Below, in pieces: positions 1 through 40,164 of a DNA stretch of 40,164 nucleotides. The notes under the pieces were generated by a model, which saw only the letters and a program-made list of their open reading frames with translations, searched no databases and was not told the origin of the DNA. This stretch comes from a virus. Made by a program: the position numbers and the translations under genes. The stretch spans positions 1 to 40,164 of IMG/VR virus record IMGVR_UViG_3300048694_000100; one strand, 5' to 3'. Within the stretch, counting starts at the first letter, position 1. Every line of letters starts with the position of its first letter.

Positions 1-177
1 TTTAAGTAGCGATGAATAAACAAGTAACGAATCTTGACCGCCATATTCGGCAGTTCGCAGGTAAAACGAAACGGCGCTCGCAGTTTGTCCTAAGCGTTCG
101 TATTCAACCGCAACATCAAAGTTCTTCTGTGGGTCAAACGGCGCACTTGATAGGTCTGAAATTAGTTCGGATATCAT
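1..177 (-). CDS. TPR-like protein, 5' part (full copy at 39468-40022)
   Basis: This is the first 59 codons of the 184-residue gene that is complete at the other end of the window, cut by the window edge. Its ATG (complement of 175-177) overlaps the TGA of the upstream GH130-like gene as ATGA. The Shine-Dalgarno GGAGG lies inside that gene's last codons. One silent base differs from the complete copy. It is not a separate gene. Confidence 0.85.
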   Translation of the reverse strand, partial: MISELISDLSSAPFDPQKNFDVAVEYERLGQTASAVSFYLRTAEYGGQDSLLVYSSLLK

Positions 178-319
178 AAAGCCTCCATAATTAAATCTTC
201 TACAACTACTTTTGGTACACGCAAAATAAACGCGGCGTTATCTTGCATACTAAAGGTGAGCAATAAATCATCATCTAACTTAGTTGCTCCTACGCAGAAT
301 TCAATGCGAGCATCTAGAA
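1..319. repeat. Terminal redundancy, left copy (matches 39846-40164)
   Basis: The first 319 bases match the last 319 bases at a constant offset of 39845. I see two differences: C at 127 versus T at 39972, and G at 255 versus A at 40100. Both fall in third codon positions of minus-strand genes and are silent (Gln CAG/CAA and Thr ACC/ACT). This indicates a circular or circularly permuted genome of about 39,845 bp whose ends were read from slightly different population members. An exact physical terminal repeat would be expected to be identical. Confidence 0.9.
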
Positions 320-1148
320 ACGAAAACTCGTTAGATGCGCCGATTAAGTTAAATTGGTCATCCCAGACTAATAGGCGATGACGATAAATAGCATCTTTCT
401 GTTCTAGGTAATTCTTAAACAGATTAACTTCGTGGGTTATACAGATATACATATTGCCCCAACGGATTAACTGGCTAGAGCCTCGTTGGTCTTTATCAAA
501 AGGCACATTAGGTTGTCTAACTGATATCTGTTCGGTTTCAGGCTCGTCAGGATTAGCCTTGACTATCTCAGTTGGCGATGTCCACTTGATAAAGTGATAT
601 GGCTTATCGTTAATCGGATACCAATTCTTTTCGCAATATGAACTATCAGGTTCAGGCGCAGGAATACGAACTCGATGAACTTCCTTAACGCTCCAATTAG
701 ATTTATCAATCTCAACGCGTGAATACTCCATACGCCCTGTTCCGATTGTGTCGGTATCTCGGCGAACGCCAACAAGATAATAATCGCCATCCCATTGAAC
801 AAGGCGAGCATCTTCTAGGCCGACAAATTCCCAAATAGGTTGATGCAAATTAAGCATTTCAACTTTAGCGTAATCAGTAATTGCCAAATCTTTATTAAGA
901 CGGCATACATAGTTTTCTGTAACTAATCGTTGGTCAGATTCAGGATGCAGATAAGACAACGGCCCCCATCTTGAAGGGAATCGTTGTTCGTTTTCAGAGT
1001 GGTAAAGCGTGTAGTTCACTACTCGAAGATTGACCAAGATTTCGTTGTCGGAATCAATAAATACACTTGGGTTCATTGCGCCAAAAGTATCAATTACTAA
1101 TGGTGCTAATTTCCCGCCAAACTTAACAGCCTTCTCAACTAAATTCAT
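174..1148 (-). CDS. GH130-like glycosidase/phosphorylase-fold protein
   Basis: A 324-residue protein and first gene of the minus-strand operon. It reads like a beta-propeller sugar-active protein of the GH130 (mannoside phosphorylase) type: an N-terminal NPSVF segment, GLEDARLVQWDGDYYLVG around residues 110-127, then KNWYPI near residue 175, and further strands ending in an acidic-hydrophobic tail. GH130 enzymes use an EDPR-type motif at the position of EDAR here, so catalysis is plausible but unproven. Downstream it is coupled by ATGA to a TPR-like protein and then an FkbM methyltransferase, which suggests joint work on a surface glycan. No Shine-Dalgarno precedes the ATG, but TATGAT lies six bases upstream, so the mRNA is probably leaderless. 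Family assignment is moderate. Confidence 0.6.
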   Translation of the reverse strand: MNLVEKAVKFGGKLAPLVIDTFGAMNPSVFIDSDNEILVNLRVVNYTLYHSENEQRFPSRWGPLSYLHPESDQRLVTENYVCRLNKDLAITDYAKVEMLNLHQPIWEFVGLEDARLVQWDGDYYLVGVRRDTDTIGTGRMEYSRVEIDKSNWSVKEVHRVRIPAPEPDSSYCEKNWYPINDKPYHFIKWTSPTEIVKANPDEPETEQISVRQPNVPFDKDQRGSSQLIRWGNMYICITHEVNLFKNYLEQKDAIYRHRLLVWDDQFNLIGASNEFSFLDARIEFCVGATKLDDDLLLTFSMQDNAAFILRVPKVVVEDLIMEAL

Positions 1149-1154
1149 AAACGA

Positions 1155-1160
1155 ATCATA
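1155..1160 (-). promoter_or_regulatory. Leaderless-type -10 box TATGAT for the minus operon
   Basis: On the minus strand TATGAT ends six bases before the ATG at 1148, with no Shine-Dalgarno between. Transcription would start at or next to the start codon. The same spacing occurs before the genes at 18345 and 20560. It sits in the 25-bp divergent gap facing the portal gene. Confidence 0.55.
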
Positions 1161-1173
1161 CTAGGAGATATAG

Positions 1174-3018
1174 ATGGGATTACTTGACCGCTTCGCAAAG
1201 CGCGTAGCCGCAGAGATTGAAAAAGCCCCAAATCTCCCTGCTGGTAGTGGCATTATGACCGAACAACAAATGCGCCAAGCCGGAGGAATTGCACAAACAC
1301 AATACGGTTACGGAACATCAACACCACTTCCAAGAAATCCATTATTAGCATCAGTTCCATTTGCTCCGGGATTACCTTTAATACCGGGCGCACTTAATCC
1401 ATTAAATCCTGAAACTGGCAGACCTGCTCCACGCCGTTACGAATATTTAGTTGCGCAGAACATCAATGTAACCGAGAACCGCCTAGTGCCATTTAAGACA
1501 CTAAGAGCCGCCGCAGACCAAATAGACATCCTGCGCCGTTGCATTGAAGTACGGAAGGCCAAAATTACTGGACTAGATTGGGATATCGTTTTATCAGATT
1601 CCGCAACTGAAAGAATTGTTGCAGAAGCCGGAGCAGATAATCATCTTCGCGCTATGGCAGATGCTAGAGAAAAATTTACTGACGAGATTGCTCGTATGCG
1701 AAAGTTTTGGGAAACTCCTGACCCTGCTAACGGCCTTTCATTTGTTGATTGGCTTAATATGGCAATGGAAGAAATTGATGTTCTTGATGCGTGGGCTATT
1801 TGGCCACAATCAACAGTTGGCGGAGATATTCGCGGATTACAAATTCTTGATGGTTCAACAATTAAGCCTTTACTAGATGATAGAGGTATGCGACCAGACC
1901 CTTCTGTTGGTCCTGCGTTCCAACAAATTCTGTACGGCTTTCCTCGTTCAGAATTCAATGCAACAGTTGATGATGAAGCCGCAGATGGCGAATTTACTTC
2001 TGATGAAATTGCTTATCTTGTTCGCAATCGCCGTGCTAATAGCGTTTATGGTTATTCACCAGTAGAGCGCGCACTTCCTCTTGCAGATATCTATCTTCGC
2101 CGCCAACAATGGCTACGCGCTGAATTTACTGATGGCACAATGCCTAAGTCATTTATGGAATTGCCTGCTGATATCAACTTAACACCAGAGCAGATTCGTC
2201 AATACGAAAACATTTACAATGATGATTTGGCTGGACAAACAGAGCAACGCAATCGCTTAAGAATTCTTGTACCGGGTGGAAAATTATCAAATGACCCGGG
2301 ATACTCAGAGAAGTTCAACGATAAGTTAGATGATTATTTAATCACTTCTATCACGGGTCACTTCGGCGTTCTACCAAGTGAAATTGGATTTAGCGCTAAG
2401 ACCGGACTTGGTGGAAGTGGACATCAACAAGGCGAAGCAGAAGCCGCAGAAACTATCGGCATTATTCCAACTGCTCGTTGGGTATCACAAATGATTTCTA
2501 ATCTTTCATATCGTTGGCTAGGTATGCCACGCGAACTTGAATTTAAGTTAATGCCAAGCGAGCGAGTTAATGATGCTGATTTGGCTAAGCGTGATGATAT
2601 TCGTACACGCAATGGTTCAAAAACAGTTAATGAAAACCGCGCTGAATTAGGTTTGCCATTACTTGATACACCAGAAGCAGATATGCCTGTATTCGTTGCA
2701 GGTCAAAGCGTATTCTTGTTCTCACCTGATGGTATGGTTGCGGCCGGAACATCAATGGATGAAAACGGAAATGTTAATGAAGAAGAACCTGCTCCTACTC
2801 AACCAGAAACACAGCAACCGCAACAACCAGAACCTAAAGAACAACAAGCAAAAGATGAAATTAAATCTTTTATTCGTTGGATTCGTAAGGGCAACGCTAA
2901 TCGTTCTTTTAATTTTGAATCTGTTGAGGATACTTACGCAGAAGTTCTTAACAAGTTTGTTGAAGCCAAAGATTTAGACGGAGCGCGCTGGTACGCTGAA
3001 CGCTATTTGGGGTTGTAA
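1174..3018 (+). CDS. Phage portal protein
   Basis: A 614-residue portal, the ring at the packaging vertex through which terminase pumps DNA. Visible hallmarks are the segment around residues 115-140 (DILRRCIEVRKAKITGLDWD), the stem region with YLVRNRRANSVYGYSPVERAL near residue 290, and the GGKL and ITGHFGVLP stretches around residues 370-400. The C-terminus from about residue 530 is a Glu/Pro/Gln-rich linker followed by a small helical tail, an extension beyond the core portal fold. Start is set by AGGAGA at 1164-1169 before the ATG. Its TAA shares a base with the ATG of the MuF gene (TAATG), the usual portal-MuF order. Confidence 0.9.
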   Translation: MGLLDRFAKRVAAEIEKAPNLPAGSGIMTEQQMRQAGGIAQTQYGYGTSTPLPRNPLLASVPFAPGLPLIPGALNPLNPETGRPAPRRYEYLVAQNINVTENRLVPFKTLRAAADQIDILRRCIEVRKAKITGLDWDIVLSDSATERIVAEAGADNHLRAMADAREKFTDEIARMRKFWETPDPANGLSFVDWLNMAMEEIDVLDAWAIWPQSTVGGDIRGLQILDGSTIKPLLDDRGMRPDPSVGPAFQQILYGFPRSEFNATVDDEAADGEFTSDEIAYLVRNRRANSVYGYSPVERALPLADIYLRRQQWLRAEFTDGTMPKSFMELPADINLTPEQIRQYENIYNDDLAGQTEQRNRLRILVPGGKLSNDPGYSEKFNDKLDDYLITSITGHFGVLPSEIGFSAKTGLGGSGHQQGEAEAAETIGIIPTARWVSQMISNLSYRWLGMPRELEFKLMPSERVNDADLAKRDDIRTRNGSKTVNENRAELGLPLLDTPEADMPVFVAGQSVFLFSPDGMVAAGTSMDENGNVNEEEPAPTQPETQQPQQPEPKEQQAKDEIKSFIRWIRKGNANRSFNFESVEDTYAEVLNKFVEAKDLDGARWYAERYLGL

Positions 3019-4214
3019 TGAATCGCCAAATACAAGGCGCTAAAACTAGATTATTTGCTTCACACGCAGATAAGATTCGTGCCGCTTTTCAAAACGCTTT
3101 TGATGCAGATGCAATCGCACAATCATTTGCTGAAACTCATCCTGCTGGCGGTTCTATTGAGCCACAAATGGCAAGAGATTGGGTTAGAATCCACGCGCAC
3201 CTAGATAAGAAAGAACTAGGCGAAGCACTTAAAAAGGCTTATGCAGATGGCTGGGTATTCGGTTCAGATTTAGCACAATATAACTTGGCTAATCGCAAAA
3301 CAACCAAGGCTCCTAAAGTCGGAGTTGTTGATTGGAATACTTGGAAAGCCGGCAATCGCGGTGCATCACAACTGCTAAAGCCTAAAGGCGGATTGCAAAC
3401 ACTTCTTGATAGTCGCGGAATCGTTATCGAAGGAATTACTAACACAAAGTTAGACCGTATTGGAACTGTTCTATCTGCGGCGCTTGCACAAGGCGTAACA
3501 CCTAAAGAAGTTTCAGTTATGGTGGACCAAGTAGTCAATGACCCACAACAGGCTTTAGTAATCGCTCAAACTGAAATGAGCCGAGCAGTAGTTCAATCTG
3601 AATTACAGGATTACCGAACATCAGGCGTTGAAATGCTTGAGTGGTTAGTTGCTGACCCTTGCGATGATTGCGCTGATAATGAAGATGCTTCACCAATATC
3701 AATTGATGATTCTTGGCCTAATGGAGATGCACCTGTTCATCCAAACTGTATGTGCGACATTGCACCTTACAGCGTTTCAGGCGATATTGAATTAGGTGTA
3801 ATGCCAGAAATTGTTAAAATGGTTCCTTCAGAATTAGAAGAAGAACGCGCATTATCTCGCTTAAAGATTTTGCCTAATCCAACAGATTACCCAGATGATT
3901 TAGACCCTGAAAAATTGGTTGAATCACCTTGGGCGATTACTGAGCAATTTACTATTGACCCGAACATTTGGGATGAAGCGGAATTGGCACTTGTTGGATT
4001 TCACGAACTAACTGCAACAGATAAATTCTTACGCCGTAAGAAAGTAAAACAACACATCAAAGCGATGGGTCAAGCGATTACACAATATCGCTCCTTCGCA
4101 CTTGTTATTGAACGCGATAATGAACTCATCATTATTGACGGACATCATCGCTTAGCCGCGATGTGGTTGCTCGGTATGACCGATGCACCTGTTTGGCTCG
4201 CAAAGGAGAAATAA
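3018..4214 (+). CDS. MuF-like head morphogenesis protein with C-terminal ParB-like domain
   Basis: A 398-residue protein. Residues ~100-250 carry the MuF minor-head signature: QTEMSRAVVQSE, then paired cysteines DPCDDCADNEDA and HPNCMCDI near residues 215-245. Residues ~300-398 form a second domain ending in IIIDGHHRLAAMW (D374, H376, H377, R378), the DGxHR motif of ParB/sulfiredoxin-fold domains. MuF proteins join portal and capsid during assembly, and some families carry ParB-like or toxin domains at this place. Whether this tail is an injected nuclease/NTPase effector or structural cannot be told here. It overlaps portal upstream and the 4214 gene downstream by one base each. Confidence 0.85.
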   Translation: MNRQIQGAKTRLFASHADKIRAAFQNAFDADAIAQSFAETHPAGGSIEPQMARDWVRIHAHLDKKELGEALKKAYADGWVFGSDLAQYNLANRKTTKAPKVGVVDWNTWKAGNRGASQLLKPKGGLQTLLDSRGIVIEGITNTKLDRIGTVLSAALAQGVTPKEVSVMVDQVVNDPQQALVIAQTEMSRAVVQSELQDYRTSGVEMLEWLVADPCDDCADNEDASPISIDDSWPNGDAPVHPNCMCDIAPYSVSGDIELGVMPEIVKMVPSELEEERALSRLKILPNPTDYPDDLDPEKLVESPWAITEQFTIDPNIWDEAELALVGFHELTATDKFLRRKKVKQHIKAMGQAITQYRSFALVIERDNELIIIDGHHRLAAMWLLGMTDAPVWLAKEK

Positions 4215-4492
4215 TGGCACTAAATCACAACACAGTAACACTTGGCACAACCGCAAAGATACTTGTAAAAGTTCCTAGCGGCGCTGGAAAGGTCAATGTT
4301 TATATCTCTAATAATGATGCAAGCAATGACTTTTTCATCGGTGCTTCAACTGTTACCTCATCAGGAGCAACTCAAGGTTTCCGCGTTCCTAAATCAACTA
4401 ATGTTCAATTACAAGTAGATGGCGGAGATACTATCTATGCAATCAGCGCAGCAGGAACACCAACAGGTTCAGTTCTCTGGTTTGGCAACTAA
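4214..4492 (+). CDS. Small beta-rich structural protein
   Basis: A 92-residue protein starting MALNHNTVTLG. It is rich in Thr, Val, Gly and Asn in alternating strand-like patterns (KVNVYISNN, FFIGASTVTSS, NVQLQVDGGDTIYA), like a small beta sandwich or jelly roll. It has no membrane segment or cysteines. The start at 4214 is chosen because AAAGGAGAAATA gives a good ribosome site and the ATG overlaps the MuF stop; an upstream in-frame ATG at 4163 lies inside the MuF gene. Position between MuF and protease suggests a head decoration or accessory protein, which is inference. Confidence 0.7.
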   Translation: MALNHNTVTLGTTAKILVKVPSGAGKVNVYISNNDASNDFFIGASTVTSSGATQGFRVPKSTNVQLQVDGGDTIYAISAAGTPTGSVLWFGN

Positions 4493-4508
4493 CAGAAAAG
4501 GAAAATAG

Positions 4509-6104
4509 ATGAATAAAGATTTTGCTTATGCTTATGCCGAACTTGTAAAGGCTGATAAGCACGATGACGGCACAATGACCGTTTATGGTAAGGCAACAGA
4601 CGATACTTTAGATTTAGACCAACAGATTTGCGACCCAACTTGGCTTGATACTGCAATGCCACAATGGTTCAAATCAGGTGGCAACATCCGTGAAATGCAC
4701 ACATCAATTGCAGCAGGAGTGGCAAAAGAATATGAAAAGAAAAATGATGGTCATTATATTAGCGCTCTCGTTGTGGACCCTCTTTCGGTTAAGAAAGTTG
4801 AAAACGGAGTTCTTAAGGGATTCTCAATAGGAATCAAATCACCACGCGTTGTACGCGATACAAAAGCAGTTAATGGGCGAATCGTTGATGGTCAAATCAT
4901 CGAAGTATCTCTAGTAGATAGACCTGCTAATCCTGCGGCCAAGTTAATTATGGCAAAGAGTGTTGAAGGGGAATCATCCTTAGTTCAGGTTGAGGAACTT
5001 CACGAATACAAAGCACCAACTCCTACTGATGTGTTCAAGCGCGAGTTCTCTGATGAACAACGCGAACGGATGGCAGATGCAGGAACGGCGATGCCTGACG
5101 GGTCATACCCAATCGCCAACAAGGAGGATTTGAAGAACGCGATTCAAGCATTTGGTCGCGCAAAAAATCCTGCAAAAGTAAAACAACACATCATCCGCCG
5201 CGCTCGCGCATTGGGCGCAACGGACTTACTACCTGAGAAATGGAACAAATCAATGAATAAAGCAGAAAAACTCATTGAGCGTGCCAAGTCCGTTGGGTCT
5301 GAATTATCTAAGTTCGACCAAGCGACTTTCGATGCCGCTCGCACCGCAATCGCTCAATTATTTATTGTCGAGGCTAATGAATTAGCAAACGGCGAAGATG
5401 AGCGCGATTCATTTGAACATCTATTAGATGCTCTTGATGGTCTAATGGATTGGTATGAAAACGAAGCCGATGAAGGAGAAGTACCTGGTATGGATGCAAA
5501 TATGATTGAACTAGGCTCTAAAGCCGATGTTGTAAAGAGCGAAGAAGATTCTTGCGATTGCGAAGATTGCGCTGATAAGTGCGATAAGGATTGCAAGTGC
5601 TTCAAGTCTGAATCTGTTGATGCAGATAAGTCAGTAGAAACTCCTGCCGAAGAAGTAGCAGTTGAAGAAACTCCTGCAGTAGTTGAAGAAAAATCTGCTG
5701 ATGCAGAAGTAGTAGTTGAAGAAACTACCGAAGAAAATAAGGATTCTGATGTTGCAACATCAGAGGCAACTTCTATCGAGGAAGTTGTAGCAGAAGCCGT
5801 TAAGAGTGCTATGGAATCGCTGAAAGCCGAGATTGATTCTCTGCGCGCGGATAAAGAGGCCGCCACAGAAAAGTCAGTAAAACTTGAAGCCGAATTAGCA
5901 ACGGCACTAACAAAAACAGTTGCAGGTGGGCCAAAGCGCACCGCGACAAAGCAACCAACACAATCAAACGAGTATCTCGTTAAAGCCGCAACTTTCAAAG
6001 CCAAGGCCGAAGCGACTACCGATGCAACACTTCGCAAGGGTTATATGGCCCTATATGAGGAAGCCTCAGCAAAAGCCAACCAACCAGTAGAAGATGTTGA
6101 ATAA
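4509..6104 (+). CDS. Prohead protease fused to scaffold-like domain
   Basis: A 531-residue protein just upstream of the capsid gene. Residues 1-145 look like a prohead serine protease: H64 in IREMHTS, S106 in GFSIGIKSP, and E132 in IEVSLVDRPANP match the His-Ser-acid pattern. Residues ~176-246 form a second conserved block (FSDEQRERMADAGTAMPDGSY) also seen in actinophage capsid operons. Residues ~250-470 are very acidic, and a coiled coil follows around 430-470 (AEIDSLRADKEAATEK), suiting a scaffold that the protease cleaves off. Unusual is a cluster of six cysteines at residues 349-364 (CDCEDCADKCDKDCKC), a possible metal site. Start follows AAAAGGAAAATAG. Confidence 0.85.
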   Translation: MNKDFAYAYAELVKADKHDDGTMTVYGKATDDTLDLDQQICDPTWLDTAMPQWFKSGGNIREMHTSIAAGVAKEYEKKNDGHYISALVVDPLSVKKVENGVLKGFSIGIKSPRVVRDTKAVNGRIVDGQIIEVSLVDRPANPAAKLIMAKSVEGESSLVQVEELHEYKAPTPTDVFKREFSDEQRERMADAGTAMPDGSYPIANKEDLKNAIQAFGRAKNPAKVKQHIIRRARALGATDLLPEKWNKSMNKAEKLIERAKSVGSELSKFDQATFDAARTAIAQLFIVEANELANGEDERDSFEHLLDALDGLMDWYENEADEGEVPGMDANMIELGSKADVVKSEEDSCDCEDCADKCDKDCKCFKSESVDADKSVETPAEEVAVEETPAVVEEKSADAEVVVEETTEENKDSDVATSEATSIEEVVAEAVKSAMESLKAEIDSLRADKEAATEKSVKLEAELATALTKTVAGGPKRTATKQPTQSNEYLVKAATFKAKAEATTDATLRKGYMALYEEASAKANQPVEDVE

Positions 6105-6129
6105 CACCTTAACGAAAGGAAACGCTTAA

Positions 6130-7791
6130 ATGGCACAAATGCCTAAAGCAACAGACCTATTCGGAGATGTTAAGCCTAAGAAAGCAGCAGAACTACAAGA
6201 TGCATATCTTGGAGAACTAAACAAGTCTTTCTCAAACGCTTCAACAACACCGGGTCAAGTACCACAAGCAGATGCCGCTTCACAAATTGAAGCGCTTGTT
6301 GCTAACAAATCTCTATCAGCAGATGCAGTAAGTTCATTAAACAATGCACTTGCAGCACAACGCACCGCTACTGCGGATATTGCTAAGGACATCAGCCTTA
6401 CAACTCCACTTAGCACATCTTTCGCTGCTTTCGACTTGGAAGCACCTGCGAAACTTCTAACACCTCGCCCAACTCCTCTACGCAACAAGATTGTTCGTAA
6501 GAAGGGTGTCGGTACTTCTCACCGTGTAAAGCGCGTAACTGGTTACACAGGTACAGGTACAGGTGGACAAGGACAAATCTGGCCGGGAATCACAGAATCT
6601 ACAACTACTGCTTTTGGTTCAATCAACTTTGAGCGTGGTCCAAAGATTTCTTACACCGCAGATGATTTGGTACTACCTTACAACTCATACTCACTATCAG
6701 ATAGCGTTTCATTTGACGCTAACTTCTCAGGCCTTGGATACCAAGACCTACGCCAACTATCATCAACTTCTACCCTTTATGCAACAATGCTAATGGAAGA
6801 AAGAATGATGCTTATGGCTCGCGGAACTGCATCAGGTTATTCAGGCGCTCTAACAGCACCTACAATTACTGTAACAGCCGCAACAACACCAACAGGTGCT
6901 TCAAACATCGCAGACAACACCTACTATGTAGCGGTTACTGCTGATGCTGGTGTATCTGGTTCTGGTTTCGGTGAATCAGTTCTTTCATCAATCACAACAG
7001 GTGTCGCAACCTCAGGACAATCTCTAAAGATTGTTGTTTCTTCTGCAATCACAGGCGCACTTGGTTACAATGTTTATGTTGGAACCACAACAGGTGCGGC
7101 TAACCTTAAGTTCGTTGGAAAGATTAACTCACTAACAGGTTATGTTGTTGGTGCAGTTGGTTCTACTTCTGGCGATGTGCTTGCTTTCTCAACAACAGGT
7201 GCGGCTGCTTCTCGCGCATCATCTGATACATCTGCTTTCGCAACAGGATATGACGGAATTCTTCCAACAGTTCTTGGTGCTAACTCAGGTTTCAACAACA
7301 ACATTGCTTCTACCTTCTCTACCTCAAATCCGGGCGTAGAATTCCAAAAGGTATTTGCTAACCTTTACAACAATGTAAAGGCTGACCCAGATGAAATCTT
7401 GCTTAACGGCGGCGACCGCAAGCAACTTTCAGATGCAATTAAGAACGGCTCAACTGCTAACTATCGTTTGAATCTAACTCAAAATGATGTTGGCGATTAT
7501 GTTGGCGGCGCAGTTATTGGCGGACTACACAACGAAATCAGCGGCAAACTTGTGGACCTAACAGTTCACCCTTGGATGCCTCAAGGCGTTGCTCCTGTAA
7601 TGTCTTACACACTTCCTATTCCTGATACTGAGGTATCTGATGTTTGGGCAGTAATCAATGTTCAAGACTATATGGGAATCCAATGGCCAGTAACTCAGTT
7701 TGCTTATGAGTTCTCAACTTACTATCGCGGAACATTCTTCTGCTACGCACCTGCTTGGAACGGTGCTGTATCAGGAATCGTTGCTGCTTAA
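6130..7791 (+). CDS. Major capsid protein (HK97 fold) with inserted Ig/Fn3-like domain
   Basis: A 553-residue protein directly after the protease/scaffold. An N-terminal helical arm (residues 1-100) is followed by a core with the E-loop-like Gly-rich stretch TGYTGTGTGGQGQIWPG near residue 140 and the conserved-looking DEILLNGGDRKQLSDA segment near residue 420. The C-terminus (VTQFAYEFSTYYRGTFFCYAP) is typical of actinophage capsid proteins. Residues ~240-345 (TITVTAATTPTGASNIADNTYYVAVTA onward, in part) look like an inserted beta-sandwich rich in Thr/Gly with GYNVYVGTTTG, resembling Fn3/Ig-like capsid decorations. Good ribosome site GAAAGGAAACG. A GC-rich hairpin follows. Confidence 0.9.
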   Translation: MAQMPKATDLFGDVKPKKAAELQDAYLGELNKSFSNASTTPGQVPQADAASQIEALVANKSLSADAVSSLNNALAAQRTATADIAKDISLTTPLSTSFAAFDLEAPAKLLTPRPTPLRNKIVRKKGVGTSHRVKRVTGYTGTGTGGQGQIWPGITESTTTAFGSINFERGPKISYTADDLVLPYNSYSLSDSVSFDANFSGLGYQDLRQLSSTSTLYATMLMEERMMLMARGTASGYSGALTAPTITVTAATTPTGASNIADNTYYVAVTADAGVSGSGFGESVLSSITTGVATSGQSLKIVVSSAITGALGYNVYVGTTTGAANLKFVGKINSLTGYVVGAVGSTSGDVLAFSTTGAAASRASSDTSAFATGYDGILPTVLGANSGFNNNIASTFSTSNPGVEFQKVFANLYNNVKADPDEILLNGGDRKQLSDAIKNGSTANYRLNLTQNDVGDYVGGAVIGGLHNEISGKLVDLTVHPWMPQGVAPVMSYTLPIPDTEVSDVWAVINVQDYMGIQWPVTQFAYEFSTYYRGTFFCYAPAWNGAVSGIVAA

Positions 7792-7806
7792 TTAAGTTAA
7801 TCGTGA

Positions 7807-7830
7807 TAGGGGTGGGGAAACCTGCCCCTA
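7807..7830 (+). terminator. Hairpin after the capsid gene
   Basis: TAGGGGTGGG pairs with CCTGCCCCTA around a GAAA loop: ten pairs including two G-T pairs. Only a weak T-rich stretch (TTACTT) follows, so it may be a partial terminator or an mRNA-stabilising 3' end for the abundant capsid transcript. Confidence 0.55.
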
Positions 7831-7848
7831 TTACTTAAGGAAGGAAAT

Positions 7849-8112
7849 ATGGCTAAATTTATCGGTCCTAAAGGTATGGAATCTTTAAGCGTTACAACAT
7901 CACGCGGTAAGAGAGTATTAAATCGGGGCAAAGATGGGTTGTTTGAAGTTAATGACCCAAAGTTACAAAAGAAATTAAAACAAGAAGGCTTAGGCGTTGC
8001 GAGCGCATCAGGCGTACTCGAAAAACCATCAGCAGTTGGCTTCACTTGCAAGAAGTGTGGCTTCGGTTCATTTTTCAAAAAATGCGGAAAGTGTGGAGAA
8101 ATAAATGGCTAA
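7849..8112 (+). CDS. Small head-region protein with C-terminal zinc ribbon
   Basis: An 87-residue basic protein. The first half (FIGPKGMESLSVTTSRGKRV, then FEVNDPKLQKKLKQEGLG) resembles short head proteins that lie between capsid and connector genes. The tail CKKCGFGSFFKKCGKCG has two CxxC pairs that would bind zinc. Ribosome site AAGGAAGG lies seven bases before the ATG. Its end overlaps the start of the connector gene by eight bases. Role unknown; it may fold onto the capsid or help connector docking. Confidence 0.75.
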   Translation: MAKFIGPKGMESLSVTTSRGKRVLNRGKDGLFEVNDPKLQKKLKQEGLGVASASGVLEKPSAVGFTCKKCGFGSFFKKCGKCGEING

Positions 8113-8998
8113 TGCTTATACAGGAACTACTCACCTATTCTCAACTCCGTATTTGACTTTAGATGAGTTTAAGAACGCTCCTACAAGTATTGATTTATCT
8201 AATCTAGTATTCAGTTCACAAGACCCTGATGTTCAGGATTCTGAATTAACTAATACTATTGCTCGCGCATCTTCTTGGATTGATACATATTGCAATCAAG
8301 TTCTAGCGGCTACAACCGAAACAGAACAACAACGCACTCGTATTAGCCCAGATGGAACTATTCGCCTACACCCACGCTATTCACCAATCATTGCTCTAAC
8401 TGCTTTCCAATATGGCAATCCATCAACTCAAATGCAAACACTTCCTGATTGCTCATACGCTTGGATTGAAGATGCTGAAATCCTAGTTCCTTACGCTAAT
8501 CTTTCACTTACTTATTCTTCTCAAGGCGCGCTTCAATTTGGCTTCCCTACTAGCCCACGCGTTGAAACATTTGTTAAATATACTTATATTGCAGGATACG
8601 CAAATACAACTATTGTTACTGCAAACGCTGGTGATACATCTTTAACCGTTGCAGACGGTACAGGAATTACCGCAGGACTACAACTTAAGATTTATGACGG
8701 ATACAATTCAGAATTTGTTACAGTAGATTCATCTTATACTTTTGGCTCAACAACAATTCCTTTAACTAGCGCTCTTGTTAATACTCACGCAACAGGAATC
8801 TCTATCTCAGCACTTCCACCTGCAATCAAGGAAGCGGCAATTCTAGTTACAACTGCGTTCCTAAAAGTTCGTGGCGATAACTCAATGGTTATGAGCATCT
8901 CATCTGCTCCTAATGCAAGCAACAAAGCAGGAGAAGATTTAAGCGGCGATTTGAAGATAGCACAAGAACTGCTTAATCCTTACAAGAGGATTCGCTAA
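8105..8998 (+). CDS. Head-tail connector (gp6-like adaptor)
   Basis: A 297-residue protein. Its N-terminus (YLTLDEFKNAPTSIDL, then DSELTNTIARASSWIDTYC) is the helix pattern of HK97 gp6-like connectors that form a ring under the portal. The middle (residues ~150-245, AGDTSLTVADGTGITAGLQLK) is a beta-rich segment longer than in the basic family and probably an insertion. The end PAIKEAAILVTTAFLKVRGDNS returns to the helical connector type. Located after the capsid gene as expected; overlaps the next gene as TAATG. Confidence 0.8.
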   Translation: MANAYTGTTHLFSTPYLTLDEFKNAPTSIDLSNLVFSSQDPDVQDSELTNTIARASSWIDTYCNQVLAATTETEQQRTRISPDGTIRLHPRYSPIIALTAFQYGNPSTQMQTLPDCSYAWIEDAEILVPYANLSLTYSSQGALQFGFPTSPRVETFVKYTYIAGYANTTIVTANAGDTSLTVADGTGITAGLQLKIYDGYNSEFVTVDSSYTFGSTTIPLTSALVNTHATGISISALPPAIKEAAILVTTAFLKVRGDNSMVMSISSAPNASNKAGEDLSGDLKIAQELLNPYKRIR

Positions 8999-9489
8999 TG
9001 TCGGTCGGGCGCAAAGAAGTCCGTTCTACACTTGCCACATTTATTCAACCGCCAAATGTAGCCGGAATCAATCAAGTATTCACATCATTTCCTAAGCGCA
9101 TTAACTTCCAAGTTAATTCACTACCTAGCGATAAATCGCGTTGTGCCGCAGTAATTCATATTGAATCTGAAACAGAATCTCGCTTAGCAATTGGTGGAGC
9201 GCATAGCGGAATCAAGCGCATTGATTATGCGGTTGCAGTTCAATTATTTCACCACAGTTCAGAAAACGATGCCGAAGATGCAATGCACCATTTCGATTAT
9301 GTAGTTGATAATCTAAAAGACAAATTGCGCTCAGACCACCAATTCGGTGATTCAACTGGAGTTTTAACTTGGCAAGGCGCAGAACCACGCATAGATATTT
9401 CTTACGGCGAACCCGATGCTTCAAATGGTACATACATTGAAACTTGGGCTGTTGTGAGATTTGATGTTACACAAATGATTCAGGCATAA
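8998..9489 (+). CDS. Tail terminator / head-tail joining protein
   Basis: A 163-residue alpha/beta protein between the connector and the tail tube gene. The pattern VRSTLATFIQPPNVAG followed by beta strands (CAAVIHIESETE, RIDYAVAVQLFHHS) and a helix (DAEDAMHHFDYVVDNLKDKL) fits gpU/tail-terminator-like proteins in this position. No motif proves it; position and fold impression are the basis. Confidence 0.65.
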   Translation: MSVGRKEVRSTLATFIQPPNVAGINQVFTSFPKRINFQVNSLPSDKSRCAAVIHIESETESRLAIGGAHSGIKRIDYAVAVQLFHHSSENDAEDAMHHFDYVVDNLKDKLRSDHQFGDSTGVLTWQGAEPRIDISYGEPDASNGTYIETWAVVRFDVTQMIQA

Positions 9490-9498
9490 GGAGAAAGT

Positions 9499-9657
9499 AT
9501 GGCTAAACATAAATACACAGGGGAATACGAAGTCACTTTTCCTTCAATTTCCAAAACAGTAAAGCCGGGCGAAATATTTGAAGCCCCAGAAGATTTTAAG
9601 GCACATAAAGTAACACCAGTAAAACAAACCAAACCAACAACAGGAGATGAAGAATAA
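9499..9657 (+). CDS. Small protein before the tail tube gene
   Basis: A 52-residue product (MAKHKYTGEYEVTFP start, ending TGDEE) with a strong ribosome site AAGGAGAAAGT. Its TAA overlaps the ATG of the tail tube gene. The sequence KTVKPGEIFEAPEDFKAHKV resembles small beta domains found beside tail tube genes (TVxPGExFE...); the tail after residue 40 is Lys/Thr-rich. Function unknown, presumably structural or assembly. Confidence 0.75.
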   Translation: MAKHKYTGEYEVTFPSISKTVKPGEIFEAPEDFKAHKVTPVKQTKPTTGDEE

Positions 9658-10646
9658 TGACCCTAGCACAAAATTCCGTAAAGTCGTATCTCGGGGTCGC
9701 TCTCGAAGGTACAAAAGGAACATCTGCAACTGCAACTAACTTTGTACCCATAACTCTTAATAGTTTTAAGCCTATGGATGTTATTGCGCCTTTGTTTGAT
9801 ACAGGTATTCGTGGTTCACTTGTAGAAAATTACAATTACCTACAAGGCCGCAAGCACTCAGAAATTGATATTGCTGGTTCAGTATTTGCAGACACTATCG
9901 GCTTTTGGATTGCAGGTATTCTTGGAGATGTTGTAACAACAGGTTCTTCTGCTCCATATACTCACACAATCGCTCTTAAGAACACAGTTGGCTCAACTTC
10001 TGATGCTCAACCTAAGTCATTAACAGTAACCGATTTCTATGCGGCAAATACTCGCCAATATCCGGGATGCCAGATTACTGATTTTGGTTTAACTTTCAAT
10101 GCTGATGGTATGTTGGAATATACTGCTAAGGCAATCGGTTGGGCTTCAAACACCACAACTGCTCCAACACCTTCATTTACTGGAGTTCTTCCAACTCAAG
10201 TTTGGACAGGTACAGTTTCAGTAGGTGGAACATCAATTGGATATGTAACAACAGGAACTCTTGACTTATCTCGCGCAAATGAAATCATTTGGGGATTAAC
10301 TGGCACACAGAATCCATACCAAGTATTCGTTGGTGCATTAACAGTTAAGGGCAAACTAACATTTGTTATGCAAGATGATACTGAATTAACTCGCTTCCTT
10401 TCTAACACACAACCTACATTAACAGTTTCATTTACAACTGGTTCAGGTTCAACTGCTACTAAGGTTGCTTTCCAAGTTTCAAAGGGTGCTTACACAACTG
10501 CACAAATTGACCGAGGAACAGATTATGTTGCACTAACAGTTGATATCGAGGCTCTTGGAAATACAAGTGATATCGGAGCATCAGGTGGATATTCACCGGT
10601 GCAATTTAGCCTAAACAACGCTTTCCCTTCTGGAACTTTCCAGTAA
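9657..10646 (+). CDS. Major tail (tube) protein
   Basis: A 329-residue protein rich in Thr, Ser and Gly with many beta strands. The start SVKSYLGVALEGTKGTSATAT followed by FVPITLNSFKP and GSVFADTIGFWIAG is typical of actinophage tail tube proteins, and ITDFGLTFNADGMLEYTAKA fits the tube core. Position immediately before the two tail assembly chaperones supports it. A 12-pair hairpin follows the stop codon, as after the capsid gene. Confidence 0.85.
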   Translation: MTLAQNSVKSYLGVALEGTKGTSATATNFVPITLNSFKPMDVIAPLFDTGIRGSLVENYNYLQGRKHSEIDIAGSVFADTIGFWIAGILGDVVTTGSSAPYTHTIALKNTVGSTSDAQPKSLTVTDFYAANTRQYPGCQITDFGLTFNADGMLEYTAKAIGWASNTTTAPTPSFTGVLPTQVWTGTVSVGGTSIGYVTTGTLDLSRANEIIWGLTGTQNPYQVFVGALTVKGKLTFVMQDDTELTRFLSNTQPTLTVSFTTGSGSTATKVAFQVSKGAYTTAQIDRGTDYVALTVDIEALGNTSDIGASGGYSPVQFSLNNAFPSGTFQ

Positions 10647-10659
10647 TAGGGAATCAATA

Positions 10660-10692
10660 GTGTGGGCAGGGCTGCCTTCCCCCTGCTCACAC
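10660..10692 (+). terminator. Hairpin after the tail tube gene
   Basis: GTGTGGGCAGGG (10660-10671) pairs with CCCTGCTCACAC (10681-10692) with one G-T pair and a nine-base loop. No U-run follows directly. It may reduce read-through into the low-abundance chaperone and tape measure genes or protect the 3' end of the tube mRNA. Confidence 0.55.
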
Positions 10693-10726
10693 CCTAAATA
10701 GAGAAGGCACTAAGAGAAGGATAAAT

Positions 10727-11077
10727 ATGTCTAAAACAATTAAATTACCAAGTGGTAATACAGTAACTTTGCGTGACCCAAGTGAGTTGCGCGTTAAAGA
10801 CCGCAAGAAAGTTTTATCTGCCGCAAATGGACAAGAAGGCGTTTTGCAAGCAATGTCTATGGTGGATGGACTTATGGCAGTTCTTATTTCAGAGTGGTCT
10901 TTTGATTTAATTATTCCATCAATCGTTATCGCTTCATTAGATGAATTAACTATGGCTGATTACGATGCACTAGCCGTAGAAGTATCAAATGCTCAAGATG
11001 CTTTATTTCCTGCATTGAATCAAACACCAGAATCAGAAGCGAGTGTTGATAGCCCTTTCGGAAACTCCAACGCCTAA
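10727..11077 (+). CDS. Tail assembly chaperone, short form
   Basis: A 116-residue protein beginning MSKTIKLPSGNTVTLRDPSEL, lying between tube and tape measure genes, the standard place of the G/G-T chaperone pair. Its tail is acidic and ends SPFGNSNA. Codons 110-111 (CCT TTC) lie in the heptamer CCCTTTC at 11053-11059, from which a -1 slip leads into the second reading frame. Ribosome site AGAGAAGGATAA precedes the ATG. Confidence 0.85.
   Translation: MSKTIKLPSGNTVTLRDPSELRVKDRKKVLSAANGQEGVLQAMSMVDGLMAVLISEWSFDLIIPSIVIASLDELTMADYDALAVEVSNAQDALFPALNQTPESEASVDSPFGNSNA
11053..11059 (+). promoter_or_regulatory. Programmed -1 ribosomal frameshift site CCCTTTC
   Basis: The heptamer has the X XXY YYZ form (C CCT TTC) in the short chaperone's frame. 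The downstream frame opens exactly here and the zero-frame stop comes at 11075, so slippage must occur in this 25-base window. CGGAAAC at 11059-11065 is a poorer alternative. Confidence 0.7.
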
Positions 11078-11265
11078 AGTGGGTGTTGGAAGGTAAGCGT
11101 AGGGAAGATACTCTTAATTATCCTGACGAAGAATACTTTTATTATGTATGCGCAAAAGAGTTTGGCTGGACACCATCGCAAGTGGATGAACAGCCTGCCG
11201 CAATGATTGATTGGATTGTTTCAATTAACAATATAGTGAAACAGGTTGAAAATGATAATCAATAA
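11053..11265 (+). CDS. Tail assembly chaperone, -1 frameshift extension
   Basis: This frame is open from directly after a TAG at 11050-11052. Read after a -1 slip on CCCTTTC, it continues the short chaperone with FRKLQRLKWVLEGKRREDT and then FGWTPSQVDEQPA, the recognisable second half of actinophage chaperones. The fused product would be about 179 residues. A GTG at 11083 could start a separate protein but has no ribosome site, so the frameshift is favoured. The long form would bridge tape measure and tube subunits. Confidence 0.75.
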   Translation, partial: PFRKLQRLKWVLEGKRREDTLNYPDEEYFYYVCAKEFGWTPSQVDEQPAAMIDWIVSINNIVKQVENDNQ

Positions 11266-11653
11266 TATTCGTTCGGTTACAAAAGCGCTAGATAAAAGAA
11301 TTCTTGATGTAGATATCAAAACTATGAAAGCCCGTGATGAAATGATGAATCGTTTAATCACACTTGCAAAAGAAGAAATTAAAGGATTGCGCCAACCGGG
11401 AGAAGTTGCTACATCAGGACAACCCCCAATGAACCGAACAGGTAACTTACGCCGTTCTATTAAAGGCAAAAAGAATCGTGTTGGGTTTGCTAACTACACG
11501 GCTATTGTTGGGCCAACTATTATTTATGGTCGAGCAGTTGAATTAGGTGGCGCTCCAACTTGGCGTAATGGTCAGCATTTTCCTTATATGTTACCTGCAC
11601 TACAAAAATTTCAACGCGAGGCTTTCATAATTATTAAAAAATACTTAGCATAG
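11252..11653 (+). CDS. HK97 gp10-like tail completion protein
   Basis: A 133-residue protein with the gp10-like signature: an N-terminal helical region, then QPPMNRTGNLRRSIKGKK and VGPTIIYGRAVELGG, ending in PYMLPALQKFQREAFIIIKK. This family completes the head-tail or tail end. The ATG at 11252 overlaps the chaperone frame by 14 bases; an in-frame TTG lies two codons earlier. Its place after the chaperones rather than beside the other connectors is unusual. Confidence 0.8.
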   Translation: MIINNIRSVTKALDKRILDVDIKTMKARDEMMNRLITLAKEEIKGLRQPGEVATSGQPPMNRTGNLRRSIKGKKNRVGFANYTAIVGPTIIYGRAVELGGAPTWRNGQHFPYMLPALQKFQREAFIIIKKYLA

Positions 11654-11665
11654 AAAGGAAGGCAA

Positions 11666-13144
11666 ATGGCAGAATTTCTCCCACCTGTTGTTCTTGAAAT
11701 TCAAGCAAAAGCATCACAAGCAATTGCGCAGATGCAAACCGTTAATGGTGAACTTGATAAGATGCAAACAAAGGCTCTTAAAGCCGGTGGTTCTCTTGAA
11801 GTAATGTCTAAGGCTTCCAAGTATTCTGGAACTATATTGCTTGGTATTGCAGGAGTTTTAGGAACTGTTGGCGCGGCAAGCGTTAAGATGGCTCTAAATG
11901 TTCAAGTATCTCAAGCCAAACTTCAAACCGCAGTTAAAAATACCGGAGTAAGTTTCCAAAACTTTGCTCCGTATATGGATAAGTCCACATCTGCAATGGC
12001 TAAGTTTGGATTCCATACTGGCGATACAATGAACGCGTTAGCAATATTAACTACTGCAACTCGCAATCCACAAACCGCTATAAATAATTTAGGCATTGTT
12101 GCTGATTTGGCTGCTTACAAACAAGAATCTTTAGCGCAAGCCGCAGTTACAGTTGCAGGTGCAACTACTGGACAAGCGCGTGGCCTTCGTGATTTAGGTT
12201 TAGCAATTGGTAAAACAATTCCTAAAGGTGCAGATTTAGCAACAATTAGCAAACTTATTGAAGACCGTATTCACGGAGCAGCAGCAGCCGCCGCGAAAGC
12301 AGACCCTTGGAAAGCGTTAAGTGCGCAATTTGAAGATTTAGGTGTAAAACTTGGCACAACATTATTGCCTGCTTTCAGAAATTTAGTTAGTTGGCTTGGA
12401 GATTTGCTTCCTGCTTTTGATAAAATAGGCCATTGGATTTCTAGCAATAAAGGATTATTTGAATTCTTAGGTGGCACTCTTGCCGCTTTATGGGTTGCTC
12501 CTAAAATAGATGGATTACTTTTCTCTATTGGAAAAATTGCTGGCGCTTGGGATTTAGTTGCAGTTTCGGCTGGTAAAGCCGCTACCGCAGAAGGTGTTGC
12601 AGAAGCCGAAGGCGTAGCAGGTTCCACAATAGGTACTGTAAATAAATTTAGTAATGTGGTTCCAATTGCAGCCGCTACTGGAGCAGTTGGAGCAACTTTA
12701 GGTAAAGGCGCTCCTATGATTGGAAGCGCTCTTGGATTAAAGAAACATACTGCAATTATTAGAGCAGGTGGAACTGCGGCTGGTGCTGGTGGTGGTGCTT
12801 TAACTGGTGCGCTTGCTGGTAGTGCAGTTTTCCCTGTTGTCGGAACTGCGGTAGGAGCAGTTGTTGGAACAATTGCTGGTGGATTATTAGGATGGTTAGA
12901 AAGCAAACCCGGACAAGCAGTAGTTAAAAAAACTGCGGCGGCTAAACCTCTTGGTTCAATCAATAGCGGTTTATCTCCACAAGTGATTCCTACAAAAGCA
13001 ACAACTAAAAAACAAACTGCGGCGCAAGCCAAAGCAGGTATAATGACCGGAGGTAATTTAACTATTATCGTTGGTGCTACTCAAGGTTCATTTGTCCAAA
13101 GCATTAAAGGCTCAGCAGGTTCTACGAAAGTGATTAAGAAATAA
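11666..13144 (+). CDS. Tape measure protein
   Basis: A 492-residue protein, starting with a helical region (IQAKASQAIAQMQTVNGELDKM), a hydrophobic segment GTILLGIAGVLGTVGAAS near residue 53, and the conserved-type block FGFHTGDTMNALAILTTATRN followed by LADLAAYKQESLAQA-like sequence. The C-terminal half is Ala/Gly-rich with long apolar stretches (TGALAGSAVFPVVGTAVGAV) that could insert in the host membrane. At about 1.5 angstrom per residue the tail would be roughly 70-75 nm long, short for a siphovirus. Ribosome site AAAGGAAGG. Stop overlaps the next ATG. Confidence 0.9.
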   Translation: MAEFLPPVVLEIQAKASQAIAQMQTVNGELDKMQTKALKAGGSLEVMSKASKYSGTILLGIAGVLGTVGAASVKMALNVQVSQAKLQTAVKNTGVSFQNFAPYMDKSTSAMAKFGFHTGDTMNALAILTTATRNPQTAINNLGIVADLAAYKQESLAQAAVTVAGATTGQARGLRDLGLAIGKTIPKGADLATISKLIEDRIHGAAAAAAKADPWKALSAQFEDLGVKLGTTLLPAFRNLVSWLGDLLPAFDKIGHWISSNKGLFEFLGGTLAALWVAPKIDGLLFSIGKIAGAWDLVAVSAGKAATAEGVAEAEGVAGSTIGTVNKFSNVVPIAAATGAVGATLGKGAPMIGSALGLKKHTAIIRAGGTAAGAGGGALTGALAGSAVFPVVGTAVGAVVGTIAGGLLGWLESKPGQAVVKKTAAAKPLGSINSGLSPQVIPTKATTKKQTAAQAKAGIMTGGNLTIIVGATQGSFVQSIKGSAGSTKVIKK

Positions 13145-13920
13145 TGGCAACATTTGTATCTTATTTGAATCCTTATCAATTTGCTTTCAATGGTTGGACA
13201 TTTGGCGCTGGAACTAATTACACAGTAGTTAATGTTCAAGGACTTGCAGGACTTCCTCCGCTACGCGTTCAAGATGATATTCGCGGTTATACAGATGGCT
13301 CATATTCAGGGCGCGATTTCTATGATGGTAGAACCGTAACAATAGAAATGGTCATATTGGGAAATTCAAGTAATCCTGCTCAATATTATTACAACCAATT
13401 ACAACAAAATCTTTATCCTCAGCAGATTGGTACTCCATCTCAATTAGGAGCGTTTCAATTTGAAACATCAACTTCAATTGGGCTAAAGGTTATGTATGGT
13501 CGTGTTCGTAAGATTGATACTACGATTGACCCAGAATTTACTTATGGATATATCCAAGCAACTGTTGAATTCTTCTTTCCAGACCCACGCTACTATGACT
13601 ATCCTTCTAATGGCGCTTCTGGAACTAGCGTATCTCTTACCAATAATGGATGGGCTACTTCTTGCCCTGTAATCACAATTGCAAGCAATCCGGGAACTTT
13701 TACAATTACAGATTCATCTTCAAACTATATGAGTTTTGCTGCTACAAGTGGAACTACCGTTGTGGTTGATTTATTACAAAGAACCATTACGCAAAACGGA
13801 AGTCCTAATAGAAGTATTCTTACTAATTCTACTGGATGGCTCAATATCCCACCGATGAGTACCAATGTATTTTCAAGTGGTGCAAGTATGTCTGTGGTAT
13901 ATTCAGATGCTTATGTATAG
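13144..13920 (+). CDS. Distal tail protein (Dit-like)
   Basis: A 258-residue beta-rich protein after the tape measure, where Dit lies in siphoviruses. GLPPLRVQDDIRGYTDGSYSG near residues 35-55 followed by GRTVTIEMVILG and a later Ser/Thr-rich galectin-like half (NNGWATSCPVITIASNPG) match actinophage distal tail proteins. It would form the ring joining the tube to the tip. Starts with an ATG sharing a base with the tape measure stop. Confidence 0.8.
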   Translation: MATFVSYLNPYQFAFNGWTFGAGTNYTVVNVQGLAGLPPLRVQDDIRGYTDGSYSGRDFYDGRTVTIEMVILGNSSNPAQYYYNQLQQNLYPQQIGTPSQLGAFQFETSTSIGLKVMYGRVRKIDTTIDPEFTYGYIQATVEFFFPDPRYYDYPSNGASGTSVSLTNNGWATSCPVITIASNPGTFTITDSSSNYMSFAATSGTTVVVDLLQRTITQNGSPNRSILTNSTGWLNIPPMSTNVFSSGASMSVVYSDAYV

Positions 13921-13930
13921 AAGGTAGATA

Positions 13931-15208
13931 ATGTCTGATTTTCGTTATTTCACAACTGCTCTTTATCAAAGTGGTTCTACTCCTAATCCAATCATTGCTG
14001 AACTTCCATTAACGGCAGTTAGTTTCGATACTCAATTAAATAGCATAGGTTCATTTACTGGCGAATTGCTTTTATCAGGTTTGGATGCCGCAAAACTTAA
14101 TATTCTGCAAGGAACCAACCCCGGCCAAACTTGCCTATATGTTGATTACGGCGGAACAATTATTTGGGGTGGCATAATTTGGATGCGCGAATATGATTCT
14201 GAAACTCAAATCCTGCGCATTACTGGACAAGAGATGCTTTCATACTTTAAGCGCCGCAAGATAACTCCGCTTAATACAACTTATTACAATTCAGGTAGTA
14301 CAACTCCAACCTCAATTACTTATAGTAATTCAGACCCTTGTGTTGTTGCTAATGACCTAATTGTTAATTACGCTCAAAGCGTTACCTTCCCAAGCCAAGG
14401 TAATACGGTTGCAGGAAATATTGGATTACAACCAAGTTCAACTACATCCTCATATAAGATTACAAGAACTTATTTTGACTACGAATTAAAAGAAGTTTTC
14501 CAAGCAGTTAAGGATTTATCTGACGGATTAGATAGTTCTGCCGCTACTCCATTTTTTGATTTTACAATTACTTATACATACAATTCAAGTGGCAGACCTG
14601 TTAAGCATTTTACTATGGGTTCTCCTTATATGAACGGAACAACTTATACTTCGGTGTTTCAATTCCCCGGCAACCTTGTTGAATATACATATAATCAAGA
14701 TGGAACAAATACTGTTAATGCTTTGTGGGGTCTAGGATATGGTAAAAATGCCAATAAAGTTATTGCTCTTGCTTTAGATAATAAATATACAAATCAAGGT
14801 AGCATTAACGCAACAAATGGCAACGCGGCTATTTTGGAAGATACTGCAAGTTTTATTGATATTGAAGATACAAATCTTTTAGGTGCAGTAAATCTTGGCC
14901 AGTTAAATGCTCGTACTGGAATTACGGTTGCCAATGTTCCTACAAGCGGTTCACCGATTGTTAGCGCTCCCGAAGTTGTGCAAGTTGTTTTGCCACCTTA
15001 TGTAGACCCATATTTGGGAACTTACAATGCAGGAGATTTTGCTCGTTTAATTATTATTGATGATTTATTTCCTAGTGGATACGATTACAATGCTTGGCGC
15101 ATTGTTTCCATTAGCGTTGAACCGGGCGAAGATAAGGAGAGCAGAGTGACGATATCATTATCTCGCGCTATCTATAATCTTGGAAGCGCTTGGGTGGTGG
15201 CTCTATAA
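13931..15208 (+). CDS. Baseplate/tail tip protein (Tal-like)
   Basis: A 425-residue protein after Dit. It opens with beta strands (LPLTAVSFDTQLNSIGSF) and contains CLYVDYGGTIIWGGIIWMREYD near residues 65-87, the hub-type pattern of gp27/Tal-like proteins, then ILRITGQEMLSYFKRRKI. It ends ESRVTISLSRAIYNLGSAW. No lytic domain is visible. Ribosome site AGAAGGTAGATA. Its stop overlaps the next gene. Confidence 0.75.
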   Translation: MSDFRYFTTALYQSGSTPNPIIAELPLTAVSFDTQLNSIGSFTGELLLSGLDAAKLNILQGTNPGQTCLYVDYGGTIIWGGIIWMREYDSETQILRITGQEMLSYFKRRKITPLNTTYYNSGSTTPTSITYSNSDPCVVANDLIVNYAQSVTFPSQGNTVAGNIGLQPSSTTSSYKITRTYFDYELKEVFQAVKDLSDGLDSSAATPFFDFTITYTYNSSGRPVKHFTMGSPYMNGTTYTSVFQFPGNLVEYTYNQDGTNTVNALWGLGYGKNANKVIALALDNKYTNQGSINATNGNAAILEDTASFIDIEDTNLLGAVNLGQLNARTGITVANVPTSGSPIVSAPEVVQVVLPPYVDPYLGTYNAGDFARLIIIDDLFPSGYDYNAWRIVSISVEPGEDKESRVTISLSRAIYNLGSAWVVAL

Positions 15209-16428
15209 TGGCATATACAAACCTCCCACCGAATTTATACGATTACTTTAGCACGATAAATCAGCGTTTGCGCCTTCTTGAATCTGCACCAGATGGCGCA
15301 CAAGATTCGGCAGATGCCGCGCAAGCAACAGGACAAGCCGCATATATTCAATCTCTTTATGCTGCACAAGCCGCTAACCAAGCATCACTTCAAGCAGGTG
15401 TAGCACTTCAATCTGCTAACGGCAAAAACCAAGTTCACTATTCAACATCTGCGCCATCGGGTACAGGCAATAACGGAGATATTTGGTTTCAAACAGATAC
15501 CAGTTTCAATGTGCTTTATCAGTTTGTCTATAACGGCGGAACTTGGCAAAACTCGCCAATTACTTCAACCGTTATTGCTTCCCTTGATGCAGGAAAGATT
15601 ACAACAGGAACGCTAAATTCTATTGCTATCTATGCAGGTTCATCGGGTCAATTCCAAGTATCTGCCGCAGGTGCATTAAGCGCGACTAACGCCGCTATTC
15701 AAGGAACAATTACTTCTAGCAATGGAAACATTGGTGGCTGGAGTATAAATTCTAATGGTATTTACAATACAGGTGCAGCACTTGATAGTTACTATTCAGC
15801 ACTTCGCCTTGGCTCAGGCAGTTCTTATGTAGGAAATGTTGTTGCATTTAATACAGGTGGAAGCGCATCTGGCGTAATTATGCACTCAGGCTCAACGCCC
15901 GACCCAACAGGCGGAACTGGTAATTATGTTGCAGCAACTAGCACGGGTTTAGTTTTGCACGGAACATCAAGCGCGGGAGTAACATTAACATCTAGCGGTA
16001 TAAATCTTTCAGGAAACTCAACATTTATTGGACATATATATTATTCATCAACAAATCCAGGTTCAAGTGGAGATTTACCTATTTATCAAGGTTCAGGAGG
16101 TTATTTATATGGCAAAACATCATCTTCTAAATTCAAAACCAATATTGAACCTCAAAGTATTGACTTAAATAATATACTTCAATTAAATCCTGTAACTTAT
16201 GTTAGTACTGAGGATTATGAAAACAATGGAAATAAATCAGATGGACTTAAACCACTTTTAGGTTTAATTGCAGAACAAGTTGCCGAAATTCCTCAATTAA
16301 AAGATTTAATAGTTGGTTATGATAAAGAAAATGCTCCCTTTAGTATTGATTATTCTTTATTGGCAGTTGCTTTAATTCCTGCAATTAAACAAATTAACGA
16401 TAGGCTTACGGCACTAGAAACGAAATAG
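15208..16428 (+). CDS. Tail fibre/spike with C-terminal S74 chaperone domain
   Basis: A 412-residue protein. An N-terminal helical region (residues 1-85, Ala/Gln-rich) is followed by DIWFQTDTSFNVLYQF, a beta-helix-like repeat region rich in Gly/Ser/Thr, and from residue ~308 a peptidase S74-type intramolecular chaperone: SSSKFKTNIEPQSIDLNNIL, then LLGLIAEQVAEIP and a terminal coiled coil. In this family a Ser/Lys pair at the domain start cleaves the chaperone off after trimer folding; Ser and Lys are present here. Start is the ATG at 15208 (TAATG overlap). Confidence 0.85.
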   Translation: MAYTNLPPNLYDYFSTINQRLRLLESAPDGAQDSADAAQATGQAAYIQSLYAAQAANQASLQAGVALQSANGKNQVHYSTSAPSGTGNNGDIWFQTDTSFNVLYQFVYNGGTWQNSPITSTVIASLDAGKITTGTLNSIAIYAGSSGQFQVSAAGALSATNAAIQGTITSSNGNIGGWSINSNGIYNTGAALDSYYSALRLGSGSSYVGNVVAFNTGGSASGVIMHSGSTPDPTGGTGNYVAATSTGLVLHGTSSAGVTLTSSGINLSGNSTFIGHIYYSSTNPGSSGDLPIYQGSGGYLYGKTSSSKFKTNIEPQSIDLNNILQLNPVTYVSTEDYENNGNKSDGLKPLLGLIAEQVAEIPQLKDLIVGYDKENAPFSIDYSLLAVALIPAIKQINDRLTALETK

Positions 16429-16437
16429 GAGAAGGCT

Positions 16438-16608
16438 ATGGAGTTTGAAATAAACGAAGTAATAAAAGCACTTGGAGAAAGAATTGCTGACCTTGCAAAA
16501 GAAAATGCCATATTGCAAGCAAGCCTTATGAAACTAAGTGAACCCAAAAAAGTAACAACGCTAACAACTGATGCCCCAAAGGTTCAAGGAACTCAAGGGA
16601 TTAAATAA
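16438..16608 (+). CDS. Small coiled-coil protein
   Basis: A 56-residue product, MEFEINEVIKALGERIADLA at its start, with a clear heptad pattern to residue ~32 and a polar Thr/Lys tail. A good ribosome site (TAGGAGAAGGCT) precedes the ATG. It lies directly after the S74 fibre and before the lysis genes, so it could be a fibre partner or a lysis accessory. No family recognised. Confidence 0.7.
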   Translation: MEFEINEVIKALGERIADLAKENAILQASLMKLSEPKKVTTLTTDAPKVQGTQGIK

Positions 16609-16622
16609 CCGAAAGGTCTAAA

Positions 16623-16883
16623 ATGCTCAATAACGCCAACCTATTGTCCAACACGATTTGGGCGATATTAGAAACAATCTTGATTCTAGGAGCGGGTATT
16701 AAGTTCTTTTTCAAGTTAAATAAAAGGTTAGACCGTATTGAGTATCAATTATACGAAAACGGCGGTGGTTCTATGAAAGACCAGATGAACGAGGTCGTTT
16801 CCGAGGTTCGTGGTGTAAAATCAGATGTTACGGAATTGAAAATCAATCAAGCCGTGATTAAAGCCAAAATGGAAATTGACTAG
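16623..16883 (+). CDS. Membrane protein with coiled coil (holin-like, DUF2746-type)
   Basis: An 86-residue protein: one membrane segment at residues ~10-30 (TIWAILETILILGAGIKFFF), then KLNKRLDRIEYQLYENGGGS and a coiled coil to the end. This layout, with NGGGSMKDQMNEV after the helix, is common next to endolysin genes in actinophages. It may be a holin or a regulator of one. It pairs with the next gene, separated by seven bases. Confidence 0.65.
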   Translation: MLNNANLLSNTIWAILETILILGAGIKFFFKLNKRLDRIEYQLYENGGGSMKDQMNEVVSEVRGVKSDVTELKINQAVIKAKMEID

Positions 16884-16890
16884 GAGAACA

Positions 16891-17190
16891 ATGAAGATTA
16901 AGACAAACATTAAACTAAGTGCAAAAGAAAAAGCACTTATCGAGCATTATGTTTACGGTATCGCGGCGGCGGCTCTTGGAGCGCACGAACTTTACCCAAG
17001 TGCAACTATTAAGCAAGTTGCAATTAAGGCAGTTGTTGGCGGATTACTTGCACCAGTATTGGCTCGCATAAATCCAAAGTCATTAGTAAATAAAATTGAT
17101 GCAACTACTGGCGCACCTTCAACTCTAACTGCACCAATCGTTGATGCGGTTGTTGCTGATGCAAATAAGGTTGTAACAGAAAACAAGTAA
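16891..17190 (+). CDS. Putative holin
   Basis: A 99-residue protein starting MKIKTNIKLSAKEKALIEHY. Two apolar segments, AAAALGAHELY around residues 25-35 and VAIKAVVGGLLAPVLARI around 45-62, with a basic N-terminus and polar tail, suit a small holin. The start at 16891 is chosen by TAGGAGAACA; an in-frame TTG upstream lies inside the previous gene. It is immediately upstream of the endolysin. Function is inferred from context. Confidence 0.6.
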   Translation: MKIKTNIKLSAKEKALIEHYVYGIAAAALGAHELYPSATIKQVAIKAVVGGLLAPVLARINPKSLVNKIDATTGAPSTLTAPIVDAVVADANKVVTENK

Positions 17191-17203
17191 TTAAGGGGGA
17201 GTA

Positions 17204-18049
17204 GTGGCTACCGCACTAGATATAGTTCATACCGCTACTCAAGAAGTCGGGTTTATTGAAGGCCCGAACAATGAAAATAAATATGGCGCGTGGTACGGAC
17301 TTAATAATGAGCCGTACTGCGCGATTTTTTTGAGTTGGGTATTCGCCCAAAATAATCTTTCGCATTTAGTCGCGGCGCAAACACCTAAAGGTTTTTCTTA
17401 TTGCCCTGCTGGACTTGCTTGGTATCAACGCAATCTACAAGTTGTTGGAAAATATGCAGGACAACCCGGCGATATTGTTTTTTATTCTTTTGCAGGTAAT
17501 GGGATTGCTGACCATACTGAAATCATCGTAGGCGCTAGTCGAGATGGCATTACCACAGTTGGTGGAAATACTTCGCCTGACCACGCCGTAACTGCATCAC
17601 AAGCAAATGGAAATGGTGTGTATCTACGCCATCGCCCGTATCTTTATGTGCTTGCAATTTGTCGGCCAAATTACGAAACATCTTTAGCGCCAACTAAGTC
17701 TGTTGGAACAAATAAAGCCGTTGCGGGTGGCGTGGCCGCTACTACTGCTCTTGCAGGTGGTGGAGTTGCCGCAACACATCAAACAACTACTACTCCAACT
17801 AAAGCAACAAGTTCATTTGTTGCTCCTGCTTGGAAAGCATCTGATTTCGCATTAAAGGCTAAATCTGCTTCTACAATCGCAGTTGAAAAAGCGCTATACA
17901 AAGCAGGGCTACTTCCTGCTGTTGCTCAAAATTCAGGTTGGACACAAGCCGATAACACAGCAGTTAAAGCCTTCCAAAAGAAAAACAATTTAACCCAAGG
18001 CGCTATGAATCAAGCGACTTACAATGCTTTAATGAAGGAACTACCTTGA
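17204..18049 (+). CDS. Endolysin: CHAP amidase/endopeptidase with PG-binding domain
   Basis: A 281-residue lysin. Residues ~1-157 form a CHAP domain: C39 in NEPYCAIFLSWVF, H104 in GIADHTEIIVG, and N122 in GGNTSP are the expected catalytic residues. A Thr/Ala/Gly-rich linker (~160-205) contains an apolar AVAGGVAATTALAGGGVAA stretch. Residues ~218-281 match a peptidoglycan_binding_1 domain (VEKALYKAGLL, NTAVKAFQKKNNLTQG, ATYNALMKEL). There is no signal peptide, so it should need a holin. It starts with GTG after the strong AAGGGGGA site. Confidence 0.9.
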   Translation: MATALDIVHTATQEVGFIEGPNNENKYGAWYGLNNEPYCAIFLSWVFAQNNLSHLVAAQTPKGFSYCPAGLAWYQRNLQVVGKYAGQPGDIVFYSFAGNGIADHTEIIVGASRDGITTVGGNTSPDHAVTASQANGNGVYLRHRPYLYVLAICRPNYETSLAPTKSVGTNKAVAGGVAATTALAGGGVAATHQTTTTPTKATSSFVAPAWKASDFALKAKSASTIAVEKALYKAGLLPAVAQNSGWTQADNTAVKAFQKKNNLTQGAMNQATYNALMKELP

Positions 18050-18273
18050 TTAGATTTCACCCAACAGACCCTAAAGCGCTAAGCCTAGCCGCAATGACCG
18101 GATTTACTACTTGGGGCGCAACAGGCTTTTCAACTGACCTTAAAAAGATTGTTATGTTTGTTGTGCCTACTTTTTTAGGTGGGGGTTGTGTACCACATAA
18201 TCCTAATTCATCTCCTAATGTTGCCGCCGAATCTCATATCATCACACCATACCAAAATAACTTAACAGAATAA
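18046..18273 (+). CDS. Small apolar protein at end of lysis operon
   Basis: A 75-residue product starting at TTG, which overlaps the endolysin stop and follows GAAGGA by eight bases. Its middle is apolar (KKIVMFVVPTFLGGGC, residues ~33-48), followed by a polar Asn/Pro/Ser-rich tail. The Cys after an apolar stretch recalls a lipoprotein, but the LGGGC box is imperfect. A spanin-like or membrane role is possible. It is the last gene before the late terminator. Confidence 0.5.
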   Translation: MIRFHPTDPKALSLAAMTGFTTWGATGFSTDLKKIVMFVVPTFLGGGCVPHNPNSSPNVAAESHIITPYQNNLTE

Positions 18274-18294
18274 AATTCAACACGCACCAAATTT

Positions 18295-18330
18295 AGCCCC
18301 TGAGTTCCTAGCGAACTTGGGGGCTTTTTT
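18295..18330 (+). terminator. Rho-independent terminator of the late operon
   Basis: AGCCCCTGAGTTC pairs with GAACTTGGGGGCT (13 pairs, two of them G-T) around a five-base loop, followed directly by a run of six T. It ends the plus-strand block that begins with portal. Confidence 0.9.
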
Positions 18331-18332
18331 GC

Positions 18333-18338
18333 TATTGT
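18333..18338 (+). promoter_or_regulatory. Leaderless-type -10 box TATTGT of the early region
   Basis: TATTGT ends six bases before the ATG at 18345, directly downstream of the late terminator's T-run. No Shine-Dalgarno is present, so transcription probably starts at the start codon. Confidence 0.5.
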
Positions 18339-18344
18339 TAGCCT

Positions 18345-18590
18345 ATGGACTTTCTAACTGCGCTTGATGAACTCAGACAAACATACAAAATGAGTGGGGG
18401 CTACCCTTGCTCTGCTGGCGAATTTCTAAACAAGATTGGCGATAAAGAACGAAAGGCGATTGAGGAAATACTTGAATCGCGTTCTTTGCCAGTTATTGAA
18501 ATCGCACGATTGGCCGAAAAGTACGGCTACAAGGTATCTACATCTCAACTCTATAAACACCGCGTTAAAGATTGCAGGTGCTTTGGGTGA
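18345..18590 (+). CDS. Small HTH-like protein
   Basis: An 81-residue protein, first gene of the early block. The second half (LPVIEIARLAEKYGYKVSTS, then QLYKHR) has the look of a helix-turn-helix, and two cysteines close the protein (DCRCFG). No ribosome site; see the TATTGT box. Its stop overlaps a tiny membrane-peptide gene as GTGA. Could be a DNA-binding regulator; not recognised beyond that. Confidence 0.7.
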   Translation: MDFLTALDELRQTYKMSGGYPCSAGEFLNKIGDKERKAIEEILESRSLPVIEIARLAEKYGYKVSTSQLYKHRVKDCRCFG

Positions 18591-18667
18591 AGATTAAATT
18601 TTACGAATCAATCATATTAGTTGGATTAGTTGCAGGTTTATTATGGGCGTTAGGTGGTCATAAATGA
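18587..18667 (+). CDS. Tiny membrane peptide (26 aa)
   Basis: A GTG-started frame overlapping the previous stop (GTGA) and the next start (ATGA). The product starts KIKFYESIILVGLVAGLLW after the initiator Met, a single membrane helix with a short polar end. Close coupling on both sides and the clean hydrophobic composition argue that it is real despite its size. Confidence 0.55.
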   Translation: MKIKFYESIILVGLVAGLLWALGGHK

Positions 18668-19716
18668 GTTTGAAGGATGATTTAGAGAAACTTAAAAAGG
18701 AACAAGACCCACAGATAGTTGAGTTGAGGAAGGCGCTACTCAATACCCAAAAACAATTGGCCAAGGTCAAAAAGAATCGTGATGATTTTACTGCCGCAGT
18801 TGTTCAATCTGCTCACGATGCAATGCTTTCAATGGGCGCAGTTCCACCTGTACCTGAACCTGTAAAAGATAAGCGTTCCAAAAGGGCTGAGGTTGCTTTA
18901 CTGCACTCAACAGATTGGCAGTTGGGTAAGAAAACCCTTACTTACGATACTAAAGAGTGTGAGCGCCTAGTTCATCAAAGCGTTGATAAAACAATCCAAA
19001 TTGCCAACATCCAACGCGCCGACCATCCGGTTAAAGAAGTTGTTTTAATGCTTGGTGGAGATATGATTGAAAATACCACGATATTTCCTAGCCAAGTGTA
19101 TGAAGTGGATTCTGATGTAATGATGCAATTTACAGAAGTTTCTCGAATTTTGGTAGATATCGTTCGCAAACTATTGGCTAACTTTGAAAAGGTTACAGTT
19201 ATTTGTGAGCCGGGTAATCACGGTCGAATTGGAAAATTTGCTGAACTGCCAAAACATATTAACTGGGATTCTCTTTGTTATATGTTTGCAGGACAAACCC
19301 TAAGAGGCGAAAAACGCTTAACTTGGCAAATGACCGATGAAGATATCCAAAGAGTTGAAATTGGAAACTACAAAGCCTTATTGATTCACGGTGACGAAAT
19401 CCGATGGGGAACTGCATCAACCATTGTTCGATTTGCCGATAGATGGAAATCAGGTGCTTACAAGTTCTTTGATGAAATTGAACAAATTGTTAAAGGATTT
19501 GATTTCAGAGATTTATACATTGGCCATTATCACCAACATCAATCTTGGAATATGGCTAATGGTGAAGGCTCTGTGTTTATGTCTGGCGCAGTTGAATCAG
19601 GAAATCGTTACGCCAGAGATTTATTGGCAAGTAGTGGAGAACCTTCTCAACGCTTGCACTTCGTGGACCCAGTTAAAGGTCGCGTAACAAATGAATACAG
19701 ATTGTGGTTGGAATAG
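18664..19716 (+). CDS. Calcineurin-like metallophosphoesterase
   Basis: A 350-residue enzyme. After a coiled-coil N-terminus (residues ~1-45) it shows the metal-binding motifs in order: D84 in STDWQ, D133 in LGGDMIEN, N185-H186 in PGNHGR, H242 in IHGDE and H288/H290 in GHYHQH. The first motif is D-x-Q rather than the usual D-x-H. The family includes SbcD/Mre11-type nucleases and other phosphoesterases; a DNA-processing role near the replication genes is plausible. It is coupled upstream by ATGA to a membrane peptide. Confidence 0.85.
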   Translation: MSLKDDLEKLKKEQDPQIVELRKALLNTQKQLAKVKKNRDDFTAAVVQSAHDAMLSMGAVPPVPEPVKDKRSKRAEVALLHSTDWQLGKKTLTYDTKECERLVHQSVDKTIQIANIQRADHPVKEVVLMLGGDMIENTTIFPSQVYEVDSDVMMQFTEVSRILVDIVRKLLANFEKVTVICEPGNHGRIGKFAELPKHINWDSLCYMFAGQTLRGEKRLTWQMTDEDIQRVEIGNYKALLIHGDEIRWGTASTIVRFADRWKSGAYKFFDEIEQIVKGFDFRDLYIGHYHQHQSWNMANGEGSVFMSGAVESGNRYARDLLASSGEPSQRLHFVDPVKGRVTNEYRLWLE

Positions 19717-19721
19717 GAGAA

Positions 19722-20030
19722 ATGATGAAACCCGAAGATTTTGGATTAGAAATAACAGTAGAGATTATTAACCCAGAAGAAGCGCAAGCCTATTTGGATA
19801 ATAACGCTAAGCATCGCCCGATTAAAGAAAAGAAGGTTGATGCCTATATGACCGAGATGGCAGATGGCCGTTGGAGGCTAAATGGCAAAACAATCTGTTT
19901 TGATACAGATGGCCGATTGCTCAATGGACAACACCGCCTGAGCGCCGTTGTAAAGTCGGGGGTTTCCCTGACTACCGTTGTGGTGCGAGGCCTAGACCCT
20001 GCGCTGGTTCCTGCCAAAGACGAGGATTGA
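19722..20030 (+). CDS. ParB-like domain protein, short form
   Basis: A 102-residue protein. KHRPIKEKKVDAYMTEMADG then DTDGRLLNGQHRLSAVV (residues ~65-80) is a ParB/sulfiredoxin-fold signature, related to the DGHHR motif of the MuF tail at 4137. Phage relatives are often about 250-300 residues long and continue past the point where this one ends (LDPALVPAKDED), so it may be shortened. The start follows TAGGAGAA; a second ATG is the next codon. A hairpin follows. Confidence 0.7.
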   Translation: MMKPEDFGLEITVEIINPEEAQAYLDNNAKHRPIKEKKVDAYMTEMADGRWRLNGKTICFDTDGRLLNGQHRLSAVVKSGVSLTTVVVRGLDPALVPAKDED

Positions 20031-20037
20031 GCCTATG

Positions 20038-20061
20038 GGGGTGTGGTGAAGGACACACCCC
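20038..20061 (+). terminator. Hairpin terminator
   Basis: GGGGTGTG (20038-20045) pairs perfectly with CACACCCC (20054-20061) around an eight-base loop. A run of seven T comes only about eleven bases later, so it is not a textbook terminator, but it separates two transcription units. Confidence 0.6.
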
Positions 20062-20092
20062 TTAAATGGTAATTTTTTTGGAAAACTATGGG

Positions 20093-20122
20093 TAGAATTA
20101 AGCCATCGGAAGAACAACCGAT
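20093..20122 (+). promoter_or_regulatory. Promoter TAGAAT plus 5' leader hairpin
   Basis: TAGAAT at 20093-20098 would place the transcript start near 20105. There ATCGG (20105-20109) pairs with CCGAT (20118-20122). The core GAACAACCGATAC (20112-20124) recurs at 24593-24605 in front of another small gene, in the same place relative to -10 box and ribosome site. Confidence 0.5.
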
Positions 20123-20141
20123 ACTAAACGGAGGTAAGAAA

Positions 20142-20315
20142 ATGGCAACAGAAATTATTTACAAAAATAAAAAAGGCGAAACAAAATATTACGCCACATA
20201 TCAATCTGCTTGGAACGCGGCTATTCGCTTAAACGAAACCGAAATTCGTGGCACTTGGTTATTTGAAGGCGATGCAACTGGGATGTGGTATTTGCATCTT
20301 GAACTTGATAATTAA
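20142..20315 (+). CDS. Small protein, unknown
   Basis: A 57-residue product starting MATEIIYKNKKGETKYYATY, with many aromatic residues and ending WYLHLELDN; probably a small beta-alpha fold. The ATG at 20142 is chosen by GGAGGT at 20130-20135; an upstream in-frame ATG at 20088 lies at or before the predicted transcript start. Its leader resembles that of the gene at 24617, so the two may share a regulator. It faces a minus-strand gene. Confidence 0.75.
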   Translation: MATEIIYKNKKGETKYYATYQSAWNAAIRLNETEIRGTWLFEGDATGMWYLHLELDN

Positions 20316-20318
20316 ATC

Positions 20319-20338
20319 TTTTTGACCTCCGTCAAAAA
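20319..20338. terminator. AT-rich hairpin after the small gene
   Basis: TTTTTGAC pairs perfectly with GTCAAAAA around the loop CTCC, just after the stop at 20315. It could serve as the end of the plus-strand transcript and shares its A/T run with the minus-strand terminator beside it. Confidence 0.5.
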
Positions 20339-20370
20339 AAACGATAGCCCCGGTATCTTGCGCCGGGGTT
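20334..20370 (-). terminator. Terminator of the minus-strand small gene
   Basis: Read on the minus strand, AACCCCGG pairs with CCGGGGCT (20346-20353 with 20363-20370, including one G-T pair), followed after ATCG by seven T. It starts on the stop codon of the gene at 20369-20560. Confidence 0.7.
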
Positions 20371-20560
20371 ATTCTAATTCCTCATCTTCATCAGGTAATT
20401 CTGGGTCAAACAACGGAATACTTGTTTCTTGCATAATTGCTGTTGATTCCTTAAATGCCGCTAATGCCCTATTGACCAAATCGTCTAAATGGTCGGGAAA
20501 ATTCTCAGTAGATTGTATTTCTACTTCTAGCGCCCACGCCCTGATTCTTATTGAAAGCAT
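20369..20560 (-). CDS. Small acidic minus-strand protein
   Basis: A 63-residue product starting MLSIRIRAWALEVEIQSTE, with a helix around DHLDDLVNRALAAFKEST and a very acidic end (DEDEELE). It is the only minus-strand gene inside the early region, has its own terminator, and a TATTAT box six bases before the ATG. An in-frame TTG two codons earlier is a possible start. The divergent place before the ERF-like operon suggests a regulator or DNA-mimic-like anti-host protein, but no family is recognised. Confidence 0.65.
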   Translation of the reverse strand: MLSIRIRAWALEVEIQSTENFPDHLDDLVNRALAAFKESTAIMQETSIPLFDPELPDEDEELE

Positions 20561-20566
20561 CCCCAA

Positions 20567-20572
20567 ATAATA
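20567..20572 (-). promoter_or_regulatory. Leaderless-type -10 box TATTAT
   Basis: On the minus strand TATTAT ends six bases before the ATG at 20560, the same geometry as at 1148 and 18345. Confidence 0.45.
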
Positions 20573-20654
20573 TCTTCAACACTCGACAACAAAAACTTCC
20601 ATTTTCTTTTCTTTTCCTGTACCTTGATACCAAGCCAATCAAAGGAGGCAATAA

Positions 20655-21203
20655 ATGGCTTACAACATAAATGATTACGAGCCTGTTGAGGTTCGTTTAG
20701 ATGCTTGGTGGAAGATGTACCCAAATGGTCGCATTTTCACCGAAGTATTAAATCAATCAGAAACAGATATAACTATTCGTGCATTTTTATTTGCGGATAG
20801 AAACGATATACATCCAATGGCAACAGGAATCGCCAATGAAGTAAAAGGCTCATCTCCTGTAAATCGAGTTAGTTGGGTCGAAAATTGTGAGACTTCGTCA
20901 ATCGGGCGCAGTTTGGGCAACGCAAATTTTGCAGCCAAAGGCAAGCGACCAAGCCGTGAAGAAATGGAAAAGGTTGAACGCTATTCTCACGCAGACCACG
21001 CACCTGAACCAACAGTTACTCCTGAGCAATTAAATCTCGCCAAGGAAGCAATGGAACAAGTACCTGCAATTGATTCGATGGCAGAACTTAAGTTGTTTTA
21101 CAACGGCGCTAAAGAAGCAAACCTTCTATCAATCAAGATTGATGGCAAAACTATCAATCAGGCTATTGGCGCTCGCAAGAAGGAACTGGAGGATGTTAAG
21201 TAA
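20655..21203 (+). CDS. ERF-like single-strand annealing protein (putative)
   Basis: A 182-residue protein with ENCETSSIGRSLGNANFAAK at residues ~76-95, the ET-S-IGR-L motif of ERF-type annealing proteins, followed by KRPSREEM. The N-terminal half is alpha/beta (RIFTEVLNQSETDITIRAFL) and the tail is helical and variable. Its neighbours, a Cas4-like nuclease and later SSB and RusA, fit a recombination module where exonuclease and annealer act together. Ribosome site AAAGGAGGCAATAA. Homology to ERF is by motif only. Confidence 0.65.
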   Translation: MAYNINDYEPVEVRLDAWWKMYPNGRIFTEVLNQSETDITIRAFLFADRNDIHPMATGIANEVKGSSPVNRVSWVENCETSSIGRSLGNANFAAKGKRPSREEMEKVERYSHADHAPEPTVTPEQLNLAKEAMEQVPAIDSMAELKLFYNGAKEANLLSIKIDGKTINQAIGARKKELEDVK

Positions 21204-21340
21204 TGTATTACTCACAAGCATCACGCAAGGTTCACTCCTTGAAATTCTTAATGTTCAGAACTGCGTTCAGAATTGTTTTCTGGACAATGTTTGCATTTGA
21301 AATTGGTAATCTTTATGGAAAGTATTACTACTTCCGATGA
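21203..21340 (+). CDS. Small membrane peptide (45 aa)
   Basis: The ATG overlaps the previous stop (TAATG) and the TGA overlaps the next start (ATGA). The product has a basic start (MYYSQASRKVHS) and an apolar aromatic helix FRIVFWTMFAFEIG. One membrane segment is likely. Function unknown; one of several tiny membrane peptides in this region. Confidence 0.6.
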   Translation: MYYSQASRKVHSLKFLMFRTAFRIVFWTMFAFEIGNLYGKYYYFR

Positions 21341-21684
21341 TTACTCCTGCACAAGTCGAAAAGCGACTATACGAACTCTCGAAAGAGATTGACGAATCAC
21401 ATCAAGATTTGGTTAATGCTGAATCTGAATATCACAAAGCAGTAGCCATTTACGAAGTAGATATGGCTAAATCTCGTATTAACAACTCACACGCCGATTT
21501 AAAAATGACGGCACAAATGCGCGAGGATAAAGCGCTGATTGATAATCGAGACCGCCGTTACGCAGTTGCAATAGCCGAAGCGCAAGTTAAAGCGGCTAGA
21601 GCAAATGCCAATCGCTTAAGAACTCAAGTTGATATTGCTCGTTCAATATCAGTTTCAGTTAGAAATGAAATGAGCGTATCGTGA
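21337..21684 (+). CDS. Coiled-coil protein between ERF-like and Cas4-like genes
   Basis: A 115-residue, charged, almost wholly helical protein (VEKRLYELSKEIDESHQDLV, later AVAIAEAQVKAARANANRLR). No cysteines or membrane segments. The position between annealing protein and nuclease suggests a recombination or replication accessory role. Coupled by ATGA upstream and by four bases to the next GTG. Confidence 0.75.
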   Translation: MITPAQVEKRLYELSKEIDESHQDLVNAESEYHKAVAIYEVDMAKSRINNSHADLKMTAQMREDKALIDNRDRRYAVAIAEAQVKAARANANRLRTQVDIARSISVSVRNEMSVS

Positions 21685-21974
21685 CTACTAATAAAACAAA
21701 ATATTTAAGAGAGATTGCTTATGCTGAATTAGGCAAGCAATTTTTAGAATTTGAAGGAAACGACCTTTATGAAAAAAATATAAAATGGTCTAGAAAAAAG
21801 GGTCGGAAAATTTTTGGTTTAGATAAAATTCTTATGAAGTTAATAGACCAAATTCAATTCATAATTGCTCTCTGGTTAATGACTATTGCCAGAGCAGAGG
21901 AAAATCAAGAATTTTACGATTTTCTTAATGCTTTAAGTTCATCTTTGATGGATGATTTATATGGAAATAGTTGA
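21681..21974 (+). CDS. Unknown helical protein
   Basis: A 97-residue protein with a GTG start overlapping the previous stop. A basic middle (IKWSRKKGRKIFGLDKILM) is followed by an amphipathic or apolar helix QIQFIIALWLMTIARAEE and a tail that overlaps the nuclease gene by 23 bases. Not recognised. It may bind membrane or partner with the nuclease. Confidence 0.65.
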   Translation: MTTNKTKYLREIAYAELGKQFLEFEGNDLYEKNIKWSRKKGRKIFGLDKILMKLIDQIQFIIALWLMTIARAEENQEFYDFLNALSSSLMDDLYGNS

Positions 21975-22614
21975 AGTATTGAAATCTGCCCTAGTGCAAG
22001 CCGATAACGCTCGCGCTAGGTCAGAACAAGTTGAGATAGGTGCGTCATCTATTGGTGGATGTCGCGCTCAGGCTTGGCACATAATCAATCAAACGCCAAA
22101 GACAAATGAAAGGACAGAAAAACTTGCCGCAATATTTGGTACTGCCATCCATAGCGCGATACAGGAAGCGTTACTATCCTTCGATGTCTTTGGTGACGAT
22201 TTCCTCCTCGAAGAAGAATTCAAAACGCCAGAACTCAAAGGCCATTGCGATTTCTATTCAAGAGAAAATAAACTTGTTGCCGATTGGAAAACAACGACAC
22301 TTAAAGGGTTACAGAAGTTTCCAACGCGCCAACAAAAAATCCAAGTTAATTTATACGGATATCTGCTTAGAAGTAATGGATTACCTGTTGAACGAGTAGC
22401 GCTTGTTGGAATTCCTAGAGATGGGAAGATGAGCGATATCGTTAAATGGGAATCTGATTATGACCAAGCGCTAGTTGATGAAGGCTTAAATTGGTTGGCA
22501 GAAGTTAAAGCAATGCCAACTGCTCCCCTACCTGAGCGACCTGCACGAATCTTTTGTGCAAGTTATTGCTCCTACTATGACCCAACCGGAGAAAAAGGAT
22601 GTGTAGGTAAGTGA
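21952..22614 (+). CDS. Cas4-like PD-(D/E)XK exonuclease with Fe-S cysteines
   Basis: A 220-residue nuclease. Core residues seen: H67 in GTAIHSA, D100 in KGHCDFY, D111 and K113 in ADWKTT, then QVNLYGYL (Q131, Y135), the order of the RecB/Cas4 motif set. C37 (SIGGCRAQAW) with C202, C206 and C217 near the C-terminus gives the one-plus-three pattern of an iron-sulphur-binding Cas4/AddB-type fold. It would resect DNA 5' ends for the ERF-like annealer. ATG at 21952 or 21961 could be the start. Confidence 0.85.
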   Translation: MIYMEIVEVLKSALVQADNARARSEQVEIGASSIGGCRAQAWHIINQTPKTNERTEKLAAIFGTAIHSAIQEALLSFDVFGDDFLLEEEFKTPELKGHCDFYSRENKLVADWKTTTLKGLQKFPTRQQKIQVNLYGYLLRSNGLPVERVALVGIPRDGKMSDIVKWESDYDQALVDEGLNWLAEVKAMPTAPLPERPARIFCASYCSYYDPTGEKGCVGK

Positions 22615-22967
22615 CGGTTATTAGAAAAAAATACGATAGAGCCAAGGTTGATTGGCAACGCGCCAGTTGTCGCGGATTGAATACTGATTTCTTTTATATG
22701 GAAGAATCTCAGTTATACGAACGCCAAATGACCCAAAAGACAATTCGTAAAATGTGTTTCGATTGTCCAATCCAAAAGGCTTGTATGGAGATTGGATTTG
22801 AATACGAAGAATTTGGAATCTGGGGTGGATTTAATCCGCTTGAAAGATTGGCTATTCGCTACAAAAGATTTGAGCATCAAAACTTAAATCACTTTTTCAG
22901 AGATGCAGAAGAATTCGGATACACACCAAAGGAGATACTCGGTGAGCGTTATACAGAAAGCAATTGA
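22611..22967 (+). CDS. WhiB-family Fe-S transcription regulator
   Basis: A 118-residue WhiB-like protein. Cysteines C20, C49, C52 and C58 (CFDCPIQKAC) fit the C-Xn-C-X2-C-X5-C cluster ligand set, and GIWGG at residues 69-73 is the beta-turn that binds sigma factor. The basic tail after residue 80 is longer than in many WhiB proteins. Phage WhiB proteins reprogram host transcription or block superinfection in known actinophages. GTG start overlaps the nuclease stop. This gene is strong evidence for an actinobacterial host. Confidence 0.92.
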   Translation: MTVIRKKYDRAKVDWQRASCRGLNTDFFYMEESQLYERQMTQKTIRKMCFDCPIQKACMEIGFEYEEFGIWGGFNPLERLAIRYKRFEHQNLNHFFRDAEEFGYTPKEILGERYTESN

Positions 22968-23226
22968 GGAAATTGAGGTAGCACATCAAAGTTGCTCCAA
23001 TACAAATTGGAACCGATGCGCCAAAAAGCATAGGCAGTTAATTGCCGATTTGCTTGAATACGAATCTGTAATTGAGCAAAATGTTAAAGCCGAGATTGCA
23101 GGTGGATTAGAAGAACTTAGAAACGATTGGATTATGGAACAAAACATCGTTAATGAGAATCCTGTATTTTGGCTAAAACAAGGATTTGATGTTTCGATTC
23201 AATTCATTGAGAAGGGATTGAAATGA
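22942..23226 (+). CDS. Unknown helical protein
   Basis: A 94-residue product starting at GTG 22942, seven bases after GGAGA and inside the end of the WhiB gene. Mostly helical and acidic (AIEEIEVAHQSC, AKKHRQLIADLLEYESVIEQ) with two cysteines near residue 20. Not recognised. Its stop overlaps the next gene as ATGA. Confidence 0.65.
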   Translation: MSVIQKAIEEIEVAHQSCSNTNWNRCAKKHRQLIADLLEYESVIEQNVKAEIAGGLEELRNDWIMEQNIVNENPVFWLKQGFDVSIQFIEKGLK

Positions 23227-23363
23227 GATTTATATTTAGCAAAATGACCAGTTCTTATGAGTTTGGGTTTTATGTAATTAACTGGGGTTACCCGATAAGA
23301 AACGAGTGGGAAATCGGGATTAACTTATTTAAGTGGCAGATAGGATTGGAGTTATACAAATGA
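23223..23363 (+). CDS. Small aromatic-rich protein (46 aa)
   Basis: Frame starting MRFIFSKMTSSYEFGFYVIN and continuing with WGYPIRNEW and LFKWQIGLEL. Both ends overlap neighbours by four bases (ATGA). Many aromatic residues suggest a small beta protein, not a membrane helix. Function unknown. Confidence 0.6.
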   Translation: MRFIFSKMTSSYEFGFYVINWGYPIRNEWEIGINLFKWQIGLELYK

Positions 23364-24124
23364 CTTGGATTAAGTTAGATGATAATTTTCCTGACCACAT
23401 AAAGGTCACAGATTTATCAGATAAGGCTTTCAGGCTTTACATTACCCTGCTCTGTTATTGCAACAGATTGCTTACAGATGGGTATGTTGGCAAAGGTATT
23501 TTGAACCGATTTGATACTGATTTGAACCACCTTGAACTAGTCAATAACAAACTAATTGACCTAGCAGATGATGGTGGTATTTACATCAGAAGTTACGATG
23601 AGTGGCAAACTTTACGCTCAGAAGTTGAAAAAAAGCGTGAAAACAGTAACGCTCGTGTAACAGCGTTACGCACCCGTAGGCGTAACGCCGATGTAACGCT
23701 CCCAGAAACAGAAACAGAAACAGATACAGAAACATATATAAATACTTCATCAAACAAGTTTGATGATTTCTGGATTGTTTATCCAAGAAAGGCTGGAAAG
23801 CAAAAAGCAATCAAATCTTGGGAGAAGGCAGTTAGAACAACTGACCCATCACTCATCATTGAAGGCGCGAAGCGCTACGCATCTGACCCTAATCGCGTTG
23901 CTGAATTTACTGCTCATCCGACAACTTGGCTCAATGCTGGTCGTTGGGAAGATGAGCCATTACCAAATCGGCTTTCTAAGGCCGAAATGAGGCTAGATAA
24001 TCGCCCTACCCCTATGCCGCCTACCTATGACCGCCAAGAGGCGCTTAGAATCGAATCTGAGGCCGTTAAAATGCCATCGGAGGTTAAGGAACTGATAAAT
24101 AAAATCAGATATAACGATTTATGA
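23360..24124 (+). CDS. Replication initiator / helicase-loader-like protein
   Basis: A 254-residue protein in the style of phage replisome organisers. Residues 1-95 (MTWIKLDDNFPDHIKVTDLS, then AFRLYITLLCYCNR) are a winged-helix DNA-binding domain. Residues ~96-135 are a polar linker containing repeated ETETET. Residues ~136-210 (FDDFWIVYPRKAGKQKAIKSW, in part) form the C-terminal helical domain seen in such proteins. The linker DNA holds iteron-like repeats, as in lambda O-type initiators. The ATG at 23360 is chosen because it overlaps the previous TGA. It would recruit the host helicase, as none is encoded here. Confidence 0.75.
   Translation: MTWIKLDDNFPDHIKVTDLSDKAFRLYITLLCYCNRLLTDGYVGKGILNRFDTDLNHLELVNNKLIDLADDGGIYIRSYDEWQTLRSEVEKKRENSNARVTALRTRRRNADVTLPETETETDTETYINTSSNKFDDFWIVYPRKAGKQKAIKSWEKAVRTTDPSLIIEGAKRYASDPNRVAEFTAHPTTWLNAGRWEDEPLPNRLSKAEMRLDNRPTPMPPTYDRQEALRIESEAVKMPSEVKELINKIRYNDL
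23646..23750. other. Candidate replication origin: GTAACGC iterons plus A-rich tract
   Basis: GTAACGC occurs at 23646-23652, 23682-23688 and 23693-23699, with an inverted copy GCGTTAC at 23663-23669 and a variant GTAACAGC at 23657-23664. GTAACGCTC is shared by the first and last. An A-rich stretch of repeated CAGAAA and then ATATATAAATA follows to about 23745. Iterons beside an AT-rich tract within the initiator gene is the lambda-type origin layout. Confidence 0.6.
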
Positions 24125-24153
24125 TAAACTTTGAGCCTACCCACAGGAGCAAA

Positions 24154-24540
24154 ATGATTCAGTTTTCTGTGGAAGGCAGACCTGTTCCCCAAGGCTCAAT
24201 GCGATACATCGGCAATGGTCGGATGATTCACAACAAGGCCAAGGAACTTGCAGTTTGGCGCGCCACAATCGCTCACAAGGCTCAAGAAGCCGGCTGTGTT
24301 CCGATTGATGGCCCAATTGCAATCAAGTTGCGATTTCGGATGCAAAAGCCTAAATCTGTAAAAAGAGATTTTCCGATTGTTGCTCCTGATTTGGACAAGT
24401 TGATTCGCGCAGTTCTTGATGGATTGACCAATGTGGCTTACAACGATGATTCTCAAGTAATAGACATTATCGCTCAAAAAGTCTATTCAGAGATTCCGGG
24501 CGTGGATGTTGAGGTTTCGGATGGGTTCGACACGCTCTAA
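24154..24540 (+). CDS. rusA: RusA-family Holliday junction resolvase
   Basis: A 128-residue RusA-like enzyme. PVPQGSMR near residue 10, and DLDKLIRAVLDGL followed by NDDSQV at residues 79-102, give the family's acidic residues (D79, D81, D98 or D99). RusA dimers cut four-way junctions made by recombination or replication. Start at 24154 is set by CAGGAGC; an in-frame ATG at 24121 overlaps the initiator stop and would add 11 residues. Confidence 0.9.
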   Translation: MIQFSVEGRPVPQGSMRYIGNGRMIHNKAKELAVWRATIAHKAQEAGCVPIDGPIAIKLRFRMQKPKSVKRDFPIVAPDLDKLIRAVLDGLTNVAYNDDSQVIDIIAQKVYSEIPGVDVEVSDGFDTL

Positions 24541-24553
24541 ATGATATTTCCCT

Positions 24554-24577
24554 TTTTGAGGGTTTTGAGGGTATGAT
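24554..24577 (+). promoter_or_regulatory. Promoter TATGAT with tandem TTTTGAGGG upstream
   Basis: TTTTGAGGG is repeated head-to-tail at 24554-24562 and 24563-24571, directly abutting TATGAT at 24572-24577. The direct repeats could be a paired protein-binding site controlling the gene at 24617. No good -35 hexamer is seen. Confidence 0.5.
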
Positions 24578-24582
24578 TTCTC

Positions 24583-24605
24583 TATCGGACCCGAACAACC
24601 GATAC
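24583..24605 (+). promoter_or_regulatory. 5' leader hairpin shared with 20105
   Basis: TATCGG (24583-24588) pairs with CCGATA (24599-24604) at the predicted transcript start. The core GAACAACCGATAC is identical to 20112-20124, and GGAGG follows shortly after in both leaders. Confidence 0.5.
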
Positions 24606-24616
24606 GGAGGCAACAA

Positions 24617-24910
24617 ATGAAAAAAGCAACAGCATCAACAATTAGCCGAATTATTGGCAAGGCTGGAATTAAAAAATCAGAAGAATCAAAAACAAAGATT
24701 CGCGGTTATCATTTATTTTCTGAAGGTTACAAAGTAACTGAGAGCAGTTCTTATATTTGGATTAACTATGTTCGCGGCGATAAAACATCTGTTTCTTATG
24801 TAGAAAACAGAGAAAATGCAAAAACAAAAATTATTGAAACTTTAACTACAAAAGGTTACACAGTTCACGAAACTAGCGGACTTTTAGCAGTATTAAAGGT
24901 AAGTGCATAA
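24617..24910 (+). CDS. Small basic alpha/beta protein, unknown
   Basis: A 97-residue protein starting MKKATASTISRIIGKAGIKK, followed by beta strands (YKVTESSSYIWINYVRGDK) and a helix-strand end (TKIIETLTTKGYTVHE, LLAVLKV). It looks like a compact fold with a basic N-terminal arm. Own promoter and leader suggest separate regulation and high expression. Ribosome site CGGAGGCAACAA. Function unknown. Confidence 0.75.
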   Translation: MKKATASTISRIIGKAGIKKSEESKTKIRGYHLFSEGYKVTESSSYIWINYVRGDKTSVSYVENRENAKTKIIETLTTKGYTVHETSGLLAVLKVSA

Positions 24911-25077
24911 TGAGCCTTGATTCTTACTACTACCCAAACGAATATACCGCCGAGTTATCTTTAACTTGTTACAACTGCGAAAAAGATTTTGATAAAGAAG
25001 TTGATGTCTATAATCGCTATTACGAAACAAAGTGTCCACATTGCGGCGAAACTACTAGCGGAGAGGTACGCGGATGA
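24910..25077 (+). CDS. Small zinc-ribbon protein (55 aa)
   Basis: TAATG-coupled frame. The product has two CxxC pairs, C20-YN-C23 and C42-PH-C45, spaced like a zinc ribbon: LTCYNCEKDF and TKCPHCGETTSG. The region before is Tyr-rich. It probably binds zinc and perhaps nucleic acid. Coupled by ATGA to the next peptide gene. Confidence 0.7.
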   Translation: MSLDSYYYPNEYTAELSLTCYNCEKDFDKEVDVYNRYYETKCPHCGETTSGEVRG

Positions 25078-25163
25078 TAGTGTTTATTTTGATTGGAGTT
25101 CCCCTAATAACTACAACTTTACTTTGGCTAATTATGGAACTGGAGGCAAGATTAAATGGCTAA
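25074..25163 (+). CDS. Tiny membrane peptide (29 aa)
   Basis: Starts MIVFILIGVPLITTTLLW and ends MELEARLNG: one membrane helix with a short charged tail. Its ATG overlaps the previous stop and its end overlaps the next start by eight bases; GGAGAGG lies upstream. Size and coupling match the peptide at 18587. Confidence 0.55.
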   Translation: MIVFILIGVPLITTTLLWLIMELEARLNG

Positions 25164-25416
25164 GTTGGTGTGCAAGCAAACCCATATTCTCTTAAAAGAT
25201 GGCAAGATTGATATTGATAACAAGGAAACGCGCGAATCGTTCCACGAAATTATTAGAGTAATTGAACGCCAATTGCGAGTTCAGATTCACGATGAGATTG
25301 CGGCGCTTAAACTAACTGAGAATCGCAAGCAAATTGTTAAGAACGGCATTGATAACACCGCACTAACCGTGCAAGATATTTGCGCCAAGGTTGCTTTAGG
25401 TTCGGTGCAAAAATGA
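25156..25416 (+). CDS. Unknown helical protein
   Basis: An 86-residue protein starting MAKLVCKQTHILLKDGK, then a long helix (SFHEIIRVIERQLRVQIHDE) and a C-terminal stretch ALTVQDICAKVALG. TGGAGGC gives a ribosome site. It ends overlapping the next gene (ATGA). Not recognised. Confidence 0.7.
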   Translation: MAKLVCKQTHILLKDGKIDIDNKETRESFHEIIRVIERQLRVQIHDEIAALKLTENRKQIVKNGIDNTALTVQDICAKVALGSVQK

Positions 25417-25652
25417 GTGAAATAACAGTTCTTAAAACAGGATTGCTGATTGAATCTAATGGCGCTTATGTTTTAGATTTCAAACAAGGCTCATATCCAA
25501 ATACAAGCGTTGTTATTTGTTTTTGGCCTAGCAATGTCCATCATCCGTTTATTGTTTGGACATATAACGAAATATCAGGATTCTGCGAAAACGGAAACTA
25601 TTACGCCAATATCCAAGATGCGCTTGTTAAGTTTAATGAGCGTGGTTTCTAA
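25413..25652 (+). CDS. Unknown small protein
   Basis: A 79-residue product starting MSEITVLKTGLLIESNGAYV, beta-rich with many aromatic residues (VVICFWPSNVHHPFIVWTY). The start at 25413 overlaps the previous TGA; an upstream in-frame ATG at 25380 is inside that gene. No motif recognised. Confidence 0.65.
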   Translation: MSEITVLKTGLLIESNGAYVLDFKQGSYPNTSVVICFWPSNVHHPFIVWTYNEISGFCENGNYYANIQDALVKFNERGF

Positions 25653-25933
25653 TGCGCCATACATCAATTGAAGCATTACAAAAAGTTGCTCCGCTTATCC
25701 CATCATTTAAGAAGCGTGTTTTAGATTTAATGATTGAGCGCGGTGCGTATGGTGCAACCGACCAAGAAATTGAAACTGCTTTAGAAATTAGCGGCAACAC
25801 AATTCGCCCAACTAGGATGAGTTTATTAAAAGCAGGAGATATAGTTGATTCTGGTATGACCCGATTAAATCACAATGGAAACAAGTGCATAGTTTGGGTT
25901 ATTAACCAACCAACACAAAAGGAGTTGTTCTAA
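25652..25933 (+). CDS. Winged-helix DNA-binding protein
   Basis: A 93-residue protein whose FKKRVLDLMIERGAYGATDQ, EIETALEISGNTIRPTRMSL and LLKAGDIVDSGMTR segments form a winged helix-turn-helix with the wing at residues ~65-85. This type is common in phage early regions and may regulate transcription or help replication. TAATG coupling at both ends. Confidence 0.75.
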   Translation: MRHTSIEALQKVAPLIPSFKKRVLDLMIERGAYGATDQEIETALEISGNTIRPTRMSLLKAGDIVDSGMTRLNHNGNKCIVWVINQPTQKELF

Positions 25934-26103
25934 TGCCACAGTACGATTACAGATGCCCTGAGTGTTCATCTCGATTTATTATTACTCAGAGTTTTGAAGA
26001 TAACTCAATTCCTGATTGCATACATTGTGAAAAGCCAATGCAAAAAGTATTTAGCCCAACACCTGCTCATTTTAAGGGTGGTGGCTGGGGGAGTTCAAAA
26101 TGA
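25933..26103 (+). CDS. FmdB-type zinc-ribbon protein
   Basis: A 56-residue protein: MPQYDYRCPECSSRF at the start, C30-x-x-C-like pair in PDCIHCEKPM, then QKVFSPTPAHFKGGGWGS. This is the FmdB/zinc-ribbon family layout, including the YDYRC start and the FKGGGW tail. Role in phages is unknown. It overlaps both neighbours. Confidence 0.8.
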   Translation: MPQYDYRCPECSSRFIITQSFEDNSIPDCIHCEKPMQKVFSPTPAHFKGGGWGSSK

Positions 26104-26306
26104 AGCATTGTCGTTGTTGTGAGTTTTTTACAGGCGAAGATAAAAACGCTAAGAAAAACAATCAAGAAAGCGCAGTACCGCTTCAATACATAAAAAGTAG
26201 AATTGATGCAGGATTTGATTTGAAATTTATTGCATACGATTTAGGAATTGAACTTGAATCCTTAAAAACAAGAATATCAAGAGCGCAAAAGAAGGGTGTA
26301 TGGTGA
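26100..26306 (+). CDS. Small Cys/HTH-like protein
   Basis: A 68-residue protein: CRCCEFF at residues 4-10, then YIKSRIDAGFDLKFIAYDLG and IELESLKTRISRAQKKG, which looks like a helix-turn-helix with a basic end. Possibly a DNA-binding regulator. Coupled to the FmdB-type gene by ATGA. Confidence 0.65.
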   Translation: MKHCRCCEFFTGEDKNAKKNNQESAVPLQYIKSRIDAGFDLKFIAYDLGIELESLKTRISRAQKKGVW

Positions 26307-26548
26307 ACCTAAGCGAAGTATTAGATGACCGCCAAGACGAATATGGTGATGCAACTGATAATTTCAAAAAGATTGGAATTATTTGGGGGCAATTACTTGG
26401 ACTTGATTATTCATTAGATGCTTATCAAGTTGCGCAATTATTCATTGCCGCAAAACTTGTACGCATAAGCGCTAATCCTGAACACGAAGATTCTTGGATT
26501 GATGTTCAAGGCTACGCTGAACACGGACTTAACTCTTTGATACAATAA
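26300..26548 (+). CDS. DUF6378-type protein
   Basis: An 82-residue protein with the conserved string RQDEYGDATDNFKKIG, then DAYQVAQLFIAAKLVRISAN and EDSWIDVQGYAEHG. This set is typical of DUF6378, frequent in phages of many hosts. The acidic and His residues in a helical bundle recall MazG-like nucleotide pyrophosphatases, so a nucleotide-linked role is possible but unproven. Start is ATG 26300 or GTG 26303. Confidence 0.8.
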   Translation: MVNLSEVLDDRQDEYGDATDNFKKIGIIWGQLLGLDYSLDAYQVAQLFIAAKLVRISANPEHEDSWIDVQGYAEHGLNSLIQ

Positions 26549-26576
26549 TGATGCCAACGAAAAAGGAGGTTCAGAA

Positions 26577-26609
26577 ATGAACGCACTTATCAATGGGAGG
26601 AATCTATGA
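26577..26609 (+). CDS. Possible leader peptide (10 aa)
   Basis: MNALINGRNL followed by TGA. It has the best ribosome site in the area (AAGGAGG at 26563-26569), better than the ATG at 26593 of the transglycosylase gene that it overlaps. It may couple or limit translation of that gene. Confidence 0.3.
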   Translation: MNALINGRNL

Positions 26610-27072
26610 TGCCCCAGATAGAGGGAGAGATTGGTTCGCTATAAAGGCAAGAAAACGGATTCTTTTAGTAGTGGCAATAGCCATAGGATTCGTTTTAGCA
26701 ACTCCTAGTTTTGCTTTTTGTCCTAAGCCAACAGAAATGTTTGTTGCTCGTACTCCGAGCGCAGCAAAAATGTGGGCTAAGATGCAAATGGCAAAATATG
26801 GATGGAACAGCAAAGCCGATTGGAACGCACTTGTTCAATTATGGACAAATGAATCACATTGGCGATGTTCAGCATATAATAAAACCCCAGTTTATTTAAG
26901 AATAAACAACAAATGGGTTAAGTTTTATGCAGGTGGTATTCCACAAAGAATTGGCTTATCACCGAAAACAAATGTTAAGAAACAAATTCAAGTTGGATTA
27001 GATTATATTCAGGAGAGATATGGCAGCCCCGGAAACGCACTCCGATTCTGGAACGCCCATTACTGGTACTGA
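26593..27072 (+). CDS. Secreted transglycosylase-like (SLT/Rpf-type) protein
   Basis: A 159-residue protein. Basic residues then an apolar segment (KRILLVVAIAIGFVLATPS, residues ~21-39) and AFA-type cleavage before FCPKP form a Sec signal. The mature part, MAKYGWNSKADWNALVQLW followed by TNESHWRCSAYN, matches the lytic transglycosylase/Rpf-like fold of Actinobacteria, with E in NESHW as likely catalytic acid, and ends GLDYIQERYGSPGNALRFWN. It would act in the cell wall, yet it is in the early region away from the lysis genes. No strong ribosome site of its own; see the leader peptide. Confidence 0.75.
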   Translation: MGGIYDAPDRGRDWFAIKARKRILLVVAIAIGFVLATPSFAFCPKPTEMFVARTPSAAKMWAKMQMAKYGWNSKADWNALVQLWTNESHWRCSAYNKTPVYLRINNKWVKFYAGGIPQRIGLSPKTNVKKQIQVGLDYIQERYGSPGNALRFWNAHYWY

Positions 27073-27142
27073 CCAATTTGACGATAACCCTCCGGGGAGG
27101 GAATCGAGAATAGATTTCGTTGGCTTGTTCACCAACGAATAG
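27020..27142 (+). CDS. Small overlapping gene (40 aa), possible
   Basis: ATG at 27020 follows AGGAGAG by three to eight bases and lies in another frame over the end of the transglycosylase gene. The product starts MAAPETHSDSGTPITG, is acidic and Pro/Gly-rich, and ends DFVGLFTNE. Two hairpins lie within its DNA. Good ribosome site but no recognised family. Confidence 0.4.
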   Translation: MAAPETHSDSGTPITGTDQFDDNPPGRESRIDFVGLFTNE

Positions 27143-27187
27143 AGAGCCTTGAGCGTGGCTAACCTCCGTATGTCGCGCTCGGCTCTC
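27142..27187 (+). terminator. Long hairpin between two genes
   Basis: GAGAGCC (27142-27148) pairs with GGCTCTC (27181-27187) and GAGCG (27151-27155) with CGCTC (27176-27180), with a TT bulge and a 20-base loop holding CCTCC. No U-run follows, so an intrinsic terminator is not certain; a regulatory RNA hairpin before the 27209 gene is equally possible. Smaller perfect hairpins sit at 27088-27101 and 27116-27139. Confidence 0.5.
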
Positions 27188-27208
27188 ACTTTAAGATAGG
27201 ATTGGCAA

Positions 27209-27421
27209 ATGGCTAAGGCAAAATCAAATGGGCGCAATGATGAACGCCCAAACGGAAAAGCATTTAAGAAAAATAAAAAAACCCAAAAGAAAACTGGCCG
27301 AACTGTTGGCGGTTATTCTTCTGCTAAATTAAAAATTCGTGCAGAAAAGCGCACACCTGCTAACGCATCTAAAGCGCGTGAAGTTGCAACTAAATTAGCG
27401 CAGGCCGATATTACAAAATGA
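27209..27421 (+). CDS. Small very basic protein
   Basis: A 70-residue Lys/Arg-rich, Gly/Asn-containing protein (AFKKNKKTQKKTGRTVGGYS, then KLKIRAEKRTPANASKA). It probably binds nucleic acid or is unfolded. It overlaps the proteasome-like gene by four bases (ATGA), so they may work together. It lacks the C-terminal Gly-Gly-Gln/Glu of Pup. Ribosome site GATAGGATTGGCAA is modest. Confidence 0.7.
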   Translation: MAKAKSNGRNDERPNGKAFKKNKKTQKKTGRTVGGYSSAKLKIRAEKRTPANASKAREVATKLAQADITK

Positions 27422-27999
27422 CCACTCTCGCCGCATATCAAGGAGATGGCTGGTGCGTAATCGGATGCGATTCACGCTCTAGTTCTGATAGTGGCGCATA
27501 TATGGATTTGGCAACACCGAAAGTAATTGAAAACGAAGGTTACTTATTTGCGATTGCTGGATTATCTCGTGGTGGAAATCTTTTGCAATTTGGTTGGAAG
27601 CCACCTGCACCACCAAACACAAATGATGTTAATGTTTTAGATAAGTTCATAACAACTAAATTCATAACGGCTATGCGTTCGCTATTTGTAAATCAAGGTT
27701 TTGATATGAAAGGCGATGGCGATTACGCCAAGATTGATTCAGTATTTCTTATGGCGGTTAATGGGGTTATTTATTGGATAGATGAGGATTATTCTTGGGA
27801 TAGGGATACTCGTGGCATCTACCAACACGGCTCAGGTGGAACATTAGCCGCTTCTGTAATGAGTGCGCTAGAAATCAATAAATGCACAACACCTGCACAA
27901 GCCACAAAGATTATTAAAACTGCGGTTAAAGCCGCAACGCAATGGGATATTTATTCTGCTCCACCGATTTATACTAAAGTTCAAATATTCGATGAATAA
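27418..27999 (+). CDS. Proteasome-like Ntn hydrolase
   Basis: A 193-residue protein resembling proteasome beta/HslV subunits. After Met removal it would expose Thr2 (MTTLAAYQGDGWCVIGCDSR); D18 and K35 stand where the catalytic Asp17 and Lys33 of the family do. FAIAGLSRGGNLL near residue 45 and the Gly-rich HGSGGTLAASVMSALE near residue 140 also fit the fold. In actinobacteria the proteasome degrades pupylated proteins; a phage subunit could form its own complex or interfere with the host one. It lies between a basic protein and an HNH nuclease. Confidence 0.75.
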   Translation: MTTLAAYQGDGWCVIGCDSRSSSDSGAYMDLATPKVIENEGYLFAIAGLSRGGNLLQFGWKPPAPPNTNDVNVLDKFITTKFITAMRSLFVNQGFDMKGDGDYAKIDSVFLMAVNGVIYWIDEDYSWDRDTRGIYQHGSGGTLAASVMSALEINKCTTPAQATKIIKTAVKAATQWDIYSAPPIYTKVQIFDE

Positions 28000-28300
28000 A
28001 GAAATAGCCGAAGCCGTATTAAAACGCGCTGATGGTTATTGCGAGCATTGCGGTATGCCCGGTGATTTAACACTTCACCATCGCAAACTCAAATCAAGAG
28101 GCGGTAAGGATGAAGTTGCTAATTTGATTGCAGTTCTTCACGCTTGCCACTTATACGATATTCACGCCAACCCACAGAAAGCGACACTCAAGGGTTGGAT
28201 GATTCCTTCATTTGGAGTGCCAGAGGAGTATCCTTTGCACACTCCCGAAGGGGATATAGTTCGACTAACAAACGAAGGCACAAAGGAAAGGCTCGACTAA
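27992..28300 (+). CDS. HNH endonuclease
   Basis: A 102-residue HNH protein: CEHCGMPGDLTLHHRKLKSR, then GGKDEVANLIAVLHACH and YDIHANP. C17, C20, H29/H30, N44 and later His residues fit the zinc-bound beta-beta-alpha-metal fold. It is full length for a small stand-alone HNH. In many phages HNH proteins help terminase cut DNA, but those sit beside the terminase; here it is about 1.7 kb away, next to SSB. Confidence 0.85.
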   Translation: MNKEIAEAVLKRADGYCEHCGMPGDLTLHHRKLKSRGGKDEVANLIAVLHACHLYDIHANPQKATLKGWMIPSFGVPEEYPLHTPEGDIVRLTNEGTKERLD

Positions 28301-28680
28301 TGGCATCAATATCAGTAATCGGTAATATCGGAACCGAACCAGAACTAAAATTTTATGAAGGTAAAAATGGCAACTTTGGTGTTTGCTCATTTTCACTTGC
28401 AGAAACAGAACGCGTAAAAGATACATCAGGCAATTGGGCTGATGGTCAAACAATTTGGTATCGCGTATCAATCCTTGGCAAACAAGCAGAAGTAATTGCT
28501 GATTCACTTGGTAAAGGTGAACGCGTTAAGGTTGAAGGCTCATTTAAGCAATCTCAATACAAAGGTAAAGATGGCGATATGAAGAACAGCCTTGAAATTA
28601 AGGCAGATGAAATCACTCTTGTTCTAAAGCCTAAAAAATCTGCTCCACGCCCACAACAAGATGAGGCATATAACTGGTAA
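28300..28680 (+). CDS. ssb: Single-stranded DNA-binding protein
   Basis: A 126-residue OB-fold SSB: MASISVIGNIGTEPELKFYE start, FSLAETERVKD, TIWYRVSILGKQAEVIADSL, GERVKVEGSFKQSQYKGKDG in order. The tail PRPQQDEAYNW lacks the usual acidic DDDIPF end that binds host repair proteins, so partner contacts may differ. TAATG coupling to the HNH gene; the longer upstream frame lies in that gene. Confidence 0.93.
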   Translation: MASISVIGNIGTEPELKFYEGKNGNFGVCSFSLAETERVKDTSGNWADGQTIWYRVSILGKQAEVIADSLGKGERVKVEGSFKQSQYKGKDGDMKNSLEIKADEITLVLKPKKSAPRPQQDEAYNW

Positions 28681-29295
28681 ATGAAATGTCGCAATTGCAA
28701 TCGTAAAGGTGATTTTGAGATTTGCAATTCCTGTTGGACTTTTGCAATATCACAACTTCACAAGTTTCCTATGCGCTACAAGCAATTGGAAACCGAACTA
28801 ATCCCATCAAAAGGATTTGGCGAGCGCGTGTCTGGCACTTCTTCCCAACCACTTCCGGTTAAACTGGAAACTCTAGCACTCAGAACAGGAGCAATATCAA
28901 TGCCATTAACAGAATTTGAAAGTGCAATTAGAATCGTTAGGAAAGAAACCAAAATAACATTTCGCGGGGATGAACTAGGTAAGATAACAAAGACTTGTGT
29001 CTATCATATAGACCGTGCCGAGTGGACTAGGGCTTACTTTGACGATGCCTCAGAGTTAGCCCTAACCATTATCAAAATCGCAAATCGTATCAATTCGGTA
29101 TTAGGTTACAAATCGGATGAAATAGTAATTGGGAAATGTCCAACTGTTGATATGGAAGGAAATGTTTGTGGCGCAAAACTAAAGATAAACCCACAGACAA
29201 TTGATACTAATTCAGAAATCCGTTGTAACGCTTGCGATACAATCTGGAACTCAACTCAATGGCGTTTGTTGGGTAAAGTCTTACAGGAGAGTTAA
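28681..29295 (+). CDS. Zinc-ribbon protein with HTH-like centre
   Basis: A 204-residue protein directly abutting SSB. CRNCNRKGDFEICNSC at residues 3-18 is an N-terminal zinc site, and KCPTVDMEGNVCGAKLKINP with RCNACDTIWN near residues 152-190 is a second zinc ribbon. The middle (TFRGDELGKITKTC, AEWTRAYFDDASELALTIIKI) is helical. Relatives occur in actinophage early regions as predicted DNA-binding proteins. Function unknown. Confidence 0.75.
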   Translation: MKCRNCNRKGDFEICNSCWTFAISQLHKFPMRYKQLETELIPSKGFGERVSGTSSQPLPVKLETLALRTGAISMPLTEFESAIRIVRKETKITFRGDELGKITKTCVYHIDRAEWTRAYFDDASELALTIIKIANRINSVLGYKSDEIVIGKCPTVDMEGNVCGAKLKINPQTIDTNSEIRCNACDTIWNSTQWRLLGKVLQES

Positions 29296-29661
29296 ATGAA
29301 AATTACAATCTACTCACTTCCCGATTGCGTTCAATGCGACCAAACAAAGAAACTCTTTGACCGTAACAAAGTTGCCTACAATGTAGTTGATGTATCTACT
29401 GATGCTGATTCTCTAAAGATGATTCAGGATTTAGGTTACTCATCTGCTCCTGTTGTTATTGCCGATGAGAAGCATTGGTCAGGATTTAGAATAGAGAAGA
29501 TTAAGGACATCGTGGCTGAACTAAAAGCCGCCAAAACCCCAGAAGCCATAATCGCATCTCAAATCCACGAACCTAACCCACAAGAGGTATCCCAAAAGAT
29601 TATCGCTAAACTCAAAGATGAAGGCTATGAAATCAAGAAGAACGAAAATATCAATCAATAG
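29296..29661 (+). CDS. NrdH/glutaredoxin-like redoxin
   Basis: A 121-residue protein. MKITIYSLPDCVQCDQTKKL has the redox pair C11-V-Q-C14 as in NrdH, and SSAPVVI carries the cis-Pro loop. Residues ~78-121 are an extra helical, Lys-rich tail not found in the ~75-residue NrdH core. NrdH feeds electrons to ribonucleotide reductase; no reductase gene is seen here, so it may serve the host enzyme. Ribosome site CAGGAGAGTTA. Confidence 0.85.
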   Translation: MKITIYSLPDCVQCDQTKKLFDRNKVAYNVVDVSTDADSLKMIQDLGYSSAPVVIADEKHWSGFRIEKIKDIVAELKAAKTPEAIIASQIHEPNPQEVSQKIIAKLKDEGYEIKKNENINQ

Positions 29662-29812
29662 CGCTTCCCGCCTATACCGAGTTACGAACCGAACCATCTA
29701 CTACTGGATTGAACAAGACCGACTTAAATCCTATGATGGGCTATATGAAATTGATGACCTGCAAGCCGCCTACAATAAACGCCATAAGCCAAAACCGCGT
29801 TTATCAATTTGA
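29618..29812 (+). CDS. MerR/excisionase-like HTH protein
   Basis: A 64-residue basic protein overlapping the redoxin gene. NSASRLYRVTNRTIYYWIEQ followed by YDGLYEIDDLQAAYNKRHKP is the winged helix-turn-helix of MerR/Xis-type proteins. With no integrase in the window, regulation is likelier than excision. Start ATG 29618 or 29627 unclear. A promoter follows directly. Confidence 0.65.
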   Translation: MKAMKSRRTKISINSASRLYRVTNRTIYYWIEQDRLKSYDGLYEIDDLQAAYNKRHKPKPRLSI

Positions 29813-29845
29813 CTTGACTAGAATTTCATATATTATATCTATAAT
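29809..29845 (+). promoter_or_regulatory. Promoter before the terminase operon
   Basis: TTGACT occurs twice in tandem (29809-29814 and 29814-29819). Downstream are TATTAT (29831-29836, 16 bases after the first) and TATAAT (29840-29845, 20 bases after the second), in a very AT-rich stretch. This is the best -35/-10 style promoter in the window and leads into packaging and fibre genes. Confidence 0.7.
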
Positions 29846-29871
29846 CGGCAAGGCGTGTATCTAGGAAAGAA

Positions 29872-30054
29872 ATGATTATCGCCATAGAAGAAGTAACAAT
29901 CGAAGAAATTGACGAGGCTCTTTCGTACCTGCGCGAAAAACTCCAAGATAGATACGGCAATAGGCTGACCTATCACCAAAAGCAACTTTACCTAGAGAGT
30001 GTAGATAACCTCCTAGATGCTCGTATAGAATTATTAAATGGCATACACTCCTGA
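29872..30054 (+). CDS. Small acidic helical protein before terminase
   Basis: A 60-residue, all-helical acidic product starting MIIAIEEVTIEEIDEALSYL. Ribosome site CTAGGAAAGAA. It overlaps the terminase small subunit start by 17 bases, so it may aid packaging. No family recognised. Confidence 0.7.
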   Translation: MIIAIEEVTIEEIDEALSYLREKLQDRYGNRLTYHQKQLYLESVDNLLDARIELLNGIHS

Positions 30055-30619
30055 ACAACGCGCTCAAGCCTTAGTAGTCCTAGAATCTAATGGCGGCAAT
30101 GTTTTGCAAACTGCAAACCAAATCGGCATAGATGAAAAGACCATTAGGAACTGGGTCGGACAAAATTCCGACCTAAAAAGCGATATGGCTATTGCAACTG
30201 CTGAGATTCTTCCTGATACTAGAGAAGATTTCATAGACGAACTTAAAACAGTTCGCAACAAAGTATTGCGCCAATTACACGATAACATCGCTGACCTTAA
30301 AGCGCGTGAAGCCGCAGTAACCCTAGGTATTCTCATAGACAAAACAGAACTGCTCGAAGGCAATGCAACTACTCGCACGGCAGTTGTAGGAAGTGGCGAA
30401 ACTGTAAATGAAGCAATTGAACGAATTAAACGAGAAATTGAATCCCGAGTTGTGCGCGGTGAGATACTTGAAGTGGAACAGCCCGGAGAGGGGCTTAGCG
30501 AGGCCGAATCAATTACCACCGATGCAGAAGTGGTCGAATTGGTTAGTGATGGCGGGGAGAGGGTTTGGCAAGACGAGGCTGGGAGCGGAGTGGTTAGCAG
30601 CCCAAGCGATTCGCAATGA
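30038..30619 (+). CDS. Terminase small subunit
   Basis: A 193-residue protein with an N-terminal HTH (AYTPEQRAQALVVLESNGGN, then IGIDEKTIRNWVGQN) and a central helical oligomerisation region to residue ~115 (RNKVLRQLHDNIADLKAREA). It is the DNA-recognition subunit of the packaging motor. The C-terminal ~70 codons overlap the large subunit gene in another frame; that tail is Glu/Gly/Ser-rich and probably tolerant of change. Confidence 0.85.
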   Translation: MAYTPEQRAQALVVLESNGGNVLQTANQIGIDEKTIRNWVGQNSDLKSDMAIATAEILPDTREDFIDELKTVRNKVLRQLHDNIADLKAREAAVTLGILIDKTELLEGNATTRTAVVGSGETVNEAIERIKREIESRVVRGEILEVEQPGEGLSEAESITTDAEVVELVSDGGERVWQDEAGSGVVSSPSDSQ

Positions 30620-31757
30620 CGGCGTTCGTTGCGCCATAGTTGCTAGAACTAACAACGATGTAAGAACAGTTTGCCTAGAAGGCGTATCAGGAATCCTTAG
30701 CATCTTGCGTGAATACGATGCGATTGCCGATTGGAACAAAACGCTCGGCACAATCAAACTTAAAAACGGCTCAATCATTTCTTCTTATTCTGCCGAAGAA
30801 CCTGACCGATTACGCGGACCACAACATCATTTTGCTTGGCTAGATGAATTAGCCGCTTGGCAATATCCTGATACTTATGACCAATTACAGTTTGGACTTC
30901 GCCTAGGAGATAATCCTCAAAGCGTTATTACAACAACGCCAAGGCCAACTAAACTTATTAGAGATTTAATTAAACGCGAAACAACAGTTGTAACTCGCGG
31001 CTCAACATTTGATAACGCTGAAAACCTTTCACAATCTGCTCTACTTGAAATGCAAATGCGTTACGGCGGAACTCGCTTAGGCCAACAAGAACTTTATGGC
31101 GCTGTATTAGATGATAATCCCGGCGCTCTTTGGAATCGCGCAATGCTTGATAGCAATCGCGTTCAATTAGACAATCTGCCACCATTAGTCAGAATCGTAG
31201 TCGGCGTAGACCCTGCTGTAACTAGCGGAGAAGATTCAGATAGCACGGGAATCGTTGTGGCTGGTATGTCTAACGATGGCCATTATTACATTTTAGAAGA
31301 TGCAACTATAAAAGCATCACCTCAAGTATGGGCCGAAAAAGCCGTATCTAAATTTGAAGCGCACAAGGCAGACCGCATCATTGCTGAAACTAATAACGGC
31401 GGTGACTTGGTGCTTCACCTTTTACAACAAGTAAGTCCAAATGTGCCAGTTAAGAAAGTAACTGCATCACGCGGTAAGCAGGTTCGCGCAGAACCTATCG
31501 CCGCACTCTTTGAACAAGGGCGAGCGCATTTGGTTGGTTACTTCACAGAGTTAGAAGATGAACTTTGTGAGTGGGAACCGGGAACTAATATGAAATCCCC
31601 TGACCGTATGGATGCGATGGTTTGGGCGCTTACAGATTTGAGTGAAGGCTCAGCAACACTTAACTTCCTAGCGGCTCTTGCCGTTTTCTGCCCTAAATGC
31701 AAAACGCCAAACACAAAAGGTGCGGCTAATTGCAAATGTGGCGCAAGCCTTCTATAA
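30408..31757 (+). CDS. Terminase large subunit with C-terminal zinc ribbon
   Basis: A 449-residue packaging motor. Walker A GRGFGKT at residues 50-56, Walker B FAWLDELAAW near residue 143, coupling motif TTTPRPTK near 175, and nuclease-domain acids at VVGVDPA (~residue 270) and DRMDAMVWAL near residue 405. The last ~25 residues, FCPKCKTPNTKGAANCKCG, add a zinc ribbon that is not part of a standard large terminase. The true start is unclear: ATG 30408 lacks a good ribosome site and in-frame GTG/TTG codons follow. Any of them leaves the Walker A coded inside the small subunit gene. Confidence 0.9.
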   Translation: MKQLNELNEKLNPELCAVRYLKWNSPERGLARPNQLPPMQKWSNWLVMAGRGFGKTRLGAEWLAAQAIRNDGVRCAIVARTNNDVRTVCLEGVSGILSILREYDAIADWNKTLGTIKLKNGSIISSYSAEEPDRLRGPQHHFAWLDELAAWQYPDTYDQLQFGLRLGDNPQSVITTTPRPTKLIRDLIKRETTVVTRGSTFDNAENLSQSALLEMQMRYGGTRLGQQELYGAVLDDNPGALWNRAMLDSNRVQLDNLPPLVRIVVGVDPAVTSGEDSDSTGIVVAGMSNDGHYYILEDATIKASPQVWAEKAVSKFEAHKADRIIAETNNGGDLVLHLLQQVSPNVPVKKVTASRGKQVRAEPIAALFEQGRAHLVGYFTELEDELCEWEPGTNMKSPDRMDAMVWALTDLSEGSATLNFLAALAVFCPKCKTPNTKGAANCKCGASLL

Positions 31758-31766
31758 GGAGAAACA

Positions 31767-32126
31767 ATGCCTGTTCAATCAATAGACCAAACGCCTGAAG
31801 CGTTAAATCTAACTCTACGCCAATACCAAGAGTGGAACATCGCATTTGAATATACAGATTCAAGTGGAAATGTTATTGATTTAACTGGCTATACTCCTGA
31901 ATTACAATTTCGCACATCTGCGCTCGCAAAGACAACTGTTCTTTCATTAACTGTTGGAAGCGGAATTACTTTCGTACCAAACGCTAATCCTCAAGTAACT
32001 ATCTCTGCTGATATTGAAGTAGCACCGGGTAAGTACGAGTGGGATTTAAGATTAACTGCTGTTGGTCAAGGTTCATTATTTTTAGGTCGCGGTGAAGTTA
32101 TTATTCAGGCAGGAGTAACTCGCTAA
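31767..32126 (+). CDS. Beta-rich baseplate/fibre accessory protein
   Basis: A 119-residue protein starting MPVQSIDQTPEALNLTLRQY, with YTDSSGNVIDLTGYTPELQF and EVAPGKYEWDLRLTAVGQGS: the immunoglobulin-like pattern of BppU-type N-terminal domains found before fibre genes. It may attach the collagen-like fibre to the baseplate. Strong ribosome site ATAAGGAGAAACA; stop overlaps the fibre gene. Confidence 0.7.
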   Translation: MPVQSIDQTPEALNLTLRQYQEWNIAFEYTDSSGNVIDLTGYTPELQFRTSALAKTTVLSLTVGSGITFVPNANPQVTISADIEVAPGKYEWDLRLTAVGQGSLFLGRGEVIIQAGVTR

Positions 32127-35100
32127 TGGCCGACATAATCAATGTTCAGGCTGTTACGCCTGTAATCAATGTTTCATCAGTTGGACTTCGTGGCGCACAA
32201 GGTCTGCAAGGACTTACAGGCGCGCAAGGAACACAAGGCGTTCAAGGAACTACTGGCATCCAAGGTAATCAAGGATTGCAAGGTGTAATCGGTGCGCAAG
32301 GAATTCAAGGCGCACAAGGTTTAATTGGCGCTCAAGGAACAACAGGCTCTCAAGGAACTTTTGGTGCAACAGGCGCACAAGGCGCACAAGGATTACTAGG
32401 TATCCAAGGTAATCAAGGCACAATAGGAACTCAAGGCTTAACAGGTATTCAAGGTTTAGGTGGATTACAAGGAACTCAAGGTATCCAAGGCCGCCAAGGA
32501 ACAACTGGTACTCAAGGTGCAAACGGAATTCAAGGTTCGCTTGGAACACAAGGAACTATTGGTGTTCAAGGCTTACAAGGTACAACAGGAATCCAAGGTG
32601 CAATAGGTACTCAAGGTTCAACAGGTATCCAAGGAACACAAGGTGTTCAGGGTACAACTGGAACACAAGGTAATACTGGAACACAAGGATTAACAGGTAC
32701 AGGAGTTCAAGGCTCAACAGGTCTGCAAGGCGTACAGGGAGTTCAAGGACAAACTGGTGCTGGTGGAACAGTTGCTTATTACGGAAACTTCTTAAGCACT
32801 TCAACACAAACTGCTACATCTGCTAACACCGCTTATGTTCTTAATTTAGATACCACAACTGAATCTCGCGGAATTTCTGTTGTTAGTAGCAATAGATTAA
32901 CTGTTGTAAATCCCGGCACATACAAGATTGATATTTCTGCTCAGGTTTATATTTCAAGTGCAGGTAACGCTAACTTCTGGCTTCGTAAAAACGGTACAGA
33001 TATAACTGAATCTAATAGCGAAGTTTCTGTATCAAATCAGAACGCTTATGTATTAGCAACAGTTCCATTTGAAATGACTTTGGCTGCTAATGATTATATT
33101 CAAATTGTTTGGGCTTCAAATACTTCTGGCGCACAAGTTCAATCTCAAGTTGCAACAACAACTCCTTACGCTTCACCTGCCGTTCCCGGACTTATCGTTA
33201 CAATGCAAGAAGTTGCTTATGCGATTCAAGGTGCAACTGGTCTAACAGGTTCACAAGGCGCAAACGGCTCACAAGGTACAACTGGATTAAACGGTTCACA
33301 AGGCACTCAAGGAATTATTGGTAGCCAAGGCACAACAGGTTCTACTGGACTTCAAGGTTTAACAGGTGCGCAAGGTACAACTGGTTCAACTGGTATTCAA
33401 GGTTCAACTGGAACTCAGGGCGCTATTGGTATTCAGGGTAATAACGGAACTCAAGGAACAACTGGCGCACAAGGAACTATTGGTGCGCAAGGTTTAACTG
33501 GAACTAATGGCACACAAGGTTCTACTGGTGCAACAGGTTTGCAAGGTGTTCAAGGATTTGTTGGGCCACAAGGAACAACTGGTTCTAACGGAATTCAGGG
33601 AACACAAGGCACAACTGGAATTCAAGGAACTGTTGGCGCACAAGGATTAACAGGAACAACTGGCTCACAGGGAACAACAGGTTCTCAAGGTACTGCTGGA
33701 TTCGTTGGTTCTAATGGAGCGCAGGGAACACAAGGTATTCAAGGAAATAGTGGAACTAATGGCTCACAAGGAACTTCTGGATTAAATGGAAGTCAAGGAG
33801 CAAACGGTTCTAACGGAAGCCAAGGTACACAAGGAATTCAGGGAACAACAGGTATCCAAGGTTCACAACCACCTGTAACTTTATCTAAATGGATTTACAC
33901 TTCAACTGGCGGCGAAACAACTCTTAGCGGATTAGATAATAACTCTAATACTCTTTCTTACACCGCAGGAAAAGAACAAGTATTTCTTAATGGTGCTTTA
34001 CTTGTAGTCGGCGCAGATTACACCGCTACATCAGGCACATCAATTGTTCTAGTATCTCCTTTAGTTGTTGGCGATAACATTGAAGTTCTTAGTTTTAGTT
34101 CATTCGCCGTTCCATCTGCATCTGCAACTGCTTCACAATGGCGCTATGTTGCAACAGGTGGCGAAACTTCACTAAGCGGATTAGATTCAACTTCAACAAC
34201 TCTTGCTTATACTATTGGCCAAGAATTAGTATTCCAAAACGGCGTTCTGCTATATCGCGGAACTGATTACACAGCAACAACTGGAACAACTATTTCGCTA
34301 ACAAATGCTTTAATTGCAAGCGATATCATAAATGTTTGGTCACCAAACGCGTTCACAGTTGCAAACGCAATCCCACTATCTCAATTCACCGCAGTTGGAG
34401 ATTTACTTGCTGGAACTGGCGCATCAACAGAAACTAAGGTTTCAGTTGGCGCAAACGACCAAATCCTTGTAGCCGATTCATCCCAATCAACAGGTATGGC
34501 TTGGAAGTCCTACGGAGCGCAGGTTGTTGCTGGGAAGAACGCAGTAATCAATGGCGGGTTTGATATTTGGCAGCGTGGAACTTCATTAAGCAATAGTTCT
34601 ACATCGGCTGGTTCAGGATACAATGCTGATAGATGGCAAAGTTACGCATCAGGAAATGCAATTACAGTTAGCCGTCAATCAACTAGCGATACTACCAACC
34701 TTCCAAATATTCAATATTGTTCTCGTTTTCAACGCAATAGTGGACAAACTGGAACTGGTGGATTCTACAATGTTTATACTGCTGAAACATCTGAATCAAT
34801 TAAGTATGTAGGCAAAACAGTAACATTAAGTTTCTATGCTCGTGCTGGCGCTAACTTTAGTTCTAGTTCAAATATACTAACTGGCGCAATGCTTTATGGA
34901 ACTGGTACTGACCAAAATATATTTGCCTTTACTGGTCAAACAACTTTTGCATCATCAAACTTTACTTTGACTACTACTTGGCAACGATTTACTGTAACTG
35001 CCGCAGTTTCAACTTCTGCTACTCAATTAGGGTTAAATATTTATTACAACCCAACAGGCACAGCAGGAGCCAACGACTACTTTGAAATCACAGGCGTACA

Positions 35101-35509
35101 ACTAGAAGTCGGCTCTACCGCTACCCCATTCAGCCGTGCTGGTGGAAATATTCAGGGTGAGTTGGCTGCTTGCCAGAGGTATTACTACAGAAACACATCA
35201 GCAACTTCAAATAGTTCATATTCATATTTTATGGGTGGTACGCCAAATACAACATCTAATCTTCTTGGAACATTTACACTTCCAGTTCCAATGAGGACTA
35301 CGCCTTCTGTTAGTTATTCAGGTTCTTTTATGGTTTATCAAAATAACTCTATATTTAGTGGAGTTAATGCTATAGCCAGCGATGGTGGCAACATTCAGAC
35401 TTATGGATTATCTGTGGGCGGCCTTTCAGGATTAACTATTGGTTATGCGGCAAATTTAAGAGCAAACAATAACAACACTTGCTATATTGAATGGAGTGCT
35501 GAACTGTAA
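32126..35509 (+). CDS. Collagen-like tail fibre with C-terminal binding module
   Basis: An 1127-residue fibre. Residues ~19-213 and ~370-585 are Gly-X-Y repeats, nearly all GxQ or GxT, with almost no proline. Between them (~215-360) lies a C1q/TNF-like beta domain (YKIDISAQVYISSAGNANFW). After the second block come two copies of a ~75-residue repeat (WIYTSTGGETTLSGLD and WRYVATGGETSLSGLD), then a C-terminal module starting AGKNAVINGGFDIWQRGTS, with TGVQLEVGSTATPF and an end in SAEL. That module recurs in the next two fibres. It probably binds host sugar. Confidence 0.88.
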   Translation: MADIINVQAVTPVINVSSVGLRGAQGLQGLTGAQGTQGVQGTTGIQGNQGLQGVIGAQGIQGAQGLIGAQGTTGSQGTFGATGAQGAQGLLGIQGNQGTIGTQGLTGIQGLGGLQGTQGIQGRQGTTGTQGANGIQGSLGTQGTIGVQGLQGTTGIQGAIGTQGSTGIQGTQGVQGTTGTQGNTGTQGLTGTGVQGSTGLQGVQGVQGQTGAGGTVAYYGNFLSTSTQTATSANTAYVLNLDTTTESRGISVVSSNRLTVVNPGTYKIDISAQVYISSAGNANFWLRKNGTDITESNSEVSVSNQNAYVLATVPFEMTLAANDYIQIVWASNTSGAQVQSQVATTTPYASPAVPGLIVTMQEVAYAIQGATGLTGSQGANGSQGTTGLNGSQGTQGIIGSQGTTGSTGLQGLTGAQGTTGSTGIQGSTGTQGAIGIQGNNGTQGTTGAQGTIGAQGLTGTNGTQGSTGATGLQGVQGFVGPQGTTGSNGIQGTQGTTGIQGTVGAQGLTGTTGSQGTTGSQGTAGFVGSNGAQGTQGIQGNSGTNGSQGTSGLNGSQGANGSNGSQGTQGIQGTTGIQGSQPPVTLSKWIYTSTGGETTLSGLDNNSNTLSYTAGKEQVFLNGALLVVGADYTATSGTSIVLVSPLVVGDNIEVLSFSSFAVPSASATASQWRYVATGGETSLSGLDSTSTTLAYTIGQELVFQNGVLLYRGTDYTATTGTTISLTNALIASDIINVWSPNAFTVANAIPLSQFTAVGDLLAGTGASTETKVSVGANDQILVADSSQSTGMAWKSYGAQVVAGKNAVINGGFDIWQRGTSLSNSSTSAGSGYNADRWQSYASGNAITVSRQSTSDTTNLPNIQYCSRFQRNSGQTGTGGFYNVYTAETSESIKYVGKTVTLSFYARAGANFSSSSNILTGAMLYGTGTDQNIFAFTGQTTFASSNFTLTTTWQRFTVTAAVSTSATQLGLNIYYNPTGTAGANDYFEITGVQLEVGSTATPFSRAGGNIQGELAACQRYYYRNTSATSNSSYSYFMGGTPNTTSNLLGTFTLPVPMRTTPSVSYSGSFMVYQNNSIFSGVNAIASDGGNIQTYGLSVGGLSGLTIGYAANLRANNNNTCYIEWSAEL

Positions 35510-35658
35510 TGCCAACTTATGAAACATACGAAACATCTTTAGGCGAAACTCTTATCCGCAGAACAGATGAAGATGGCAAGGTTTGGTCTATTCCTAAAGA
35601 CCCAGCCAACAGCGACTACCAAGTCTATCTAGGCACACTAACAAATGGTGATAAATAA
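35509..35658 (+). CDS. Fibre partner protein, copy 1
   Basis: A 49-residue protein starting MPTYETYETSLGETLIRRTD, with the block DGKVWSIPKDPANSDYQVYL. It overlaps the fibre stop and the next fibre start by one base each (TAATG). Copies 2 and 3 follow each later fibre. Small genes after fibre genes often encode folding helpers or tip attachments, so a fibre-specific chaperone is the leading idea. This block shares 42 identical bases with copy 2. Confidence 0.75.
   Translation: MPTYETYETSLGETLIRRTDEDGKVWSIPKDPANSDYQVYLGTLTNGDK
35563..35604 (+). repeat. 42-bp direct repeat, copy 1
   Basis: Identical to 36749-36790 and coding for the same block (DEDGKVWSIPKDP) in partner genes 1 and 2. Recombination between them would delete or add one fibre cassette of 1186 bp. 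Confidence 0.9.
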
Positions 35659-36680
35659 TGACTACTTCTCGCGCTCTTTCTACTGGTCAATCACAAGAAA
35701 ATATTGGTGGTGCGGTTTCGCCGTTTGTGGCTGGGAAGAATAAAATCATTAACGGCGATTTCAACATTTGGCAACGAGGTACTAGTTTCTCAACTCCTGC
35801 TGATGGTAGTTATACGGCAGATAGATTTATTACTTATCAAAATGGAACTGGCCCAACTAGAACTATTAGTCAGCAAGCCTTTACTCCTGGAACTGCTCCT
35901 GTTGCTGGATATGAAAGTGCCTACTTCTTTCGCTATCTATGCTCAAATTTAGGGTCAGGTAACTCTTATCAGGCCATTCAAAATCGCGTAGAAGATGTAA
36001 GAACTTTCGCTGGCCAAACTGCAACTTTTTCATTTTGGGCTAAGGCGGATTCTGCAAAAACTATTACAGTTTCAATTCAGCAAAACTTTGGTTCTGGTGG
36101 TTCTAGCGCAGTTTCTGTTACATATACTGCTATCACTCTTTCAACTTCTTGGGCTAGATATTCTGTAACAATGAGCGTTCCAAGTATTTCAGGTCAAACT
36201 ATTGGGTCAAGTTCATTCTTTCAGGTTGGCTTTGAATTAGGCTCTCAAACAATCACTCTAGATACTTGGGGCTGGCAACTAGAAGCAGGTTCAACCGCTA
36301 CTCCATTCACCACCGCAACAGGAACAATCCAAGGGGAATTAACCTTGGCTCAACGATACTATGTTAGATACAGTATTCCTGGAAGTTACACGGATTCTAT
36401 TATGGGAATCCAATGGGATACAGGAAGCGCAAGATTTGTTCTATATTTACCTGCTACTATGAGAGCCTTTCCATCGGTAAGTCAAACAAATCTAGCCGTC
36501 AGCGATATTATGACTTTTAACTCTAGTATAACTGGTTTTGGAACAGGAACTAGTGGCGTAATAGACTATAAATATCTACATCTTTATGCAACCTTTAGTT
36601 CTGTTGGTGCCGCTTGGCGTGCAGTTTTTATTCGTACCGAAGGTTCTGCTGGTTATTTTGAATTGAATTCGGAGTTATAG
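35658..36680 (+). CDS. Second fibre: receptor-binding module protein
   Basis: A 340-residue protein with a short N-terminal linker (residues 1-20) and then the module AGKNKIINGDFNIWQRGTSF, AGYESAYFFRY, DVRTFAGQTATFSFWAKADS, WQLEAGSTATPFTTATGTIQ and an end in ELNSEL. The fold reads as a carbohydrate-binding jelly roll. It lacks the collagen stalk of the first fibre and so may be an alternative tip or a second adhesin. Confidence 0.8.
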   Translation: MTTSRALSTGQSQENIGGAVSPFVAGKNKIINGDFNIWQRGTSFSTPADGSYTADRFITYQNGTGPTRTISQQAFTPGTAPVAGYESAYFFRYLCSNLGSGNSYQAIQNRVEDVRTFAGQTATFSFWAKADSAKTITVSIQQNFGSGGSSAVSVTYTAITLSTSWARYSVTMSVPSISGQTIGSSSFFQVGFELGSQTITLDTWGWQLEAGSTATPFTTATGTIQGELTLAQRYYVRYSIPGSYTDSIMGIQWDTGSARFVLYLPATMRAFPSVSQTNLAVSDIMTFNSSITGFGTGTSGVIDYKYLHLYATFSSVGAAWRAVFIRTEGSAGYFELNSEL

Positions 36681-36682
36681 AA

Positions 36683-36853
36683 ATGAATTATCAAGAAGTT
36701 ACTATTAAGGGCAATGAGTTTTCTTCCGATATTACAAACATTCAACGCACAGATGAAGATGGCAAGGTTTGGTCTATTCCTAAAGACCCATCTAATTCAG
36801 ATTACCAAGCCTATCTAAAATGGGTAGCGAATGGTGGAGGCACAAATGAGTAG
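36683..36853 (+). CDS. Fibre partner protein, copy 2
   Basis: A 56-residue protein starting MNYQEVTIKGNEFSSDITNI, with DEDGKVWSIPKDPSNSDYQA in the middle. Clear paralogue of the proteins at 35509 and 37859; the N-terminal part has diverged while the middle block is conserved. It overlaps the third fibre's start by eight bases. Confidence 0.75.
   Translation: MNYQEVTIKGNEFSSDITNIQRTDEDGKVWSIPKDPSNSDYQAYLKWVANGGGTNE
36749..36790 (+). repeat. 42-bp direct repeat, copy 2
   Basis: Identical to 35563-35604; see there. Identity at all codon positions implies recent exchange or duplication. Confidence 0.9.
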
Positions 36854-37856
36854 AAGTCAATTAACCTCAACAGACCAACAAAACTCAGGTGGGCCAGTTG
36901 CTCCGTTCGTTGCTGGTAAGAACAAGATTATCAATGGGGATTTCTATATCAACCAAAGAGGATTTAGTTCAACTTCTACAAATACAACTTATGGTTTTGA
37001 CCGTTGGAGTATTTTTCTATCAGGCGGTCCAGTAACTTATTCTGCACAGACTTTCACTGCTGGCTCTGCTCCAGTTGCAGGCTATGAATCAACAAACTTT
37101 GCAAGAATTGTTACTTCTCAATCTGGCACAAGTGACTTCGCTTTCTTATCTCAACCGATTGAAGATGTAAGAACCTTCGCAGGGCAAACAGTAACTCTTT
37201 CATTTTGGGCTAGGTCATCTAGCGGCACTCCGAATGTAGGCTTTCACTTCAATCAAACTTTTGGTAGTGGTGGCTCATCAGATGTTTTAACAAGTGCTGG
37301 CGTTACTGCAATCACAACTTCTTGGGCTAGGTATTCAAAGACAGTTACTCTCCCATCAATCGCTGGACAAACAATTGGAACTGGCTCTTATCTTAGAGCG
37401 TGTGTATTTACTTCTGCTGGAACTTCAATTTCAGGTGCAGGTTATCCTGCAGTTGGAGCGCAATCTGCAACAATTGATATCTGGGGAGTGCAAGTAGAAC
37501 GCGGCTCAGTAGCCACCCCATTCACAACTGCCACAGGCACAATCCAAGGGGAGTTGGCGGCGTGTGAATACTACTATCAAACAAAAGTCTGGAATGGTCT
37601 TAAAAGCCCAAGCAATTATTGCTGGCTTGCTATTCCGCTTAATCGCCGTATGAGAACAACTCCTAGTATTTCTTACAATGATTCTCAGGGTAATCAATCC
37701 AGAATTTACATCCTAAATTCAACAGGCACGGCTACATTCAATATCAATACAATCGTAGTTTCGGGAAATGACCCTGCTTCGGCTATTATTGTAACAAATA
37801 ATACCGATTCCTATTATCAATTTGGGCTTATTTTAATGGCAAGTGCGGAGTTATAA
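36846..37856 (+). CDS. Third fibre: receptor-binding module protein
   Basis: A 336-residue paralogue of the second fibre: AGKNKIINGDFYINQRGFSS, AGYESTNFARI, DVRTFAGQTVTLSFWARSSS, VQVERGSVATPFTTATGTIQ, ending ASAEL. The middle and the C-terminal third differ most from the other copies, as expected if they face the receptor. ATG 36846 is chosen by GGTGGAGG five bases before; upstream in-frame ATG 36831 and GTG 36834 lie in the partner gene. Confidence 0.8.
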   Translation: MSRSQLTSTDQQNSGGPVAPFVAGKNKIINGDFYINQRGFSSTSTNTTYGFDRWSIFLSGGPVTYSAQTFTAGSAPVAGYESTNFARIVTSQSGTSDFAFLSQPIEDVRTFAGQTVTLSFWARSSSGTPNVGFHFNQTFGSGGSSDVLTSAGVTAITTSWARYSKTVTLPSIAGQTIGTGSYLRACVFTSAGTSISGAGYPAVGAQSATIDIWGVQVERGSVATPFTTATGTIQGELAACEYYYQTKVWNGLKSPSNYCWLAIPLNRRMRTTPSISYNDSQGNQSRIYILNSTGTATFNINTIVVSGNDPASAIIVTNNTDSYYQFGLILMASAEL

Positions 37857-37858
37857 TT

Positions 37859-38020
37859 ATGGCATCATACGAAACTATTACCCTTCCAGATAACAGCACA
37901 GTAATCATAATGATTAACTCAGATGGTGTGCGTTGGGCTGTGCCAACTGACTTATCTAACTCAGACTACCAAGCCTATCTAGTATGGAAAGCGGCTCAAC
38001 CTACCGCCCCACAAGCCTAA
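37859..38020 (+). CDS. Fibre partner protein, copy 3
   Basis: A 53-residue protein starting MASYETITLPDNSTVIIMIN, with SDGVRWAVPTDLSNSDYQAY in place of the DGKVWSIPKDP block of copies 1 and 2. The SDYQ(A/V)YL core is conserved in all three. It ends the fibre array. No good ribosome site is seen, so translation may couple to the fibre stop three bases before. Confidence 0.7.
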   Translation: MASYETITLPDNSTVIIMINSDGVRWAVPTDLSNSDYQAYLVWKAAQPTAPQA

Positions 38021-38025
38021 TCTGA

Positions 38026-38031
38026 TATAGT
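38026..38031 (+). promoter_or_regulatory. TATAGT -10 box of the GNAT gene
   Basis: TATAGTTTT at 38026-38034 is repeated at 38494-38502. Here the box ends seven bases before the ATG, with no Shine-Dalgarno, so a leaderless mRNA is likely. Confidence 0.55.
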
Positions 38032-38038
38032 TTTAGAT

Positions 38039-38485
38039 ATGGTAATTAGAGAATTGCAATATGAAGAACTTTCAATAATTGCTAAACTAGATAAAGAGAT
38101 TTATCCCATTGAAGGCAGTTGGTCTTTAGAGTTATTTCAAAAAGATTTTAATAGTCCTAACCGCTATTATTTAGTAGCCGAAGATAATGGTTCAATTATT
38201 GGATATGCTGCCACATCAATAGATGATGGCATAGCAGATTTGACTATGAATACTGTTATTCCTGAATATCGCAATAAGGGAATTGGGCGTAAATTCTTAG
38301 AACTTCGTCTAAAGTGGATTGAATCTAAGGGCGTAAATGAAGTCTTTTTGCATACTAGGACTAATAACGAAGCCATCAAAAACCTCGTTTTTCAATATGG
38401 TTTCAAAGAAGTTGAGATTATTAAAGACTATTACCCTAACGGCGTAGAGGCTATTAAAATGGAGCGTAAGGCACAATCTTTATAG
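38039..38485 (+). CDS. GNAT-family N-acetyltransferase
   Basis: A 148-residue acetyltransferase. The acetyl-CoA loop RNKGIGRKFL at residues ~82-91 and the later KNLVFQYGFKEVEIIKDYYP segment are typical of RimI-like GNATs. It would transfer acetyl to an amine, target unknown. It has its own promoter and lies between fibre genes and the sugar cluster, so it looks like a moron gene aimed at the host or at capsid/fibre modification. Its last five codons form part of a 19-bp direct repeat. Confidence 0.85.
   Translation: MVIRELQYEELSIIAKLDKEIYPIEGSWSLELFQKDFNSPNRYYLVAEDNGSIIGYAATSIDDGIADLTMNTVIPEYRNKGIGRKFLELRLKWIESKGVNEVFLHTRTNNEAIKNLVFQYGFKEVEIIKDYYPNGVEAIKMERKAQSL
38467..38485 (+). repeat. 19-bp direct repeat, left copy
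   Basis: TAAGGCACAATCTTTATAG occurs here, coding the GNAT end, and at 38797-38815, non-coding after the next gene's stop. The pair bounds a 330-bp unit with its own promoter. Confidence 0.85.
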
Positions 38486-38493
38486 GGCTATGG

Positions 38494-38518
38494 TATAGTT
38501 TTGCCCAAGGGGGCAAAA
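38494..38518 (+). promoter_or_regulatory. TATAGT promoter with palindromic operator-like site
   Basis: TATAGT at 38494-38499 abuts a perfect dyad, TTTTGCCC (38499-38506) and GGGCAAAA (38511-38518), separated by AAGG. Start of transcription would fall inside the dyad, and AAGGGGG serves as ribosome site for the ATG at 38518. The layout suits repressor control. Confidence 0.6.
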
Positions 38519-38799
38519 TGACTTACGAAGATACTTTAGTAAATTATGTAGAATTGGAATATCCCGATTCAAAGCATTGGAATAAGAAGCGTTATGCGAT
38601 TCAACAAGATAATCAAAACTTTTGGATTGTATCAGTAAGCGATATTGAGCGTCACGGCGGAACTTATTACGGAACTTGGGAGCAAGTTATGCTTTCCCAC
38701 AAGGTAACCAAAGAACCTCAAATGATTACTGTAAGAGAATTGAAAAAGATTTTTAGTAACCTAATCGTTCCATCTGACTACGCAAACTATCAGATTTAA
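38518..38799 (+). CDS. Unknown moron-like protein
   Basis: A 93-residue protein starting MTYEDTLVNYVELEYPDSKH, aromatic-rich with HGGTYYGTWEQVMLSHK and a helical end VRELKKIFSNLIV. No family recognised. It is a self-contained unit with promoter and operator-like dyad, flanked by 19-bp direct repeats. Confidence 0.7.
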   Translation: MTYEDTLVNYVELEYPDSKHWNKKRYAIQQDNQNFWIVSVSDIERHGGTYYGTWEQVMLSHKVTKEPQMITVRELKKIFSNLIVPSDYANYQI

Positions 38800-38815
38800 G
38801 GCACAATCTTTATAG
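38797..38815 (+). repeat. 19-bp direct repeat, right copy
   Basis: Identical to 38467-38485. Its first three bases are the stop codon of the 38518 gene. It fills the gap to the convergent FkbM gene. Confidence 0.85.
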
Positions 38816-38821
38816 AGTGGG

Positions 38822-39481
38822 TTAGTTAAACCACAACATTCCAACATCGGCAGTAGGGCGTAATCCTGAATCTTCCCAACCTGCTTCTTCCCAGTTAGTT
38901 TTAGAATATCTAATCCAACTATCTAAATTGAAATATCTAATCGGATAACTTTCTTTAGGTTCTTGGCAATGATGTTCAATATATTGCGGGCGAACTCGCT
39001 CATAACCTAGTTTCTCTAGGTATTCGATTTGTAATTGGTGGTCATCAAGAGTTTCAAGTGTCCACTCAAAAGCAAGTTTGCCGTAACGCTTAGTCATACC
39101 GCGCAATACAGACCACTCAGCACCCTCAACATCAATCTTAATCAATGAGGGTTCACCATAAAGTTTGGCTAAAGTATCAATAGTAATAGTGGTACAAGAA
39201 GTCGTACGATACGCTTTACCTGCATACGGTAGAGATTCGTCAGTTAGCCAATCTTTGTTAATGCTTGAAAGTCCATCTTCAACGCACTCGTAAAACTCGA
39301 CTTGTTCAAAGTCTTTATCAGATGCGGCAAGATTAACTATTTTAACTCGCTTATCGTAAATAAAGTTCTTAACAAGTTCTTTTACAATATTGCCCGGCTC
39401 TAACGCAACAACTTCATAACCTTTATCTAACGCGGCTTTAGTCCATTCTCCGCGATTAGCACCTATATCAAACGCTAACAT
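38822..39481 (-). CDS. FkbM-family methyltransferase
   Basis: A 219-residue SAM-dependent methyltransferase. AFDIGANRGEWTKAALDKG (residues 3-21) is the SAM-binding loop, VVALEPG follows, and SLIKIDVEGAEWSVLRG at residues ~113-129 is the FkbM signature. Such enzymes commonly O-methylate sugars. It is the last gene of the minus operon, with ribosome site AAGGAGG, and overlaps the TPR-like gene by 14 bases. A role in modifying a surface glycan fits the GH130-like neighbour. Confidence 0.85.
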   Translation of the reverse strand: MLAFDIGANRGEWTKAALDKGYEVVALEPGNIVKELVKNFIYDKRVKIVNLAASDKDFEQVEFYECVEDGLSSINKDWLTDESLPYAGKAYRTTSCTTITIDTLAKLYGEPSLIKIDVEGAEWSVLRGMTKRYGKLAFEWTLETLDDHQLQIEYLEKLGYERVRPQYIEHHCQEPKESYPIRYFNLDSWIRYSKTNWEEAGWEDSGLRPTADVGMLWFN

Positions 39482-40022
39482 TTAGCCTCCTTAGATTATC
39501 CTCAATTGATGAGCGATACTCAGGGGCTATATTAAGCGTTAATAGGTGATTAAATAAAGATATAGATTCTGCGGCGCGCCCAACCCAATAAGCGCTAACG
39601 GCTTTCTCAAACATAAGCCCATAAACGCCCGGATATTCGACATCAATAGGCAATGGCTTTAATCCTGAGTGATGCAATCCTAATTCGGCAAATGTGTAAC
39701 ACTCTTGCCAATTAGAACGGCGTTCGTGCCATCTTGATAAAAGAAATAAACCTTCGGGTCTAAACGGCATATACGCAATCGCTTGTAAGATGCAGTTAGT
39801 AACTGTGTAATCACGGCCTGTTTGATTTTCAAAGCACTTGGCAAGTTTAAGTAGCGATGAATAAACAAGTAACGAATCTTGACCGCCATATTCGGCAGTT
39901 CGCAGGTAAAACGAAACGGCGCTCGCAGTTTGTCCTAAGCGTTCGTATTCAACCGCAACATCAAAGTTCTTTTGTGGGTCAAACGGCGCACTTGATAGGT
40001 CTGAAATTAGTTCGGATATCAT
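39468..40022 (-). CDS. TPR-like protein of the sugar cluster
   Basis: A 184-residue helical-repeat protein: FDVAVEYERLGQTASAVSFY, SSLLKLAKCFENQ, LQAIAYMPFRPEGLFLLSRW and SAYWVGRAAESISLFNHLLT read as TPR-type hairpins. Such repeats often accompany glycosyltransferases in phage and bacterial sugar clusters, but no transferase domain is seen here. The protein may be a scaffold for GH130-like and FkbM partners, or a remnant of a larger fused enzyme. Start ATG overlaps the upstream stop (ATGA). Confidence 0.75.
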   Translation of the reverse strand: MISELISDLSSAPFDPQKNFDVAVEYERLGQTASAVSFYLRTAEYGGQDSLLVYSSLLKLAKCFENQTGRDYTVTNCILQAIAYMPFRPEGLFLLSRWHERRSNWQECYTFAELGLHHSGLKPLPIDVEYPGVYGLMFEKAVSAYWVGRAAESISLFNHLLTLNIAPEYRSSIEDNLRRLNVSV

Positions 40023-40164
40023 AAAGCCTCCATAATTAAATCTTCTACAACTACTTTTGGTACACGCAAAATAAACGCGGCGTTATCTTGCATACTAAAA
40101 GTGAGCAATAAATCATCATCTAACTTAGTTGCTCCTACGCAGAATTCAATGCGAGCATCTAGAA
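39846..40164. repeat. Terminal redundancy, right copy (matches 1-319)
   Basis: Second copy of the 319 bases at the window start, differing at 39972 and 40100 by silent changes. See the left copy. Confidence 0.9.
40019..40164 (-). CDS. GH130-like gene, 3' part (full copy at 174-1148)
   Basis: The final 48 codons and stop of the gene that is complete at the left end, cut by the window edge. One silent difference (Thr codon). Not a separate gene. Confidence 0.85.
   Translation of the reverse strand, partial: LDARIEFCVGATKLDDDLLLTFSMQDNAAFILRVPKVVVEDLIMEAL

What the first reader, a model, noticed from the sequence alone, without database searches (positions are those of the whole stretch)
32126..38020. 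Triplicated receptor-binding module, each with a small partner gene
Seen: three consecutive genes end in the same module (VAGKN..INGxF start; STATPF or SVATPF; IQGEL; final (S/A)xEL). Each is followed by a 49-56 residue paralogue with the SDYQxYL core, in overlapping frames. Partners 1 and 2 share 42 identical bases. Only the first fibre has a collagen stalk. Inference: an adhesin array in which each tip has its own chaperone or cap, able to gain, lose or swap units by recombination. I do not recognise this fibre-plus-partner tandem as a described system.
Basis: partly seen in the sequence, partly recalled or inferred. Interest (0 to 1): 0.7.

Follow-up and report, generated by a model that had tools for sequence, protein, structure and literature searches.

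The report
Phage fibre-tip cassettes with mini-chaperones
An uncultured tailed phage carries three fibre-tip genes in a row, each followed by its own roughly 50-residue helper gene; related phages show that the variable tip end and its helper are exchanged together, so this is a compact, widespread version of the known fibre-plus-chaperone pairing that lets phages change what they bind.

Summary
In detail: three fibre-tip genes (F1, F2, F3), each followed by a 49-56 aa paralogue (p1, p2, p3). "Triplicated receptor-binding module" is misleading. The shared part is a carbohydrate-binding-module (CBM) sandwich; the roughly 110-residue C-terminal head differs completely between the three, and cassettes of one phage are no more alike than cassettes of different phages. 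In 77 IMG/VR loci fetched by tip similarity alone, 105 of 109 complete tips have such a partner. Arrays of 1, 2 and 3 cassettes occur. Partner similarity follows the head, not the shared module, and DNA mosaics show head and partner exchanged together, with the left edge at the conserved ATPF...IQGEL stretch. The tip's last codons double as the partner's ribosome-binding site. Prophage, tailocin-like and isolate relatives of the tip are followed by larger chaperone-like proteins, several with DUF4376, whose N-terminal ~45 residues often match the partner. Best reading: a minimal, head-specific tail-fibre chaperone (or cap) without the usual helical body. It works like the V22 gp26/gp27 and syringacin Rbp/chaperone pairs but lacks the DUF4376 domain. 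New variant of a known kind. Chaperone activity and physical contact are inferred, not shown.

The parts
31767..32126 (+). 119 aa protein between terminase and fibre 1; PHROG of unknown function (phrog_1084), weak resemblance to L-shaped tail fibre assembly (phrog_3304)
32126..35509 (+). F1: stalked fibre with collagen repeats (two blocks), then CBM module 34518-35163 and head ~35164-35506
34518..34582 (+). conserved start of CBM module in F1 (VAGKN..INGGFDIWQRGTS), DNA repeat D10 copy 1 (other copies 35719-35783 in F2, 36901-36965 in F3)
35084..35163 (+). conserved anchor in F1 (GSTATPFSRAGGNIQGEL), DNA repeat D6 copy 1
   Evidence: mosaic left boundaries fall here in relatives
35509..35658 (+). 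p1: 49 aa partner of F1 (SDYQ type); ATG overlaps the F1 stop (TAATG)
35658..36680 (+). F2: stalkless tip, short N-terminus MTTSRALSTGQSQENIGGAVSPF, CBM module, head ~36341-36677
36261..36340 (+). conserved anchor in F2 (GSTATPFTTATGTIQGEL), D6 reference copy
36669..36680 (+). F2 last codons TCG GAG TTA TAG; contains GGAG, Shine-Dalgarno-like, for p2 (ATG at 36683)
36683..36853 (+). p2: 56 aa partner of F2 (SDYQ type)
36846..37856 (+). F3: stalkless tip (ORF opens at ATG 36831; 36846 gives the conserved MSRSQLTST start), CBM module, head ~37556-37853
37476..37555 (+). conserved anchor in F3 (GSVATPFTTATGTIQGEL), D6 copy 3
37845..37856 (+). F3 last codons GCG GAG TTA TAA; contains GGAG, Shine-Dalgarno-like, for p3 (ATG at 37859)
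37859..38020 (+). p3: 53 aa partner of F3 (SDYQ type)

Best explanation
Each unit is a carbohydrate-binding fibre tip (CBM sandwich plus a specificity head) followed by a dedicated mini-chaperone that recognises that head. The partner is a three-stranded sheet with a C-terminal helix, equivalent to the N-terminal domain of larger tail-fibre chaperones. It is translated from a ribosome-binding site written into the tip's own last codons, so it is made next to the nascent tip; it then binds the head, helps it fold and trimerise, and either leaves or stays as a cap. Because head and partner must match, they are inherited and exchanged as one cassette, by homologous recombination that enters at the conserved ATPF...IQGEL stretch (and, when another tip follows, may leave at the conserved VAGKN start). 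F1 is the stalked fibre; F2 and F3 are stalkless tips whose attachment point on the virion is unknown. Shown: adjacency, family-wide co-occurrence, head-partner co-inheritance, shared mosaic blocks, coding constraint, embedded ribosome-binding site, predicted partner fold, homology to the N-terminus of larger fibre-adjacent proteins. Inferred: physical binding, chaperone or cap activity, the sugar-binding role.
For: Slot occupancy: 105 of 109 complete tips in loci fetched by tip similarity have a partner, 47 of the SDYQ class and 58 of a second class FTSMxKxxY; the two classes align by profile comparison (probability 90, single-pair E 1.6e-6). Head specificity: when heads match but CBM modules do not (16 pairs) partner similarity is 0.79 of self score and the class always agrees; when CBM modules match but heads do not (6 pairs) it is 0.13 and the class agrees in 17%; 0 of 2000 permutations; the head-matched pairs form 13 clusters. 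Mosaics: left edge inside or within 15 nt of the ATPF-IQGEL anchor in 15 of 18 blocks against 12% expected; all 8 blocks above 90% identity contain the whole partner. Coding: pN below pS in 217 of 217 partner pairs, pooled ratio 0.37. Ribosome-binding site: when the partner starts +2/+3 after the tip end, Ala is GCG in 66/66 and Glu GAG in 74/75 non-redundant cases (background 9% and 31%); at -3 it is 2/14 and 0/15, at +9 or more 2/10 and 1/11, with the amino acids AEL kept. Chaperone link: relatives of the tip in bacterial genomes are followed by 70-199 aa genes whose N-terminus matches the partner profile (L214 1e-8, L213 8e-8, L194 1.5e-7) and in isolates by DUF4376 proteins (OC p362, TM61_346, Silvanus gp20); DUF4376 protein V22 gp27 is required for V22 fibre function (PMC7289586). 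Predicted partner fold, pLDDT 91-95, three strands plus helix. CBM: Pfam CBM_4_9 above cut-off in F2 and F3, Foldseek to CBM4/16/22.
Against: No direct evidence of contact: the second model covers head and partner but no coordinates were available, and partner confidence there is lower (35-85 by block). V22 gp27 and A5 gp9 themselves do not match the partner profile (2-3 bits). The A5 fibre works without its chaperone (PMC10579305). 33 complete tips, mostly in one group of loci (L023-L035), have no adjacent partner yet most keep the AEL end, so AEL is not simply a partner-docking signal. Head and partner are physically adjacent, so part of their co-inheritance is expected from linkage; the control against the downstream tip had too few informative cases. 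Right-hand mosaic boundaries are loose (2 of 9 near the next VAGKN). No solved structure was recognised for the head.
Confidence: 0.66

Rival explanations
1. The partner is a permanent part of the virion: a cap or a second adhesin sitting on the tip, as Tfa does in phage Mu or gp38 in T2-like phages, rather than a transient chaperone.
For: Head-specific pairing fits a cap equally well; partner lengths and tails vary a lot, as expected for an exposed protein; Tfa of Mu is reported to stay bound (discussed in PMC7289586).
Against: The core (IP.D.ANSDYQ.YL) is strongly conserved and constraint is purifying, unlike a hypervariable adhesin; homologous N-termini sit on larger chaperone-like proteins.
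Confidence: 0.2
2. The downstream stalkless cassettes are a reservoir: alternative head-plus-partner units that are copied into the stalked F1 gene by recombination at the shared anchors, as silent cassettes are in other variation systems.
For: Only F1 has a stalk; the anchors D6 and D10 flank every unit in the same genome; heads are exchanged at these anchors between phages.
Against: F2 and F3 have their own starts, a conserved N-terminus MSR.QLTST..QN.GG.VAPF in relatives and Shine-Dalgarno-bearing junctions, so they look expressed; single stalkless tips occur alone in many loci; within-locus heads and modules are not more alike than between-locus ones, so no sign of recent copying inside one genome.
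Confidence: 0.08
3. The partner is a connector that joins the end of one tip to the start of the next, building a chain of tips from one stalk.
For: In arrays the partner lies between consecutive tips with overlaps of 1-8 nt and stalkless tips lack any other obvious attachment domain.
Against: Single-cassette loci have a partner too (54 of 57 single runs in complete contexts) and the last tip of arrays usually has one; partner identity follows the upstream head, with little trend towards the downstream module in the few cases available.
Confidence: 0.05

Closest known systems
Alteromonas phage V22 gp26/gp27 and A5 gp8/gp9 tail fibre plus DUF4376 intermolecular chaperone (PMC7289586, PMC10579305)
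   Same: Chaperone gene immediately downstream of the receptor-binding fibre; the pair is shared between unrelated phages; published models have a three-stranded sheet of the chaperone pairing with the fibre head, and our partner is predicted as a three-stranded sheet plus helix.
   Different: gp27 and gp9 are 195 and 239 aa with a C-terminal DUF4376 helical body; our partners are ~50 aa and end before any such body; no sequence match between them by profile (2-3 bits); V22 and A5 carry one pair, not an array.
R-type syringacin (Pseudomonas tailocin) Rbp plus chaperone (PMC6331570)
   Same: Receptor-binding protein and adjacent chaperone replaced together by localised recombination while flanks stay; the pair is sufficient to change target range, shown experimentally there. 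Related tips in other Pseudomonas genomes are followed by a 70-72 aa protein with the partner motif.
   Different: One pair per locus, contractile bacteriocin; exchange covers most of the fibre gene. Whether the syringacin chaperone itself matches the partner profile was not tested.
Small hypothetical proteins after tail fibre genes of Methylophilales phages MEP402 and Venkman, Synechococcus phage RN05-S, Prochlorococcus phage P-SCSP2, uncultured phage MedDCM-OCT-S45-C4
   Same: 53-60 aa, profile E 5e-11 to 3e-17, same slot after a fibre or carbohydrate-binding-domain protein; RN05-S has two such pairs in a row.
   Different: Annotated only as hypothetical; no function assigned.
Mu Tfa, T4 gp38 and T2-like gp38 (tail fibre assembly proteins)
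   Same: Encoded directly downstream of the fibre and act on its distal tip (literature knowledge; also PMC7289586).
   Different: About 20 kDa, different families; no Pfam match of our partner to any tail fibre assembly family.
CBM4/CBM16/CBM22 carbohydrate-binding modules
   Same: Fold of the shared tip module.
   Different: Here in a phage tip, flanked by conserved anchors and followed by a variable head.

Membership tests
DUF4376 intermolecular tail-fibre chaperones (V22 gp27 type) | C-terminal DUF4376 domain (PF14301) | tested here: not met
   No Pfam match for p1, p2, p3; the proteins end after ~50 aa
DUF4376 intermolecular tail-fibre chaperones (V22 gp27 type) | Encoded immediately downstream of a receptor-binding fibre | tested here: met
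   0-3 nt from the tip stop in most of >200 cases
DUF4376 intermolecular tail-fibre chaperones (V22 gp27 type) | Sequence homology to V22 gp27 / A5 gp9 | tested here: not met
   2.2 and 2.8 bits with the partner profile
DUF4376 intermolecular tail-fibre chaperones (V22 gp27 type) | Needed for the fibre to become active | not testable with these tools
   needs co-expression and binding assay
N-terminal domain of larger fibre-adjacent chaperone-like proteins in bacterial genomes and isolates | Significant profile match in the N-terminal ~45 residues, same slot after the same tip family | tested here: met
   L214 9.8e-9, L213 7.7e-8, L194 1.5e-7, L192 3.9e-7, L203 4e-6, L211 5e-6; Alfacinha1 gp17 6e-14
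Tfa / gp38 tail fibre assembly families | Pfam match | tested here: not met
   no family at E<=1 for p1-p3
Intramolecular chaperone domains (K1F, T5) | Fused C-terminal domain removed by autoproteolysis | tested here: not met
   partner is a separate gene in every locus; no fused copy among 144 partner matches
Carbohydrate-binding modules CBM4_9 | Pfam PF02018 above gathering score / CBM sandwich fold | tested here: met
   F2 29.0 and F3 26.8 bits against cut-off 25.9 (F1 not listed); Foldseek to 1k42, 1gui, 4xun (model of relative L025)
Carbohydrate-binding modules CBM4_9 | Binds a glycan | not testable with these tools
   needs binding assay

The most novel reading that the evidence does not exclude
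A widespread, so far unnamed tip-diversification system in uncultured aquatic phages: arrays of CBM tips in which the variable head and a 50-residue head-specific chaperone form one exchange unit, entered through a conserved anchor inside the tip gene, with the chaperone's ribosome-binding site encoded by the conserved last residues of the tip; a phage can hold several units at once and trade them with a common pool.
Probability: 0.4. Interest if true: 0.68.

Novelty: new variant of a known kind. Interest (0 to 1): 0.52.

Why it matters
It links a large set of unannotated 50-residue phage genes to a concrete partner and a likely role, gives a simple rule for finding the specificity-determining end of fibres in uncultured phages (the stretch between IQGEL and the partner), and supplies what may be the smallest natural fibre chaperones known, with hundreds of natural pairings against which pairing rules can be tested.

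Tried and rejected
Recent triplication: rejected, because cassettes within a locus are not more alike than between loci (partner 0.183 vs 0.206, CBM 0.255 vs 0.289, head 0.136 vs 0.161). AEL end kept only as a ribosome-binding site: rejected, because the residues stay when the synonymous codons lose GGAG. Terminase-anchored survey: 12 loci, mostly fragments or other gene orders, not useful for counting cassettes. The first alignment of F3 used the wrong frame; corrected. The first fused model used an alignment in which tip rows slid onto the partner, so only its CBM and partner parts are used. The models come without coordinates, so tip-partner contacts could not be measured. Rank correlation of partner with head or CBM similarity over all pairs is weak (0.08 and 0.00) because most heads are too divergent to compare; the contrast appears only among closely related heads or modules. 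Search of solved structures by sequence with the partner: nothing meaningful. The second partner class gave no match in cultured phages.
Full report
What is there. The window is a 40,164-base IMG/VR virus record without end repeats, a tailed phage with portal, tail tube, tape measure, Dit-like protein and terminase. After the terminase (30408-31757) come a 119 aa protein and then F1-p1-F2-p2-F3-p3. F1 alone has a collagen stalk.

Anatomy of a tip. From VAGKN to about IQGEL lies a module that matches CBM_4_9 (F2 29.0, F3 26.8 bits, cut-off 25.9) and whose predicted fold in a relative matches CBM4, CBM16 and CBM22 structures. NCBIfam gives a sub-threshold match to a phage head spike fibre domain (33 bits, cut-off 36). 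After IQGEL comes a head of about 110 residues (distance from IQGEL to the stop 300-360 nt in 250 tips) that is unrelated between F1, F2 and F3. Nearly every tip ends in AEL or similar (238 of 250 end in EL).

The partner is general. Scans of viral contigs with the partner and with the tip gave 156 sources with 265 tip matches and 144 SDYQ-type partner matches. Reading the slot after each complete tip showed that where the SDYQ type is missing there is usually another 43-62 aa ORF, MxNVTFxEVE...HAIIDRGNGEFTSMLKSTYDEM, starting 0-3 nt from the tip stop. In the 77 loci first fetched by tip similarity, 105 of 109 complete tips have a partner. Loci fetched by the partner are biased and are not used for this rate. 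Runs in complete contexts have one (57), two (26), three (8) or four (1) tips; four of the three-tip runs belong to one group of contigs whose tips lack adjacent partners.

It is a translated gene. pN is below pS in 217 of 217 comparable partner pairs (pooled ratio 0.37). When the partner starts 2 or 3 nt after the tip end, the tip's final Ala-Glu is GCG GAG almost without exception (66/66 and 74/75 in non-redundant loci; background in the same tips 9% and 31%), which places GGAG about 8 nt before the partner ATG. When the partner starts at -3 or at +9 or later, the codons fall back towards background while the amino acids stay. So the codons serve the partner's translation, and the residues are kept for another reason. 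F2/p2 and F3/p3 of the window follow this; F1/p1 overlaps as TAATG and uses GCT GAA.

The partner belongs to the head. Tips with similar heads but different CBM modules have similar partners of the same class (16 pairs, 0.79 of self score, 100% same class); tips with similar modules but different heads do not (6 pairs, 0.13, 17%); no permutation of 2000 reaches the observed value. The head-matched pairs form 13 clusters. Similarity blocks in DNA start at the ATPF...IQGEL stretch in 15 of 18 cases and, in all 8 blocks above 90% identity, run through the whole partner. Examples: L077/L079 have identity 0.3-0.6 just before -400, 0.96-1.0 from -300 to +200, then none; L048/L049 share the upstream part, differ across the CBM body, and share head and partner again. 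The right edge is less sharp. The anchor is itself conserved, so it marks where exchange is compatible, not necessarily the exact crossover.

Not a triplication. Cassettes of one locus are no more alike than cassettes of different loci in partner, module or head. The array looks assembled from, or trading with, a common pool.

What the partner probably is. The same tip family in bacterial genomes (Pseudomonas, Rhizobium, Chromobacterium and uncultured groups) is followed by genes of 70-199 aa, and in nine of them the first ~45 residues match the partner profile at E 1e-4 or better. In isolates the same slot holds a DUF4376 protein (Ochrobactrum OC p362, Rhizobium TM61_346, Stenotrophomonas Silvanus gp20) or a stand-alone partner (MEP402, Venkman, MedDCM-OCT-S45-C4, RN05-S twice in tandem, P-SCSP2). 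DUF4376 protein gp27 of Alteromonas phage V22 is required for its fibre to bind cells and is not part of the final complex (PMC7289586); the A5 fibre is active without its chaperone, and models there show a three-stranded chaperone sheet extending the sheet of the fibre head (PMC10579305). Our partner is predicted, at pLDDT 91-95, as three strands and a helix (in the relative L025). The simplest reading is that the partner is this head-recognition part on its own. The V22 and A5 proteins themselves do not match the partner profile, so the claim is likeness of role and slot, plus sequence homology to other fibre-adjacent proteins, not membership of the DUF4376 family.

Known and new. Joint exchange of fibre and chaperone is known: in Pseudomonas syringae tailocins the pair is replaced by localised recombination and is enough to change the target range (PMC6331570). 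New here, as far as the searches go, are the size of the partner, its presence after nearly every tip of this family, the tandem arrays of stalkless tips, the exchange unit that begins inside the tip gene, and the embedded ribosome-binding site. I found no paper describing these, within an open-access library only.

Limits. Contact between tip and partner, chaperone or cap activity, sugar binding and the place of F2 and F3 on the virion are inferred or unknown. The survey rests on similarity-fetched contigs of one collection. Profile comparison of the two partner classes is a single-pair statistic. Head-partner linkage may contribute to their co-inheritance.

Noticed in passing
window 36683-36853 and 36846: The reverse coupling also seems to exist: the last codons of p2 (GGTGGAGGCACAAATGA) carry GGAGG five bases before the F3 start, so partner ends may hold the ribosome-binding site of the next tip.
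   Followed up: no
L023, L024, L028, L029, L034, L035: A group of contigs with three or more tips in a row without adjacent partners; in several, a single SDYQ partner lies 1.3-1.6 kb after the array. One partner might serve several tips, or belong to another fibre.
   Followed up: partly
L027, L044, L045, L076, L079, L108 and others: Partners of both classes often end in the same tail (TLPSNSSxPQAGE or LAANSAPQ...), shared across otherwise unrelated partners; possibly a second recombination anchor at the partner's end.
   Followed up: no
F2, F3 and relatives (L025, L027, L113, L119): Stalkless tips share a short N-terminus MSRxQLTSTxxQNxGGxVAPF and no other attachment domain; how they are fixed to the virion is open.
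   Followed up: no
window 38822-39481 (-): FkbM-family methyltransferase next to the fibre cluster on the opposite strand, possibly glycan modification.
   Followed up: no
window 38039-38485 (+): GNAT acetyltransferase directly after p3.
   Followed up: no
window 35658-36677: Sub-threshold NCBIfam match of the tip to a phage/GTA head spike fibre domain (NF048003), so some relatives of this CBM may sit on heads rather than tails.
   Followed up: no
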